DNA of 57,674 nt. Origin: Chloroflexota bacterium. GTDB lineage: Bacteria; Chloroflexota; UBA11872. The notes beneath the pieces are model-generated. The model had not been told where the DNA came from and searched no databases. It saw nothing but the letters and a program-made list of their open reading frames with translations. The first letter of the stretch is position 1. The number at the start of each line of letters is the position of its first letter. The stretch spans positions 1-57,674 of the forward strand of contig JAJDUU010000042.1 in NCBI GenBank assembly GCA_022826485.1. The letters run 5' to 3'. The translations under genes and the position numbers were made by a program. Shown piece by piece: positions 1 to 57,674 of the stretch.

Positions 1-763
1 TAGACTCGCACCGGAGGCTCGGCGTAGAGCTCGCCCCGTACTCGATACGGGGGTGAGGGCGATCCGGTTCCCTCTCCCCCAGGGAGAGGGCAGGGTGAGG
101 GTCCGGGGCGTGGGATATCGCCCCTTTATGCAAAGGTCTCCAAAGGCGGGAATCCACCCTTCATTGAACCTGGGGGCGGACAGGATGCGCTCGGTCATCC
201 CCAAGCCCGGCTGAAATCTGCAAAAGCCTCCCTCTGCGGGGACAAGCTCCGCAGGAATGACGGAAGGGGCGACTGACAGGTCACTCCGATGAAGCGCCTT
301 CCGTCCCTCCGTCATTCCGGCGAAGGCCGGAATCCAGTCCGGGGTCACCGGCGCGTCGGGTGGACCTGGACCCCGGCCCCGTATCGCGTACGGGGCAGGC
401 TCTTCGCCGGGGTGACGAGGGATCGTCCTGGATTGAATGGCCCGCCGCAGCGGCTTGAACACCCTTGACTTGCCAAACAGATACTCCGAACACCCCATCT
501 GTCATTCCGAACGAAGTGAGGAATCTAGGGACGGTGGCGCAGGCTTGGCGCCCCTGAGATTCCGCGCTGCGTTGGACAGACAGGAGTGACGAGGGCGGCG
601 GCCGTGAGGAGTTCACCGGCGTCGAACCCATTCGCCTGCCCCTTAGATTCCTCGCCTGCGGCTCGGAATGACAGAAGGGGCAAGCAGCGGCGGGTGCGGG
701 AATGACGCCGGATTGCGGGACCGCGCCGGGAGCAATCGCACCAATGCTTGCAGCGGACGACGG
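1..763. repeat. Intergenic repeat cluster at left edge
   Basis: No convincing gene lies here. Positions 309-525 hold copy A of the window's mosaic repeat: an inverted pair of GGAATGACGG-type ends, an inner hairpin CCCCGTA/TACGGGG-like block near 377-395, and a flank ending near a TACTCCGAA motif. Copies B, C and D elsewhere are in the opposite orientation. Positions 641-674 are a 34-base block repeated without change at 17825-17858. Positions 61-105 hold a CCCTCTCCC...GGGAGAGGG inverted repeat of a kind often dispersed between bacterial genes. Small open frames here follow the repeats and are unlikely to be expressed. Confidence 0.7.
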
Positions 764-2119
764 CTAGACGGGCGGCCACATGGCGCCGGGATTGAGGCGC
801 TGGTCCGGATCGAATGCCTGCTTGAGGGCGCGCATGGCGTCGAGGGTCGGCGGGGTCATGGCCTGCGTGGTGAATCCGCGCTTGACCCGGCCGAGCCCGT
901 GCTCGCCGGACAGCACTCCGCCGGCCGCCAGTCCCACGGCGGCAATGACCTCCAACATGGCGGCCGCCGCCTGGCGCTCGGTCGGGTCGCTCGGGTCGTA
1001 GAGCATGTTGGGGTGGAGCGTGCCGTCCGCGGCGTGGCCAAAGATGGCGACGGGAACGCCGCGGCTCTCCGCCTCGCCGCGAATGCGGGCATAGGTATCC
1101 GCCAACGCGCGGCGCGGCACGCAGATGTCCTCGCCGATCTTGGCCGGCCGAATTCGACTGAGTGAGGCCGAGAGTCCGCGTCGCGCCGCCCACCAGCGCT
1201 CGGCGGTGTCGGCGTCGACGATCTCCAGGCCCGCGCCCGCATCAGCCAAGACGTCGAGCAGCAATTGCTCTTCCGCCCGCACCGCCTCGGGTTCGCCGTC
1301 AAGCTCGACCAGCAGCACGGCACCGGCGTCCTCCGGCAGGCCGCGAGGGCGCGCCCGCTCGATGGCCTGAATCGTCTGCGCGTCGAGAAACTCGAGCTTG
1401 GCCGGCACCAGGCCGGTCTCCAGCAATCGCGGCGCCCGCGCGAGCGCGTCCGTGGGCGACTCGAAGGCCGCCGCGCGCAGCGCCCGCGCCGGCGGCGGCT
1501 CGACGAGGCGCAGCTCGATCTGCGTCACGATGCCGAGGGTGCCTTCCGAACCGATCAGCGCGTCGACCACCGGCCCGGCGGCCGGGCGAGCGGCCTCGAC
1601 CACCTCTCCGCGGGCGGTGACGGCGCGCAGGCGGGTGACGAAGTCCCGCGTGACGCCGTATTTGAAGGCGCTGGCGCCGCCGGCGTTGGTCGCCACGTTG
1701 CCGCCGAGCGTCGAGCCCGCCTCCGAGGATGGGTCCGGCGGGTAGCACAGGCCGCGCGCCGCCGCGAAATCGCGAAAGGCGTGGGTGACGACTCCGGGCT
1801 GCACGATCGCCCGACGAGCATTGGCATCGAACGACTCGATCCGCTGCATGCGATTGGTGTCGATGACCAGGGATTCGGGCGGAGGCACGGCGGAAGCCGC
1901 GAGGCTGGTGGCCCCGCCGCGCGCCAGGCAGGGCGCGTCGGCGGCGGCCGCGGCTCGCACCAGCTGCTGGATCTGGGACTCGGACGCCGGGAACGCCACG
2001 ACGGCAGGTTGCCCGCGATAGCCCATCGTGGCGTCATAGGCATAGGTCCACAGGGCATCGGGCTCGTCGACGACGTTGGCGCCGCCGACGATGGCGCGTA
2101 CGCGGTCGGCGAGGGTCAT
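764..2119 (-). CDS. FAD-linked oxidase, glycolate oxidase GlcD-like
   Basis: 451 residues, the usual length for the GlcD/D-lactate dehydrogenase family of VAO-type flavoproteins. The N-terminal PCMH FAD-binding domain shows VQPGVV, a GGNVATNAGG loop followed by KYGVTRD, and SEGTLGIVT. The C-terminal cap domain carries GHAADGTLHPNML and the closing SGEHGLGRVK motif. The family oxidises 2-hydroxy acids (glycolate, D-lactate or related) to 2-keto acids and passes electrons on from FAD. No glcE or glcF gene is adjacent, so the partner and exact substrate are unknown. The gene stands alone between two repeat clusters, and the start is an ATG after the second cluster. Confidence 0.88.
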   Translation of the reverse strand: MTLADRVRAIVGGANVVDEPDALWTYAYDATMGYRGQPAVVAFPASESQIQQLVRAAAAADAPCLARGGATSLAASAVPPPESLVIDTNRMQRIESFDANARRAIVQPGVVTHAFRDFAAARGLCYPPDPSSEAGSTLGGNVATNAGGASAFKYGVTRDFVTRLRAVTARGEVVEAARPAAGPVVDALIGSEGTLGIVTQIELRLVEPPPARALRAAAFESPTDALARAPRLLETGLVPAKLEFLDAQTIQAIERARPRGLPEDAGAVLLVELDGEPEAVRAEEQLLLDVLADAGAGLEIVDADTAERWWAARRGLSASLSRIRPAKIGEDICVPRRALADTYARIRGEAESRGVPVAIFGHAADGTLHPNMLYDPSDPTERQAAAAMLEVIAAVGLAAGGVLSGEHGLGRVKRGFTTQAMTPPTLDAMRALKQAFDPDQRLNPGAMWPPV

Positions 2120-2512
2120 CTGTCCGTGCCGGGGCGCAGAGATATTGGATTGCGAGTCGTCATTTTCGGTGCCGCCTCGTTGTCATGCCGACCATCGTGC
2201 GGAGGCAAGAGTGCCGATCCTGGCGGCCGAGGTGGGCGTCTGAGATTCCTCGCTGCGATTGGAGTATCTGTGTTTGGAAGTCAAGAGCTTCCAAGCTGCC
2301 GCGGCGAGGTTCGCTACCCAGAACATGCTCTCTCGTCACCCCGGCGAAGAGCCTGCCCCGTACGCGATACGGGGCCGGGGGCCAGGTCCGCCCGACCTGC
2401 GGGAAACCCCGACTGGATTCCGGCTTCCGCCGGAATGACGAGGTGGAGCGCCTCGGATTGACACGGCGGAGGGCGACCCATCTTTCGATCATGAGTCCTG
2501 CCGAGCGAGTCG
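2120..2512. repeat. Intergenic mosaic repeat, copy B
   Basis: No gene is seen. Positions about 2225-2440 hold copy B of the mosaic repeat: a GAGATTCCTCGC block, a GGAGTATCTGTG..TTGGAAGTCAAG block, then CGTCACCCCGGCGAAGAG, the inner hairpin CCCCGTA-CGCGA-TACGGGG near 2360-2378, and an end reading CCGCCGGAATGACG. The two ends form an imperfect inverted repeat, as in a MITE or a large REP-like element. The order of blocks matches copies C and D and is the reverse of copy A. Confidence 0.75.
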
Positions 2513-3049
2513 GTGGACTATGCTGTTCGTGTTGTGTACGGTATCGCGGTGCGCACTCAGGGCATCAGCCGGCAGCGGATCAGCCAGATGGCGGCGCGGC
2601 TGCGATTCATGCCCGGCGGATCCGGCTGGGCCCCGCTTGTGGACGTGGCGGGCTACGCCGCGCAGCGGCGCCTCGTGCGGCTGCTGCAGCTGCCGCTGCC
2701 CGCCGGGCTGGAGGCCGTGCTGGTGCCGCGCCGCACCGGGCTGCCGCTGCTGATCGTGGGCGCGCACGCGACCGCCGCACGCAAGAACTTCAGCGCGGCG
2801 CACGAGCTCGGCCATCTGACCTTGCACCAGGCGGCGGCCGGCGCTTCCCGCACGCGGTCCGCCGTCCGGCGGACGGAGTGGGAGTCCGACCGGTTCGCCA
2901 TCGAGCTTCTGTTGCCGGACATCGTGGTCCAGCGCTATGCGAAGCACGCGCGCGGGCGCATCGAGGAAGTGGCGGCGCGGCTGGTGGTGCCTCCGGCCGT
3001 CCTGCGGCAGCGTTTGCGCGAACTGGGTGCGGCTAGGACGCCTTCTTGA
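2513..3049 (+). CDS. ImmA/IrrE-family metallo-endopeptidase
   Basis: 178 residues from the first GTG; GTG at 2549 is an equally possible start and no ribosome-binding site decides between them. The central AAHELGHLTLH is the HExxH zinc-protease motif of the DUF955 (ImmA/IrrE) family. It is followed about 28 residues later by a WESDRFAIELLLP helix, which carries the third-ligand glutamate and the A..LL.P signature typical of the family. Family members cleave phage-type repressors or radiation-response regulators. Usually an XRE-type helix-turn-helix partner lies next door or is fused; none is visible here, so the target is unknown. It converges on the small gene at 3033-3236, overlapping it by 17 bases. 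Confidence 0.8.
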   Translation: MDYAVRVVYGIAVRTQGISRQRISQMAARLRFMPGGSGWAPLVDVAGYAAQRRLVRLLQLPLPAGLEAVLVPRRTGLPLLIVGAHATAARKNFSAAHELGHLTLHQAAAGASRTRSAVRRTEWESDRFAIELLLPDIVVQRYAKHARGRIEEVAARLVVPPAVLRQRLRELGAARTPS

Positions 3050-3236
3050 GCAGCGGCAAGCCGGTACGCGGATTCTCCGAGACCTGGTAGCCCGCCGGCA
3101 GCTCGTCCATGGCGCCTTCCTTCTCCGTCTGCGCGAAGAAGTAGATCGTCTGCTCGCGGCCACCCCGCAGTGTCACGTCCCGCGAATGCAGGTAGTAGGT
3201 TTTGCCCGACTTCTGGCTGACTACGCTATAAGCCAC
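3033..3236 (-). CDS. Conserved small basic protein (67 residues)
   Basis: The frame starts at a GTG at 3236, seven bases after a GGGGGA ribosome-binding site. The product has a core reading SGKTYYLHSR, LRGG.EQTIYFFA, then D.LPAGY.V.EN.RTGLP.LKK at the C-terminus. I recall this pattern from short uncharacterised proteins in Chloroflexota and other phyla, but no function is known. A run of in-frame codons continues upstream opposite birA and would be easy to annotate wrongly as a 231-residue protein; the ribosome-binding site and the conserved part both support the short form. It is divergent from birA, with about 90 bases between the two starts, and overlaps the end of the ImmA/IrrE gene. Confidence 0.7.
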   Translation of the reverse strand: MAYSVVSQKSGKTYYLHSRDVTLRGGREQTIYFFAQTEKEGAMDELPAGYQVSENPRTGLPLLKKAS

Positions 3237-3326
3237 AGAGATTTCCCCCAACTCGTTTCCGGCTTCACGGATTCTACAAATCGGACCGGAGCATACTTTG
3301 TAACGCCCCATGCAGAAAGTCCGCCA

Positions 3327-4142
3327 ATGCCGCCAGCGAACGGGACGCGCGCGTCTCCCGGGTCGGACGACCAATCCAGACTGAACGCGAGGCACATCGC
3401 CGCCGAACTCCGGCAGCGCGGTCACGATATCGACGTCCGGTGCCCCGACGTGGTCGACTCCACCCAGGACGTTGCCCGCGAGGCGGTGCGCGACGGCGCG
3501 GATCGGTCGGTGCTGGTCGTCGCCCGGCGTCAGACCGGCGGCCGTGGTCGTCGCGGCCGGCGTTGGGTTCACACGCCGGGCGGATTGGCGTTCACGCTCG
3601 CGGTGCAGCTGCCGCCCGACGCACCGCCCGCCTGGCCCACCATGGCCGCGGCCCTTGGCGCGGTGCGCGCGATCGAAGCCCACACCGGAATCGCGCTGGG
3701 GATCAAGTGGCCCAATGACCTGGTGCACGGCGGGCGCAAGGTCGGCGGCGTATTGGCCGAGGCTCGCGGCCCCTGGTCGCTGGTGGGCGTGGGGCTGAAC
3801 GTCAACGCCGCCCCCGGATTGGTGGACGGCGCCCCAACGACGTCGCTGGCCGAGGCGGCCGGTGGCGAGCTCGACCTCGCGGCGCTGCTAATCGAGCTGG
3901 CGGCGGCAAGCGTGGACACGCTACAGGCCGATGCGGCGACGCGACGCGCGCTGCAGCGGCCCTGGAACGAGCGTTCGGTGGTGTTGGATGCGCGGGTCGT
4001 CGTGAGCGGACCCGACGGGCACGTGTACGGACGCGTCGAGGCCCTGCCTGCCGACGGCAGCCTGCATCTGATCCTGGGCGACGGGACGCGCCGCGTCGTC
4101 CGGACGGGCGAGGTCTCCTTGCGCCTGGATCGGAACGCATGA
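3327..4142 (+). CDS. birA: Biotin--[acetyl-CoA carboxylase] ligase
   Basis: 271 residues from ATG 3327. Joins biotin to the lysine of biotin carboxyl carrier domains through biotinyl-AMP. The adenylate-binding GRGRRGRRW loop and the KWPNDL motif, followed by KVGGVLAE, are all present, and a small C-terminal SH3-like domain follows. The winged-helix DNA-binding domain of bifunctional BirA repressors is missing, so this should be a group I, ligase-only enzyme. Its TGA overlaps the ATG of the next gene (ATGA at 4139-4142), implying translational coupling with the large DUF2298 membrane protein. That pairing has no obvious functional logic. Confidence 0.92.
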   Translation: MPPANGTRASPGSDDQSRLNARHIAAELRQRGHDIDVRCPDVVDSTQDVAREAVRDGADRSVLVVARRQTGGRGRRGRRWVHTPGGLAFTLAVQLPPDAPPAWPTMAAALGAVRAIEAHTGIALGIKWPNDLVHGGRKVGGVLAEARGPWSLVGVGLNVNAAPGLVDGAPTTSLAEAAGGELDLAALLIELAAASVDTLQADAATRRALQRPWNERSVVLDARVVVSGPDGHVYGRVEALPADGSLHLILGDGTRRVVRTGEVSLRLDRNA

Positions 4143-7100
4143 CGCGCGCACGGGCGCTGCATTGGCTCGCGTTGGCGGCGGTGACCGGCCTGGCGCTCGC
4201 CGTGCGGCTGTTCGGCCTGGACTGGGATCAGGGTCACCACCTGCATCCGGACGAGCGCTTCCTGAGCATCGTGCTCACCCAGATCCGTCCGCCGACCGAT
4301 CTGGCGATGTATTTCGACCCCGCCACGTCGCCGTACAGCCCGTTCAACCAGGGCGTCGAATTCTTCGTCTACGGCACGTTGCCGCTCTTCCTGGTCGATG
4401 GATTGAGCCGGCTGCTGGACATGCAGGGCTACGACCAGGCCTATCTGGTGGGGCGCGCGGCGTCGGCCATCGCCGACACCGGCACGGTGGTGCTGGTCTA
4501 TCTGCTGGGACGGCGTCTGCTGGGCGCCTGGCCGGGGCTCCTGGCGGCCCTGCTGATGGCGTTGTCGGTGCATGCCATCCAGCTCTCGCACTTCTTCACG
4601 GTCGACACGTTTGCGACGTTCTTCAGCACCGCCGCGCTGTGGCTGCTGGTGCGCGCGGCCCGGCGGCCTCGCTGGCTGGACCTGGGCTTGCTTGGGCTGG
4701 CCATCGGGCTGGCGCTGGCGAGCAAGCTGAGCGCCGGGCTGCTGCTGGTTCTGGCGGCGGGTTGGTGGGCGATGGAAGGCTGGCGCGGCCGACATCTGCG
4801 CTCGGGCGAATCCGCGGCGGCCGCCTGGATCGCGCGCGGCGCCCTAGTTGCCGTCAGCGCGGCAATCGCGTTTCGAGTCGCGCAGCCGTACGCCTTTGCC
4901 TCCGCGTCGCCGCTGGACTGGCGGCTTGGCGACGCGTTCCTCAGCGCCGTGGCCCAGCAACAGGCCATTCAGACCGGGGACTTCGACTGGCCCCCCGGCG
5001 TGCAGTGGGCCGGCACGACGCCCTACCTGTATCCGCTGGAGCAAGTCGTCCGATGGGGCGTGGGTCCGGCGTTCGGCCTTGCCGCCCTCGCGGGCATCGG
5101 CGCGTCCGTGGCGGTGCTCTGGCGCGGCCACCGTCACCCGCTCGTGGCGCCGCTGGCCTGGGCCGCGCTGACCTTCGGCTACGGCGGGGCGCTGGTGCTC
5201 AAGACCATGCGCTATTTCCACCCGCTCTATCCCGTGCTCGCGTTGGTGGCGGCGTGGGTGCTGGCCGAGCTTTGGCGACGGCGTGACCGCATCCCACGCG
5301 TTCCCGGACGGCTCGCCGCCCGCGTCATCGTGGTCGGCGGCGGTCTCATGGTTGCCGCCACGGCCGCCTGGGCCGCCGCGTTCATGCAGCTGTACGCGCG
5401 CGACCATTCGCGCGTGGAGGCGTCCGCCTGGATCCACGCCAACGTGCCGGCGGGCGCCACCGTGCTGACCGAGCACTGGGACGATCAGCTGCCGCTGGGG
5501 TTGCCCGGGCGACCGCATGACCGCTATGCCTTCGGCCAGCTGCGCGTCTTCGACCGGGAGAACGCCGACAAGCGCGTCCACCTGATGCAGGCGCTCAGCA
5601 GCGCCGACGCCATCGTGCTGTCCAGCGATCGCGGGGCGGCGACGATCCCCCGCATGCCGCAGCGATATCCGCTGGCGGGCCGCTACTACGAGGCGCTGTG
5701 GGATGGAGCGCTGGGCTTTCGATTGGCCGCGCAGTTCGAGTCGCGGCCGTCGCTCGGTCCGTGGACGTTTGACGATTCGCGCGCTGAAGAGGCGTTCACG
5801 GTCTACGACCACCCGCGCGTCTCGGTCTTCGTCCGCGATGCGCCCCACGTCGGCTCGCTGGTGGCGGCGAGTCTGGCCGACGTGGACGAACGCGGTGCCG
5901 TGGCGGTGCTTCCCAAGGTTGCGCAGGAAGCGCCAATCCTGTTCACGCCGCAGGACGCGGCCACCGTGCGACGCGAGGCCGGCTGGCCCAACGTGTATCG
6001 GGAACGTCCGCTCGAGGGCTGGGCCGCCGTGCTGGCGTGGTACGGCGCGGGACTGGGGCTCACCCTGGCGCTCTGGCCGCTGCTCGCGCGGGCGTTGGGC
6101 CTGCTGCCCGATGCCGGATATGCGGCGGCCCGCGTCCTCGCGCCGGCGCTGGCCGTGCTGCCGGCCTGGTGGCTGGCTAGCGTGGGGCTGGCGCGGTTCG
6201 ACACGCCGAGCATCGTCGGCGGCGCCGGTGCGCTCGCGCTGGTCTCCGCCGCGGCGTGGTCGCGCAACCGAACGCCCTGGTCCGCGCTGCGGCCGCGTTT
6301 GGGGTCCGCGCTCATCGTGGAAGCCGTATTCCTGGGCGCGTGGGCCGGATTCCTGGCGCTTCGCGCGGCCAATCCCGATCTCTGGCACCCGGTATTCGGC
6401 GGCGAGAAGCCCATGGACTATGCCCACCTCAACGCCATCATCCGGACGCCCGCGTTCCCGCCGCACGACCCGTGGTACGCCGGTGGCCACCTGAACTACT
6501 ACTACTACGGCCACGTGCCGACGGCCGCGCTGAGCAAGGCCCTGGGCGTTCCCCCAGGGACGGCCTACAACCTGGCGCTGGCCGGCTACGCGGCGGCCAT
6601 GGTCGCTGGGGTGTTTGCCGTGGGACACGGCGTGTGGGCGCTGCTGCGGAAGCCGGGCCGGCGGGCGGTGGGCGTGGGCCTTGCGGCCGCGCTGCTGGTG
6701 GTGGTGGCCGGCAACCTGCAATCCGCGGTTCAGCTCGTGGAAATCGCCGCCAACCATGCCGCGGACCCGGCGTCGGGGTGGAGCGTCCTGGCGCAGATTC
6801 CGGCCACCATCGGCGGCGATCTGGCCGCCGACTACGACCTCTGGGCGCCCACCCGAGTCATTCCCGACACCGTCAACGAGTTCCCCTGGTTCACCTTCAC
6901 CTACGGCGATCTCCATCCGCATTTGATGAACCTGGCGGCGACGGCGGCCGCGCTCCTGGGCGCGCTGGCCCTGGTGGCGCTGGGCGAGCGGCGTCGGTCG
7001 GGTGGGCCCGCTCCCTGGTCCTCGTGGGCGGCCGTGCTGGCGTTTCAGGCGCTGGTGCTCGGGCTGCACCGCGTCGCCAACCCGTGGGATTTTCCGACCT

Positions 7101-8386
7101 ATCTGGTCGTGACGCTGGCAACGCTGGCCTACGGACTGTGGCGCTCGGGCGGATTGCCCGGGCGAACCGTCATCGCCCTGACCGCGGGAGCCGGAGTGGG
7201 ACTGATCGCCGCGAGCCAGTTGCTGTTCCAGCCGTTCCACCAGCACTACGTGGAGTTCTACGGGGGCGTGATTCCCACCCCGCAAACCACGTCGGCGTTC
7301 CAATGGCTGCTTATCTTCGGGATGCCGACGGCCATCGGGCTCACCCTGGCGGCCCGCATGGTCGCGCCGGCGTTGGCCGGCGCGCTGCGCGGCGGTGACC
7401 GCGTGCTCCGCACCGGAGCCGCCGCCGTCCCGGCGCTGTTGGCAGTGGCGGCGCTGGCGGCGGCGCTGATCTGGGGCGCGGAGCCATGGTCCGCACGCCT
7501 GTGGCTCGCGGGTCTGGTGGGGACGGTTGGCCTGGCGGCGTGGCGCGCGCGGGACCGACCCGAGGTGTTGGTTCCACTGGCCCTATTCGGCGCGGCGGCG
7601 CTGCTGACGGCCATCCCGGAAATCGTGGCCGTGCGCGACGACATTGGTCGCCTCAACACGGTGTTCAAGTCTCACCTGCAGGCCTGGGTGCTCGCCGGGC
7701 TCGGGGCGGCGATTGCGTTGCCGCAGGTGGCGCACGCGCTCTGGCGGCGGCGATCGCCGTGGACCGTGCCGCTGCGCGCGGCATGGTCCCTCGTGCTCGT
7801 CGGTCTCCTGGCCGTGGCCTTGATCTACCCGGCGGCGGCGACGCCACACAAGCTGAATCTCCGCATCCAGCCGCTGCCTGCCACGCTGGATGGCGAGGCC
7901 TTCATGGACGGGGGCGAGATCCTGGACGAGGGCAAGCCCATCGGCCTGACCTCAGACCTCCTTGCGCTGACCTGGCTGCGGGACCACGTGTCCGGCGCGC
8001 CCACGATCGTCGAGGGCCCGACCACGATCTACCGCTGGGGCGGGCGCGCGTCCGCCTATACCGGTCTGCCGTCGGTGGTCGGGTGGGATTGGCACGCGCG
8101 GCAGCAGCATTGGGGCTACGTGCACGCCGTGGACGCGCGGATCGACGACGTGGAAGAACTGTTCGAGACGCACAATCGATTCCGCGCGCGGACGCTGCTG
8201 GATCGATATGGCGTGGACCTGATCTACATCGGTCCGTTGGAACGTGCGCATCATGAAGGCCCGGCGCTGGCCAAGTTTGCCGCGATGGGCGATCTGGGCG
8301 TGACCCCGGTGTATGCCGAGGGTGAGGTCACGATCTATCGCGTGACGCCTGTGCCCGAACGTCCCGCGACCGGACCGCGGGGATAG
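4139..8386 (+). CDS. Giant membrane protein: GT39-like plus DUF2298 (Chlor_Arch_YYY)
   Basis: 1415 residues with some two dozen hydrophobic segments. Residues 1 to about 560 look like an ArnT/PMT-type (GT39, GT-C fold) glycosyltransferase: an acidic DWDQGHHLHPDER stretch after the first membrane helix, then paired helices and an extracytoplasmic domain. Residues about 640-1410 are a DUF2298 domain, with the tyrosine run LNYYYYGH near residue 787 that gave the family its Chlor_Arch_YYY name, and NEFPWFTFTYGDLHPHLM near 910. DUF2298 proteins are presumed GT-C sugar transferases using polyprenyl-phosphate sugars at the outer face of the membrane; the acceptor is unknown. The gene is coupled to birA by an ATGA overlap. 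Having two GT-C-like halves in one chain is notable. Confidence 0.85.
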   Translation: MTRARALHWLALAAVTGLALAVRLFGLDWDQGHHLHPDERFLSIVLTQIRPPTDLAMYFDPATSPYSPFNQGVEFFVYGTLPLFLVDGLSRLLDMQGYDQAYLVGRAASAIADTGTVVLVYLLGRRLLGAWPGLLAALLMALSVHAIQLSHFFTVDTFATFFSTAALWLLVRAARRPRWLDLGLLGLAIGLALASKLSAGLLLVLAAGWWAMEGWRGRHLRSGESAAAAWIARGALVAVSAAIAFRVAQPYAFASASPLDWRLGDAFLSAVAQQQAIQTGDFDWPPGVQWAGTTPYLYPLEQVVRWGVGPAFGLAALAGIGASVAVLWRGHRHPLVAPLAWAALTFGYGGALVLKTMRYFHPLYPVLALVAAWVLAELWRRRDRIPRVPGRLAARVIVVGGGLMVAATAAWAAAFMQLYARDHSRVEASAWIHANVPAGATVLTEHWDDQLPLGLPGRPHDRYAFGQLRVFDRENADKRVHLMQALSSADAIVLSSDRGAATIPRMPQRYPLAGRYYEALWDGALGFRLAAQFESRPSLGPWTFDDSRAEEAFTVYDHPRVSVFVRDAPHVGSLVAASLADVDERGAVAVLPKVAQEAPILFTPQDAATVRREAGWPNVYRERPLEGWAAVLAWYGAGLGLTLALWPLLARALGLLPDAGYAAARVLAPALAVLPAWWLASVGLARFDTPSIVGGAGALALVSAAAWSRNRTPWSALRPRLGSALIVEAVFLGAWAGFLALRAANPDLWHPVFGGEKPMDYAHLNAIIRTPAFPPHDPWYAGGHLNYYYYGHVPTAALSKALGVPPGTAYNLALAGYAAAMVAGVFAVGHGVWALLRKPGRRAVGVGLAAALLVVVAGNLQSAVQLVEIAANHAADPASGWSVLAQIPATIGGDLAADYDLWAPTRVIPDTVNEFPWFTFTYGDLHPHLMNLAATAAALLGALALVALGERRRSGGPAPWSSWAAVLAFQALVLGLHRVANPWDFPTYLVVTLATLAYGLWRSGGLPGRTVIALTAGAGVGLIAASQLLFQPFHQHYVEFYGGVIPTPQTTSAFQWLLIFGMPTAIGLTLAARMVAPALAGALRGGDRVLRTGAAAVPALLAVAALAAALIWGAEPWSARLWLAGLVGTVGLAAWRARDRPEVLVPLALFGAAALLTAIPEIVAVRDDIGRLNTVFKSHLQAWVLAGLGAAIALPQVAHALWRRRSPWTVPLRAAWSLVLVGLLAVALIYPAAATPHKLNLRIQPLPATLDGEAFMDGGEILDEGKPIGLTSDLLALTWLRDHVSGAPTIVEGPTTIYRWGGRASAYTGLPSVVGWDWHARQQHWGYVHAVDARIDDVEELFETHNRFRARTLLDRYGVDLIYIGPLERAHHEGPALAKFAAMGDLGVTPVYAEGEVTIYRVTPVPERPATGPRG

Positions 8387-8431
8387 GCCGACCGCAGAGG
8401 CTAGAATCTGGCCTCACGCCAAGGAGGCCTC

Positions 8432-8782
8432 ATGGCCGCATCCTTCCTGACCCGCGCCGTGCTGCAGCAGATTACGCAGCGGGTGCTCGCCAACGTCATC
8501 GAGCAGCTGCCCCAGCGCCTGGCGGCGGGGACCGAGCCGGGCGCCCCGCCCGACCGGCAGGCCGCCGAGCTGCCGCGCTTGAACGCCCTGGCCGTCTCGC
8601 AGCTTCAGGCGCGCTTGGCGGAGTATGAAACACAGTTCGAGGCCATGAGCACGCGCATGGCCCGCGTCGAGCGCGAGGTGGGCTGGCGAACAACCGCCCG
8701 CATCGTCGGCGTCGGCGTGCTCGGCCTGGGTTTGGGCTTCCTGATCGCCGTGGCGGTGGGCGCCCTGGGGTGGGTCGGCTAG
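8432..8782 (+). CDS. Small tail-anchored coiled-coil protein
   Basis: 116 residues, preceded by a strong AAGGAGG ribosome-binding site eight bases upstream. Residues about 55-85 form an amphipathic, probably coiled-coil helix (QARLAEYETQFEAMSTRMAR). Residues about 92-114 are a single glycine- and valine-rich membrane helix close to the C-terminus, so most of the protein should face the cytoplasm. No family is recognised. It lies 45 bases after the DUF2298 gene on the same strand and may be in the same transcript. Confidence 0.7.
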   Translation: MAASFLTRAVLQQITQRVLANVIEQLPQRLAAGTEPGAPPDRQAAELPRLNALAVSQLQARLAEYETQFEAMSTRMARVEREVGWRTTARIVGVGVLGLGLGFLIAVAVGALGWVG

Positions 8783-9053
8783 TCGGACTCCGAGCCGCGA
8801 CGGGAGTTGGGTCAAGAGAGCTTGCCAACTTGCGCGGTGGCAAGCGTGGGCGTACACCCATTGAGCACAGGCTCGGAATAGTCCGACAAGCAGATTTCTC
8901 TGGTATGTTCAACGGATCCACAAACCGCCCGCATGCCGGTATTCAAATCTGCATTGAGATATTCGGCAGTAGGTTCGGACACTTGGGCGGGATGTATCGC
9001 CTCGCTTGAGCGCAGCAGACCTGCGCCCGGCAGATCACCCAAGGAGTTCCCTG

Positions 9054-9515
9054 ATGGCCTGCGCCGATGACGTGGCTGCGTACATCCTCGAACGCCGCAC
9101 GCCGCTAACGGCGATGAAACTCCAGAAGCTCCTCTACTACAGCTATGCATGGCACCTCGTGTGGGACGAGGAACAGCTGTTTCAAGAGTCAATTGAGGCC
9201 TGGGCCAACGGGCCGGTCGTCCCAGCCATCTACGAACGGCACCGCGGACGATTCAGGCTAGAAAACTGGCCGTGGGGCAACCCAGCAAATCTACAGCAGA
9301 ACGAGCGCGAGACGGTTGATGTCGTGCTTAGTGTCTACGGCGATCTTGGCGCGCACGAATTGAGCAATATGACCCACCGCGAACCACCGTGGCGAGATGC
9401 ACGAACTGGTCTGCTTCCGGGGCAGCGGTCCAATGCGCGTATCCCAGACAGCGCGATTTTTGAGTACTACGACAGTCTGTACGAGGAAGCGCAGGCGGAT
9501 ACCGACAGCTCCTAG
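9054..9515 (+). CDS. Panacea-domain (SocA/GepA-like, DUF4065) antitoxin
   Basis: 153 residues from ATG 9054, chosen because AAGGAG lies eight bases upstream. The signature of the family is clear: TAMKLQKLLYYSYAWHL near residues 18-34, then F.E.IEAWANGPVVPAIYE. Panacea-domain proteins act as antitoxins for many unrelated toxins in bacteria and phages, and SocA is a proteolytic adaptor for its toxin SocB. The gene that follows three bases later is the likely toxin partner. The pair is more AT-rich than its neighbours, consistent with transfer. An in-frame TTG at 9006 would add 16 residues but has no ribosome-binding site. Confidence 0.85.
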   Translation: MACADDVAAYILERRTPLTAMKLQKLLYYSYAWHLVWDEEQLFQESIEAWANGPVVPAIYERHRGRFRLENWPWGNPANLQQNERETVDVVLSVYGDLGAHELSNMTHREPPWRDARTGLLPGQRSNARIPDSAIFEYYDSLYEEAQADTDSS

Positions 9516-9518
9516 GCT

Positions 9519-9980
9519 GTGGCTCGACAGCGAAACCGCCGAGCGCTTCGGAAGGCCAGGCGGCGACAACAAGCTGCGGCTCAACGAGCCGCGAAGGGCG
9601 TTACCCAGTCCCAAGGCACAGACTGGCGAACACTAAATCCACGTTGGAGCTTCCAGTACCTGCGGATGGCCGGTCCCTACAGCTGGCAGATGATTGATCC
9701 TGATGACTTGGTGCAAGCCATTGAGTTCCTTGCACAGACCGCTCGACGGAAATGGGGAGAGATTATTACGCAGCCGGGTGGACATCACCATCTGATTGAA
9801 ACAGCCGACTTGGTGCGGCCAGCGCGCGACGATTTGCTGGCGGCGATTCCAGGCGGCACCGACGAGGTGATGTCGCTGAGGATCACTGGCCAAAAGCGAA
9901 TATTCGGATACATGGAGGTGGGTGTAATGCACATCCTCTGGTGGGATCCCGAGCACGAGGTCTGCCCCAGCGACCGGTGA
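9519..9980 (+). CDS. Putative toxin partner of the Panacea antitoxin
   Basis: 153 residues, GTG start three bases after the antitoxin stop. The first 30 residues are very basic (repeated Arg/Lys/Gln). The body shows a helical segment with KWGEI, a GGHHHLIETADL histidine stretch, then DEVMSLRITGQKRIFGY and a strand ending ILWWDPEHEVCPS. The last pattern, a beta-hairpin followed by WWDPEH.V.P, resembles the C-terminus of small RNase-like (RelE/YafQ-type) toxins, but I cannot assign a known toxin family with confidence. The operon position, size and tight spacing are what support a toxin role. Confidence 0.6.
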   Translation: MARQRNRRALRKARRRQQAAAQRAAKGVTQSQGTDWRTLNPRWSFQYLRMAGPYSWQMIDPDDLVQAIEFLAQTARRKWGEIITQPGGHHHLIETADLVRPARDDLLAAIPGGTDEVMSLRITGQKRIFGYMEVGVMHILWWDPEHEVCPSDR

Positions 9981-10032
9981 GCAAGTCGCGGACGGCCTGC
10001 GGGAATCCACTCTGGCCGCGGCGCGCGGGCCG

Positions 10033-12222
10033 CTAGCCCGCCGGCGGTGGCAACGATTTGCCGTCTGCCGCGGCGGTTTCCTTGTCCGCCGGTGTGATGA
10101 CTTCGATCCGCACCGCCACGAGCAGGGAGGCCTCGAGGTTGGTTGTGTCGACGCTGTAGGCGACCCGCACGACCGCACCCGGCTCGAGGCCGGCGGGCAC
10201 GAGGTCAGCCGCATCGTCCGGTAGACGAAATTCCACGCCGCCAACTCGCAGGACCCCTTCCGCCAGGCTCTGCACCACGCCTTCCAGCGTGGCCAGGCGT
10301 TCCGCCGGAACGTCCGAGCCGTCGCCGGTGTCGTCCTCGGTCGGCTCCGGCGTGGGCGTGGCCTCGGGCGTCGGCGTCTCGGTTGGCGCCGGGGTCTCGG
10401 TGGGCTCGGGAGTGGGAGTAGCTTCCGGAGTCGGGGATTCCGTGGGCGCCGGGGGTTCAGTGGGCTCGGTCGTAGGCGTGGCTTCCTGTGTGGGCGTCTC
10501 GGTTGGCACCGGAGTTTCAGTCGGCTCGGGCGTGGGCGTACTTTCCGGTGCGGGCGTCTCGGCGGGCGCCGGCGTTTCCGTCGGTTCCGGCGTGGGGGAG
10601 GCCTCGGGCGTCGGAGACTCCGTGGGCTCCGGAGTCGCCGTGGCTTCCGGTGTGGGCGCCTCGGTGGGCGCCGGCGTTGCCGTGGGATCGGGTGTGGGCG
10701 TCTCTGTTGGCTCGGGCGTGGCCTCCGGCGTCGGCGTCTCGGTGGGCGCCGGCGTCTCCGTGGGCTCCGGGGTGGGCGTAGCTTCAGGCGCCGGCGTTTC
10801 GGTGGGCTCCGCGGTAGGCGTGGCTTCCGGCGTGGGTGTCTCCGTCGGCTCGGGCGTGGCCTCCGGGGCCGGCGTCTCGGCGGGCGCCGGGGTTGCCGTC
10901 GGTTCCGGTGTCGCTTCAGGCGTGGATGTCGCGGGTTCCAGCCCGAGCAATCGCAGTCGTCCGTCGCCGTCGAGGACGGCGGTGGCCTGGACCCAATCGC
11001 CAACCACGATGGCCTCGTCCACCTGCGCCGCCGGCTCATCGGGGCCGGGCAGGCGCACGGCGATGCCGGAAATCAGGAGCTGAACGTCGTCCCGGCCCTC
11101 GAGCCGCCCATCCAGCACGGACGCTTGCTCGGGCACAACGACATCCTCCGGCCACGGCGTGGGCGTGTCGGTCGGCGCGGGCGATGGCGTCGGCGTTTCC
11201 GCGGTTGGAGTCGCCGTGGGCGCCGGCGGCGTCGCGGTTGCTGCAGGCGACGGGGACGGCGCCGGTGATGGCGTGGGCGCGGGTGTTGCCGGGGCCGGCG
11301 CGGGAGCGGCGGTCGCCGGAGGTGGCGGCGCCGGCGTCGCGGCTTGCGGCGAGGGTGCAACCGGCGGCGACGGCGGCTCGGTGGCGGAGGCGATCACCTC
11401 CGGGACGGCGGCCGCGGTGGGCAGCAGCGCCAGGTTGGGGCCGCGCCTGGCGTCCAGGAGCCCCTCGTCGGCCGACTGGCTCGCCACGGCAATGGGATCG
11501 CGGACGCCGGGTGCCGAGGCTTGCGTGAGCCCCTGCAGCCGTGTCTGGTGGTCGCGCAGGCGGCTGCGGAACGAAGCGACGACCGCGGCGGCGTCCTCCC
11601 GATCGGCGGGGCCGGCGGCCGCGCTGGAGATGCTCAGCGCGCTCACCCCCTTGCGCAGCGAGTCGCGATAGGCATCGATGGCGTGCTGGACGGCGGTCCG
11701 GTCGCCGTCGGGGGCCGTCTGCTCGATTTCGCGCAGCCGCGCCTCGGCGTGCTCCAGGTAGATGGCCGCGCGCTCATCCTCGTCGACGAACGCGACGCGC
11801 AGCTCCTCCAGCGATAGGCGGTAGCCGTAGAGCGCGCTGCCGGGACCGCTGTTGACGGCGGCGAGCGTGACGCCGCCATAGGCCACGAGCGCCACCGCGA
11901 CCGCGGCCACGACGCCGGCCATGCGCACCGGCGCCAGGGGCGGCAGCCGCGGGATCAGCCGATCCCAGAGCGACGGACGGGGCTGGGGCGGCGCGGCGGC
12001 CCGACGCTGCAACTCATGATCGATCAGCGCGAGCCCGCGGGACATTTCGGCCGGCGTCATCGGCGGCGGCGTCATGGCCTGCAGGTCCAGCGCGACGACC
12101 AGCAACTCGCGCAAATCCGCGGCCATCTCGGGGTAATCGCGCAGCACCTGATCGAGGGAAGCCTCGCCGCGCTGCACGCGGTCCAGGCTCACCTCGAAGG
12201 CAGCCTGGAGCTCCTGGCTCAT
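10033..12222 (-). CDS. DUF5667 protein with Pro/Thr/Glu stalk and two DUF5666-like domains
   Basis: 729 residues. Residues 1-100 are a cytoplasmic helical region (YPEMAADLREL), 101-123 a membrane helix, and 124-260 the rest of DUF5667 (ALYGYRLSLEELRVAF, long helices). Proline/alanine-rich linkers follow, then a DUF5666-like beta domain at about 366-430, a stalk of TPEPTETPAPTE-type units at about 431-643, and a second DUF5666-like domain at about 644-715. The start overlaps the sigma-factor stop (ATGA, 12219-12222), so the two are translated together. By analogy with similar sigma/DUF5667 pairs, the N-terminus may bind the sigma factor while the outside part senses the envelope; that role is inferred. 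Confidence 0.75.
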   Translation of the reverse strand: MSQELQAAFEVSLDRVQRGEASLDQVLRDYPEMAADLRELLVVALDLQAMTPPPMTPAEMSRGLALIDHELQRRAAAPPQPRPSLWDRLIPRLPPLAPVRMAGVVAAVAVALVAYGGVTLAAVNSGPGSALYGYRLSLEELRVAFVDEDERAAIYLEHAEARLREIEQTAPDGDRTAVQHAIDAYRDSLRKGVSALSISSAAAGPADREDAAAVVASFRSRLRDHQTRLQGLTQASAPGVRDPIAVASQSADEGLLDARRGPNLALLPTAAAVPEVIASATEPPSPPVAPSPQAATPAPPPPATAAPAPAPATPAPTPSPAPSPSPAATATPPAPTATPTAETPTPSPAPTDTPTPWPEDVVVPEQASVLDGRLEGRDDVQLLISGIAVRLPGPDEPAAQVDEAIVVGDWVQATAVLDGDGRLRLLGLEPATSTPEATPEPTATPAPAETPAPEATPEPTETPTPEATPTAEPTETPAPEATPTPEPTETPAPTETPTPEATPEPTETPTPDPTATPAPTEAPTPEATATPEPTESPTPEASPTPEPTETPAPAETPAPESTPTPEPTETPVPTETPTQEATPTTEPTEPPAPTESPTPEATPTPEPTETPAPTETPTPEATPTPEPTEDDTGDGSDVPAERLATLEGVVQSLAEGVLRVGGVEFRLPDDAADLVPAGLEPGAVVRVAYSVDTTNLEASLLVAVRIEVITPADKETAAADGKSLPPPAG
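10320..10925. repeat. Intragenic Pro-Thr-Glu repeat array
   Basis: About 600 bases coding, on the minus strand, for degenerate units of TPEPTETPAPTE and TPTPEATP. The DNA repeats are imperfect and wholly coding. This is the stalk of the DUF5667 protein, and arrays of this kind change length easily by slippage. Assembly errors are possible here. Confidence 0.85.
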
Positions 12223-12776
12223 GCCGAGTCCCCCTGTAAAACGTTGCGCAGCGTGGCTATCGCCCGAAATTGCAACGCGCGCACGGCGGGCTCGTTACGC
12301 CCCATCAGCCGGCCGATTTCGGCGTGGCTCAAGCCCAGGGCGAATCGGTAGGTGATGACCTCACGCTGATCGTCGGTGAGATGCCGCATGGCCTTGCGCA
12401 GCTCTTCGCGCCGCGAGATGGCGTCGAACTGCGAGTCCAGGGTGTCGGACGGGTTGGCCAGCAGGCCCTCTTCGAGGGGCACCGTGTCGCGCGCCGCGCG
12501 CCAGTGGTCGACCACCACGTTCTTGGCAATGCGGAAGAGCCAGGCCGTGAATTCGCCGGTCGACCGGTGCTCGTAGCGCGCGATCGCATCCATCGCCCGG
12601 ATGAAGGTCTGGTTCGTGAGGTCCTCGGCCAGGACGCGGTCGCGGGTCTGATAGGCGATGAAGCGCTGGATTTTCGGCGCAAAGAGCCGGTACAGCTCAC
12701 CGAACGCCTCGCGGTCGAGACGCATGGAGGCTTCAATGAGTGCTTCGAGGTGCTCCTCGGGCGATGCGATATCCAC
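12219..12776 (-). CDS. ECF-type RNA polymerase sigma-70 factor
   Basis: 185 residues, GTG start. Region 2 is seen at about residues 25-95 (FGELYRLFAPKIQRF, AEDLTNQTFIRAM, FTAWLFRIAKNVVVDHWR, the last being the -10-binding helix). Region 4 is at about 120-180 (LTDDQREVITYRFALGLSHAEIG and the recognition helix RNEPAVRALQFRA). There is no region 1.1 or 3, which fits an ECF sigma. It is cotranscribed with the DUF5667 membrane protein downstream, a likely regulator. Two direct repeats in its upstream region (12804-12839) may control it. Its regulon is unknown. Confidence 0.9.
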   Translation of the reverse strand: MDIASPEEHLEALIEASMRLDREAFGELYRLFAPKIQRFIAYQTRDRVLAEDLTNQTFIRAMDAIARYEHRSTGEFTAWLFRIAKNVVVDHWRAARDTVPLEEGLLANPSDTLDSQFDAISRREELRKAMRHLTDDQREVITYRFALGLSHAEIGRLMGRNEPAVRALQFRAIATLRNVLQGDSA

Positions 12777-12803
12777 GTCCAGAGCGGCGGTCCTGCCGGC
12801 GTC

Positions 12804-12839
12804 GTAACGCGGGGCGGATTCGAGCGTTATGCGGGGCGG
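12804..12839. promoter_or_regulatory. Direct repeat upstream of the sigma-factor gene
   Basis: Two copies of GT(A/T)A(C/T)GCGGGGCGG start at 12804 and 12826, 22 bases apart, or about two helical turns. They lie 28 bases upstream of the sigma start and may be an operator or the ECF factor's own promoter region. The match of 12 of 14 positions is seen directly; the function is a guess. Confidence 0.35.
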
Positions 12840-12848
12840 CCGGGTCGC

Positions 12849-13829
12849 CTATTCCATGATAGGGCTCGACCGGTCCGCGCCGCCGGACGGGTCGGCGAAC
12901 CACCCGCGCGTCCGTTCGAGCCCTTCGCTCAGATCGACTCGCGGCGCCCAGCCAAGCAGCGCCCGGGCCAGCGCCGCGTCGCCGATGTACCGGGAGACCT
13001 CGGCCTCGGGATGCGGATGCGGCACGTGACGGACGCGATCGGCATCTCCCGCGATCAGGCGCGCAAGCTCGGCGATCGACGTTTCCCTGCCGGAGGCGAG
13101 ATTGAGCGTGCGGCCCACGGCAGACTCCCTCGCGGCGTCGACGATGCCGCGCGCGCAGTCGTCCACATAGACGAAGTCGCGCGTCTGCGACCCGTCGCCG
13201 TGAACGTCGAGCGGCGCGCCGGCCAGGATGCGGCTGAGGAAGCGCGCCACCACGCCGCCCTCGGCGTCGTCGCGCTGCCAGGGGCCGTAGACGTTGAACG
13301 GTCGCACCGTCGTCAGGCGCAGGCCAAGGGTCTGCGCGTAGCTCTGCGCGATGACCTCAGCGGCGAGCTTCGAGGCGGCGTAGGGCGACGCGGGTATCGC
13401 GGCGGCGTCTTCGGCAAGCGGGGCATCCGCCGCGGCGTACACATGACAGGTGCTCACGAGGACGAGGCGCAGGTCGCGGCGGCGGGCGGCCTCGGCCACC
13501 ACCAGCGTGCCCAGCACGTTGGCGCGCATGGCGCTGGTGGGGTCGCGCACGCTCGCGCCGACCGCCACCTCCGCCGCGAGGTGGTAGACCGCGTCCACTC
13601 CCACGACCGCGCGGTCCACCGCGTCGGCGTCGGCAACGTCCGCTTGGACCAGTCCCAGAAAGGCCGCATCGTCGGCGAAGGCATCGAGACTCGCGGACCG
13701 GCTGCGCGACAGGTTGTCGAGCACGCGCACCGGCCGCCCGCGCCGCAACAACTCGGCCACCACATGCCGCCCGATGAAGCCGGCGCCGCCGGTGACGAGC
13801 GCGCTCAGGCGTCGACCTCCCGCAGCCAA
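12849..13829 (-). CDS. NAD-dependent sugar epimerase (UDP-glucose 4-epimerase-like)
   Basis: 326 residues, an extended short-chain dehydrogenase. TGGAGFIG near residues 13-20 is the NAD-binding GxxGxxG. The catalytic YAASK follows after a serine in LVLVSTCHVY, and RPFNVYGP binds the sugar nucleotide. Such enzymes epimerise or dehydrate UDP- or TDP-sugars for polysaccharide or glycolipid synthesis. The gene overlaps the preceding epimerase by 25 bases on the same strand, so the two form an operon and may act in succession. The exact sugar cannot be read from the sequence. Confidence 0.88.
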   Translation of the reverse strand: MAAGGRRLSALVTGGAGFIGRHVVAELLRRGRPVRVLDNLSRSRSASLDAFADDAAFLGLVQADVADADAVDRAVVGVDAVYHLAAEVAVGASVRDPTSAMRANVLGTLVVAEAARRRDLRLVLVSTCHVYAAADAPLAEDAAAIPASPYAASKLAAEVIAQSYAQTLGLRLTTVRPFNVYGPWQRDDAEGGVVARFLSRILAGAPLDVHGDGSQTRDFVYVDDCARGIVDAARESAVGRTLNLASGRETSIAELARLIAGDADRVRHVPHPHPEAEVSRYIGDAALARALLGWAPRVDLSEGLERTRGWFADPSGGADRSSPIME

Positions 13830-14764
13830 TCGGCCATGCGCGCAATTCCCGCGGCCAGCGGCGTCTCGGCGCGCCAGCCCAGCTCGCGCTCAATGCGACC
13901 GGTGTCGGCGCACAGCGCCGGCAGGTCGCTGCGGCGTCCCGGCATGACCTCCACGGCGCTTTCCGAGCCGGTGACGCCCACGATGAGCTCGGCAAGGTCG
14001 CGGATCGAGGTCTCCTGACCGGTGCCGATGTTGAAGACCGAGCCCGCCAGGTCGGGACCGGCGGCGAGCACGCGCGCGTAGGCGTCCACCGCGTCGTCGA
14101 TATACATGAAGTCGCGGGTCTGCGTCCCGCCGCCCTCCACCCGCAGCGGCTCACCGCGCAGCGCGCGCACGATGAAGGCAGGAATCACCGCCGGATAGCC
14201 CACGAGGTTCTGGTGAGGTCCGAAGGTGTTGAAATTGCGGATCACCACGACCGGGTGCCCCCACCAGCGATGGATCGCCAGGCACTGCATCTCACCGGCC
14301 ACCTTGCTGGCGGCGTAGACCGAGCGCGGTTGCAGCGGATGCCACTCGTCCATCGGCACGCGCACGGGGGCGCCGTAGACCTCGGGCGACGAGGCGTAAA
14401 CGAGCAGCGGCGGCCGCCGCATGCCGGCGATGGCGTGCGCGAAGCGGAAGGTGCCGTGCTCGTTGACGGCGAAGTATCCGGCGGGGTCGTCCATGGACTC
14501 CGGCACCGAGATTCGGGCCGCGTAGTGCACCACGGCATCGGGCGCCAGGTCCTCCAGCCGTTCGGTGGTTAGCTCCGCGAAATCGCCCGTCTCAACGGTT
14601 ACGCGGTCACAGCGCGCCGCCTCGACCGTGAGCGGGTCCTGGCCGGGATACTGGCGCGAAAAGTCGTCAACGCCGATCACCTCGGCGTGTGGGTCGTCGG
14701 CCAGGAGACGGCGCGTGAGAGTGATGCCGTACATGCCGGCCGCGCCCGTGATGAGCACCCTCAC
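13805..14764 (-). CDS. NAD-dependent epimerase/dehydratase
   Basis: 319 residues from GTG 14764, chosen because it places VRVLITGAAGMYG at the very N-terminus as expected for the family; the frame is open for another 53 codons, but that extension looks non-coding. The NAD loop GAAGMYG, catalytic YAASK (in VYAASKVAGEM) and RNFNTFGPHQ are present, and the ARISVPESMDDP substrate loop is typical of GDP/UDP-sugar epimerases. First gene of a two-gene operon with the overlapping epimerase downstream. Role inferred: synthesis of an activated sugar for the cell surface. Confidence 0.85.
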   Translation of the reverse strand: MRVLITGAAGMYGITLTRRLLADDPHAEVIGVDDFSRQYPGQDPLTVEAARCDRVTVETGDFAELTTERLEDLAPDAVVHYAARISVPESMDDPAGYFAVNEHGTFRFAHAIAGMRRPPLLVYASSPEVYGAPVRVPMDEWHPLQPRSVYAASKVAGEMQCLAIHRWWGHPVVVIRNFNTFGPHQNLVGYPAVIPAFIVRALRGEPLRVEGGGTQTRDFMYIDDAVDAYARVLAAGPDLAGSVFNIGTGQETSIRDLAELIVGVTGSESAVEVMPGRRSDLPALCADTGRIERELGWRAETPLAAGIARMADWLREVDA

Positions 14765-15354
14765 GCGAGCATCAGGTCCAGCAACGCACGGCAAGCAAAG
14801 GCGAGTGCGTTCACGGAAGCCAGAGTATAGGGCCAGAGTTGCACCCTCTACCCAGTATCGCTTTCGGAAGTGAGGGGAATGGGCTACCGACTTCCGCGAC
14901 ACTCGTTCTCCCATCCCCATCATCGCCGCCGACGAGCTTCCTCAGCCGACCAGCCAGCAATGTCAAGTGCCAAGAGTCGAGCGCAGACCATCACGCGGCA
15001 GCAGGTATGCGCCGATGGGGCTTGAGTAACGGAGCTAACGATTTCCCCGCGTCACGGAGGCACTTCCCCGCACTCAGCAGACGTGTGCCCGCCGGGCCGG
15101 TGAATCGGGCCGAAAGCGTCCTTGAGTGCCTAGTTCCCACTGCGCGTATCATGGGCCATGTCAGCCGTTGCGTTGCTGATGCCACTTGCCGCTCATGATT
15201 CGCTAAGTGCTATCAGCGGCCGGTGGTGCTACCGTGATACGAACAGATACCGAACGACATGGGCGGAGCGAGGGTTTCCTAACTCAATGGCAAGACATCG
15301 GCCACGGCAACTCCCGACCAGCAGCTCTTGAAGGGCATCGCTGCGAGGCCCTCC
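14765..15354. other. Long intergenic region with no gene seen
   Basis: About 590 bases between the divergent epimerase operon and the DUF433/PIN pair. Open frames here lack family signatures and ribosome-binding sites. On the minus strand a TATACT hexamer near 14824-14829 could be a -10 box for the epimerase operon, but no good -35 box is paired with it. No tRNA, rRNA or repeat of the families seen elsewhere was recognised. Confidence 0.5.
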
Positions 15355-16071
15355 GTGCATAGCCCTGAAGTCGGCTACTTCAACGGCACATACACCATTC
15401 AGGCTGCCGCTCTATACCTTCGAGCTACCACACCTCCGCGAGACCAGCCGCTCCACATATGGGAGCGACAGGCCTCCCCAGGCTATGTCCGGCCATCAGC
15501 CCGATCCATCGCCGCCTGGATTCGGTTTGGCCTCGATCTTGACGTGCTTCAAGTTAGCCGCCTGACTCGTGCAGTCACATTTCAGGACCTCATCCGCATG
15601 CGCATGGTGGCCCTCCTGCGCACACGAGGCATGTCGCTAGATGAGATACTTACTGCCGAGGCATACGCTCGAACCGTTACTGGCAGTCACAATCCATTTG
15701 TCACCGAGCCTCTTTGGACATCTGGCTCCGATGCATTTCTAAGATTTCGCGACAAAATACTATCAATTTCTCGCGCTGGTCAGTATGCGTTAGACTTTCT
15801 TAATGAGTATCTTGAACCCGTGCATCATGGATTGCAATTCGGACCCGAGCATTCCGCAGAGATATGGCGTCCGTATCAGGCAATAGCCCTGGATCCTACG
15901 ATTGCATTTGGCGCACCGTGTATTGAGTCTACTCGGATTCAAACTGAATCGATTTGGTCGCTGCACAAGGCGGGAGATTCACCAGAGTATCTTTCTAACG
16001 CCTATGGTATCGATGTATCGAGGATTCGAGCAGCCCTTAACTGGGAACAGCGCTTGGCAAATGCCGCTTGA
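15355..16071 (+). CDS. DUF433-type antitoxin with N-terminal extension
   Basis: 238 residues from GTG 15355, six bases after a GAGG site; a TTG at 15328 is an alternative. The last 60 residues match the DUF433 (VapB-like) pattern: a GAPCIESTRIQT strand followed by helices with HKAGDSPEYLSNAYGIDVSRIRAAL and WEQ. The N-terminal part contains a MerR-like piece (YTIQAAALYLR, then FQDLIRMRMVALLR.RGMSLDEI), probably a DNA-binding domain for autoregulation. It overlaps the PIN-like gene by 11 bases. Base composition from 15700 on is clearly more AT-rich than in the flanking genes, suggesting acquisition by transfer. Confidence 0.75.
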   Translation: MHSPEVGYFNGTYTIQAAALYLRATTPPRDQPLHIWERQASPGYVRPSARSIAAWIRFGLDLDVLQVSRLTRAVTFQDLIRMRMVALLRTRGMSLDEILTAEAYARTVTGSHNPFVTEPLWTSGSDAFLRFRDKILSISRAGQYALDFLNEYLEPVHHGLQFGPEHSAEIWRPYQAIALDPTIAFGAPCIESTRIQTESIWSLHKAGDSPEYLSNAYGIDVSRIRAALNWEQRLANAA

Positions 16072-16543
16072 CGACATCGCCTTTTGTCTAGATGAATGCC
16101 TTCCATATATTGTTGCAAAAGCACTCCGCCTCGTAGGGTACAATATTGATGACCATCAAAAGCTCAAACTAATCGGCCAGATTGATGAAGAGGTCATCCC
16201 CTGGCTAGCACAGAATCGCTATGTGTGGATAACCAAAGATACAGATGCCAAGAAGAGGCACGCTGAACTAATGATGAAGAACGCGCTTAGTGTGGTGTGG
16301 ATAAGGGGAATGGACCGCAAGACAGCAGCTCGGCGCGGGATTAGGACTCGCGATCTACATCTAATGCTCACCACTCGGATCGACAAAATAGCTGCAGAAT
16401 TAGATCGCGCCGATGGACCGCGACACTTCGAACTGGGAATGAACGGGGAACGTCCGAGGCTCGAGCGAATTCAGGAACAGCGAATTAGATTTGGTGCACC
16501 GCTGCCGCAAGTAAGGCGAGCACGCCGTCGAAGGCGTCGCTAG
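16061..16543 (+). CDS. PIN-like (DUF5615/Mut7-C type) toxin
   Basis: 160 residues from ATG 16061. The N-terminal FCLDECLPYIVAKALRLVGY matches the LDE.lp..va..L...G pattern of DUF5615-type PIN-like nucleases. The acidic residues D and E near position 10 and the later ITKDTD are the expected metal ligands, and HAELMMKNALSVVWI is the next strand-helix unit. PIN-like toxins cleave RNA. The start lies inside the DUF433 gene, so the two are coupled and form a type II toxin-antitoxin unit. The last 40 residues are basic (RRARRRRRR) and may bind nucleic acid. Confidence 0.72.
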   Translation: MPLDDIAFCLDECLPYIVAKALRLVGYNIDDHQKLKLIGQIDEEVIPWLAQNRYVWITKDTDAKKRHAELMMKNALSVVWIRGMDRKTAARRGIRTRDLHLMLTTRIDKIAAELDRADGPRHFELGMNGERPRLERIQEQRIRFGAPLPQVRRARRRRRR

Positions 16544-16615
16544 CTTTCTTCCAAGTCTATTTGGGGAAGTGCCGATTCGAAAGCGATCTGGTATCTCTCG
16601 TTCGAACGGCCGCAG

Positions 16616-16852
16616 CTACCTTTCGGCCGGCTCGGCAATCAGGTCAGCAAGGTGAGAGAGCGAGCGAAATACCAGGTCGCCGTGATACTTCTCCGGGGGA
16701 TTTTGGTAGATACGCAGAAACTCCTGGGCAGTCAGATCGAAGAGCCGCCGCGCGTCCCTATCCAGCTCCTCCCAGATCTCCTCGCGCGTCACCAGCACGT
16801 GCTCGTACTCATCCGGCAGCCATTCGGGGCGCCCGTTGACTGATGTGGCCAT
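16616..16852 (-). CDS. Small hypothetical protein
   Basis: 78 residues, acidic, starting MATSVNGRPEWLPDEYEHVL and containing a helical middle (REEIWEELDRDARRLF) followed by DLTAQEFLRIYQ. An AGAGGA lies 11 bases before the ATG. The tail FRSLSHLADLIAE looks helical. No family is recognised. It converges on the PIN-like gene, and its size would suit an antitoxin, but no partner is adjacent. Confidence 0.5.
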   Translation of the reverse strand: MATSVNGRPEWLPDEYEHVLVTREEIWEELDRDARRLFDLTAQEFLRIYQNPPEKYHGDLVFRSLSHLADLIAEPAER

Positions 16853-16968
16853 GGCCCGGCGAATCCTCTTGAATGCACGCGCGCTGCGTGCACGTTAGCA
16901 GGGTCGCACGTGCGCGTCCCAGATACCCAACGGGGCGTGCTCGGTTCGTCCACGGGCGAGTTGGGGAT

Positions 16969-17014
16969 GGATTCCCGCCTCCGCGGGAATGACGGACGCG
17001 GGCGGGAATGACGG
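16969..17014. repeat. Short hairpin repeat (TTCCCGC/GCGGGAA type)
   Basis: The 27-base unit GGATTCCCGCCT-CCGCGGGAATGACGG forms a 7-base stem TTCCCGC/GCGGGAA, followed at once by a partial second copy GGCGGGAATGACGG. Further near-identical copies are at 22083-22109, 46556-46582 and 56105-56131. Confidence 0.85.
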
Positions 17015-17124
17015 ACGGGCCTGGGAGTGACTCGGCCAACGTGACGCGCAACCTGCGGCCGCGGCTTGGCGGGGATTGCGGGGGCGGGGACACTGGGGTG
17101 CCGAGACTTGCCGGGAGAAGGCAC

Positions 17125-17409
17125 ATGGCGGTGATTGCCGACGCCGAGATCGCGCAGCGGCTCCTCGACCATCCGGGGTGGGCGTATCAGGACGGCGCGC
17201 TGGTGAAGAAGTTCGAGTTGCCCGGATTCATGGACGTGGTGCGGCTGGTCAACGACGTGGCCGGTCCGGCGGAGGCCGCCGATCACCATCCGGACATGTT
17301 CATCAACTACCGCCGCATCACCTTCACGCTGGTGACGCACGACGCGGGCGGGGTGACGGAGAAGGATTTTGCGTTGCTGGGAGAGATCGAGAAGGCCGCG
17401 GCGGGCTAG
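17125..17409 (+). CDS. 4a-hydroxytetrahydrobiopterin dehydratase
   Basis: 94 residues from ATG 17125, after GGGAGAAG. It matches the pterin-4a-carbinolamine dehydratase family: PGWAYQDGALVKKFELPGF at the N-terminus, then the active-site AADHHPDMFINYRRI with its HHP and downstream tyrosine. The enzyme dehydrates the 4a-hydroxy pterin made by aromatic amino acid hydroxylases. No such hydroxylase is nearby, and many bacterial copies have been linked to molybdopterin or other pterin metabolism instead, so the physiological substrate is open. Confidence 0.9.
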   Translation: MAVIADAEIAQRLLDHPGWAYQDGALVKKFELPGFMDVVRLVNDVAGPAEAADHHPDMFINYRRITFTLVTHDAGGVTEKDFALLGEIEKAAAG

Positions 17410-17437
17410 CCGGGAGCCGATTGCCGCAGCGCCGGCG

Positions 17438-17611
17438 TTGCTGGTCCGGAGATTCGCCGCCGCGTGTCTTGCCGTCATGCTGGCGCTGACGCCGCTGACC
17501 GCGTGCGGGATGTCGGTGGGCGACGAGCAATCGACCTGGGGCGGCCAGGGGGCGGCGCCGCTGGTGGCGACGCCGACCGAGGACGGCTCCGGCGGGGCGA
17601 AGGCGCCTTAG
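17438..17611 (+). CDS. Possible small lipoprotein
   Basis: Begins at TTG 17438 (57 residues); a TTG at 17369 inside the dehydratase gene is an alternative, and neither has a ribosome-binding site. The evidence is a signal-like sequence: VRRFAAACLAVMLALTPLTACG, read as a basic start, a hydrophobic core and an LTAC lipobox. A short, low-complexity tail (GGQGAAPLVATPTEDGSGG) follows. It would be a surface-tethered lipopeptide. The frame could be chance in such GC-rich DNA. Confidence 0.35.
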   Translation: MLVRRFAAACLAVMLALTPLTACGMSVGDEQSTWGGQGAAPLVATPTEDGSGGAKAP

Positions 17612-18221
17612 GGAAGGCCCGAGCGGCAGGCGCGAGTCTGGCGGCGAGGATTCGGAGCGAGTTTGTTCATTCGGAGACGAAGCTAAACCCCGAACACGTA
17701 TAAAAACCCCGGCGCCAAGGTGTAGCGATCGCGTGCGGCGCCCACGGCTCGCGCCCATATCGGTCGTCATTCCGGCCTTGAGCCGGAATCCAGGCAGCTT
17801 GAGGCGCCGGGTCTCTTCCACGCTCCTTAGATTCCTCGCCTGCGGCTCGGAATGACAGGTTGGGGGCGGCTCGGAGTGACAGGTTGGGGATGGCTCGGAA
17901 TCACAGCTTGGGGCCACTCGGAGTATCTGTGCTTGGAAGTCAAGGATTTTGAAGCTGCCGCGGCGGAGTGTTCGACCCAGGGCGCCTACCCCCGTCACCC
18001 CGGCGAAGAGCCTGCCACGTACGCGATACGGGACCGGGGTCCAGGTCCACCCGACGCGCCGGTGACCCGGACTGGATTCCGGCCCCGGATCAAGTCCGGG
18101 GCAGGCTCTCCGCCGGAATGACGGACGGGCGGCAGGCGCTTCATCGGAATGACGGGCGAGACGCTGGATTACGAGCGGTGGCGCAGTCCCCTTCCAGGGA
18201 CAAGGGGGCGGGCCAAGGGCT
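17612..18221. repeat. Intergenic mosaic repeat, copy C, with tandem repeats
   Basis: No gene is seen. Positions 17766-17795 hold an inverted repeat CATTCCGGCC/GGCCGGAAT-like unit. Positions 17825-17858 are identical to 641-674. Three 24-base tandem units follow at 17846-17869, 17870-17893 and 17894-17917, each starting CTCGGA(A/G)T. Positions about 17912-18122 are copy C of the mosaic repeat, with the same block order as copy B and a GGCGCCGGTGACCCGGACTGG variation near its right end. Confidence 0.8.
17846..17917. repeat. Three 24-base tandem repeats
   Basis: Units at 17846, 17870 and 17894, each 24 bases: CTCGGAATGACAGG..., CTCGGAGTGACAGG... and CTCGGAATCACAGC.... They start inside the 34-base block shared with 641-674 and run into mosaic repeat copy C. 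Confidence 0.85.
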
Positions 18222-18935
18222 TTAGCCCGCGCCTCCGGCCACGCGGCCGCGGGCCATGACGAAGTACTGCTCGGTGGTGGCGACGTCAACCTGGTCGCAC
18301 ACGAGGCCGAAGAGAAACCGCAGATCCAGCGGCGACCAGTAGATCTTCCAGATGTCGTAGGCGCTGCCGTCGGTGAGGGTTCGGCGTTGCTGCTGGACCT
18401 TTGGCCCGGGGACGCGCTGGCGGCGCTGGCCGCTGGTGGGGCTCTGGCGCGAGTCGACCAGCCAGAGCTCACCGCCGGGTCGCACGACGCGCCGCGCCTC
18501 GCGCATGAACTCGACGGCCCGGCTCACGGGCACGTGGCTGAGCCAGAAGCCGAAGAAGCAGGCATCGACGGCGCCCTCGGCGACTGGTAGGCGATAGGCG
18601 TCGGCCCGGCAGCGCTCGACGGCGTCCGAGGGATCGGCAATGCGTCGGGCGCAGGCGATCATCTCGGGGGCGTAGTCGGTGGCGATCACGCGGTTGCGCG
18701 GCGCCAGACGCCGCGTCCACCAGCCGGTGCCCGCCGCCACTTCCAGGACCGTGCGATCCCGGAGCGGCTCGATGAAGGCGTCCATCTCGCCGAGCTCGCG
18801 ATTCCAGGCCGCGTCGGCCTCGGGTCCGTGCCGGTAGGTGCCGCGACGTCGATACCAGTCCTCGAACTCATCGGCGCGGGCGCGGTAGTAGTCGCGCGTC
18901 TCGGCCTCGACCTGCGCGATGTTGCCGGAGGGCAT
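18222..18935 (-). CDS. Class I SAM-dependent methyltransferase
   Basis: 237 residues, ATG start. The SAM-binding motif I is VLEVAAGTGWWTRRL near residues 65-79, followed by the acidic VIATDYAPEM and motif IV GAVDACFFGFWLSHV. A post-motif VRPGGELWLVDSR is typical of UbiE/Methyltransf_11 enzymes acting on small molecules or quinones. The substrate is unknown. It sits alone next to repeat copy C. Confidence 0.85.
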   Translation of the reverse strand: MPSGNIAQVEAETRDYYRARADEFEDWYRRRGTYRHGPEADAAWNRELGEMDAFIEPLRDRTVLEVAAGTGWWTRRLAPRNRVIATDYAPEMIACARRIADPSDAVERCRADAYRLPVAEGAVDACFFGFWLSHVPVSRAVEFMREARRVVRPGGELWLVDSRQSPTSGQRRQRVPGPKVQQQRRTLTDGSAYDIWKIYWSPLDLRFLFGLVCDQVDVATTEQYFVMARGRVAGGAG

Positions 18936-18960
18936 GTCGAGTTAGCTCTACTTTCCCGGG

Positions 18961-19020
18961 GCGTGGTTCGACAGGCTCACCACGAACGGCGACAAGTTCA
19001 CGACGAACGGGAGGCGGAGC
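18961..19020. repeat. Short repeat with GACAGGCTCACCACGAACGG
   Basis: A motif of GGTTCGACAGGCTCACCACG followed by AACGGCGACAAGTTCACGACGAACGGG fills the gap between the methyltransferase and threonine aldolase genes. It contains the repeated phrase TCACGACGAACGG. Motifs of this kind are often dispersed between genes in bacterial genomes; only one copy is in this window. Confidence 0.4.
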
Positions 19021-19025
19021 ATCGC

Positions 19026-20087
<1,062 letters not shown>

Positions 20088-20143
20088 TGATCCTCGGGTA
20101 TGCGGCGTGGGACCTCGGCGAGGCTGATCGTAGCTCGCGGGGG

Positions 20144-20524
20144 CTACTGTTCGATGGTGAACTGCCCCGTCCGGCCGTCGTAGACAAGCCGATGGTGCCT
20201 CAAGAAGGGCCGCCCGAGTATGACTAGCGGCTCCTTGCCAAAGCCCCCGCCAATGAAGTCGCCGCGATGAGTCAATCCAAAATCGGGAAGGAATACCTGC
20301 GCGGTGTATCGACCTCCGCAGAACTCGCCGCCCAGCCCCTCCACCATTACGCACTCCTCGACGAGCTCCAACTCGAGTCGCTCCGCCAAGGCTGGATCGA
20401 TGAAATTGTCACCCGCGCCGGTATCGATCAAGACTGCGCACAGCTCGGAGATCGACCGTCCATCAATGTGGATGCTCGTCACCGGCCCCCACTTGAGGAG
20501 TTCGAACGACCCGAGGACGACCAT
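20144..20524 (-). CDS. Retropepsin-like aspartic protease (cassette 1)
   Basis: 126 residues. VLIDTGAGDNFID is the catalytic DTGA of single-domain, dimer-forming aspartic proteases, with GGRYTAQVFLP flap-like strands in the middle. The C-terminal hydrophobic-hydrophobic-Gly signature LVILGRPFL is followed by VYDGRTGQFTIEQ. The start ATG follows the stop of the 63-residue gene with no gap. There is no transposase, reverse transcriptase or signal peptide, so it is a cellular cytoplasmic protein of the clan AA type. Substrate unknown. Compare the second copy at 44328-44807. Confidence 0.8.
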   Translation of the reverse strand: MVVLGSFELLKWGPVTSIHIDGRSISELCAVLIDTGAGDNFIDPALAERLELELVEECVMVEGLGGEFCGGRYTAQVFLPDFGLTHRGDFIGGGFGKEPLVILGRPFLRHHRLVYDGRTGQFTIEQ

Positions 20525-20716
20525 CTACTCCAGGCGATCGGTCGGAAAGGGCTCCTCGCCAACTCGCCGGGACGTTGGGGCGGCAGTTATCCCTCCCTCT
20601 CCCCAGACAGCCTCTAGCCGCCGGATTAGCGTCTTCGTCTCCTCGTCCCGCGTCTCGTTCGCGTCTCTCGTCTGCTCGTCTTTAGTCTGCTTGGACTCCG
20701 TGCGCTTCTGTGACAA
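20525..20716 (-). CDS. Small charged partner of retropepsin cassette 1
   Basis: 63 residues, ending exactly where the protease gene starts (TAG then ATG). The first 35 residues are almost entirely charged and polar (KRTESKQTKDEQTRDANE and so on), then LIRRLEAVWGEGG forms a short amphipathic helix. It may be a chaperone-like or regulatory peptide, a substrate, or a toxin-antitoxin partner of the protease. No family is recognised, and the call rests mainly on gene order. Confidence 0.5.
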   Translation of the reverse strand: MSQKRTESKQTKDEQTRDANETRDEETKTLIRRLEAVWGEGGITAAPTSRRVGEEPFPTDRLE

Positions 20717-20991
20717 TCAGCTTCTCCTCAAATGACTCGAAGCGCGCATTTGCTCAACGCGCCGCTTCCATTGTCTTTGAGTTATCAAACACTAGCCGAA
20801 CACCGGAAGGCGCGTCCACAGGTCATGGCACAACACTTGAACGTGAGCGGGAACTTCAGCTTGGGAGTTCTGCACGAGGAGTCGGTCACCGCGAAATGCG
20901 TACAGACACAATCGGCCCGAGCTTCTGGAGGCGGCTATCGAACGGATTTGGATCTAGGAATGGCTAGGGTCCATAGGTGTTCGGCGGCTTC

Positions 20992-22011
20992 CTAGACCGA
21001 CTCCAGATAGCGCGCCAGCTCGTCGCGGGCGAAGGTGGGCAGCGGAGCCGCGGCGTCGTCAGCCGCAAAGGTCGTACCGGCGTCGCGTTCGACGATTCGC
21101 CCGATTCGCGCTGCGTCAATGCCGGCGTGCCGTAGCCTCGCGAGCGCGCGATCGGCGGCGGCGGGATCGACGGCGGCCAGCAGGGCGCCCGACGCGATGA
21201 GCCCGAGCGGATCGAGGCCCAGGGCGTCGCAGACGATGCGGCATTCGGGGTAGACGGGAATGGCGTCGCGGTCGATCGCCAGGCCAACCTGCGCGGCCTC
21301 GGCCAATTCGTGCAACGCCGTGATCACGCCGCCCTCGGTCGGGTCGTGCATGGCGTGCACGGCGGCGCGATCCTGCAACAGGATTTCGGCCGCGCCCCGC
21401 ACCGCAATGCCCGGTGTGCGGCGCAGGTCGGCGGCCGCGTCAATGACCTCCGGGGCAATCCCGCGCGCCCGCAGCGCCGGCGCGTGCTCTTCGGCCAGGA
21501 TGGCCGTGCCTTCAATGGCGACGCCGCCGGTGAGGATGACCGCGTCGCCCAGGCGCGCGCCGGAGGTGCGCACCACGCCGCCGCGCGGCGCCGTGCCCAA
21601 CAGGCAGCCGATGGCCATGGGGCGGTCCAAGCCCACGGTGACCTCCGTATGCCCGCCGACCAGCGCCACGTCGTGCGCCCGCGCCGCCCGCGCCAGGTCG
21701 TCCAGAAGCCGCGCGGCGTCGGCGGCGGCGATGCCTTCCGGCAGCAGCAACGTCGTCACGAGCCAGCGCGGGCGGGCGCCGGTGGTGACGAGGTCGTTTT
21801 CGTTGACGGCGACCAAATCGCGGGCGAGTTGGGCGCTGCCGAAGGTGATCGGGTCGGAGGCGACGACCAGGAGCTCGTCGCCGCCGAGGTCCAGCACCGC
21901 CGCGTCTTCCCCAACGGCCGCGCCGAGGACCACGTCGGGCGGAGGCGCGGGCACGCCGCGCAGGAACTGCCGGAGCAACTCCGGCGGCAGCTTGCCGGCG
22001 GGCAGGTTCAC
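20992..22011 (-). CDS. AIR synthase-related protein, HypE/PurM superfamily
   Basis: 339 residues. The ATP-binding N-terminal domain shows VGEDAAVLDLGGDELLVVASDPIT, VNENDLVTTGARPRW and a GGHTEVT motif; the C-terminal domain shows MHDPTEGGV and IASGALLAAV. This architecture is that of HypE, but the C-terminal Cys used by real HypE for cyanation (PRIC-type tail) is missing: the protein ends LARYLESV. No hydrogenase genes are near. It is therefore better called a HypE-like ATPase of unknown substrate, perhaps a thiamine-phosphate kinase-like or archaeal-type relative. Confidence 0.82.
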   Translation of the reverse strand: MNLPAGKLPPELLRQFLRGVPAPPPDVVLGAAVGEDAAVLDLGGDELLVVASDPITFGSAQLARDLVAVNENDLVTTGARPRWLVTTLLLPEGIAAADAARLLDDLARAARAHDVALVGGHTEVTVGLDRPMAIGCLLGTAPRGGVVRTSGARLGDAVILTGGVAIEGTAILAEEHAPALRARGIAPEVIDAAADLRRTPGIAVRGAAEILLQDRAAVHAMHDPTEGGVITALHELAEAAQVGLAIDRDAIPVYPECRIVCDALGLDPLGLIASGALLAAVDPAAADRALARLRHAGIDAARIGRIVERDAGTTFAADDAAAPLPTFARDELARYLESV

Positions 22012-22082
22012 GGGTGGCGGATCACTTTGCGAATGCCGGTTGGTGGCAGGATGCCCGTGAGCCCTCTGGTCAGGTGAAGCGT

Positions 22083-22109
22083 GGATTCCCGCCTCCGCGG
22101 GAATGACGG
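22083..22109. repeat. Short hairpin repeat (TTCCCGC/GCGGGAA type)
   Basis: Same 27-base unit as at 16969, with the stem TTCCCGC/GCGGGAA and GATGACGG-like tail. It lies in the divergent gap between the HypE-like gene and the isoaspartyl methyltransferase gene. Confidence 0.85.
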
Positions 22110-22214
22110 GACTTTGCGCAAGGTTCTCCCTTCGCGGGAGCGACGAATGCCACGCTGCCCACCGTCGATTCCCGGACGACCGCCGTGGGCGCTAGGATTC
22201 GGCAGGGGGAGCCC

Positions 22215-23435
22215 ATGCGCGATGCCCAACGAACCGGCGCGGGGGGCGCCATGGCGGAGGAGCCCGCGGCGCCGGCGCACGATACCCGCGAGAGCGCGCG
22301 CCTTCGCGAGGCGCTGGTTCAGAAGCTGTCGCATGAGGCCACGTTACGCGATCCCCGCATCATCGCCGCGCTCCGCGCCGTCCCGCGCCACGTCTTCGTA
22401 CCGGAAGCCTCCGTGGAGCATTCCTACCAGGACACGGTGGTGCCGGTGAAGTATGCGGACGACGAGCTGCTGAGCACGCTGTCGCAGCCGTCGGCGATCG
22501 TGGTGATGCTGGAGCAGTTGCAGGTTGGCGAGGGCATGCGCGTGCTGGAGATCGGCACCGGCACGGGCTACAACGCCGGCCTGCTGGCGGAGCTGGTGGG
22601 TCCGAACGGCCAGGTGACCACGGTGGACATCGACGAAGACCTGACGCGACGCGCCGCCGAGGCCCTGCGGAGCGTCGGGTACGGAGCGGTGAGCGTGCAT
22701 ACGGGCGACGGGTTCGACGGCGCCGCCGAGGGGGCGCCCTACGACCGGATCGAGCTGAGCGCGGCGACGCCGGTCATCTCGCCCTCGTGGACCGAGCAGC
22801 TGGTCGACGGCGGGTTGCTGGTGGGACCCATCAACGTGAAGGGGCTGCCGTTTCTCACCCCGGCGTTCCGCAAGCACGGGACGCGGCTGGTGGCCGAATC
22901 GATGCGCGCGTGCAGCTTCCTGTCGCTGCGCGGGTCCGCGGCGTCCGCCGGGGCCACGTTCCGGCTGCCCGTACGTCCCAAGCTGCGGTTCGTGTGGGAA
23001 TCGCCGGACGAGTTCCCCGCCGGCGTGTTGACGCGCGTGTTTCGCAAAGAGCGCGAGGTGCGCGACGAAGTGCCCATTGCCTGGGGGGCGGCGGCCTACG
23101 TGCTGCTGTCGAACAGCGATGCGTTTGTGACCGAAGCCAGCGACGGCCGCGTGCGTGGGATTTCGCTGCTGGACCGCGAATCCGAGTCGCTGGCGAGCAT
23201 CATGACCTCGAGTGACGGGTGGGGCACGGCGGGCGTGGTGGTCTATGGCGGCGACGGCGCTCACTCGCGCCTGGCGGCGTCGATCGACGAATGGGCCAAC
23301 CGCGGGCGGCCGGGCGTGGAGGCCCTGCGGCTGACGGCGGTGCCCGCTCCGGGGCCCGAGCGGCTGGGACCCGGCGAATACCTGGTCCGAAAGCCCTACT
23401 ACGACCTGATTGCTAGCTACGACACGGCGCGCTAG
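22215..23435 (+). CDS. pcm: Protein-L-isoaspartate O-methyltransferase
   Basis: 406 residues from ATG 22215, which follows GGGGGAG at short spacing; ATG 22251 is an alternative. Methylates isoaspartate in damaged proteins to start repair. Family marks are ALRAVPRHVFVP, the SYQDTVVPV loop, the TLSQPSAIV motif typical of the active site, and the SAM-binding VLEIGTGTGYNAGLLAE. The catalytic domain ends near residue 225. About 180 further residues form a C-terminal extension seen in longer actinobacterial and Chloroflexota versions, of unknown role. The pabB gene follows and may be cotranscribed. Confidence 0.88.
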   Translation: MRDAQRTGAGGAMAEEPAAPAHDTRESARLREALVQKLSHEATLRDPRIIAALRAVPRHVFVPEASVEHSYQDTVVPVKYADDELLSTLSQPSAIVVMLEQLQVGEGMRVLEIGTGTGYNAGLLAELVGPNGQVTTVDIDEDLTRRAAEALRSVGYGAVSVHTGDGFDGAAEGAPYDRIELSAATPVISPSWTEQLVDGGLLVGPINVKGLPFLTPAFRKHGTRLVAESMRACSFLSLRGSAASAGATFRLPVRPKLRFVWESPDEFPAGVLTRVFRKEREVRDEVPIAWGAAAYVLLSNSDAFVTEASDGRVRGISLLDRESESLASIMTSSDGWGTAGVVVYGGDGAHSRLAASIDEWANRGRPGVEALRLTAVPAPGPERLGPGEYLVRKPYYDLIASYDTAR

Positions 23436-23460
23436 CGCGCCGGCAACCAGCACGTGGCGG

Positions 23461-24768
23461 ATGGCGGCCGCCGGCGCCGTCCCTCCGCTGCGGGAGTGCG
23501 CGTCGAGCTTCGACGACCTGCCGCATCTGGCGGTGCTGGACGGCGGCCCGGGCGCCAACGGGCGTTGGACCTACCTGGCGGCCGACCCGGCGCAATGCCT
23601 GGTGTGGGACGCGGACGGCGGCGACGGCTTTGCCGGGCTCCAGGCCTTGCTCGGACCCGACGACCGGCATCCGAACTGGCCGGCGCCTTTTAGCGGCGGC
23701 GCCATCGGCTACCTGGCCTACGACGCCGTGTTCGGCCTGGAGCGGTTGCGCGTGCCGCCGTCGCGGGCGCCGGCGGGCTATCTCTGGGCCGGCGTCTACG
23801 ACCGGGTGATCGCGCGGGACGAGGCCACCGGCCAGGGCTGGGTGGCGGCCACCAGCCGCTGCGGGCGCGATCCCGCACAACTCGTGAACGGCGCCCGCGC
23901 GCGACTGGCGGCGACACCGGCCGGACCGCGTGAGGTGCGAGCGTCCGGCGTGGCCACGAATCTCGACCGCGCGGCTTACGGCCACCGCGTGCGGCGAATC
24001 CTGGACTACATCGCGGCGGGCGACTGCTACCAGGTCAACCTGGCGCGGCGCCTGCGGTTTGAGTGCCAAGCGTCGAGCCTCGAGGTGTATCGGCAGCTCG
24101 TGGACCGGCATCCGGCGCCGTTCGGTGCGCTCATTCGAGCGGGGTCCATCGACGTCGTCAGCGCCTCACCGGAGATGTTCATCCGCAGCGCCGGCCGCCG
24201 GGTGGTGGCGCGCCCAATCAAGGGAACGCGACCCCGCAGCCACGACCCGGCCGAGGACCTGCGCCGGGCTCGCGCGTTGCGCACCAGCGCCAAGGACCGC
24301 GCGGAGAACGTGATGATCGTGGACGTGATGCGCAACGACTTTGGCCGCGTGTGCACGCCGGGAAGCGTGCGAGCGCCGATCCTGTGGTCGGTGGAACCCC
24401 ACCCGACGGTCTGGCAGCTCGTGTCCGTGATCCGAGGCGAGCTGGCGGAGGGGGCGACGTCGGTCGATTTGCTCCGCGCGTGCGCGCCCAGCGGCTCGGT
24501 GACCGGCGCGCCGAAGCTGCGGGCCATCGAGATCATCGACGAGCTGGAGCCGGAGCGTCGCAGCGTCTACTGCGGCAGCGTGTTTCGGCTCGGATTCGAC
24601 GGCGCGCTGGCCGCGAGCGTAGCCATTCGCACGCTGCAACTGGTGGACGGACGCGCCAGCCTCGATGTGGGCGCGGGAATCGTGGCCGACTCAGACCCCG
24701 ACCTGGAGTTCGACGAGACGGTTGCCAAGGCGCGCGGGATCCTGGCGGCGCTGGGGACGCGGGAGTAA
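23461..24768 (+). CDS. pabB: Aminodeoxychorismate synthase component I
   Basis: 435 residues from ATG 23461; the frame is open back to TTG 23410, overlapping pcm, and no clear ribosome-binding site decides. Makes 4-amino-4-deoxychorismate from chorismate for folate synthesis. It has PIKGTRPRS, whose lysine is the nucleophile specific to PabB (anthranilate synthase has PIAGT), plus HDPAEDLRRARALRTSAKDRAENVM-type and SGSVTGAPKLRAIEIIDELEP motifs of chorismate-binding enzymes, and a GAGIVADSDP end. A glutaminase partner PabA is not seen next door and should lie elsewhere. Confidence 0.9.
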   Translation: MAAAGAVPPLRECASSFDDLPHLAVLDGGPGANGRWTYLAADPAQCLVWDADGGDGFAGLQALLGPDDRHPNWPAPFSGGAIGYLAYDAVFGLERLRVPPSRAPAGYLWAGVYDRVIARDEATGQGWVAATSRCGRDPAQLVNGARARLAATPAGPREVRASGVATNLDRAAYGHRVRRILDYIAAGDCYQVNLARRLRFECQASSLEVYRQLVDRHPAPFGALIRAGSIDVVSASPEMFIRSAGRRVVARPIKGTRPRSHDPAEDLRRARALRTSAKDRAENVMIVDVMRNDFGRVCTPGSVRAPILWSVEPHPTVWQLVSVIRGELAEGATSVDLLRACAPSGSVTGAPKLRAIEIIDELEPERRSVYCGSVFRLGFDGALAASVAIRTLQLVDGRASLDVGAGIVADSDPDLEFDETVAKARGILAALGTRE

Positions 24769-24784
24769 GCGGTCCGGCGCGGCG

Positions 24785-25258
24785 TTAAGGGTCCAGATAG
24801 CGGGCCTGCACCCAGCCGTCGGGCTCCAGTTGAAGCCAAATGAGCCCGTCGGAGGTTCGCTGCCGGCCGGTGAGCCGCACCTCGGTCTGGTAGAGCAGCA
24901 CCCGGATTACGGCCGCCCGCACGGTGGGCTCGACCCGGACGTTGAGACCGTCCGTGGCATTGACGCGGCGGTTGAGCGCCGGCGTCGCCGTGGGGGTCGC
25001 GGCGGGCGTGGGGGTCGGCGTGGCCGTCGGGGTAACCAGCGGCATCACCGTTGGCGCGCCTTCCGGCGGTGTGATGGCCGGTCGCGGCACGACCGGCGCG
25101 GTGGCGCTCGGCGGAACCGGGGCCGCCGACAGCTCGATCGGCGCACCGGCAAACAGGAACCGCAGCACGATGACGCCCACCACCGGCACCGCCAGCGTGC
25201 CGACGACACCCAGCGCGATACCGAATTGGCCACGCAGCCAGCCTGCCCAGCGCTCCAC
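24785..25258 (-). CDS. Membrane-anchored SH3-like domain protein
   Basis: 157 residues. Residues about 13-35 are a single membrane helix, residues 40-95 a Pro/Thr/Ala linker (TPTATPTPTPAATPTATP), and residues 98-157 a bacterial SH3 domain: VNATDGLNVRVEPTVRAAVI..L......V..TG........W..L..DGWV.ARYL. Such domains bind peptidoglycan or cell-surface peptides, with the linker crossing the envelope. It converges on pabB with 16 bases between them. The partner or enzyme it serves is not evident. Confidence 0.8.
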   Translation of the reverse strand: MERWAGWLRGQFGIALGVVGTLAVPVVGVIVLRFLFAGAPIELSAAPVPPSATAPVVPRPAITPPEGAPTVMPLVTPTATPTPTPAATPTATPALNRRVNATDGLNVRVEPTVRAAVIRVLLYQTEVRLTGRQRTSDGLIWLQLEPDGWVQARYLDP

Positions 25259-25374
25259 GCCGCTTCGCCACCTCTTGGCTGAACGTGCCAGTCAACCCTA
25301 GCGCACGGTCGGCGAACCGCCCGGCATCGGGCCACCGCGAAGATTTCCCTTAGAGGGCCAGCCGGTTCGATGTA

Positions 25375-25398
25375 GGGGCAGCCCTTGTGGCTGCCCTC
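25375..25398. repeat. Hairpin repeat downstream of the repeat-membrane-protein gene
   Basis: GGGCAGCC-CTTGT-GGCTGCCC gives an 8-base perfect stem with a 5-base loop, just past the stop (on the minus strand) of the gene at 25412-25876. It may serve as a transcript end, but no T-run follows on the minus strand. The surrounding phrase GTAGGGGCAGCC is also like a dispersed intergenic repeat. Confidence 0.5.
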
Positions 25399-25411
25399 AT
25401 CGGAGTTGCCC

Positions 25412-25876
25412 TCAGTCGGTCTCGGCCTCGCCGCCCGGCCAGGGCGGCCAGTTGCCGAAGGCCTTGGCGGTTCGGCCCGAGTAGGCCACGGCCAATGCGC
25501 CCCGGGCCTCATCGCCGATGCCTATGAGCATGCCGCTCGCCCGCCCGCCGGCGCTGATGGCGATGATGCCCTGCGCGTCGCCGCCGCTGATGGCGATGAT
25601 GCCGCTGGCCGAACCCGCGCCGATGGCAATGATGCCGACGGCGTTGAACAGGCTGACGGCGATCAGGCCGACGGCCACGATCGGACTTAGCGCGAACGTC
25701 CCAACCGCAACCACGTAGGCGAGCGCCGTCCCCTCGAAGACGGTCCCTTCCATGTCAACGACGCCGAACACACCGAGCAGGACGACGACGACCATGGCCA
25801 CCAGCACGCCCACCGTGGCCAGACCGGATATACCTCGCGCGACGTTGCCGACGGTCGCTTTGCCTGAATCCGTCAT
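25412..25876 (-). CDS. Membrane protein with 11-residue GIIAIS repeats
   Basis: 154 residues from ATG 25876, preceded by a perfect AGGAGGT site. Residues 18-40 and about 50-75 are hydrophobic helices. From residue 70 the protein has a regular repeat of about 11 residues with the pattern GIIAIS.GGA. (GIIAIGAGSAS, GIIAISGGDAQ, GIIAISAGGRAS, then GMLIGIGDEAR). Spacing and glycine content suggest a beta-solenoid or a series of packed turns rather than normal helices. The tail ends WPPWPGG. No family is recognised. The gene is divergent from glnA. Confidence 0.7.
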   Translation of the reverse strand: MTDSGKATVGNVARGISGLATVGVLVAMVVVVLLGVFGVVDMEGTVFEGTALAYVVAVGTFALSPIVAVGLIAVSLFNAVGIIAIGAGSASGIIAISGGDAQGIIAISAGGRASGMLIGIGDEARGALAVAYSGRTAKAFGNWPPWPGGEAETD

Positions 25877-25950
25877 ACGTACCACCTCCTGCCCACCAGC
25901 GTGCGTCGTGGGCCGCCGATGGTCAAAGGGACCGCTGGGCTGACCCGGCG

Positions 25951-25980
25951 TTGCAGAAGCGGCATGCCGCCGCCTACAAT
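25951..25980 (+). promoter_or_regulatory. Probable glnA promoter
   Basis: TTGCAG (25951-25956), an 18-base spacer and TACAAT (25975-25980). The -10 box matches the sigma-70 consensus at 5 of 6 positions; the -35 box is weaker. Transcription would start near 25987, giving a leader of about 134 bases before the glnA ATG. Confidence 0.5.
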
Positions 25981-26029
25981 CCAGGGCCGTCGATGGACGG
26001 TGTCCGCAAGGTGCCAGAGCTGGCGCCGC

Positions 26030-26076
26030 GGGCGGGATCGCGCCCATGCAGCGCTGCCGCTGCTGGGCGTTTTTTT
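26030..26076 (+). promoter_or_regulatory. glnA leader: intrinsic terminator with competing hairpin
   Basis: CGCCCA (26041-26046) and GCAGCG (26048-26053), separated by one bulged T, pair with CGCTGC (26058-26063) and TGGGCG (26064-26069). That is a 12-base stem on a CTGC loop, followed at once by seven T (26070-26076): a classic rho-independent terminator, 44 bases before the glnA start. GGGCG at 26030-26034 can instead pair with CGCCC at 26041-26045, destroying the terminator's lower stem. Two exclusive folds suggest control of glnA by transcription attenuation. No known glutamine-sensing aptamer is recognised upstream. Confidence 0.6.
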
Positions 26077-26120
26077 GTTTGGCCGAGCGCGCGGCGCCCG
26101 GCCAGGGAGGACAAGTCCAG

Positions 26121-27563
26121 ATGGCAGACGCCTCACAAGCAGACCTGGTGCAATCGGCCCTCCGCAAAGCGCGGGACGCCGACTGCAAGATCGTGGACGT
26201 GCGCTTTACCGATATCCCGGGCACGTGGCAGCACTTCTCCATTCCGCTGGACAAGCTGGACGAGGACGTGTTCGACGAGGGCCTGGGATTCGACGGATCG
26301 AGCGTGCGGGGGTTCCAGCAGATCCACGAAAGCGACATGCTGGTGATGCCCGACCCCACCACGGCGTTCGTGGACCCCACGCTGGAAGTGCCCACGCTGG
26401 TGCTCACGGGCAACATCAAGGATCCGGTGACCCGCGAGCCGTACACCCGCGACCCGCGGCACGTGGCGCAGAAGGCCGAGCGGCACCTCATCGACAGCGG
26501 CATCGCCGACGTGAGCTATTGGGGACCGGAAGCCGAATTCTTCATCCTCAACAGCGTCAGGTTCGATCAGAGCGCCCACGCGGCCTTCTACTTCATCGAC
26601 TCGGACGAGGGCATCTGGAACTCTGGCGCGGACGACGCGCACGCGCCGAACCTGGGGCACCGCCCGCTGCACAAGCGCGGCTATTTCCCGGTCCCGCCGA
26701 ACGACAAGCTGCAGGACCTGCGGTCGCGGATCACGCTGGCGCTGATGGATGTGGGCATCGACGTCGAGCTGCATCACCACGAGGTGGCGACCGCCGGCCA
26801 GGCCGAGATCGACATCCGCTACGGCCCGCTGACGAAGACCGCCGACCAGATGATGCTCTTCAAGTACATCATCAAGAACGTGGCGCGTCAGCACGGCTAC
26901 ACCGTGACGTTCATGCCCAAGCCGATCTTCGGCGACAACGGCTCAGGCATGCACGTGCACCAGAGCCTGTGGAAGGGCGGGGGCAACCTGTTCTACGACG
27001 CGGACGGCTACGCGATGTTGAGCGAGACGGCCCGGCACTACATCGGCGGCCTGCTGCGGCACGCCCCGGCGCTGCTGGCCTTCTGCGCGCCCACCACCAA
27101 CTCGTACCGGCGCCTGGTGCCGGGCTTCGAGGCGCCGGTGAACCTGGTGTACTCGCAGCGCAACCGGAGCGCCTGCGTGCGCATTCCGGCGTACTCACCC
27201 AGCCCGGCCGCGCGGCGCGTCGAGTTCCGCCCGCCCGACCCAAGCGCGAACCCGTACCTCGCGTTCGCGGCCATGCTGATGGCCGGTCTGGACGGCATCC
27301 GCAACCAGATCGAGCCCCCCGACCCGGTGGACCTCGACCTGTACGACCTGGAGCCCGAGGAGGCGGCCAAGGTGAAGTCGGTGCCCGGATCGCTCTACGA
27401 GGTGCTGGACGCGCTGGAAGCCGACAACGCATTCCTGCGAGAAGGCGGCGTGTTCACCCAGGACTTGATCGACACCTGGCTGGACTACAAGCGCACCGTC
27501 GAAGCGGACGAGGTGAACCTGCGGCCGCACCCGTATGAGTTCATGCTCTACTACGACGTGTAG
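26121..27563 (+). CDS. glnA: Glutamine synthetase, type I
   Basis: 480 residues from ATG 26121, after GGGAGG; an in-frame ATG at 26046 lies inside the terminator stem and is not the start. Makes glutamine from glutamate, ammonia and ATP. Seen are FDGSSVRGF near the N-terminus, [10 protein letters not shown], the ATP-binding [33 protein letters not shown] and [16 protein letters not shown]. Tyr408 in the DLYDL loop is at the site adenylylated in GSI-beta enzymes. Expression is probably controlled in the leader (26030-26076). It converges on the PSP1-like gene. Confidence 0.97.
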
Positions 27564-27574
27564 GCAATGGCATT

Positions 27575-27591
27575 GGGCGGTTTAGCCGCCC
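27575..27591. terminator. Hairpin between convergent genes
   Basis: GGGCGG (27575-27580) and CCGCCC (27586-27591) form a 6-base stem around TTTAG in the 18-base gap between glnA and the PSP1-like gene, overlapping the latter's stop codon. There is no T-run on either side, so any terminator activity would be weak or factor-dependent. Confidence 0.35.
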
Positions 27592-28013
27592 GCCGAGTCC
27601 TCTGAATCGTCGTCCGGAAACGCCTGGCCCAGATCGACCAGGGTCGGCGGGGCGTTGGGGTGCCGTCGACGCACGTCGAGCAGACGGTTGATGAACCGCG
27701 CCACTCGCGTGGTGCTCACGGACGGCGCCGCGTGCCGCGCGGGCGGTTCGACCGCTTCCACGCGGGCGCCGGCCGTGTCATCCGGTGAGTCGGCGGGTCC
27801 GAGCACGCGCAGGGCGGCGACGGTGACTCCGGGCGGCGCCGGCGTCGGGCCGACGGCGACGCGCGCCGGGCGCTCGCCGTCCTCGGTGGCTATCACGAGC
27901 CGCTGGCCGACCTCCGGCTCGAGATCGCCCGGGTCGAGCCATAGCAGCGGCCCGTTGCGGCGCAGGCGCAGGCCGACGACGTAGCGATCCGGCGTGGGCG
28001 AACCGTCCGTCAC
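27582..28013 (-). CDS. Short PSP1/YaaT-like protein after holB
   Basis: 143 residues from GTG 28013, whose start overlaps the holB stop (GTGA). The N-terminal RYVVGLRLRRNGPLLWLDPGDLEPEVGQRLVI resembles the start of PSP1/YaaT proteins, which in many bacteria follow holB. The protein then runs into a proline-rich stretch and a C-terminal helix (RVARFINRLLDVRR) and ends. The conserved cysteine-containing PSP1 C-terminal domain is absent, so it is either a truncated or a divergent relative. Function unknown. Confidence 0.55.
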   Translation of the reverse strand: MTDGSPTPDRYVVGLRLRRNGPLLWLDPGDLEPEVGQRLVIATEDGERPARVAVGPTPAPPGVTVAALRVLGPADSPDDTAGARVEAVEPPARHAAPSVSTTRVARFINRLLDVRRRHPNAPPTLVDLGQAFPDDDSEDSAGG

Positions 28014-29092
28014 CGCGGCCGGCTGTCGGCGGCGGGCCGCAGCGCGAGGTCCTCGAACACCAGCTTCGGCGTAACGTTGTGCTGGATGTGGACCTGGACC
28101 TCGCGGGCGCGCAGCATCCGCGCCACCACGGAGCGGAGCGCCGCCCTCGCCTCGGTGGGCGCGTCGCTTCCGGTGGCCCGCATGGCGTCGCGCAGCTCCG
28201 ACGCCTGCGCCCGGTTGATGTGCGCGAGCCACAGGTAAGCCTGCGCGGCCTGCTCGAGCGGGCGGCCGCGGCCGAGCAGCTCATCGACCGTCATGAAGCG
28301 GGCGGCGGGCGGCGCGCGCTCGAACGCATCGGCCTTGGCCTGGCGTTCGGCAAACTCCCGCCAGCGGCCCTCGTCGCGGGCCATGCCGATCGCCCAGCCG
28401 GCCCGGCCGCGCGACGCGGCGGCAATGGCCTCGGCGGCTTCGGCCTCCAGCCCGAGATCCGTGACCAGGTGCGAGGCAATTTGCGCCGCCGGCACGGGCG
28501 CCAGCGCCAGGTGGTGGCAGCGGGACCTCAGCGTTGGCAGCACGCCGCTCGCCTGCTGAGCAATCAGGATGATGACCGCATGCGGCGCGGGCTCCTCCAG
28601 CGTTTTCAGCAGAGCGTTGGCGGCCGGAATGCTCAGCTCCTCGGCGGCGTCGATGATGGCGACGCGCGCCGGACCGTGGGCCGGCTTGAGGTAGGTCTCG
28701 GCGGCAAGCTCGCGCACGCCGCGGATCGGGATGTCGCGAAACCCATCGCGGCGGCGCAACACGTGAACGTCGAGGTAGGCGGTGTGGACAAAGCCGGCGT
28801 CTCGCCGGTCGCGCGGCGGCTTGGGGTCGTCCACTTCGTCGGGATGGTCCCGCCGAACCGCCGCCTGCCAGAACGGGGCGTCCGGCTCCACCGCGCGGCA
28901 CAGCCGGCAGGTGCGGCAGGGCCGATCAGGCTGCGAGCAGCGCAGCGCCTGCGCCATGCGCGCGGCAAAGGTTCGCCGGCCGGAACCCGAGACGCCCGTG
29001 ATGAGATAGGCGTGCCCCAGGCGGCCCGCCCGGTGCGCGCCCTGAAACGCCCGCACCGCCCGCTCATGGCCCAGCAGCCCCCAGGGGTTCAT
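28010..29092 (-). CDS. holB: DNA polymerase III subunit delta'
   Basis: 360 residues, ATG start overlapping the previous gene's stop (ATGA). A clamp-loader AAA+ protein: HERAVRAFQ, the P-loop-like ITGVSGSGRRTFA, and a zinc-binding group of four cysteines in CSQPDRPCRTCRLC. Then AIIDAAEELSIPAANALLKTLEEP (sensor region) and the SRC motif in LRSRCHHLAL. The P-loop has RR where a catalytic clamp loader would have GK, as expected for the non-ATPase delta' subunit. Second of three genes in an operon that also contains a surface protein and the PSP1-like protein. Confidence 0.9.
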   Translation of the reverse strand: MNPWGLLGHERAVRAFQGAHRAGRLGHAYLITGVSGSGRRTFAARMAQALRCSQPDRPCRTCRLCRAVEPDAPFWQAAVRRDHPDEVDDPKPPRDRRDAGFVHTAYLDVHVLRRRDGFRDIPIRGVRELAAETYLKPAHGPARVAIIDAAEELSIPAANALLKTLEEPAPHAVIILIAQQASGVLPTLRSRCHHLALAPVPAAQIASHLVTDLGLEAEAAEAIAAASRGRAGWAIGMARDEGRWREFAERQAKADAFERAPPAARFMTVDELLGRGRPLEQAAQAYLWLAHINRAQASELRDAMRATGSDAPTEARAALRSVVARMLRAREVQVHIQHNVTPKLVFEDLALRPAADSRPR

Positions 29093-31128
29093 GCGGGAAC
29101 GGGCACCGTGGCGATGTCCCGGATGCGGATGTCCAGCGTCACCCGCTGCGCCAAGTCAAAGGTATTGGTCTCGTAGATGCTGACCGTGCCCCGGTCGCTC
29201 GTGCCCACGATCAACCGGCCGCGGTCGGGATCGACGGCCAGGGCGTGGGGATTGGCCGCCACCGGCAGCAGGAAGGCAATGCCGAGGTCGGTCGGGTCGA
29301 GCGCCGTGATCGTGTCGGTCCAAACATTGGCCACGAGCAGGGCCGACCCGTCCGGCAGCATCGCCAGCCGGTGCACGCCTTCCTCGAGGTCACGCGTGGC
29401 CGAGACCTCGAGGGTATCGGCCTCGAGCCGAGTGACGCTGCCATCGCGCAGGCTGGCGACAAACACGTTGCCCGCCGCGTCCGCGGTGATCGCCTCCGGC
29501 CACGAGGGCACGCTCGCCGATTGCCGCGTCTTGCCCGTGGCGACATCGACGAGGGCCACCGTGGAGAACGCGCGATTGGCGACATAGACGGACTCCCCGT
29601 CGCCGCGGGGCACGACGTCGCCAACTCCGGCTCGCACCTGCCAGTCGTGCACGATGCGCCGCTCGTCGGGATCGATCACGAACAGGTGCCCGCGGTCGAG
29701 GTCGGACCCGGTCACATACAGCAGCCCCGATACCGGATCGACCGCCATGTCCGCCACCACGAGGCTGGTGGCCGGGGCGCGATCGTTGCCCTCCAGCATC
29801 TGCGGATCGCCGTAGAACATCTGCGCGAAATCCGAGTCCAGGGTGACGGTGGCCTGCGCCGTCTGGTGCGGCTCGATCGTGACCGGATTCGGGGATTGAT
29901 GGACCGTGATGGGCCCCGCGGCCTCGGCCGTGCGACCCAGGCTTTCGGCGCTCGCCGTCATCGCGTTCACCACGTACGAACTGCCGGCGATCAGGTCGTC
30001 GAACACCACCGCGCCGGACGCGTCGGTTTCCCGCGCCTGCACCAGCACCTCGCGACCGCGAACGCTCCACAGCAGGTGGACCACGGCGCTGGGGGGAGGC
30101 TTGCCGTCCTCATCGCGCACTTCGACCCGGAGACTGAACGCCAAGGGGATGGGCGCGGCGATCCGGCCGGTTTGCACATTGAACACGCGGATCTCGGTCG
30201 CCAGCTCGTCGGCGACGTAGAGGCGGCCGCGGATGGGATCGGCCGCGAGCGCCCAGGCCGCGCCCGCGGCCTTGATTTCCGCGTCCCGTATGGGCGCCAG
30301 GGACGGCCGATCGATCACCGCCAGCGTTGGGGATGCCGCATCGCCGCGTCCGGGAACGCCACCGACGAAAATGGATCCCTGTGCGGCCGCGGGGAGTACG
30401 AACGTCACTTCCCCTGGGGTTTCCACGCCGGCCTGAATCGACTGCGCCCGCAGCGTTTCATGGCCGGCGGCGCGCGCCGTCACGTGATAGGCCACGTCGG
30501 AGGCCAATCCCTCGAAGCGGGCGATGCCGTCCGTGCCGGTGTGCCCGACGGCCACCAGCTGCCCCTGGCGGCCGCGAACCTCGACGAGCGTCTCCGGCAG
30601 CGGATCGCCCGAGGCGTCCGCCAGCACCTCGACCTCGAGTTGTCCCGGCGCGGGCTCAACCAGGAACGTGGTGCGACCGTCGCCCGCCGGTTCGCCGCCG
30701 CGATAGGCCGCGGAGCCGAGGAACTCGATCTGGGTGCCCGGCAGCAGGGGCACGGTGGTCGGCAGCTGGGTTTCGATGGAGAAGGTCCCGGCGCGGGAGA
30801 TCACCACCTCACCCACGTACACGCCCGGCAACGGCTGCTCGACGGTCTCGACGTCCCCGCCAAAGGTGATCTCGGGCCGCGCGACCTGCACCACCATTTC
30901 CAGCCGCAGCAGGGTGCCCTCCTCCCAGCGACTGCCGCGGATGGTCAGCTCGCTGCCCGGCGGCCCGCTCTCCGGCTCGACGCGCAGCAGCGGGCCACTC
31001 TCGTCGACGAGCGGAAAGTCGCCGGTTACCGCCGAGCCGTAGAGGCCGAGCGCCAGGATGATGATGACCGGCAGGAGCGCGATGGACGCCAGGACGGCGG
31101 CGATGGTGACGGCGCGACCGGTGGGCAT
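29089..31128 (-). CDS. Membrane-anchored beta-propeller surface protein
   Basis: 679 residues from ATG 31128, eight bases after GGAG; earlier starts at 31194 and 31227 are possible. The order is: an N-terminal membrane helix (IAAVLASIALLPVIIILALGLYG), an IPT/TIG-like domain (VEPESGPPGSELTIRGSRW), a carboxypeptidase-regulatory-like fold (DPLPETLVEVRG...GIARFEGL), a second such unit near residue 370, and a C-terminal YncE-type beta-propeller with repeats such as VYVANRAFSTVALVDVATGK. Probably an extracellular binding protein. Its stop overlaps the holB start, an odd operon partner for a replication gene. Confidence 0.78.
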   Translation of the reverse strand: MPTGRAVTIAAVLASIALLPVIIILALGLYGSAVTGDFPLVDESGPLLRVEPESGPPGSELTIRGSRWEEGTLLRLEMVVQVARPEITFGGDVETVEQPLPGVYVGEVVISRAGTFSIETQLPTTVPLLPGTQIEFLGSAAYRGGEPAGDGRTTFLVEPAPGQLEVEVLADASGDPLPETLVEVRGRQGQLVAVGHTGTDGIARFEGLASDVAYHVTARAAGHETLRAQSIQAGVETPGEVTFVLPAAAQGSIFVGGVPGRGDAASPTLAVIDRPSLAPIRDAEIKAAGAAWALAADPIRGRLYVADELATEIRVFNVQTGRIAAPIPLAFSLRVEVRDEDGKPPPSAVVHLLWSVRGREVLVQARETDASGAVVFDDLIAGSSYVVNAMTASAESLGRTAEAAGPITVHQSPNPVTIEPHQTAQATVTLDSDFAQMFYGDPQMLEGNDRAPATSLVVADMAVDPVSGLLYVTGSDLDRGHLFVIDPDERRIVHDWQVRAGVGDVVPRGDGESVYVANRAFSTVALVDVATGKTRQSASVPSWPEAITADAAGNVFVASLRDGSVTRLEADTLEVSATRDLEEGVHRLAMLPDGSALLVANVWTDTITALDPTDLGIAFLLPVAANPHALAVDPDRGRLIVGTSDRGTVSIYETNTFDLAQRVTLDIRIRDIATVPVPA

Positions 31129-31266
31129 GCGCGAGCTCCGGGTCCGGCGGCCTGCCTGACCGAGCGTCACCACCCTCGCGGCCGTCGCCCACATGCTTGA
31201 CGCGCAGCGTCCGCGAGGATCCGGCAAGCCCGCCGGGGATGCGCGGAATTGTAAGCCGCCCGGCGG

Positions 31267-32103
31267 CTATCCCGTCGGCCGCTCGACGCGCGCGGAGAAG
31301 CAGCCGCTGCGACGGGGGATGGTGATGCGCCCCTGCGCATCCGCCGCCGCCGCGAGGGCGTCGCGCATGTGAGGCGCCAGCGCGGCCGCCAGGCGCTCGA
31401 GATCACCTTCCCGCGTGACGGACGGCGCGCCCCGTGCAAAGAGTCCACCGCGGTAGACATCGAGCGCCTGCGCCACCGACTGAAACACCAGGGGATCATC
31501 ACGCCGGCGCACGGTGACGTCGCCAAACACCCGGCGCAATTGGTCGGCGCCGTTTTCGAGCGTGAAGCGGTCGCGGGGCGTGGCCGCAAGCGCGCGCCGG
31601 GCCATCGCCTCGTGGCCGGCCCGCTGGCACGCGGCGGCATGCAGGTCGAGCAGGCGGCGACCGGACCGGGCACTGTTGGCGGCCGCCAGCAGCGTGCCGC
31701 CCGGCGCCATCACGCGTCGGATCTCGCGCAGCCATGCGGCGAGGTCGCTCGGGTAGTAGAGCACGTGGCCCGCGAGGACTACGTCGAATGAGCCATCGGG
31801 ATAGGGCAGGCGCGCAATGTCCGCCCGCGCGGCGTCCACGCCGGTGATCGAGCCGGCGCCGTGAACGGCGGCGGGATCGAGGTCGACGGCGACGACCAGC
31901 GCGTGCGGGAGCAACAGCCCGCGCAGCGCCGCGGTGCGCGTCCCATCGCCGCAGCCGGCGTCCAGCGCCGCGTACACCGCCGCCGGATCGACCGGATCGA
32001 GCAGCCAGGCGGTGTAGTCGCCGGGGCTGCCCGTGACTTTGGCTTCACGTCCCGCGTCGAGCGCGCCGATGGGGCACCTTGTGATAAAATGAACAAGCCG
32101 CAC
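31267..32103 (-). CDS. Class I SAM-dependent methyltransferase
   Basis: 278 residues from GTG 32103; the frame continues further, but would then reach into csrA. Motif I is LDAGCGDGTRTAALRG near residues 50-65, followed by VVAVDLDPAAV, ADIARLPYPDGSFDVVLAGHVLYYPSDL, and VMAPGGTLLAAAN. This is the Methyltransf_11 pattern of UbiE-like enzymes. The C-terminal 90 residues are a small helical lid domain. The gene is divergent from csrA, about 110 bases away. Substrate unknown. Confidence 0.82.
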   Translation of the reverse strand: MRLVHFITRCPIGALDAGREAKVTGSPGDYTAWLLDPVDPAAVYAALDAGCGDGTRTAALRGLLLPHALVVAVDLDPAAVHGAGSITGVDAARADIARLPYPDGSFDVVLAGHVLYYPSDLAAWLREIRRVMAPGGTLLAAANSARSGRRLLDLHAAACQRAGHEAMARRALAATPRDRFTLENGADQLRRVFGDVTVRRRDDPLVFQSVAQALDVYRGGLFARGAPSVTREGDLERLAAALAPHMRDALAAAADAQGRITIPRRSGCFSARVERPTG

Positions 32104-32216
32104 GATGCGTGCGATGCTCCCACACGACGCCTGCCGCCCAGTGTGGCAGGGAAACGGATTGATTCCGGCGCGGCGCAAGGTCCGCCCAGCGCCGGCCCAC
32201 GTAGGCAAGGTGGCCA

Positions 32217-32453
32217 ATGCTCGTTCTATCCCGCAAAGCCAACGAGACCATTGTCTTGGACAACGCGATCGAGGTGACCGTCCTGGAGATCCTGGGCGAG
32301 CGCGTCAAGATCGGCATTAACGCCCCTCGCGACGTCCCGATCGTGCGGCAGGAGCTGCTGCATCAAAACCGAAGCAATCATTCTTCCTCGGAGCCGGCCG
32401 GCACCGGCGAATCCGCGACCGGTCCCAGGTCCACGCGCGATCGTCATCCATAG
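32217..32453 (+). CDS. csrA: Carbon storage regulator CsrA
   Basis: 78 residues. MLVLSRKANETIVL and VTVLEILGERVKIGINAPRD...VRQELL are the conserved core of the dimeric RNA-binding protein CsrA/RsmA, with the RNA-contact residues at both ends (L4, R6, then VR and E near residue 45). CsrA binds GGA motifs in mRNA leaders and represses or stabilises transcripts. About 25 extra residues at the C-terminus are low-complexity (NRSNHSSSEPAG). No flagellar gene or FliW is adjacent, unlike the usual setting. Its targets may include other genes in this window, but none can be shown. Confidence 0.93.
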   Translation: MLVLSRKANETIVLDNAIEVTVLEILGERVKIGINAPRDVPIVRQELLHQNRSNHSSSEPAGTGESATGPRSTRDRHP

Positions 32454-32513
32454 ACGCACGACAGCGAATTGCCGACCCAATGCCGCGCTCTGGCGTGCGT
32501 CGCGCCGCCTTTC

Positions 32514-32519
32514 TATAAT
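32514..32519 (+). promoter_or_regulatory. Consensus -10 box before the GH106-like gene
   Basis: A perfect TATAAT lies 110 bases upstream of the glycosidase start. No convincing -35 box is seen 16-18 bases before it, so another factor or a weak promoter is possible. A small GGGC-TTTC-GCCC hairpin lies in the leader at about 32558-32569. Confidence 0.45.
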
Positions 32520-32629
32520 CCGCGCCCGTTGATTGACTGCTCTTCCCCCCGGGCTTTCGCCCGCCACTCCGGCACCACCCACTCCAGGTGCTCACGGCGC
32601 ATCCACCGTGTGGGCGCGGAGCGTGACGC

Positions 32630-35600
32630 ATGAGTAACGAATTCGCCCAACTGCGCGAGAGCTTCGAAGCTCCAGCCCCCGACGATCGGCCGCTGGCGTT
32701 GTGGCTCTGGAACGGCGAGCTTCACGAGGCGCAGATCGGTCGCCAAATCCGCCAGTTGGCCGAAAAGGGCATGGGCGGCGTGGTGATTCGCGCCAGCCGG
32801 GGGCTGCGCACGCCGTACCTGGGCGAGCGCTGGTGGGACGCCGTCGAATATGCGGTGCGAACCGCCGCCAAGGCCGGGTTGTCCGTGTGGATCGGCGACG
32901 ACTACCGCTCACCGAGCGGGGCGGCCGGCGATCCCGGCGAGGCCGACGGGCAAACGGCGTCCCAGGTGCTCGCGGCGGGCCCGGAGCATCAGGGCAAGGC
33001 GCTGGTCCGCAGCGTGCTCGCGGTCGAAGGCCCGGCCGAGGTTTCGGTGGAAGGCCGCTACCCCGAGGGCGAGCCGCTGGCGCGCGTGGCGGGCCGGGTG
33101 GACGCCCAGCAGGGGCTGGACCCCGAGAGCCTGACGGAGATTCCAGACGAACCAACGTGGGAGTGCCCGGAGGGCGCTTGGCAGATCTTCAGCTTCGCGG
33201 TGCGCGAGATCGGCAACCGCATCGACTATCTGCGTCCCGCAACCGTGGCGCGCTTCATCGAGGCGGCCTACGCGCCCTACGCCGAGCGCCTGGGCGACGC
33301 GGTGGCGGGCTTCGCCTTCGATACGCCCCACCTGGCGAGCCAACCCATTCCCTGGACCGAGGGGCTGGCCGAGCAGTTCGCGGCGCGCAAGGGATATGAC
33401 CTGCTGCCGCAGTTGCCGCACCTGATCGTGCGGGCAGGCGCGACGACCGCCACGGTCCGCTGCGACTTCTACGAGGTGATCGCCGCGCTCTATGCCGAGT
33501 CATGGTTCGAGCAGATCGCGGGCTGGTGCGAGGAACGCGGCTACGCCTGGATGGGACACACGGAAGAGCACATCGCGGCGCATCCGGCGCGCCAGGGCGA
33601 CTACTTCCGCACCATGCGCGCCGTGCCGCTGCCCGGCAGCGACATGCACGGCTTTCGCAACGCCCGGCCGCGCACGGTCCAACCGGCGGAGATCAAGCCA
33701 GCCGTATCCGTTGCCGCGCTGACGGAGCGCCCGCGGGTTGCCGTGCGCGCGTTTGGCGGCGCGGGGTGGAGCGTGACCCTGGACGACGTGCGACGCGGAC
33801 TGAGCCGCCTGGCGGTGATCGGCGCCGACCTCCCGGTGATGCAGAGCTTTCACTACAGCATGGACCGCGCCGTCGCGGCCGACGATTGGCCCAACACCTT
33901 CTTCACGCAGAACCCATATTGGCGACGGTTTAGCGAGGTCACCTCCTACGCCGCGCGCCTCACCGCGTTGACCCGCCGGAGCCAGGCGGCCACCACCATC
34001 GGGGTGCTCGCGCCCCTGACAAGCGTGTGGGCCAATACCGCCGATGGCCGGCCCAATGCCCGCGCGCGCGGAATCGGCGAGGCTTTCGAGTCGCTGGTGG
34101 ACGGGCTCTTCGATCGCCGCGTCGACGTGCACGTCGTCGACAGCGCGTTCGTCCTGGGCAGCGAGTGCGACGGCGCGACGCTGCGCGAGGGCCGCGTGGC
34201 CGTCAACGCCTTGATCATCCCGCCGATGCCGGTGATGGAACGCGCCGTGGCGACGCGGTTGGCGGAGTTCGTGAAGGCCGGCGGGCGCCTGATCTGGGGC
34301 GGCGAGCTGCCGACCGCCAGCGCCGAATCCGGCGCCGACGACGAGGAGCTCCTGCGCCTGGTGAAGCCGCTGACCCCGGCCGGGGCGTCGACCAAGCGCG
34401 GCAGCCGCATGGGCAAGGGCCGCATCTTCACGCTCAAGGAAGAAGCGGCGGACTGGCTGGATCGGCTGGCGGCGCGGCTCACCATGGCAACCAGCCTGGC
34501 CTCGGACAAGGACGGCGTCGCGCTTGCGGCGCGCCGGCTCGAGGGCGGCGAGGTGGTGCTAGTCGTCAACGAATCGCCCGAGGAGCAGAAGGTCGCGGTC
34601 AGGAGTCGCGCCAGGGGCGCCGCTGAGCTGTGGGACCCGGAGACGGGTGCGCGGCAGCCGCTCTCCACCACGGGCGCGCGCACGCGGCGTACGTCGGAGT
34701 TCGCCATTCCGGGACACGGGGCGCGCGCCGTGGTCTTCGACGCCGCCACCAAGCCCGCTCGCGGCTCGACCAGCCGCCGGGCGCCGCGCGTGAAGCCCAT
34801 GGAGCTGAGCACCGAATGGCAGTTTGCGCTGGAGACCGGGGTGCCAACCGGCCAGGGCACGGTGCGTCGCACCGAGCTTCCCGTGATGCGGTTCCAGGAC
34901 TTTGCGCTCGGCGCGGGTCGCCTGGAGCGGCTGCGGGATCCGGCCTATGACGACTCGACGTGGCGCGAGCTGTGGCTCACCTCAGCCGACGCGAACGCCG
35001 TGGGCAATTGGCGCGCGTCGTGGATCACGGGCGTGCGACAGCCGGACGGCTGGGTGGTGCGACCCGACAGCGAGGCCCACGACCGGCTGCGCTTCACCAA
35101 GTCGCTCACGATCACCGACCCGCCGATCAAGGCCTGGGCCACGTTCGTGGGCGTCGAGCGCGCCACCGTGTACATGAACGGCACGGCGCTCGGCGAGTCC
35201 GACGACTGGTCCAACCCGGTGACCTACAACATCATGCCCTACCTGCGGCTGGGCCAGAACACGATCGTCGCGGATGTCGAGAGCAGCTCCGCCACGCCGC
35301 TATCGTTGCTGTTCGAGGCCCAGATCGATCTGCGATCCGGCGAGTCGCTGGTGGTGGTGTCCGACGCCTCATGGGGCGTGCAGGCGCCGCCCGCGGAAAT
35401 GTGGACCGGCACGGCCTTCACCCGCGACGTGCCCACCGTGACCTGGGAGCGCGGGGGGCCGCCCGTGCAGCCGTGGGGACACATTGTGCTGCTGGGCGAG
35501 CCGGTGCAGTTTCCTCGCACGCTGATGTACCGCCAGCGGCTGCCGGTGGGCTGCGTGGGCATCGGCATTCCCTATATCAAGGGCGTGCACAAGGTCTACG

Positions 35601-36136
35601 TGGACGTGCGGGAGCGCACGCCCGACATCAACGGCGTCTACAACATCACCACGGGCGGCGTGCTCAGCGTGGAGGTGCACGCCACGGACTTTTCCAACGG
35701 GGTCCTGGCGCCGCTGACGCTGTTCATGCGTCCCACCACGATCAGCCTGGCGCCCTGGGGCGACTTGGGCTACCGCTGGTACTCGGGCTCGGCGGTCTAT
35801 GAGCAGAGCGTCGAGCTGACGAAGGCGGAGGCGAGCGGCACGGTGACGCTCGATCTTGGGGACGTGCGCCACCACGCCGAAGTGATCGTGAACAATCGAT
35901 CGCTCGGCACGCGCCTGTGGCCGCCCTACCGCTTCGACCTCACCGGCGTGGTGAACGCGGGATCGAACACGGTGCGGGTGCGTGTGAGCAATCTGGCCGC
36001 GAACGAGATGCGCTGGCGCCGCGATGAGCGGCGCATGGGCGACCCGTGGCACCGCTACTGGCACGAGGACAACATCGAGGCCGAGCGGCTGGTGTCCGGC
36101 CTGCTCGGACCGGTGAAGCTGGAGCTGTCGCCCTAG
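32630..36136 (+). CDS. GH106-like glycoside hydrolase (alpha-L-rhamnosidase family)
   Basis: 1168 residues, ATG start. The N-terminus has RPLALWLWNGELHEAQIGRQI, then EKGMGGVVIRASRGL, the pattern of the catalytic barrel of GH106-type enzymes (PF17132). It continues with TEEHIAAHPARQGDYFRTM and a subsequent beta-rich region. From about residue 720, beta-sandwich domains follow (WQFALETG, ATFVGVERATVYMNG, LGDVRHHAEVIVNNRSLGTRLWPPYRFDL). There is no signal peptide, so it may act in the cytoplasm on imported oligosaccharides. Rhamnosidase activity is inferred, not proven. It is transcribed alone. Confidence 0.75.
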   Translation: MSNEFAQLRESFEAPAPDDRPLALWLWNGELHEAQIGRQIRQLAEKGMGGVVIRASRGLRTPYLGERWWDAVEYAVRTAAKAGLSVWIGDDYRSPSGAAGDPGEADGQTASQVLAAGPEHQGKALVRSVLAVEGPAEVSVEGRYPEGEPLARVAGRVDAQQGLDPESLTEIPDEPTWECPEGAWQIFSFAVREIGNRIDYLRPATVARFIEAAYAPYAERLGDAVAGFAFDTPHLASQPIPWTEGLAEQFAARKGYDLLPQLPHLIVRAGATTATVRCDFYEVIAALYAESWFEQIAGWCEERGYAWMGHTEEHIAAHPARQGDYFRTMRAVPLPGSDMHGFRNARPRTVQPAEIKPAVSVAALTERPRVAVRAFGGAGWSVTLDDVRRGLSRLAVIGADLPVMQSFHYSMDRAVAADDWPNTFFTQNPYWRRFSEVTSYAARLTALTRRSQAATTIGVLAPLTSVWANTADGRPNARARGIGEAFESLVDGLFDRRVDVHVVDSAFVLGSECDGATLREGRVAVNALIIPPMPVMERAVATRLAEFVKAGGRLIWGGELPTASAESGADDEELLRLVKPLTPAGASTKRGSRMGKGRIFTLKEEAADWLDRLAARLTMATSLASDKDGVALAARRLEGGEVVLVVNESPEEQKVAVRSRARGAAELWDPETGARQPLSTTGARTRRTSEFAIPGHGARAVVFDAATKPARGSTSRRAPRVKPMELSTEWQFALETGVPTGQGTVRRTELPVMRFQDFALGAGRLERLRDPAYDDSTWRELWLTSADANAVGNWRASWITGVRQPDGWVVRPDSEAHDRLRFTKSLTITDPPIKAWATFVGVERATVYMNGTALGESDDWSNPVTYNIMPYLRLGQNTIVADVESSSATPLSLLFEAQIDLRSGESLVVVSDASWGVQAPPAEMWTGTAFTRDVPTVTWERGGPPVQPWGHIVLLGEPVQFPRTLMYRQRLPVGCVGIGIPYIKGVHKVYVDVRERTPDINGVYNITTGGVLSVEVHATDFSNGVLAPLTLFMRPTTISLAPWGDLGYRWYSGSAVYEQSVELTKAEASGTVTLDLGDVRHHAEVIVNNRSLGTRLWPPYRFDLTGVVNAGSNTVRVRVSNLAANEMRWRRDERRMGDPWHRYWHEDNIEAERLVSGLLGPVKLELSP

Positions 36137-36816
36137 CCGCCGCCCGGACAGAGCTCCGCCACGGGACGGCTGCCGGAGTATCCGCGCACGAAGTTGTAGA
36201 CCTCGGCCTTGTCGTAGGCGTCCAATCGCTGCATGACCAGCAGGGCCGTGAGCACCACTTCGGCGTCGCCCAAGCCGGCGTCGGGGTGCACCACGACGTC
36301 GTAGCCTTCGAGCTCTTGCGCCACGCGATTCATTTCCGCCTCCAGCGCGGCGCCGCCCGACGGGTTGAAGTGCACGATCACGTGACCGGCGCACAGGTTG
36401 GCGACCTGCACGTCATCGGGAATGGTCGAGGCATGGAAGCCGAAGGCCGCGGGCTCCAGCGCGCGCGCGCCGGAGGTCGGCGGATCGGTGGCATATGGCT
36501 CACGTGGGCCCCCGTCAGCGACCAGCGGGGACTCCTGCACCTCCTGCACGTCGCCCGGGCCCTGGTTCAGATTGCTGAGGCAAAAGAGGTTGAGCGGAAT
36601 GAGCACGGCCATCATGAAGGCGAAGTAGAGCCAGAAGCCACGGCCCAGACCGGGCCGGGGCTGCGAGGCCGACTGCTGCCCGCGGCGTTGCCGCTTGGGT
36701 TTCTCGTCAGACTTGGCCGGCGTGGCCTCGGTCGCGGCGGATTCCGCCGCCGCGTCTCCGTGGGCCGTCCCGCCGGACCGAGCGTCCGATGCGCGGCGGC
36801 GCCTACGTCGTGCCAT
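36133..36816 (-). CDS. DUF3105-like membrane-anchored protein
   Basis: 227 residues from ATG 36816. A basic, low-complexity cytoplasmic N-terminus (RRRRRRASDAR...KPKRQRRGQQ) precedes one membrane helix (FWLYFAFMMAVLIPLNLFCL) at about residues 62-82. The outer domain, from YATDPPTSG through VANLCAGHVIVHFNPSG, follows the DUF3105 pattern, in which a PPTSG.H motif and an HNLEHG...Y.P block are conserved. The usual histidines are mostly replaced here (SGA, ANLCAGH), so any metal site may be lost. It is divergent from the sugar dehydrogenase with 73 bases between starts, and it overlaps the glycosidase stop by four bases. Confidence 0.6.
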   Translation of the reverse strand: MARRRRRRASDARSGGTAHGDAAAESAATEATPAKSDEKPKRQRRGQQSASQPRPGLGRGFWLYFAFMMAVLIPLNLFCLSNLNQGPGDVQEVQESPLVADGGPREPYATDPPTSGARALEPAAFGFHASTIPDDVQVANLCAGHVIVHFNPSGGAALEAEMNRVAQELEGYDVVVHPDAGLGDAEVVLTALLVMQRLDAYDKAEVYNFVRGYSGSRPVAELCPGGG

Positions 36817-36889
36817 GAGGAGAGTCGATTGCTGCTTCGTGCCGTCCGCGACGCTCGCGGCCGCGAGCCTCTTGTAGCATAACCACGTT

Positions 36890-38797
36890 TTGAGCCTGCC
36901 TCGATCGCCCCGCGTGACGCCCACGACCCGCCGAGCGCCGCGACAACTGCCACGCCGCCGCCTGCTTGGGGCGGGCGCGCTGGCCGCCGTCGGCTTCGCC
37001 CTTCCCTGGCCGAGCGTCCGCGGGCTCGCACCGACGGGAGACGCGCGCGCCGTCGCCGTGCGCTACGAGCCGGAGCTCGGGCACAACATCGCGACGCTTT
37101 CGGTGACGGCGTCCGGCGGGCATCACCTGGTCGACTTCCTGGGACACTACTTCCACACCGGCGGGCTGCGGCGGGCCGGATTGGCGATCAGCGAGCCGAT
37201 CGTCGAAGACGGCGTGCTCTGTCAGTACTTCCAGCGGGGCGTGCTGGAAAGCGAGCTGACCGGCGATGGGGTGGTGATCCGGTGGCGCGACCTGTGGACC
37301 GTGCTGGGCGACGGGGAAGGCGCGGCGGCCGTGGCGGCCATCCCCGGCGAATCGGCGCTCACGAACCCGCATGCCGGCCGCGCGGTTGGGCCATATGGCC
37401 ATGTCGTGTCCAACCAGGCGGTGGACGGCACGCTCACCGGATTCCTCGATCTGTACGACGCCGTCGGCGGTGAGCCGAGCCTCGGCGCGCCGCTGACGGC
37501 GGCGCGCCTGGAAACCGGCGATGGCCGCACGCCGCTCGTTCCGGGGTTGGCGTCGGACTTCGTGCGGCAGTATTTCGAGGCCGGCGTGATGGAGGTGCAT
37601 CCCCAATCGCCCGGCGCCGCCAGCCTGGCGCTGGTGGGCGACCTCACGCGCGACACGGCCTACGCGAACTACAGCTGGACGTTTCTGCAGAGCTTCGACG
37701 CCAGGCCCCCGCTGGCGACGGGGCGACGTCTGCGCCTGGAGCGAACCGAACGGCCGGCCGGCCTGATTCAGAGTGGATCGCCCATCGCTCCGCCGGGATT
37801 CGAACTCTCGGTATTCGCCCGCACACAGCGCCTGGGCTTTCCAGCGGTGCTGCGCTTCGCGCCGGACAACCAGCTCTTCGTTGGACTCTCCAACGACCTC
37901 GTCGTGACCATGAGCGACTCGACCGGCGACGGGCGGGCCGACGTGGTCCGCACCTTTGCCTCCGGCGACGGCGTCAAGGATGTTCGGGGTCTGGCGTTCG
38001 AGGGTGAGCATGTGTACGTATCCGTCGAGGAGAAGATCATTCGGCTGCGGGACGCTTCCGGCTCGGGAGCGGCCGACGAGTCGGCGGACATCGTGACCGG
38101 GCTGGAGCTCGATACGCGGGTGCCGTTCCATCGCAACAACGGCATCGCCATCGGCCCGGACGGTTTGCTGTACATGACCCTGGGGAGCACGACGAACGCG
38201 GGGGAGATCAACGAGCGACCGCTGTCGGCCTCGATCTTGCGGTCGCGGCTGGACGGCACGGGGCTGGAGAAGTTCGCCTCCGGATTGCGCAATCCCTTTG
38301 GCTTGGCATTCAGCCCGGACGGCGAGCTGTTCTGCACCGACAACGGCCCCGACAGCCGCGTGCGGCGCAACGACGATCCGCCCGACGAGCTCAACCACGT
38401 GATCCAGGGCGCGGACTACGGGCACGCACGGTTTTGGGGCACGCCGCCGCCGGATTCAGGGACCCGCGGACCGGTGGCGAATCTGCCGGCGCACGGCGCC
38501 GCCGCGGGCCTGACCTTCTTCACCGGGCCGCAGGCGGGCGAATTTGACGGGAACGTCCTGATCGCCATGTGGGGGCCGTCGGGGGTGCGCAGCTCGTTCG
38601 CGCACAACATCCTGCGCGCACGGCTCCGGCGCGAGGGCGACTCCTACACCGCGCAGCTGCGGCCGTTCGTCAGCTCGCTCACGCGCCCCACGGACGTGGT
38701 GGTGGGCCCGCACGGCGACCTCTACATCGCCGATCACGTAGGCCGCGCCATCTTCCGCCTACGCCGCCGAGGTCTGGCGCCGTCGGTGTTGAGGTAG
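36890..38797 (+). CDS. Tat-exported PQQ-dependent sugar dehydrogenase-like protein
   Basis: 635 residues from TTG 36890 (GTG 36914 is possible). The N-terminus has PRRRLLGAGALAAVGFALPW, a twin-arginine signal. Residues about 60-290 hold two Chloroflexota-type repeats with GG and QYF(Q/E).GV(L/M)E phrases. From about residue 300 a six-bladed propeller of the soluble glucose/sorbosone dehydrogenase type follows: LRFAPDNQLFVGLSND, HRNNGIAIGPDGLLYM, SGLRNPFGLAFSPDGELFCTDNGPD, ELNHVIQGADYGH. Likely oxidises an aldose outside the cell using PQQ. No PQQ synthesis genes are in the window. Confidence 0.85.
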   Translation: MSLPRSPRVTPTTRRAPRQLPRRRLLGAGALAAVGFALPWPSVRGLAPTGDARAVAVRYEPELGHNIATLSVTASGGHHLVDFLGHYFHTGGLRRAGLAISEPIVEDGVLCQYFQRGVLESELTGDGVVIRWRDLWTVLGDGEGAAAVAAIPGESALTNPHAGRAVGPYGHVVSNQAVDGTLTGFLDLYDAVGGEPSLGAPLTAARLETGDGRTPLVPGLASDFVRQYFEAGVMEVHPQSPGAASLALVGDLTRDTAYANYSWTFLQSFDARPPLATGRRLRLERTERPAGLIQSGSPIAPPGFELSVFARTQRLGFPAVLRFAPDNQLFVGLSNDLVVTMSDSTGDGRADVVRTFASGDGVKDVRGLAFEGEHVYVSVEEKIIRLRDASGSGAADESADIVTGLELDTRVPFHRNNGIAIGPDGLLYMTLGSTTNAGEINERPLSASILRSRLDGTGLEKFASGLRNPFGLAFSPDGELFCTDNGPDSRVRRNDDPPDELNHVIQGADYGHARFWGTPPPDSGTRGPVANLPAHGAAAGLTFFTGPQAGEFDGNVLIAMWGPSGVRSSFAHNILRARLRREGDSYTAQLRPFVSSLTRPTDVVVGPHGDLYIADHVGRAIFRLRRRGLAPSVLR

Positions 38798-38850
38798 CCA
38801 TTCCGAAAGGGGCGGGTTCGGCCATCACGGTCACGCCAGCCGATCCGCCA

Positions 38851-39192
38851 TCACCACCGCCCCCCGCGGGGCGAGAAGAAAACTTGCCCGAGGGCCAACA
38901 CGGCGATGACGGCGAGGAGTGCGCCCTGATAGTCATTCGCCAGAAGACCTTCGACTCGGAGGTCAAGGTGTCTGACCCAGCCCTCGGAAGGGCGCCCCCA
39001 CAGGCCAATCAGGTATCCCGGAACGAGCACGAACCCTACGAGGTTCGCGGCCAGGAATGCCGCCAGCAGCCTGGAGCAGGCGAGTCGCAGGACATGCGCC
39101 CGACCCTCGCGCTCGATCGACGCCGCAGCGCCGACCGCCGGATCAGGCGGCGAACGTGGATCGGGATTGGCAGAGGCCGTCACCTCGGTCAT
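38851..39192 (-). CDS. Small two-helix membrane protein
   Basis: 113 residues from ATG 39192. A cytoplasmic polar N-terminus ([17 protein letters not shown]) leads into helices at about residues 42-65 ([23 protein letters not shown]) and 86-106 ([21 protein letters not shown]). No family is recognised. It is divergent from rpsO, about 175 bases apart. Confidence 0.6.
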
Positions 39193-39294
39193 CGTGCACA
39201 CCGCAAGGCGCGGAGGCCGGATGCGGAATTTGCGCGCCGTGTTGCCGTCGGCTCTCTTCGGGCATCGACCGTGCGGTACACTTAGGCGAGTGAT

Positions 39295-39314
39295 GGGCGG
39301 ATCACCTTCCGCCC
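39295..39314 (+). promoter_or_regulatory. Hairpin in the rpsO leader
   Basis: GGGCGGA (39295-39301) and TCCGCCC (39308-39314) form a 7-base stem with a TCACCT loop, about 55 bases upstream of the S15 start. S15 often represses its own mRNA by binding leader structures, so this is a candidate site. Upstream, TACACT at 39277-39282 could be a -10 box. Confidence 0.4.
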
Positions 39315-39367
39315 GATTCCCGATGCGAGCGCCCGTTGTGGACGCCCGCGATTCTTCTGGAGCCACC

Positions 39368-39640
39368 GTGGGTTTCGTTTCGCCCAAACGCGAGCAGGTC
39401 GACGCGCTGCGTCTGCACAGCGACGACACGGGCTCGGCGCCGGTGCAGATTGCGCGGCTGAGCGCGCGGATCGAGGAGCTCACCGAGCACCTGAAACTGC
39501 ACCGCGGCGACAAGCACACGCGCTACGGATTGCTGCGGATGGTCGGGCGGCGCAGCCGCTTGCTGAAATACCTGCGGCGCACACAGCCCGAGACCTATCG
39601 CGAGGTGATCACCACCCTTGGTTTGCGGGTGCGCCAATAG
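39368..39640 (+). CDS. rpsO: 30S ribosomal protein S15
   Basis: 90 residues from GTG 39368, nine bases after CTGGAG. The sequence is typical: [61 protein letters not shown]15 binds the central domain of 16S rRNA early in 30S assembly. The alternative longer frame (from 39167) covers the promoter region and is not needed. It is followed by pnp after a structured 223-base gap, the classical order in many bacteria. Confidence 0.96.
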
Positions 39641-39713
39641 TCGGCGGCTCTGGTTGCCCGCGGCGCCCCGTGTCGGAAACCCTCTTCTCATGGTCCCTAG
39701 CCCCCGGTTCATC

Positions 39714-39754
39714 GCCGAAGCTGCACCGACGGGCCTCATGTACTTCGCTTCGGC
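39714..39754 (+). promoter_or_regulatory. Stem-loop between rpsO and pnp (1)
   Basis: GCCGAAGC (39714-39721) and GCTTCGGC (39747-39754) make an 8-base perfect stem around a 25-base loop. In enterobacteria, a hairpin in the same place is cut by RNase III and used for PNPase autocontrol, and this could be an analogue. Confidence 0.45.
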
Positions 39755-39799
39755 ATAGTTCGGCGGGTCGAATTTCGCGGACGAGCTAAGAAACGAGCC

Positions 39800-39815
39800 G
39801 GCAACTCCGGTTGCC
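39800..39815 (+). promoter_or_regulatory. Stem-loop between rpsO and pnp (2)
   Basis: GGCAAC-TCCG-GTTGCC: a 6-base stem on a UNCG-type tetraloop, closed by C-G, which is especially stable. A pyrimidine-rich stretch CCCCTCCTTTCTTC follows. It could be a weak terminator for rpsO or part of the pnp leader. Confidence 0.45.
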
Positions 39816-39863
39816 CCCTCCTTTCTTCGCTTGTTCCGCCGGCCCGCCCGGGAGACGTGCGAT

Positions 39864-42101
39864 ATGCACAGAGTTGAGACCCAGTTGGGTGGGCGGACCT
39901 TCAGTCTGGAGACCGGCGAGCTGGCCGGCCAGGCGGACGGCGCGGTTGTGGCGCGCTATGGCGACACGACGCTGCTGGCGACGGTGGTCTGCTCCAGTCC
40001 GCGTCAGGGGTTGGATTTCTTTCCGCTCCAGGTCGAGTTCGAGGAGCGGGCCTATTCGATCGGCCGCATTCCGGGCAGCGTGCTGCGCCGCGAGGGCCGT
40101 CCGCCGCTGTCGGGCATTCTCGCCGGCCGCCTGGCGGACCGCTGCATCCGGCCGCTGTTCCCCGATGGGATGCGCAACGACACGCAGATCGTCCTGACGC
40201 TGCTGACGCACGACGGGGAGAACGAGCCGGACGTGATGGGCATCGTGGCCGCCTCGGCCGCGTTGATGCTCACCGGGCTGCCCTTCGAGGGCCCCGTGGG
40301 CGCCCTGCGCGTGGGCCTGGACGGCGACGAGTTGGTGGGCAACGCGCCCATCGACCCCGAGGGCGGGGACCCCGCGCTCGACCTGGTCGTGGCCGGCACG
40401 CGCGAGGGCGTGGTGATGCTGGAGGCCGGGGCCCAGGTCGTGCCCGACGACACCGTGGTGCGCGCGATCAACTGGGGGCAAGAGCAGCTCCAGGGTCTGG
40501 TCGACATCCAGCTGCGACTGAAGGAGCTGGCCGGCAAGCCGGCGCGTGACGTGGACATCATCAAGCCCGCCGACGAGCTGGTCGACGCAGTCCGTGAGCG
40601 CTACGGGTCCCGGATTCAGGACGCGGCGCGGGTGACGGATCGCGCGGAGCGCAAGGCGCTGCTCGGGGCCGTCACCGCGGACGCCGAGGCCGAGCTTGGC
40701 GAGGACCACGAGGCCGCGAGACTCGACGACGCCCTGCACGACGTGGAGGCGGAGGCCGTCCGCGCGCTGATCCTCGATGAGGGGATTCGCCCGGACGGAC
40801 GCGACGAATCCTCGCTGCGCAAGCTCTCGGCGCGGGTGGGCGTGCTGCCGCGGATTCACGGCACGGGCCTGTTTCAGCGAGGCGAGACCCAGGTGCTGGC
40901 GGTGACCACGCTCGGCACCCCGCGCGACGTGCAGCGCATCGGCCTCACCGACCTGGAAGCCATGGCGCAGCCGAAGCGCTACATCCACCACTACAACATG
41001 CCGCCGTATGCCAGCGGCGAGACTGGACGGCTGGGATCGCCGAAGCGCCGCGAGGTGGGGCACGGCGCCCTCGCCGAGCGCGCCATCGCGCCGGTGCTGC
41101 CGGATCTCAAGGACTTCCCCTACACCATGCGCGTGGTGTCCGAAGTGCTGTCGTCCAACGGGTCCACGTCGATGGCGTCCACCTGCGGCAGCACGCTGAG
41201 CCTGATGGACGCCGGGGTGCCGCTCAAGGCCCCGGTCGCTGGGATCTCCATCGGCATGATCGCCGGCGATGACGGCCGGTTCACCGTGCTCACCGACATC
41301 CAGGGCGCCGAGGATCACTTCGGCGACATGGACTTCAAGGTGGCCGGAACGGCCGAGGGCGTCACCGCCGTCCAGGTCGACATCAAGATCAAGCGCCTGA
41401 CCCCCGAGATGATCGAGGCGGCGGTGCAGCGCGCCCGCGAGGCGCGGATGCAGATCCTGGACGTGATGCGCGTGAGCATCGCCGAACCGCGCGCGGACGT
41501 GGGCGAGTTCGCGCCCAAGATCACGCAGATCTCGATCTCGCCGGACAGCATCGGCGCGGTGATCGGGCCGGGCGGCAAGATGATCCGCCGCCTGGAGGCC
41601 GAGACCGGCGCCAGCATCGACATCGAGGAGGACGGCACGGTGACCGTCGGCGGGTCCACCCGCGAGGGCACCGACCGCGCCGTCCAGATGATCAAGGACC
41701 TGACGGGCGAGGTCGAGATCGGCCGCACGGTCCTGGGCAAGGTGACGCGTATCATGAACTTTGGCGCGTTCGTCGAGATCGTGCCCGGCAAGGAAGGCCT
41801 CGTCCCCATCAATGAGCTGGCCGAGGAGCCGGTGGGCTCGGTCAATGACGTCGTGTCCGAAGGCGACGACATCATGGTGATGGTGGTGGAAGTGGACCAC
41901 CTGGGCCGCATCAACCTGTCGCGGCGCGCGGTGCTGCAAGACCTGACGCCCGCCGAGACGCTGGCCACGGCGCCGCCGCGTCCGGGACGCGACGGTCCGC
42001 GTGGCGGCGGCCGCCGAGACGGTGGTCGCCGAGACGGACCTGGCGGGCGCGGCGGCGGTCGTCGCGGCCGCCCACCGCGCGGCGGGCGCAGGTTCGACTA
42101 G
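39864..42101 (+). CDS. pnp: Polyribonucleotide nucleotidyltransferase (PNPase)
   Basis: 745 residues from ATG 39864, after GGGAGA. Degrades RNA 3'-5' by phosphorolysis. The two RNase PH domains are seen (FPLQVEFEERAYSIGRIPGS, and VLSSNGSTSMASTCGSTLSLMDAG with GISIGMI..D in the second), then the KH domain with IGPGGKMIRR and the S1 domain GKVTRIMNFGAFVEI. The tail from residue 715 is rich in RGG-like repeats (RGGGRRDGGRRDGPGG), a likely RNA-binding or protein-docking extension. It lies in the rpsO-pnp-dapB-asd run. Confidence 0.97.
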   Translation: MHRVETQLGGRTFSLETGELAGQADGAVVARYGDTTLLATVVCSSPRQGLDFFPLQVEFEERAYSIGRIPGSVLRREGRPPLSGILAGRLADRCIRPLFPDGMRNDTQIVLTLLTHDGENEPDVMGIVAASAALMLTGLPFEGPVGALRVGLDGDELVGNAPIDPEGGDPALDLVVAGTREGVVMLEAGAQVVPDDTVVRAINWGQEQLQGLVDIQLRLKELAGKPARDVDIIKPADELVDAVRERYGSRIQDAARVTDRAERKALLGAVTADAEAELGEDHEAARLDDALHDVEAEAVRALILDEGIRPDGRDESSLRKLSARVGVLPRIHGTGLFQRGETQVLAVTTLGTPRDVQRIGLTDLEAMAQPKRYIHHYNMPPYASGETGRLGSPKRREVGHGALAERAIAPVLPDLKDFPYTMRVVSEVLSSNGSTSMASTCGSTLSLMDAGVPLKAPVAGISIGMIAGDDGRFTVLTDIQGAEDHFGDMDFKVAGTAEGVTAVQVDIKIKRLTPEMIEAAVQRAREARMQILDVMRVSIAEPRADVGEFAPKITQISISPDSIGAVIGPGGKMIRRLEAETGASIDIEEDGTVTVGGSTREGTDRAVQMIKDLTGEVEIGRTVLGKVTRIMNFGAFVEIVPGKEGLVPINELAEEPVGSVNDVVSEGDDIMVMVVEVDHLGRINLSRRAVLQDLTPAETLATAPPRPGRDGPRGGGRRDGGRRDGPGGRGGGRRGRPPRGGRRFD

Positions 42102-42110
42102 GACCGGAAG

Positions 42111-42893
42111 ATGCTCCGAGTAGCCGTGCTTGGGTCCAGCGGCCAAATGGGGCAAGCGGTCGTGGCGGCCGTGGAGGGCGCCGACGACCTGGATCTTGTT
42201 GCCTGCATCGATCTGGCGACCTCACCGGGGAGCGCTCCGTTCTTCAGGGAGCTCGAGGCGGCCGTTCAGGCGACCTCGCCCGACGTGGTAGTCGACTTCT
42301 CGGTGGCGGACGCCGCGGCGAACCATGCGCTCGAGGCGCTGGCCGCCGGCGTGTCGCCGGTGATCGGCACCACCGGCATGTCGGACGCGCAGGTCGGCGC
42401 CATCGGTGATCGCGCGGACGCCTTGGGCGTGGGAGCGTTCATTGCGCCCAACTTCGCCATCGGCGCGGTGCTGATGATGCAGATGGCCGCCATGGCGGCC
42501 CCGCATCTGGACAGCGTCGAGGTGATCGAGCTGCACCACGACCGCAAGCGCGACGCGCCCTCGGGAACGGCGGCGCGGACGGCGGAGCTGATCGTGCGCG
42601 CCCGGGGCGGGCGGCCCGCCCAGGACGCCGAGACCGAGGCCTTCACGCTGGAGGGCGTGCGCGGGGGCGTACGCGACGGCGTGCGGGTGCACAGCGTGCG
42701 GCTGCCGGGACTGGTGGCCCATCAGGAAGTCATCTTCGGCGGGGAGGGGCAGACGCTCACGATCCGCCACGACTCGACGAGCCGGGAGTCGTTTATGCCC
42801 GGCGTTTTGCTGGCCGTTCGACGGGTGCGCGAGTTGCGCGGTCTGGTGATTGGCCTGGAGCACTTGCTCACAGGCTCCGAGGGAGAAGCCTAA
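42111..42893 (+). CDS. dapB: 4-hydroxy-tetrahydrodipicolinate reductase
   Basis: 260 residues, ATG nine bases after the pnp stop with GGAAG between. Reduces the DapA product toward lysine and diaminopimelate. The N-terminal dinucleotide motif is VLGSSGQMGQA; GTTGMS and ELHHDRKRDAPSGTA are the substrate and catalytic motifs, and HQEVIFGGEGQ.LTIRHD is the C-terminal family block. Its stop TAA overlaps the ATG of asd by one base. dapA lies about 1.9 kb further on. Confidence 0.96.
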   Translation: MLRVAVLGSSGQMGQAVVAAVEGADDLDLVACIDLATSPGSAPFFRELEAAVQATSPDVVVDFSVADAAANHALEALAAGVSPVIGTTGMSDAQVGAIGDRADALGVGAFIAPNFAIGAVLMMQMAAMAAPHLDSVEVIELHHDRKRDAPSGTAARTAELIVRARGGRPAQDAETEAFTLEGVRGGVRDGVRVHSVRLPGLVAHQEVIFGGEGQTLTIRHDSTSRESFMPGVLLAVRRVRELRGLVIGLEHLLTGSEGEA

Positions 42894-43933
42894 TGTCAGC
42901 CGGATATGCGGTGGGAGTGATCGGCGCCACGGGCGCCGTGGGCCGCGAGTTCTTGCAGGTGATGGAGGAGCGCAGCTTTCCGGTGCGCGAGCTGCGGCTG
43001 TGGGCCAGCCCGCGCAGCCGCGGGAAGCAGATCGACTTCAACGGTAAGTCCCACACGGTCGAGGCGCTCGAGGATGCGGTGTACGAGGGGCTCGACTTCG
43101 TGCTCATCTCGGCGTCGGGCGACATCAGCCGCGCCGAAGCCCCGCGCGTGGCGCAGTCCGGCGCGCTGGCCATCGACGACAGCTCGGCGTTTCGCTACGA
43201 CGACGCGGTGCCGCTGGTGGTGCCCGAGGTCAACGCGGAGGACATTGCCTGGCACAAGGGCATCGTGGCCATTCCGAACTGCTCGACGACGCCGATCGTC
43301 CAGGTGCTGGCGCCGCTGCACGCGGTGAACCCCCTGCGGCGCATCATCGCCGACACCTATCAGTCGGTCTCCGGCGCCGGCGGTCGGGCCATGGAAGAGT
43401 TGGCCGAGCAGACGGCCGCGCAGGCCCGCGGCGAGACGCCGGCGGTCGACCCGGACGTCTTCCCGCACCAGATTGCCTCCAACCTGATTCCGTCCATCGA
43501 CTCGCCGCGCGACGACGGCTACTCCAAGGAGGAGTGGAAGGTCTGGGCGGAGTCGCGCAAGATCATGCACATTCCCGATCTGGCCGTGTCGGCCACCTGC
43601 GTGCGGGTGCCGGTGTTCCGGGCCCACGCGGCGGCCGTGCACGCCGAGTTCAGCGAGCCGTTCGACGCCGACGAGGCGCGCGCGATGCTGGAGGACGTGC
43701 CCGGAGTCCAGGTCGTCGACGACCTGGCGGGCGACGAGTACCCCATGCCGTCGGGCGCGGCGGGCAACGACACGACGTGGGTGGGCCGGATTCGCCAAGA
43801 CATGTCACACCCGAACGGTCTCGTGTTCTGGGTCGTGTCCGACAACCTGCGCAAGGGCGCGGCGACCAACTCGATCCAGATCGCCGAAGCGGCCATCGCG
43901 AATCACTGGTTGAAGCAGGCGCAGCCGGCGTAG
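42893..43933 (+). CDS. asd: Aspartate-semialdehyde dehydrogenase
   Basis: 346 residues; the start overlaps the dapB stop. Makes aspartate semialdehyde for the lysine/diaminopimelate, threonine and methionine pathways. GVIGATGAVGREF is the NADP loop, IPNCSTTPIV holds the catalytic cysteine, and YQSVSGAGG and CVRVPVFRAHA follow; the histidine acting as base is in RAHAA. With dapB and dapA it covers the first committed steps of diaminopimelate synthesis. Confidence 0.96.
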   Translation: MSAGYAVGVIGATGAVGREFLQVMEERSFPVRELRLWASPRSRGKQIDFNGKSHTVEALEDAVYEGLDFVLISASGDISRAEAPRVAQSGALAIDDSSAFRYDDAVPLVVPEVNAEDIAWHKGIVAIPNCSTTPIVQVLAPLHAVNPLRRIIADTYQSVSGAGGRAMEELAEQTAAQARGETPAVDPDVFPHQIASNLIPSIDSPRDDGYSKEEWKVWAESRKIMHIPDLAVSATCVRVPVFRAHAAAVHAEFSEPFDADEARAMLEDVPGVQVVDDLAGDEYPMPSGAAGNDTTWVGRIRQDMSHPNGLVFWVVSDNLRKGAATNSIQIAEAAIANHWLKQAQPA

Positions 43934-44074
43934 CGGAGGCGCGAACAGCGGGATTGGATGTGATGCCGCGCAACCAGGGTGCGTTGCGGGCATGCTGGGC
44001 ACATTGACAACTGTGCAATCATCGGAGATCGCTTGCGCCCCCGTGATGCAGCCAAGAGCTAAGGGGAGGAACCT

Positions 44075-44341
44075 ATGGGAGATCCGCTCGCGAGTGAGAA
44101 AGAGTTCTTGCGAGCAAACCTGGATGAGCTGGCTGTGGCGCACCCTGGGAAATACCTGGTCATCCAGGGTGAGAAGGTATACGCGGCTTGCGAGACCTAC
44201 GACCAGGGCGTTTCCGAAGGGCTTCGGCTGCTTGCCGGCAAACGGCCATTTCTCGTTCGTTCCGTGCTGCACCCGGAGGACGCAGAGGCGCCTCGAATTC
44301 CAGCCCTGGCTTTAGGAATTCCATTTCGTGCCGATTCTTAA
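44075..44341 (+). CDS. DUF5678-like small protein (cassette 2)
   Basis: 88 residues, preceded by AAGGGGAGG. The pattern LRANLDELAVAHPGKYLVIQGEKVYA..ETYDQGVSEGL resembles DUF5678 proteins (W..L...H.G.WVVL.G..V....D...A). The C-terminal PFLVRSVLHPED is typical of the same group. Its end overlaps the retropepsin start by 14 bases, so they are coupled. Function unknown; DUF5678 genes frequently lie next to aspartic protease genes. Confidence 0.7.
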   Translation: MGDPLASEKEFLRANLDELAVAHPGKYLVIQGEKVYAACETYDQGVSEGLRLLAGKRPFLVRSVLHPEDAEAPRIPALALGIPFRADS

Positions 44342-44807
44342 TGTTCGAGTCGAAGCTGAAGTGCAGGGACCGGAAGGAGAAGCCCAGGAGGTTGAGCCAA
44401 AGGCTGGGCTCCAGCAGATTGGCCCACGTGCTCCAATCATCCTGACACCCCCTCAGGAACAGATAGAAGCCCTCAGCCAGCGTGGCGAACCACTGCCGCA
44501 ACCCGTGCAAGGAATGGCCCTCATCGACACTGGGGCAAGCGTGACTTGCATCGATCGTCAGGCCGCTGAACAAGCAGGGCTGCCGATTGTCGACAGTGGT
44601 CCCTTGCTATCTGCAACGGACGAGGAGATCGTTCCAATCTTCGCGGCGCGGCTTGACATGCTCGGATTGCCCGGCTGGGAAGCGCCACGAGCGTACGGAA
44701 CCAATCTCGCAACTCAAGATCTCATTGCGCTGATTGGCCGCGATGTGCTGATGAACAGCGTGCTGATCTATAACGGCGCGGACGGGTCCTTTTCGATTGC
44801 CCAGTAG
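44328..44807 (+). CDS. Retropepsin-like aspartic protease (cassette 2)
   Basis: 159 residues from GTG 44328. ALIDTGASVTCID is the DTGAS catalytic motif, and ALIGRDVLM near the end is the second hydrophobic-hydrophobic-Gly element, followed by YNGADGSFSIAQ. Length and layout match bacterial clan AA proteases that act as dimers. The tail resembles that of the protease at 20144-20524 (IxGR...VYDGRTGQFTIEQ), so both belong to one family, though the partner genes differ. No signal peptide. It sits between asd and dapA. Confidence 0.82.
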   Translation: MPILNVRVEAEVQGPEGEAQEVEPKAGLQQIGPRAPIILTPPQEQIEALSQRGEPLPQPVQGMALIDTGASVTCIDRQAAEQAGLPIVDSGPLLSATDEEIVPIFAARLDMLGLPGWEAPRAYGTNLATQDLIALIGRDVLMNSVLIYNGADGSFSIAQ

Positions 44808-44895
44808 CTCTCGCCCCACCCGACATTAGCCCCCTGGCGGCCCGATCCCCGAACTGGTCCTCTGTCCGTGGCCGGTACGCTCCGGTGGTCGCGGG

Positions 44896-44901
44896 TACAA
44901 T
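44896..44901 (+). promoter_or_regulatory. Possible -10 box before dapA
   Basis: TACAAT lies 73 bases upstream of the dapA start, in the gap after cassette 2. No good -35 box is paired with it. If real, dapA has its own promoter and does not depend on readthrough from asd. Confidence 0.3.
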
Positions 44902-44973
44902 TCCGGGCGGGGTCGCGTGCGTGGTAGCCGCACCGCGCCGGAGGCGTGAACCAGCCTCGCAGGGGGGAATGCC

Positions 44974-45891
44974 ATGCTGACCTTTGGTCGGCTCATCACC
45001 GCGGTGGTCACGCCGTTTCACGACGACGGGTCGGTCGACTACGACACCTTCGGGCGCATGGTCGACGGCCTGATCGACGCCGGCAACGACGCCGTCGTGG
45101 TCACCGGCACCACCGGCGAGTCGCCGGTGCTGACCGAGACCGAGCGCATGTCGCTGTACCGAGAGGCGCTGAGCGCCGCCGACGGACGCGCGCGCGTGAT
45201 CGCCGGCACGGGCGGATACAACACCAACGAGAGCATTCACCTGTCGCGCGCGGCGGCGGAGGTGGGCGTCGACGGCCTGCTGCAGGTGACGCCCTACTAC
45301 AACAAGCCGCCCCAGGCGGGAATGTTCCGCCACTTCGAGGCCATCGCCGCTGCTACGCCGCTGCCCAACATCCTCTACAACGTGCCCGCACGCACCTCGT
45401 GCAACCTCGACGCGGCGACGGTGGCGGAGCTGAGCGCCATCGACAACATCATCGGCATCAAGGAAGCCAGCGCGGACTTCGAGCAGATTGGCCACATTGC
45501 GCGCTCGACGCCCGACGACTTCGCCATCTACAGCGGCAACGATGCAGACACGTTCCTCATCCTGGCGCTGGGCGGCGTGGGCGTGGTGAGCGTGGCCAGC
45601 CACGTGGTGAGCGGCGAGATTCGGGCGATGATCGACGCGTTCGTCGCCGGCGACCTGGCCGGCGCGTGCCGCCGGCATCTGCACCTGCTGCCCATCTCGC
45701 AGATCCTGTTCCCGGCCGGCTGGCCGAATCCCGTGTCGGTGAAAGCCGCGCTGGGGTTGGGCGGATTCGACGTGGGCGTGCCCCGACTTCCCCTGGTCGA
45801 TCTGCCGGACGACATGAAGGCCAGCCTGCGAACGGTGATGGACGCCTACGCGCTGGACGCCTACCTCACGCGAACGCCTGTGGCCGTCTAG
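44974..45891 (+). CDS. dapA: 4-hydroxy-tetrahydrodipicolinate synthase
   Basis: 305 residues, ATG after AGGGGGGAA. Condenses pyruvate with aspartate semialdehyde. GTTGESPVL binds pyruvate, YNVPARTSCNL includes the catalytic tyrosine, and GIKEAS the Schiff-base lysine; YYNKPPQAG is the allosteric-site region. This is the true lysine-pathway enzyme, in contrast to the two DapA relatives at 53.6-55.5 kb, which lack GTTGE. The uracil-DNA glycosylase gene starts one base after its stop. Confidence 0.95.
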   Translation: MLTFGRLITAVVTPFHDDGSVDYDTFGRMVDGLIDAGNDAVVVTGTTGESPVLTETERMSLYREALSAADGRARVIAGTGGYNTNESIHLSRAAAEVGVDGLLQVTPYYNKPPQAGMFRHFEAIAAATPLPNILYNVPARTSCNLDAATVAELSAIDNIIGIKEASADFEQIGHIARSTPDDFAIYSGNDADTFLILALGGVGVVSVASHVVSGEIRAMIDAFVAGDLAGACRRHLHLLPISQILFPAGWPNPVSVKAALGLGGFDVGVPRLPLVDLPDDMKASLRTVMDAYALDAYLTRTPVAV

Positions 45892-46515
45892 GTGGCGGAG
45901 GCCCTCCCCACCTTCAGCGATCTGGCGGAGCTCGCCGAGGCCGTCAGGGGCTGCACCCGCTGCCGCCTTTCGGGCGGTCGCACGAACGCCGTTCCTGGCG
46001 AGGGCGCGGCCGACGCGGCGGTGATGTTCATCGGCGAGGGCCCCGGCTATCACGAAGATCAGCAGGGGCGCCCGTTTGTGGGCGCCGCGGGTCAGCTGCT
46101 GGATGAGCTGATCGAGGGCATCGGCCTGCGGCGGCGCGAGGCCTTCATCGCCAACGTGCTCAAGTGCCGCCCCCCGGAGAACCGCGACCCGGCGCCGGAT
46201 GAGGCGGAGGCCTGCCGGCCGTATCTGGACCGGCAAATCGAGCTGATCGACCCCAAGGTGATCGTGCTGCTGGGGCGGCACGCGCTACAGGCGCACTTCC
46301 CCGACGCGCAGATTTCACGGGCGCGCGGGGTGCCGCGCCGCCGCGACGGGCGCACGTTTCTGCCGGTCTATCATCCGGCGGCGGCGCTTCGGCAAATGCG
46401 CCTGCGCGACACGCTGCGCAGCGATTTCGCGCTGATCCCGAAACTGCTGGAGGGTCCGGCGCCCGCGGCCGAGCCCGCCGAGCCGGAGTCCCAGCAGCTG
46501 TCGATGTTCGGATGA
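45892..46515 (+). CDS. Uracil-DNA glycosylase, family 4 (type 4 UDG)
   Basis: 207 residues, GTG directly after the dapA stop. Removes uracil from DNA. Four cysteines (C21, C24, C92, C108) are arranged for a 4Fe-4S cluster, as in family 4 enzymes. GEGPGYHEDQQGRPFVG is the active-site loop, NVLKCRPPENRDP the next block, and YHPAAALR the uracil-recognition motif. The C-terminus is proline-rich and probably disordered. Confidence 0.93.
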   Translation: MAEALPTFSDLAELAEAVRGCTRCRLSGGRTNAVPGEGAADAAVMFIGEGPGYHEDQQGRPFVGAAGQLLDELIEGIGLRRREAFIANVLKCRPPENRDPAPDEAEACRPYLDRQIELIDPKVIVLLGRHALQAHFPDAQISRARGVPRRRDGRTFLPVYHPAAALRQMRLRDTLRSDFALIPKLLEGPAPAAEPAEPESQQLSMFG

Positions 46516-46555
46516 GACGGGCAGACCCGAAGCGGCTCAACGGTGTTTGGGGACT

Positions 46556-46582
46556 GGATTCCCGCCTTCGCGGGAATGACGG
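46556..46582. repeat. Short hairpin repeat (TTCCCGC/GCGGGAA type)
   Basis: GGATTCCCGCCTTCGCGGG followed by AATGACGG, with a 7-base stem. It lies between the glycosylase and RNase J genes. Confidence 0.85.
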
Positions 46583-46630
46583 TGGGCGCAGGCCACCCCT
46601 TCGCCGGGCGCCGCGAATGCAGCAGGCGCG

Positions 46631-48301
<1,671 letters not shown>

Positions 48302-48328
48302 CCCCCGGAAGCGAGCCTGGAACGGCGC

Positions 48329-50845
48329 CTACGGAATCCCCGCCGGTGGCACCGGCTCGAAGTCTGGCACGGCGAGGGGCTCGTGGCGGAAGACGGACGG
48401 CGCGCTGAAGGTGTTCTGGACGACGCGGCCGTCGGGGTAGATTTCGAGCCGCTGAATGAGTCCGCCGAGGGCGAAGGTGATGGCCGACTCGAGCTCGCGG
48501 CCGTAGACGATCTCAAAAGCCGCGGCCAAGGCGGCGTCGGTGGGGTTGTAAACGTTGATCCACACGTCGTTGCCAGCCTGCACCACCAGCGGGTACGACT
48601 GCCCGGCATCCTCGTATCCCAGCACCGACATTGCGCCGTCGGCGAGCGATACCCGCCAGAGGTCGTCCCGGGCCGCCACGGTGTCGTCGATGGGCTGGCC
48701 GTCGCCGTCCAGGATCTCGTACCGTCCGTACGTCTGCAGCGCCTCCGCCGTTTGCACGAAGCGTCGGGCAACGTCGGTGGTCAGGTCCGTGGCGTTCAAG
48801 TAGACGAGCTGGACCGAGTCGGGCAGCTCGGCGAGCAAGGGATCGACGGTCCGGTCGACAGTCAGGCTCACCACCAGGTCATAGCCGGCCAGCGAATCCT
48901 CCGTGGCCCGATCGGGAGTGACGAAGTCGGCCTGAGGCACGTAGCGCCGCATGAAATGCCGCAGCAGCAGGCGCTCGTACTCGAATAGGCCATACGTGTC
49001 GAGCGGATAGGCGTCGGCGGGATCCCCAATGATGATCGCCCGGGGCAGGTCGTCGGCCCGCTTGGTCGCCAACTCGGCCAGTTGCGCCTGGGCGAGCTCG
49101 TAGCGCCGCCATTCATAGGTGTCGTCGGGGAAGAGGTGCGAGCCCTCCCAGAACTCGTTCCAGCTATAGATGAAGACCAGGCTCGGATTGGTGTGCGCGG
49201 CGAGCCAATCCGTTTCCTGCAGGTAGCGGTTGTCGTCGCGAACCACCCGCGGCAGCCGGTCGCGCGCCGCGACGCCGCGGTTGTCGAAGATGTAGTTCCA
49301 GGTCACGACGTGATGCCCGTACTGCGACTGGGGCAGGTCGACCACGAAGTGGAAGGGGGCATAGTCGTCCGGCCAGCGCTCGAAGGCCAACTCCTGGACT
49401 TGGGACGGCGGCCGGTAGGCCACCGACCAATCGAAGATCACGTCGACCGCCAGCGCACGTTCAACGCGCCGCGCAAGCTCGGTGAAGAACCAGGTCCACG
49501 CCTCGGTGTCGTCGAGCGCCTCGGGAAGGCCAAGGGCATATACGACCACCGGCAGCCGGCCATTAGCGTCATACAGCCACAGGTCGGGCGAAATGCCCCG
49601 ATAGAAGGCGATCACCTCGTCCGCGATCTTGCTCAGGCTGGCCTCGTCGGCCGCGATATAGGCCCGGTCGCTGAGCACGGCTTGACCGCCGGCGTGCAGC
49701 AGCTCCCAGTCGTAGAACAGCCCGATCTTCAGGTCGTGCCGCCGCAGCGAGTCCAGCACGGTGTCATTGGGAGTCAGATCGGCGCCCTCGTACCACTCCC
49801 AGAACACCCCATCGACGCCCAGGTCGCGGATGAGCTCGAAGTTCACGTCGTAATAGGCCTCGGATCCCACCTCTTCTCGGGTCAGGCCAACCCGCTCCCA
49901 ACTGAGCCCGTGGGTGAAGTACTCGGTCGGCAGGTAGCTGCGGTCCCACCAGTCGAAGAAGTGCACCGCGCTGACCGGGCGCGGCGGCTGCACGTGCGGC
50001 CGTTGGTCGGCGCGGTGGGGCACGGTGGCGTGGTCGGGAATCAAGTCCGTGGCCCGCAGGAGGTCGAGCACCGATATGTGCCGCGGCGCGGCATCAGTTG
50101 CGGGGTCGTACACCCACGCCGCCCGCTGCGTCCGCAGGGCGTAGCCGAAGTCCGTCTGCGCCACGGCCATCGGCAAGCCGTAGAGCGCAATGGCCGCGTC
50201 GTTGTTGGGCAGCGGTCCAGCGGCTGTGCGAAACGCCGTCCGCAACGCCACGCGCCACGGCTCCGCGCCCTCGAGCAGCGCCAGGTGCCTGGTGCGTATG
50301 CCCGACCAGCCATCACCCGCATCCGCCGACCAGTCGGCCGAGGCCGGGATGCCAAAGTCCTCCAGCAATTGGTCGTCGTGGCCCTTCGCCGCGAGAAAGT
50401 CCACCACGTTCACCAGCGACGCGCCGCGCGCGGGGTCCCATCGCAGCAGTCCCCCCTCGAACACCTGCCGCACCCAGCCGTCGAGCAGGAAGCGGCGCGA
50501 GACCGGCGCCCCGAGCGTGCGCTCGCCGCCGAGATCCCGCCACCCCGACCAGAGCCGCATGCCCCGGTCGTCGGTCACCGAAAACCCGAGCGCGGATTCG
50601 TCGTCCGCGTCCGACGCGAAAAAGGCGCCGGCATTGATGGCCGCGGCAGGCTCGGCCGCGCGTGCGCCAGGGGCGTCCACGGCCACCGCCAGAGCCAGGC
50701 CAGCGAGGCATGCCGCCACGGCGAGGACCCGCAGCCGGCCGGCGGCACGCGGCGCGCCACGACTACCGCGGCCGACACCGAACAGCGCCCGAGCGGCGGG
50801 CTTCGGCCAGGAATGACGAGTGTCTCGGGGCAGTTGGATTGACAC
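48329..50845 (-). CDS. Secreted glycosidase-like protein (GH99/GH71-like)
   Basis: 838 residues from GTG 50845; GTG 50926 is possible. A signal peptide RLRVLAVAACLAGLALAVAV...ARA follows a basic stretch. Residues about 60-250 hold Chloroflexota-type repeats (LWSGWRDLGGERTLGAPVS, then VRQVFEGGLLRWD). From about residue 270 a barrel follows with VHFFDWWDRSYLP, DGVFWEWYEGADLTPN, IGLFYDWE and VFIYSWNEFWEGSHLFPD; the last is the WNEW.E-like phrase of GH99/GH71-type glycosidases. A C-terminal beta domain ends the protein. Substrate unknown; probably a cell-surface or secreted polysaccharide hydrolase. Confidence 0.7.
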   Translation of the reverse strand: MSIQLPRDTRHSWPKPAARALFGVGRGSRGAPRAAGRLRVLAVAACLAGLALAVAVDAPGARAAEPAAAINAGAFFASDADDESALGFSVTDDRGMRLWSGWRDLGGERTLGAPVSRRFLLDGWVRQVFEGGLLRWDPARGASLVNVVDFLAAKGHDDQLLEDFGIPASADWSADAGDGWSGIRTRHLALLEGAEPWRVALRTAFRTAAGPLPNNDAAIALYGLPMAVAQTDFGYALRTQRAAWVYDPATDAAPRHISVLDLLRATDLIPDHATVPHRADQRPHVQPPRPVSAVHFFDWWDRSYLPTEYFTHGLSWERVGLTREEVGSEAYYDVNFELIRDLGVDGVFWEWYEGADLTPNDTVLDSLRRHDLKIGLFYDWELLHAGGQAVLSDRAYIAADEASLSKIADEVIAFYRGISPDLWLYDANGRLPVVVYALGLPEALDDTEAWTWFFTELARRVERALAVDVIFDWSVAYRPPSQVQELAFERWPDDYAPFHFVVDLPQSQYGHHVVTWNYIFDNRGVAARDRLPRVVRDDNRYLQETDWLAAHTNPSLVFIYSWNEFWEGSHLFPDDTYEWRRYELAQAQLAELATKRADDLPRAIIIGDPADAYPLDTYGLFEYERLLLRHFMRRYVPQADFVTPDRATEDSLAGYDLVVSLTVDRTVDPLLAELPDSVQLVYLNATDLTTDVARRFVQTAEALQTYGRYEILDGDGQPIDDTVAARDDLWRVSLADGAMSVLGYEDAGQSYPLVVQAGNDVWINVYNPTDAALAAAFEIVYGRELESAITFALGGLIQRLEIYPDGRVVQNTFSAPSVFRHEPLAVPDFEPVPPAGIP

Positions 50846-51148
50846 CGGAGGCGTGAGATCGTGCAGGGGAACGCTCAGGATGCCAGAGCGCGCACCGCGC
50901 AACGTGACGCAAAGCCAATTCCACACTGGAAAACTCGCCAGGGCCGGATATCATCTCCTTGAGGTCTATCGACGCGCCGCTAGCTGAGGGCCAATGAGCC
51001 CGGGCGCCGAGATGACCTCATAATTGAGATTCGGAACTCGCTCGGGAGGCACTAGTTCCACCAGACCCGGCGACGGCCGGCGAGACCGCCGACTGTCACC
51101 GAGGTCGAAGGCCGGCGCCCATCAAGCCGCGCCGGTAAGGAGTGCCTC
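50846..51148. other. Divergent intergenic region
   Basis: About 300 bases between the secreted glycosidase and ftsK. A TAAGGAG ribosome-binding site for ftsK lies at 51135-51141. CATAAT near 51019 could be a -10 box. No repeat or RNA gene was recognised. Confidence 0.45.
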
Positions 51149-53323
51149 GTGGCCAAAACGCGCCGAGCGGCAGCCGCAGCGCCCCGCAGCACGCGACTCG
51201 AGCACTGGGATCTGCTGGGGTTCGCCGGCATCATCCTCAGTGCGCTTGGGCTGACGGCCTTCATCGGCCTGTTCAGCCGCGACGGAATTGTGGTCGCCGC
51301 CAGCGGCGCGGCATTCATCGAGGTCTTCGGACGCGCGGCGTCGATTGCCGCGATCGCCAGCGTCCTCGTAGGCCCTGCGCTGCTGCTCAGCGGGGTACGG
51401 AAGCGCCCGATCATTGGACCGGGACACGTCGTCGCAGCCGTGGTGTTCGTGCTGGGGCTGGCGGCACTGGTCGGCCTGGCGGCCCCGGAGGACGCGCTGG
51501 CGGCCGATAGCGGCGGCTGGATTGGCCGGTTCATCGGGCACGGGCTCGCGGCGAGCATGGGCGGGGCTCCGGCCTACGCGCTGCTGGCCATCGCGACCGT
51601 CGCCGCCGTGTGCTACGCCCTCCTGGCATCCGCCCACGGCGCGACGGCGACGCGGCTCGCGGGGCGCCTGCTCATCGAGGGCGCCGTGCGCCTGGCCAAG
51701 ATCGCAGTCGCGACAGGATCCGCCGCGAAACGTCGTCTGGGACCGATCTTCCGGCCGCAATCCGCAGGCGGATCGCGCCGCGCAGCGGAACCATCCGCGC
51801 CGGCGGCCGCCGCACCCGAAGAGGTCAATGGCTCGTCGAAACCCGAAGATTGGCAGCAGGGTCCGCTGATCCGCACCGCGCCCACCCCGGCGGCCACGCC
51901 GGCCGCCGAGGAAGACGACGAAGGGCCGTGGACGCTGCCACCGATGGACCTGATGCAACCGACCCCGCCCGCCACCGACGTGCCCGACGCCGAGATCCGG
52001 TCGAAGGCCCAGGTGATCGTGGACACGCTGGCCTCATTCAACATCGAAGCCAGCGTGCCGGAAGCGATTCCGGGACCGGTGGTCACCCAGTACCTCGTGC
52101 GGCCGGGCGCGGGAGTGAAGGTGGCGCGGATCACCGCGCTGGCCAACGATCTGGCCCTGAAGCTGGCCGCGAGAAGCCTGCGTATCGAGGCCCCGGTGCC
52201 GGGGCGGCCCTATCTGGGCATCGAGCTGCCGAACGACGAGCCGCTGGTCGTGAGCGTGCGCGAGGTGATGGAGGCCGAGGCGTGGGTGGGATCGCGGGCC
52301 AACCTCAAGCTGGCCCTGGGCAAGGATGTGGCCGGCATGGTGCGCGTGGTCGATTTGACCGCGATGCCGCACCTGCTGATCGCCGGCTCCACCGGCGCCG
52401 GGAAGTCCGTGTGCCTCACGTCGCTGATCACGGGCCTGCTGTGCCAGACCACGCCGGACGAGCTGCACCTGGTGCTGATCGACCCCAAGATGGTCGAGCT
52501 GGTGACGTTCGACGGCGTGCCGCACCTGCGCATGCCCGTGGTGACGGACATCGACGACGCGGTGCCGGTGCTCACCTGGGTCAGCCGCGAAATGGCCCGG
52601 CGCTACCGCATATTCAACAAGGCGGGGGTGCGAAACATCAGCTCCTACAACAAGAATCCGACCGAGGCCACCGACGGCAAGCCGCTGCCCTACCTCCTCA
52701 CGGTGATCGATGAGCTGGCGGACCTGATGATGACCGCGCCGGGCGACGTCGAGCGCCTGCTGGCGCGACTGGCCCAGCTGGCGCGCGCCACGGGCATCCA
52801 TCTGGTGGTTTCGACGCAGCGACCGTCGGTGGACGTGGTCACGGGCTTGATCAAGGCCAACTTCCCGACGCGCATCTCGTTCATGGTCAGCAGCCAGGCC
52901 GACTCCCGCACGATTCTGGACGGGGCCGGCGCCGAGCGGCTGATCGGCCGCGGCGACATGCTCTTCGCACCGCCGGAAGGCGGCAAGCCGATCCGCGTGC
53001 AGGGCGTGTACACCGACGACGCGGAGATCAATGCCGTGGTCGACCACTGGCGCGAGCAGGGCGAGCCGCAGCGCCTGACCACCGAGGACTTGCAGGAAGC
53101 CATCGAGCAGGGCGACTCCGAGGAAGACGAAATCTATGTGGCCGCGACGGAGCTGGTGATGCGGCACGAAAGCATCACGCCGGACCTGCTGAGCCGTGAG
53201 CTCCACGTCGGCCGATCCAAGGCGCAAAAGCTGGCCATGCAGCTGGAGGCCGAAGGCTTCGTCGGTCCGCCGGAACCGCAATCGGCCCGGCGCCCGGTGC
53301 TCCAGCGCAGCGAGACGGCCTAG
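51149..53323 (+). CDS. ftsK: DNA translocase FtsK/SpoIIIE
   Basis: 724 residues, GTG after TAAGGAG. Pumps DNA through the closing septum and helps resolve the chromosome ends. Four membrane helices lie within residues 20-165, then a proline-rich linker. The motor shows VTQYLVRPGAGVKVARI, the P-loop GSTGAGKS (413-420), LVLIDPKMVELVTFDGVPHL and LLTVIDELADLMM (Walker B), and TRISFMVSSQADSRTILDGAGAERL. The winged-helix gamma domain ends the protein (ITPDLLSRELHVGRSKAQKLAMQLEAEGFVG). A shorter linker than in E. coli is normal in this group. Confidence 0.95.
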   Translation: MAKTRRAAAAAPRSTRLEHWDLLGFAGIILSALGLTAFIGLFSRDGIVVAASGAAFIEVFGRAASIAAIASVLVGPALLLSGVRKRPIIGPGHVVAAVVFVLGLAALVGLAAPEDALAADSGGWIGRFIGHGLAASMGGAPAYALLAIATVAAVCYALLASAHGATATRLAGRLLIEGAVRLAKIAVATGSAAKRRLGPIFRPQSAGGSRRAAEPSAPAAAAPEEVNGSSKPEDWQQGPLIRTAPTPAATPAAEEDDEGPWTLPPMDLMQPTPPATDVPDAEIRSKAQVIVDTLASFNIEASVPEAIPGPVVTQYLVRPGAGVKVARITALANDLALKLAARSLRIEAPVPGRPYLGIELPNDEPLVVSVREVMEAEAWVGSRANLKLALGKDVAGMVRVVDLTAMPHLLIAGSTGAGKSVCLTSLITGLLCQTTPDELHLVLIDPKMVELVTFDGVPHLRMPVVTDIDDAVPVLTWVSREMARRYRIFNKAGVRNISSYNKNPTEATDGKPLPYLLTVIDELADLMMTAPGDVERLLARLAQLARATGIHLVVSTQRPSVDVVTGLIKANFPTRISFMVSSQADSRTILDGAGAERLIGRGDMLFAPPEGGKPIRVQGVYTDDAEINAVVDHWREQGEPQRLTTEDLQEAIEQGDSEEDEIYVAATELVMRHESITPDLLSRELHVGRSKAQKLAMQLEAEGFVGPPEPQSARRPVLQRSETA

Positions 53324-53381
53324 CGCCGACGCTGAGCGGTCGGGCCTGGATTCCGGCTTTCGGAGACCTTTGCGAAACCCC

Positions 53382-53416
53382 TCCGTCATTCCGGCGGAGG
53401 CCGGAATCCAGTCCGG
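53382..53416. repeat. Inverted repeat CCGTCATTCCGG/CCGGAATCCAG
   Basis: Short copy of the left end of the mosaic repeat (same as 309-345). An ATTCCGGC/GCCGGAAT-type hairpin, in the gap between ftsK and the aldolase operon. The phrase GTCTGAGACCCGCCCCTG follows at 53456-53473. Confidence 0.8.
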
Positions 53417-53521
53417 TCGAACCTGGAAGCGCGCCAGGTGCTTGGCGTCGGGCGAGTCTGAGACCCGCCCCTGCCTCCTTTTTTCAACGGTCTCGCCGCG
53501 CGGGGACGGGCGCGCGGCGCA

Positions 53522-53550
53522 TTGACGCTGACGCCCGGCCCGGCTATAAG
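53522..53550 (+). promoter_or_regulatory. Sigma-70-type promoter of the aldolase operon
   Basis: TTGACG (53522-53527), a 17-base spacer, TATAAG (53545-53550): five of six matches in each box at ideal spacing, the best promoter seen in the window. Transcription should start near 53557, 56 bases before the ATG of the first gene. Confidence 0.65.
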
Positions 53551-53612
53551 CGACGAAAGCGCCGGGCGTGCGCGACATTCAGCGGCGCCGCAAGCGGGTG
53601 GAGGCTCTGCCG

Positions 53613-54542
53613 ATGACGCGTGACGAACTGCGGGAACTGATTCAGGGACCCATCGCGACGGTCCCCACGCCCTTCGACGACGACTACGAAGTCGACCACG
53701 GCTGCATGCACGCGATCACCCAGTGGTGGGTGGAGCAGGGCCTGGTGAAGGGCGCCGCCGTCATCAAGGTGGCGGCGGCCATGGGCGAGGGCCCCATGCT
53801 GAGCGACGAGGAGTGGCCCGCGCTTTTGCGCACCGTCGTGCAGGCGGCCGACGACCGCGCGGCCATCGTCTGCGGGCTGCACTACAAGGACACGAAGCGA
53901 ACCATCGAAGACGCGAAGCGCGCGCAGGACCTGGGCGCCATGGCACTACAGGTATGCCCGCCGGTGTTCAATCTGCCGAGCCAGGGCGACGTGATCGACT
54001 ACTTCAGCGACCTGTCCGACGCCATCGACATCGGCGTCATGGTCTATCACACCCACTGGCTGCCCGGCGGTCGGATGGAAGTGGACACCCTGGACAAGAT
54101 TGCGGACATCGACCAGGTGGTGAGCATCAAGTGGGCCGCCCCGGCGGACGTGGACTACGACGAGATGGCCCGCTTCACCGACCGCGTGAGCGTGATCGAC
54201 AACGGCGGCGGGCCGATCCGCTGTCACCAACTCGGCGGGCGCGGGTACATCAACCTCACCTCGGATATCCATCCGGCGCACGACCTGCGCGTGTGGGAGC
54301 TGATGGAAGCAAAGCAGTACGACGAGGCGGAGGCGCTGTTCGAGTCCGTGAACGAGCCGCTGCGCCTGTTCGCCGAGCGCATGGACCAGCGGTCCGGCGG
54401 GCAGGGACGGGTGAAGAAGGGGCTGACGGCGGTGATGGGCCGCCCGATGGGGGCCTCGCGGCCGCCCTCGAAGCCCCTCAACGACCAGGAGTTGGATGAG
54501 CTCCGCGAGATCGTGCGCGGCTTCGGCTGGCCGGTGGCGTGA
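53613..54542 (+). CDS. DapA-superfamily aldolase 1
   Basis: 309 residues from ATG 53613, nine bases after GGAGG. A pyruvate-type (N-acetylneuraminate lyase/DHDPS) barrel: PIATVPTPFDDDYEVDHG at the N-terminus, the tyrosine in VMVYHTHWLPGG, and the Schiff-base lysine in SIKWAAPADVD. The usual GTTGE is replaced by VAAAMGEGPML, so it is not a lysine-pathway enzyme; a sugar-acid or hydroxy-keto-acid aldolase or dehydratase is more likely. The next gene is a paralogue, 40 bases later. Confidence 0.8.
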   Translation: MTRDELRELIQGPIATVPTPFDDDYEVDHGCMHAITQWWVEQGLVKGAAVIKVAAAMGEGPMLSDEEWPALLRTVVQAADDRAAIVCGLHYKDTKRTIEDAKRAQDLGAMALQVCPPVFNLPSQGDVIDYFSDLSDAIDIGVMVYHTHWLPGGRMEVDTLDKIADIDQVVSIKWAAPADVDYDEMARFTDRVSVIDNGGGPIRCHQLGGRGYINLTSDIHPAHDLRVWELMEAKQYDEAEALFESVNEPLRLFAERMDQRSGGQGRVKKGLTAVMGRPMGASRPPSKPLNDQELDELREIVRGFGWPVA

Positions 54543-54582
54543 CGCCGCAGCCGACATCACCGTGACAACTGGAGGAAGACCC

Positions 54583-55530
54583 ATGCTGACCATCGACGAG
54601 GCGAAGGCCCGGCTGCAAGGCGTGGTCGTGCCCATCGCGACGATCTTCACCGACGACGGCGCGGTCGATCTCGACGGCCTGGCGTCCAACGTGCAATGGC
54701 TGATCGACCAGGGCGCGCGGCAGGGGAATACGGTGTTTCTGGCCGCGGGATCCGGCGGCGACTTCACCGTGCTGAGCACGGAGGAGCGGCGCCAGGTGAT
54801 CCGGACCATCGTGGAGGTGAGCGGAGGGCGGGTCCCGGTGATGGCCGGCGTGCAGAGCACCGACATTCGGGTCGTCATCGAGCTGTGCCAACTCTGCGAG
54901 GACCTGGGCGTGGACGCGGCGCAGATCAGCGCGGCGTACTACTACACGGTGACGCCCGAGGACGCCGTGGCCTGGCACGAGGAAGTGGCGCGGCACACCG
55001 ACGTGGGCTTCGCCGCCTATAGCCATTGGTACAGCGGGTCCAAATACGACGTGCCGGTGGACCTGATGGCGCGGCTGGTGGAGCTGCCCAACACGATCGC
55101 CGTGAAGTGGGGCTCGCCGGACATGGGCAGCCACCTCGACGGGCTGCGCCGGTTCCTGCCGCTGGCGGCGGTGGTGGACAACTCCCCGCTGGTGGTGTTG
55201 GGCCACATCCTGGGCTGCCGCGCCTGGATCAGCCACGTGCCGAACTTCCTGCCGCAGCACTCCTGGCGCGTGTGCGACCTGATGCAGGATCGCCGCTACG
55301 AAGAGGCGCAGCGCGTCTTCGACGACTTCATGGTTCCCTACGGGGAGATCATCGGACGCATCGGCGCGCAGACGGCGGGCGAGGGCGTGTTCGTGAAGCC
55401 GTGGATGGCGGCCATGGGCCTACAGGCCGGAGGCTCGCGGTTGCCGTCGCGGGACGCCGCGGCCACGCCCGAAACGCACGCGGAGATTCGCGAAATCCTG
55501 GCGCGGGAGTTGGAGGCGGTGCCGGCCTAG
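54583..55530 (+). CDS. DapA-superfamily aldolase 2
   Basis: 315 residues from ATG 54583, after GGAGGA. Same fold as the gene before it: GVVVPIATIFTDDGAVDLDG, FLAAGSGGDFTVL in place of the GTTGE loop, the tyrosine in FAAYSHWYSGSKYDVP, and the lysine in IAVKWGSPDMGS. The two differ enough to suggest different substrates or a heteromeric enzyme rather than a recent duplication. Second gene of the operon whose promoter is at 53522-53550. Confidence 0.8.
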   Translation: MLTIDEAKARLQGVVVPIATIFTDDGAVDLDGLASNVQWLIDQGARQGNTVFLAAGSGGDFTVLSTEERRQVIRTIVEVSGGRVPVMAGVQSTDIRVVIELCQLCEDLGVDAAQISAAYYYTVTPEDAVAWHEEVARHTDVGFAAYSHWYSGSKYDVPVDLMARLVELPNTIAVKWGSPDMGSHLDGLRRFLPLAAVVDNSPLVVLGHILGCRAWISHVPNFLPQHSWRVCDLMQDRRYEEAQRVFDDFMVPYGEIIGRIGAQTAGEGVFVKPWMAAMGLQAGGSRLPSRDAAATPETHAEIREILARELEAVPA

Positions 55531-55665
55531 GGTGCTCCGGTGGCCCGCGCTGCGTGCAGCGTGGGACTGGGACCAGCGTCAATCTCCTCCGTCTCCCAAC
55601 CTGGGGCACTGTGCATTACAATGTCATTCACGATGTAGGGCGGCATACGCAAACAAGGGGCACGC

Positions 55666-55929
55666 ATGCCGGCCAACAAGCTGGTGCAGGCGCGCATCGA
55701 CGGGGCGGTAAAAGAAGAAGCGGCGGCGGTTCTGGCCGCCATGGGTCTGACCGTGTCCGACGCGGTGCGACTCTTGCTGACCCGGGTGGCGCACGACAAG
55801 GCGCTGCCGTTCGCCCCGTTGACACCCAACGAAACCACGCTTGCGGCGATGCGGGAAGCCCGCGCCGGCGGTCTCCAGCAGTTCGAAAGCGTGGAGGAGC
55901 TTCTTGACGACCTGAACGCGCCGGAGTGA
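55666..55929 (+). CDS. RelB/DinJ-family antitoxin without adjacent toxin
   Basis: 87 residues. The N-terminus KLVQARIDGAVKEEAAAVLAAMGLTVSDAVRLLLTRVA is the ribbon-helix-helix DNA-binding domain of RelB/DinJ, and the PFAPLTPNETTLAAMREARAGG tail is the part that wraps the toxin in such pairs. A TACAAT (55617-55622) precedes it, and two ACxATGT elements 12 bases apart at 55619 and 55631 may be operator half-sites. No YafQ/RelE-type toxin follows; instead repeats begin at once. Confidence 0.8.
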   Translation: MPANKLVQARIDGAVKEEAAAVLAAMGLTVSDAVRLLLTRVAHDKALPFAPLTPNETTLAAMREARAGGLQQFESVEELLDDLNAPE

Positions 55930-56164
55930 GCCGGGATTCGTTGGGGCGGTGTTCGGGAACCGCACATTTGGCGCACTCGCGTGTGGCTTCGCTGAGGAGG
56001 CGACTCGAATTCCAGCGTTCGGAGAATTCTGCGGAATCCCGAACGGGCGGGTCTGAGACCCGCCCCTACATCGAACGTCGAACGCGCCTCCCGGTTGCAG
56101 GCGTGGATTCCCGCCTTCGCGGGAATGACGGACCTGGTGTGGCGCGCGAACGCCTGGAGATGGC
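55930..56164. repeat. Repeat cluster after the RelB-type gene
   Basis: Positions 56045-56065 are the perfect palindrome GGGCGGGTCT-G-AGACCCGCCC, followed by CTACATCGAACG. Positions 56105-56131 hold the TTCCCGC/GCGGGAA hairpin repeat. No open frame here looks real, and a toxin gene may have been lost by insertion or deletion at this place. Confidence 0.75.
56105..56131. repeat. Short hairpin repeat (TTCCCGC/GCGGGAA type)
   Basis: Fourth copy of the 27-base unit, with GCCTTCGC loop variant as at 46556. Confidence 0.85.
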
Positions 56165-57217
56165 CTAAGCGAGCGGCAGGTAGACCCGCTCGCCGCTGTG
56201 GGCAGAGTGGGTGAGCGCTTCCAGGAACTCCATGTAGTGCTCGCCGGTGGTGAAGGTGGGGGCCAGGCCGGTGTCGCCGCCCTGGCGGACGGCGCGGATG
56301 AAGTCCGCTTCCACCTGCCAGCCGCCGCGCTCGTGGTCGGGAATCGGCACGTCGCGCAGCTCGGTGTCATCGAGGGAGGCGTGGCGGATGCGGTCGGAAT
56401 CGAAGTCGTAGGTGAGCGTGCCGGCGTCGCCGAAGATCCACAGCTCGCCGGTGGGACCGAGATGCGCCGCGCCGGACCACTGGTAGACGAAGTCGGCCCC
56501 CGAGGCGAGCCGGCCGATCACGCTGACGGAATCGGGAATCTGCACGGCCACGAATTCGCCGCTGGCCGGATCGCGCCGCTGGCGGGTGTAGAGGTCGGTG
56601 CGGGCCTGGAGCTCGACGGCGCGGCCGACCCAGCGGTGCATGACCTCGGCGAAGATGCCAACGGTGAGCACGTTGTTCCCGCTCCGCTCGATGTCCTGGC
56701 GCCAATGCAGCTCGGGCTCGCCGGCGGTCAGGCTGGCGGCGAGCATGGTGAGCCGCACCTGCTGGACGGCGCCGACCACGCGCTCCCGGCGCAGCAGACG
56801 CCGCATCGTCCGCTCACCGGCCATGCCGTGGGGCGGAGGGCAAATCGCCGCGACCAGGTCGGGATGCCGATCGGCGGCGGCGATCATGGCCCGGGCCTCG
56901 GCCAGGTTGCGCGCCATGCGCGCCTGACAGAACACATGCTTGCCGGCGTCGAGCGCGGCGATGGAGATGCGCGCGTGCATGTAGGGCGTGGTGCCGATCC
57001 AGACGACGTCGATCTCCGGGTCGTCCACGACCTGACGCCAGTGGTCGACCACTCGCGGAATGTCGAACTCCGCGGCGAAGGCCTCCGCAGACTCGCGGCG
57101 CCGGTTGCAGACGGAGACGACTTCGACGCCGGGAATCGACTGAAGTCCGGGCATGTGCCGCTCGCGCACGATTCCGCCGGCGCCCACGATCCCGATTCGC
57201 ACCACGTCTGAGGGCAT
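56165..57217 (-). CDS. Gfo/Idh/MocA-family oxidoreductase
   Basis: 350 residues from ATG 57217, five bases after GGGGA; ATG 57238 has no such site. The N-terminal Rossmann motif IGIVGAGGIVRERH binds NAD(P). IGTTPYMHARISIAALDAGKHVFCQARMA corresponds to the EKP-type region, here with QAR instead of EKP, so the usual lysine is altered. The C-terminal domain has DAGTLTYDFDSD and ends EFLEALTHSAHSGERVYLPL. Converging on the aldolase operon, it suggests a pathway for oxidising and splitting a sugar or inositol-like compound. Confidence 0.85.
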   Translation of the reverse strand: MPSDVVRIGIVGAGGIVRERHMPGLQSIPGVEVVSVCNRRRESAEAFAAEFDIPRVVDHWRQVVDDPEIDVVWIGTTPYMHARISIAALDAGKHVFCQARMARNLAEARAMIAAADRHPDLVAAICPPPHGMAGERTMRRLLRRERVVGAVQQVRLTMLAASLTAGEPELHWRQDIERSGNNVLTVGIFAEVMHRWVGRAVELQARTDLYTRQRRDPASGEFVAVQIPDSVSVIGRLASGADFVYQWSGAAHLGPTGELWIFGDAGTLTYDFDSDRIRHASLDDTELRDVPIPDHERGGWQVEADFIRAVRQGGDTGLAPTFTTGEHYMEFLEALTHSAHSGERVYLPLA

Positions 57218-57544
57218 GGCCGTCCCCGCTATCGCCATGATTGACGCGGGCGCATGATGCCACGCTTCAGCCGAAGGGCTGCGGGCGGATGCTCGGTCCA
57301 GGGTACTCCTCCGTCACCCCCGGCGAAGAGCCTGCCCCGTACGCGATACGGGGCCGGGGTCCAGGTCCACCCGACACGCCCGCCAAACCCGGCTGGATTC
57401 CGGCCTCCGCCGGAATGACGGAGGGTTTTGTAAATGCCTCCTGCCGGGGGACAGGGGCCGGGTCGGAGGTTTCCCAGGCCCCCTATTCCATATGTGTCGC
57501 GGCCGAGGTTGGGCATCTGAGATTCCTCGCGGGGCTCGACACTC
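57218..57544. repeat. Intergenic mosaic repeat, copy D
   Basis: No gene is seen. Positions about 57250-57422 are copy D: a GGCTGCGGGCGGATGCTCGG variant of the left block, then CCGTCACCCCCGGCGAAG, the inner hairpin CCCCGTA-CGCGA-TACGGGG near 57337-57355, and the CCTCCGCCGGAATGACGG end. A second block at 57500-57533 shares GGCCGAGGTTGGGCATCTGA and GATTCCTCGC with the left end of copy B. It lies directly beside the IS110-type fragment. Confidence 0.8.
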
Positions 57545-57674
57545 CTATGTCAAGGCGAAGGACGTGCGGCCACTGGCGAGGTCCCGTTTGATGGTGCGGA
57601 AGACGCTGCGGGCCAGGTGGCGTTTCAGCGCCCGGACGGCTTCGCGACGGCTCTTCCCGTCACCCATCCGGCGC
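57545..57674 (-). mobile_element. C-terminal end of an IS110-type transposase (cut by window edge)
   Basis: The last 42 codons of a minus-strand gene whose stop is at 57545-57547. The residues DGKSRREAVRALKRHLARSVF match the conserved C-terminal tail of IS110/IS116/IS902 transposases (GK...EA.R.LKR.LAR...). Only the end is inside the window, so it is unknown whether the element is intact. It is the only transposase seen here. Confidence 0.65.

Follow-up and report, generated by a model that had tools for sequence, protein, structure and literature searches.

The locus examined here raises a single question: can a cell of this Chloroflexota bacterium still choose, once transcription is under way, whether glutamine synthetase is produced, and if so, what does the deciding? 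The initial annotation of the window, that is, of the whole 57.7-kb stretch of DNA analysed, placed a 12-base stem followed by seven T residues between a promoter-like site and the ribosome-binding site of glnA, and proposed that this terminator attenuates the gene. The stem and T tract are indeed found there, and the leader that contains them is laid out as follows.

25951..25980, + strand: promoter-like site; -35 TTGCAG (25951-25956), 18-bp spacer, -10 TACAAT (25975-25980)
25986..26001, + strand: P1 hairpin, loop GATG; predicted from the single sequence and by RNAalifold
26002..26033, + strand: P2 hairpin; lower stem GTCCGC/GCGGGC, upper stem GGTGCC/GGCGCC, hexaloop AGAGCT (26016-26021)
26030..26045, + strand: competing hairpin of the initial annotation, GGGCG-GGATCG-CGCCC; foldable here, without covariation support
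26041..26076, + strand: intrinsic terminator; 12-bp stem (26041-26069) and T7 (26070-26076)
26081..26103, + strand: hairpin GGCCGAGCGCGCGGCGCCCGGCC between terminator and ribosome-binding site; predicted by folding
26104..26110, + strand: ribosome-binding site AGGGAGG, read from the sequence
26121..27563, + strand: glnA, type I glutamine synthetase of 480 aa; TIGR00653, 655 bits against a cut-off of 429, and translation

For comparison, glnA upstream regions were collected from related genomes and oriented, yielding a family set of 19 leaders from two genera. The promoter-like site lies upstream of the terminator, where it was originally placed, and is conserved: TACAAT is unchanged in 19 of 19 family leaders, the -35 element is either TTGCAG or TAGACA at equal spacing, and the spacer measures 17-18 bases across the family, with little common sequence farther upstream. 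A transcription start would be expected at about 25984-25988, some 7 bases past TACAAT, placing P1 at the 5' end of the transcript; the P1 loop is GATG or GAAG (4 nt) in this genus and 7 nt long in the sister genus. At the other end of the leader, the region 26081-26103 is 94% identical within the genus and its GC-rich hairpin is kept through G-U/G-C changes, and this predicted structure might influence translation. The gene adjoining glnA upstream (window 25412-25876, - strand) is divergent and encodes a repetitive protein (GIIAISGGDAQGIIAISAGG...), and the gene neighbourhood upstream of glnA is not the same in other members of the genus.

The terminator stem, CGCCCA-(U)-GCAGCG-CUGC-CGCUGC-UGGGCG, comprises 12 pairs with one bulged U and a CUGC loop, and folds with -21.3 kcal/mol. 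When both strands of the 57.7-kb window were scanned, no second terminator near this quality emerged, and 528 kb sampled from this genome contained only about 4 convincing ones, a rarity that makes chance a poor explanation. Because the upstream gene is divergent, the terminator at 26041-26076 does not serve that gene.

Conservation extends to the leader as a whole. The promoter, P1 and P2 are present in all 19 family leaders and a good terminator in 17; identity within the genus is 94% for the leader, compared with 61% for the sequence upstream of it and 88% for the third codon positions of glnA. RNAalifold recovers P1, P2 and the terminator unprompted. Taken together, the P2 upper stem and terminator are 98.6% paired and contain 31 cells with double-sided changes, most of which fall on one branch, between the two genera, and thus represent few independent events; of five measures, three (the paired fraction, the number of double-changed cells and the score for covariation) lie above every one of 500 shuffles. 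Compensatory changes in the terminator stem occur at alignment columns 65-95, 70-90, 75-87 and 78-84, and the P2 upper stem is 100% paired among 17 distinct leaders, where both partners have changed in two of its pairs, while the register of the P2 lower stem differs between genera. The proposal that a leader terminator attenuates glnA is therefore well supported by the promoter upstream of it, the compensatory changes within its stem and its conservation throughout the family, and we consider it very probable that the leader attenuates glnA transcription.

Searched with a covariance model, each family genome gives one strong match, in every case before glnA (E values of 1e-9 to 1e-18), and none of 61 genomes gives a strong match away from the family glnA leaders; the model was trained on those same 19 leaders, so that only the lack of other strong matches constitutes independent information. 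This pattern bears on the suggestion that promoter, P1, P2 and terminator constitute a separate small-RNA gene roughly 90 nt long, with glnA fed by leaky read-through or by a promoter of its own. The unit is self-complete from promoter to terminator, and the sister genus has a TATATA-like box downstream of the terminator, both of which speak for this suggestion. We nevertheless regard it as improbable, since the unit sits at glnA in all 19 genomes and never elsewhere, no -10-like box lies past the terminator in this genus, and two leaders keep P1 and P2 even though their terminator has decayed (L019) or has an interrupted U tract and is poor (L020). Given these two leaders, in which the region concerned lies at about 1340-1450, P1 and P2 may act without the terminator; the loss of terminator quality there also weighs against the ANTAR-controlled attenuator discussed below.

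How might an attenuator of this kind be switched? The initial annotation pointed to a competing hairpin, in which GGGCG (26030-26034) pairs with CGCCC (26041-26045) at the terminator base. That pairing can form here (-9.2 kcal/mol) but finds no support outside the genus: it is mismatched in the congener L007, can be drawn in the sister genus only with a bulge and a long loop, with a penalty of 14.6 kcal/mol when that state is enforced, and displays no double-sided changes, with 70.6% of cells paired, the level seen in shuffles. The covariance analysis proposed along with it thus upheld the terminator stem, with its compensatory changes, and not the GGGCG stem, and a conserved GGGCG antiterminator was rejected on the lack of covariation and the poor sister-genus energy. 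The P2 lower stem was likewise considered as a sequestering strand and set aside; its consensus register is not the best-folding register in this genus, and hence no sequestering role is claimed for it.

Even in this genus the terminator fold is favoured over the competing state by 6.2 kcal/mol, and a default so strongly weighted toward termination is what would be expected of an unregulated, constitutive partial terminator that merely fixes glnA expression at a low level. A change in the promoter would achieve the same end, however, and the conservation of P1 and P2, with invariant loop letters in the latter, demands a reason that a constitutive terminator does not supply; we accordingly judge this explanation highly unlikely.

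Translation of the leader was another early suggestion. An ATG within the terminator stem (26046) shares the glnA frame in this genome, and no stop codon separates its frame from the gene, but it lies 75 nt from the glnA start in two congeners and 74 nt from it in the other four, leaving the ATG out of frame in four of six, and in the sister genus it is altered or missing. Control by leader translation is therefore unsupported, and leader-peptide attenuation through this ATG was rejected because the reading frame is not conserved among congeners.

The initial annotation recognised no known aptamer, and comparison with Rfam, including the glnA RNA and Downstream-peptide families, agrees: no match reached the gathering score in the window or in nine other related or comparison loci, the best sub-threshold match being isrK (15.6 bits versus 50). 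A glutamine riboswitch or other Rfam family was rejected on this basis. The annotation had also allowed for a different sensor, possibly a protein, and it is with this idea that the loop of P2 and the proteins of the genome accord.

Among the family leaders, position 1 of the P2 hexaloop is A in 18 of 19 and position 4 is G in 19 of 19, the other loop positions varying; the closing CC/GG pairs are invariant and most of the outer pairs vary. ANTAR proteins recognise hexaloops with precisely this A1 and G4 and are sensitive to the sequence of the closing pairs (PMC3369931), and the G4 base is flipped out and read directly by the protein (PMC8934654). The regulons of such proteins consist mostly of nitrogen-metabolism genes, glutamine synthase genes among them (PMC3369931). 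The agreement between the invariant letters of P2 and the published recognition letters is therefore counted in favour of an ANTAR reading. As this signature was spotted post hoc, and as many loop motifs are known, the assignment is held at only a little above an even chance.

The genome encodes a single ANTAR protein, a response regulator of the PdtaR/EutV type composed of a receiver and an ANTAR domain, whose nearest solved relatives are Rv1626 (195.6 bits) and EutV. Of the 11 EutV residues that the literature names as contacting RNA, mapped onto this protein through our own alignment, six are identical (R142, K143, K149, E160, M172, R175) and three conservatively replaced (K147R, Y164F, N173D). 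A single ANTAR protein is likewise encoded in 18 of the 19 family genomes; in the incomplete assembly of the remaining one, G010, the leader is kept and no ANTAR gene was found.

The leader departs from the published ANTAR architecture in two respects. Firstly, there is no second A1/G4 hexaloop: the P1 loop has 4 or 7 nt, and the GGATCG loop of the competing hairpin carries G1 and U4. Secondly, P2 ends at 26033 and the terminator begins at 26041, leaving the two without overlap; only the competing hairpin overlaps the terminator, and it is not conserved. The linker from P1 to the P2 upper stem, at about 6-10 nt, does fall within the 5-12 nt reported for eut and the 2-25 nt reported for actinobacteria, in which ANTAR targets are dual stem-loops (PMC8164766). 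By the published definition, then, the leader falls outside the canonical ANTAR elements and is not claimed as one of them; it would probably work like one. That a single A1/G4 hexaloop hairpin standing clear of the terminator suffices to control it, with glnA as the only recognised target and through either an RNA geometry of a new kind or direct action of the bound protein on RNA polymerase, is a tentative proposition.

It is also conceivable, though the case is the weaker one, that the attenuator answers to another sensor, either a different RNA-binding protein or the RNA itself responding to a metabolite, for instance glutamine or 2-oxoglutarate. The attenuator anatomy holds without any ANTAR protein, the canonical dual-hexaloop layout is absent, and many related genomes encode ANTAR proteins while lacking the CC-ANNGNN-GG motif at glnA, a finding counted against the ANTAR reading. 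Conversely, few unpaired letters are conserved between the genera, unlike in a small-molecule aptamer, no Rfam family matches, and the conserved letters of the P2 loop occupy exactly the ANTAR positions. On balance we incline slightly toward an attenuator controlled by the ANTAR protein through a non-canonical layout.

Further evidence on ANTAR control comes from beyond the family. A scan for the CC-ANNGNN-GG hairpin across all fetched glnA upstream regions matched 18 of the 19 family members; beyond them it matched a single genus (g4; L030 and L031) from a second family in the order and one unrelated locus, and the motif was absent at glnA from the fetched loci of the wider class and phylum. 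In the second-family genus, where a hairpin of this form has a shuffle P of about 0.009 for occurring anywhere in the leader, the loop lies 36 nt from the -10 element, compared with 35 and 39 nt in this family, and the hairpin forms with a probability of 0.96 in the first 70 nt, later pairings competing with it. Two other second-family members lack the motif: L021 has a terminator, and in G021 neither motif nor terminator was found. The glnA leaders L030, L031 and L021 (order relatives G020, G023 and G019) carry intrinsic terminators of unrelated sequence, and leader termination before glnA thus reaches beyond the family. An inverted repeat was also observed at L198:3926-3962 (- strand), where TCCGGGTGCAAGGCC...GGCCTTGCACCCGGA is perfect (-32.4 kcal/mol) and is followed by TTTCTTT.

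Two further genomes place ANTAR and glutamine synthetase genes side by side. In G050, of another Chloroflexota family (L175:1331-2062, G050:C382), an ANTAR response-regulator gene is followed by a terminator at about 1963-1997 and then by a glutamine synthetase gene, a junction that is likely an ANTAR-controlled attenuator without an obvious A1/G4 hexaloop. In G052 (L176:1199-1860 onward, G052:C23) the ANTAR gene lies directly upstream of the glutamine synthetase gene and is almost gapless with it, suggesting that the two genes probably form one operon. No A1/G4 hexaloop with a stem of at least five pairs was found near either junction. Two amtB genes and one glutamate synthase-type operon have neither a U-run terminator nor an A1/G4 hexaloop upstream; of the other glutamate synthase, the fetched stretch covers the gene interior alone, the leader lying outside it. 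A regulon of several such leaders was rejected, as the covariance model finds glnA alone and the amtB and glutamate synthase-type leaders lack the motif.

The mechanism that we favour, assembled from comparative sequence evidence, would operate as follows. RNA polymerase would start about 7 bases past TACAAT, synthesise P1 and P2 and, by default, halt at the strong terminator some 90 bases on. A regulator bound to the nascent P1/P2 region would allow read-through into glnA; this role would most likely fall to the one ANTAR response regulator that the genome encodes, which, once activated by a signal related to nitrogen, would read the CC-ANNGNN-GG hexaloop of P2. Termination in vivo, ANTAR binding, read-through as its effect and the nature of the signal are steps that we infer, and the sign may be the opposite, with binding favouring termination. 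In either case, the cell can probably choose after transcription onset whether to make glutamine synthetase.

The literature found describes neither ANTAR-target RNAs in Chloroflexota nor control of glutamine synthetase at the RNA level in these uncultured members of the phylum. The glutamine riboswitch of cyanobacteria (glnA RNA) and the Downstream-peptide RNA likewise exert control in cis over nitrogen assimilation genes, but differ in that the present leader matches no Rfam family and conserves little unpaired sequence. Classical terminator/antiterminator attenuators share the strong terminator between promoter and gene, whereas here the GGGCG:CGCCC pairing is foldable in this genus and no antiterminator conserved across genera was identified, although some other switch may exist. 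There is also a close resemblance to the ANTAR-target RNAs of the EutV/eut, NasR/nasF and AmiR/amiE leaders, with which this leader shares an A1/G4 hexaloop hairpin with conserved closing pairs, located just 5' of an intrinsic terminator ahead of a nitrogen gene, in a genome that encodes an ANTAR response regulator whose closest solved relative is PdtaR (Rv1626) of mycobacteria. The distance between first and second hairpins is similar to the published 5-12 nt; the differences are that only one A1/G4 hexaloop is present, that the first loop has 4 or 7 nt, and that P2 stands off the terminator. If the ANTAR reading is true, a widespread single ANTAR regulator would be tied to the central step of nitrogen assimilation, and the leader would be a naturally occurring case in which to test whether, as proposed in 2022, one hexaloop makes up the minimal ANTAR site (PMC8934654).
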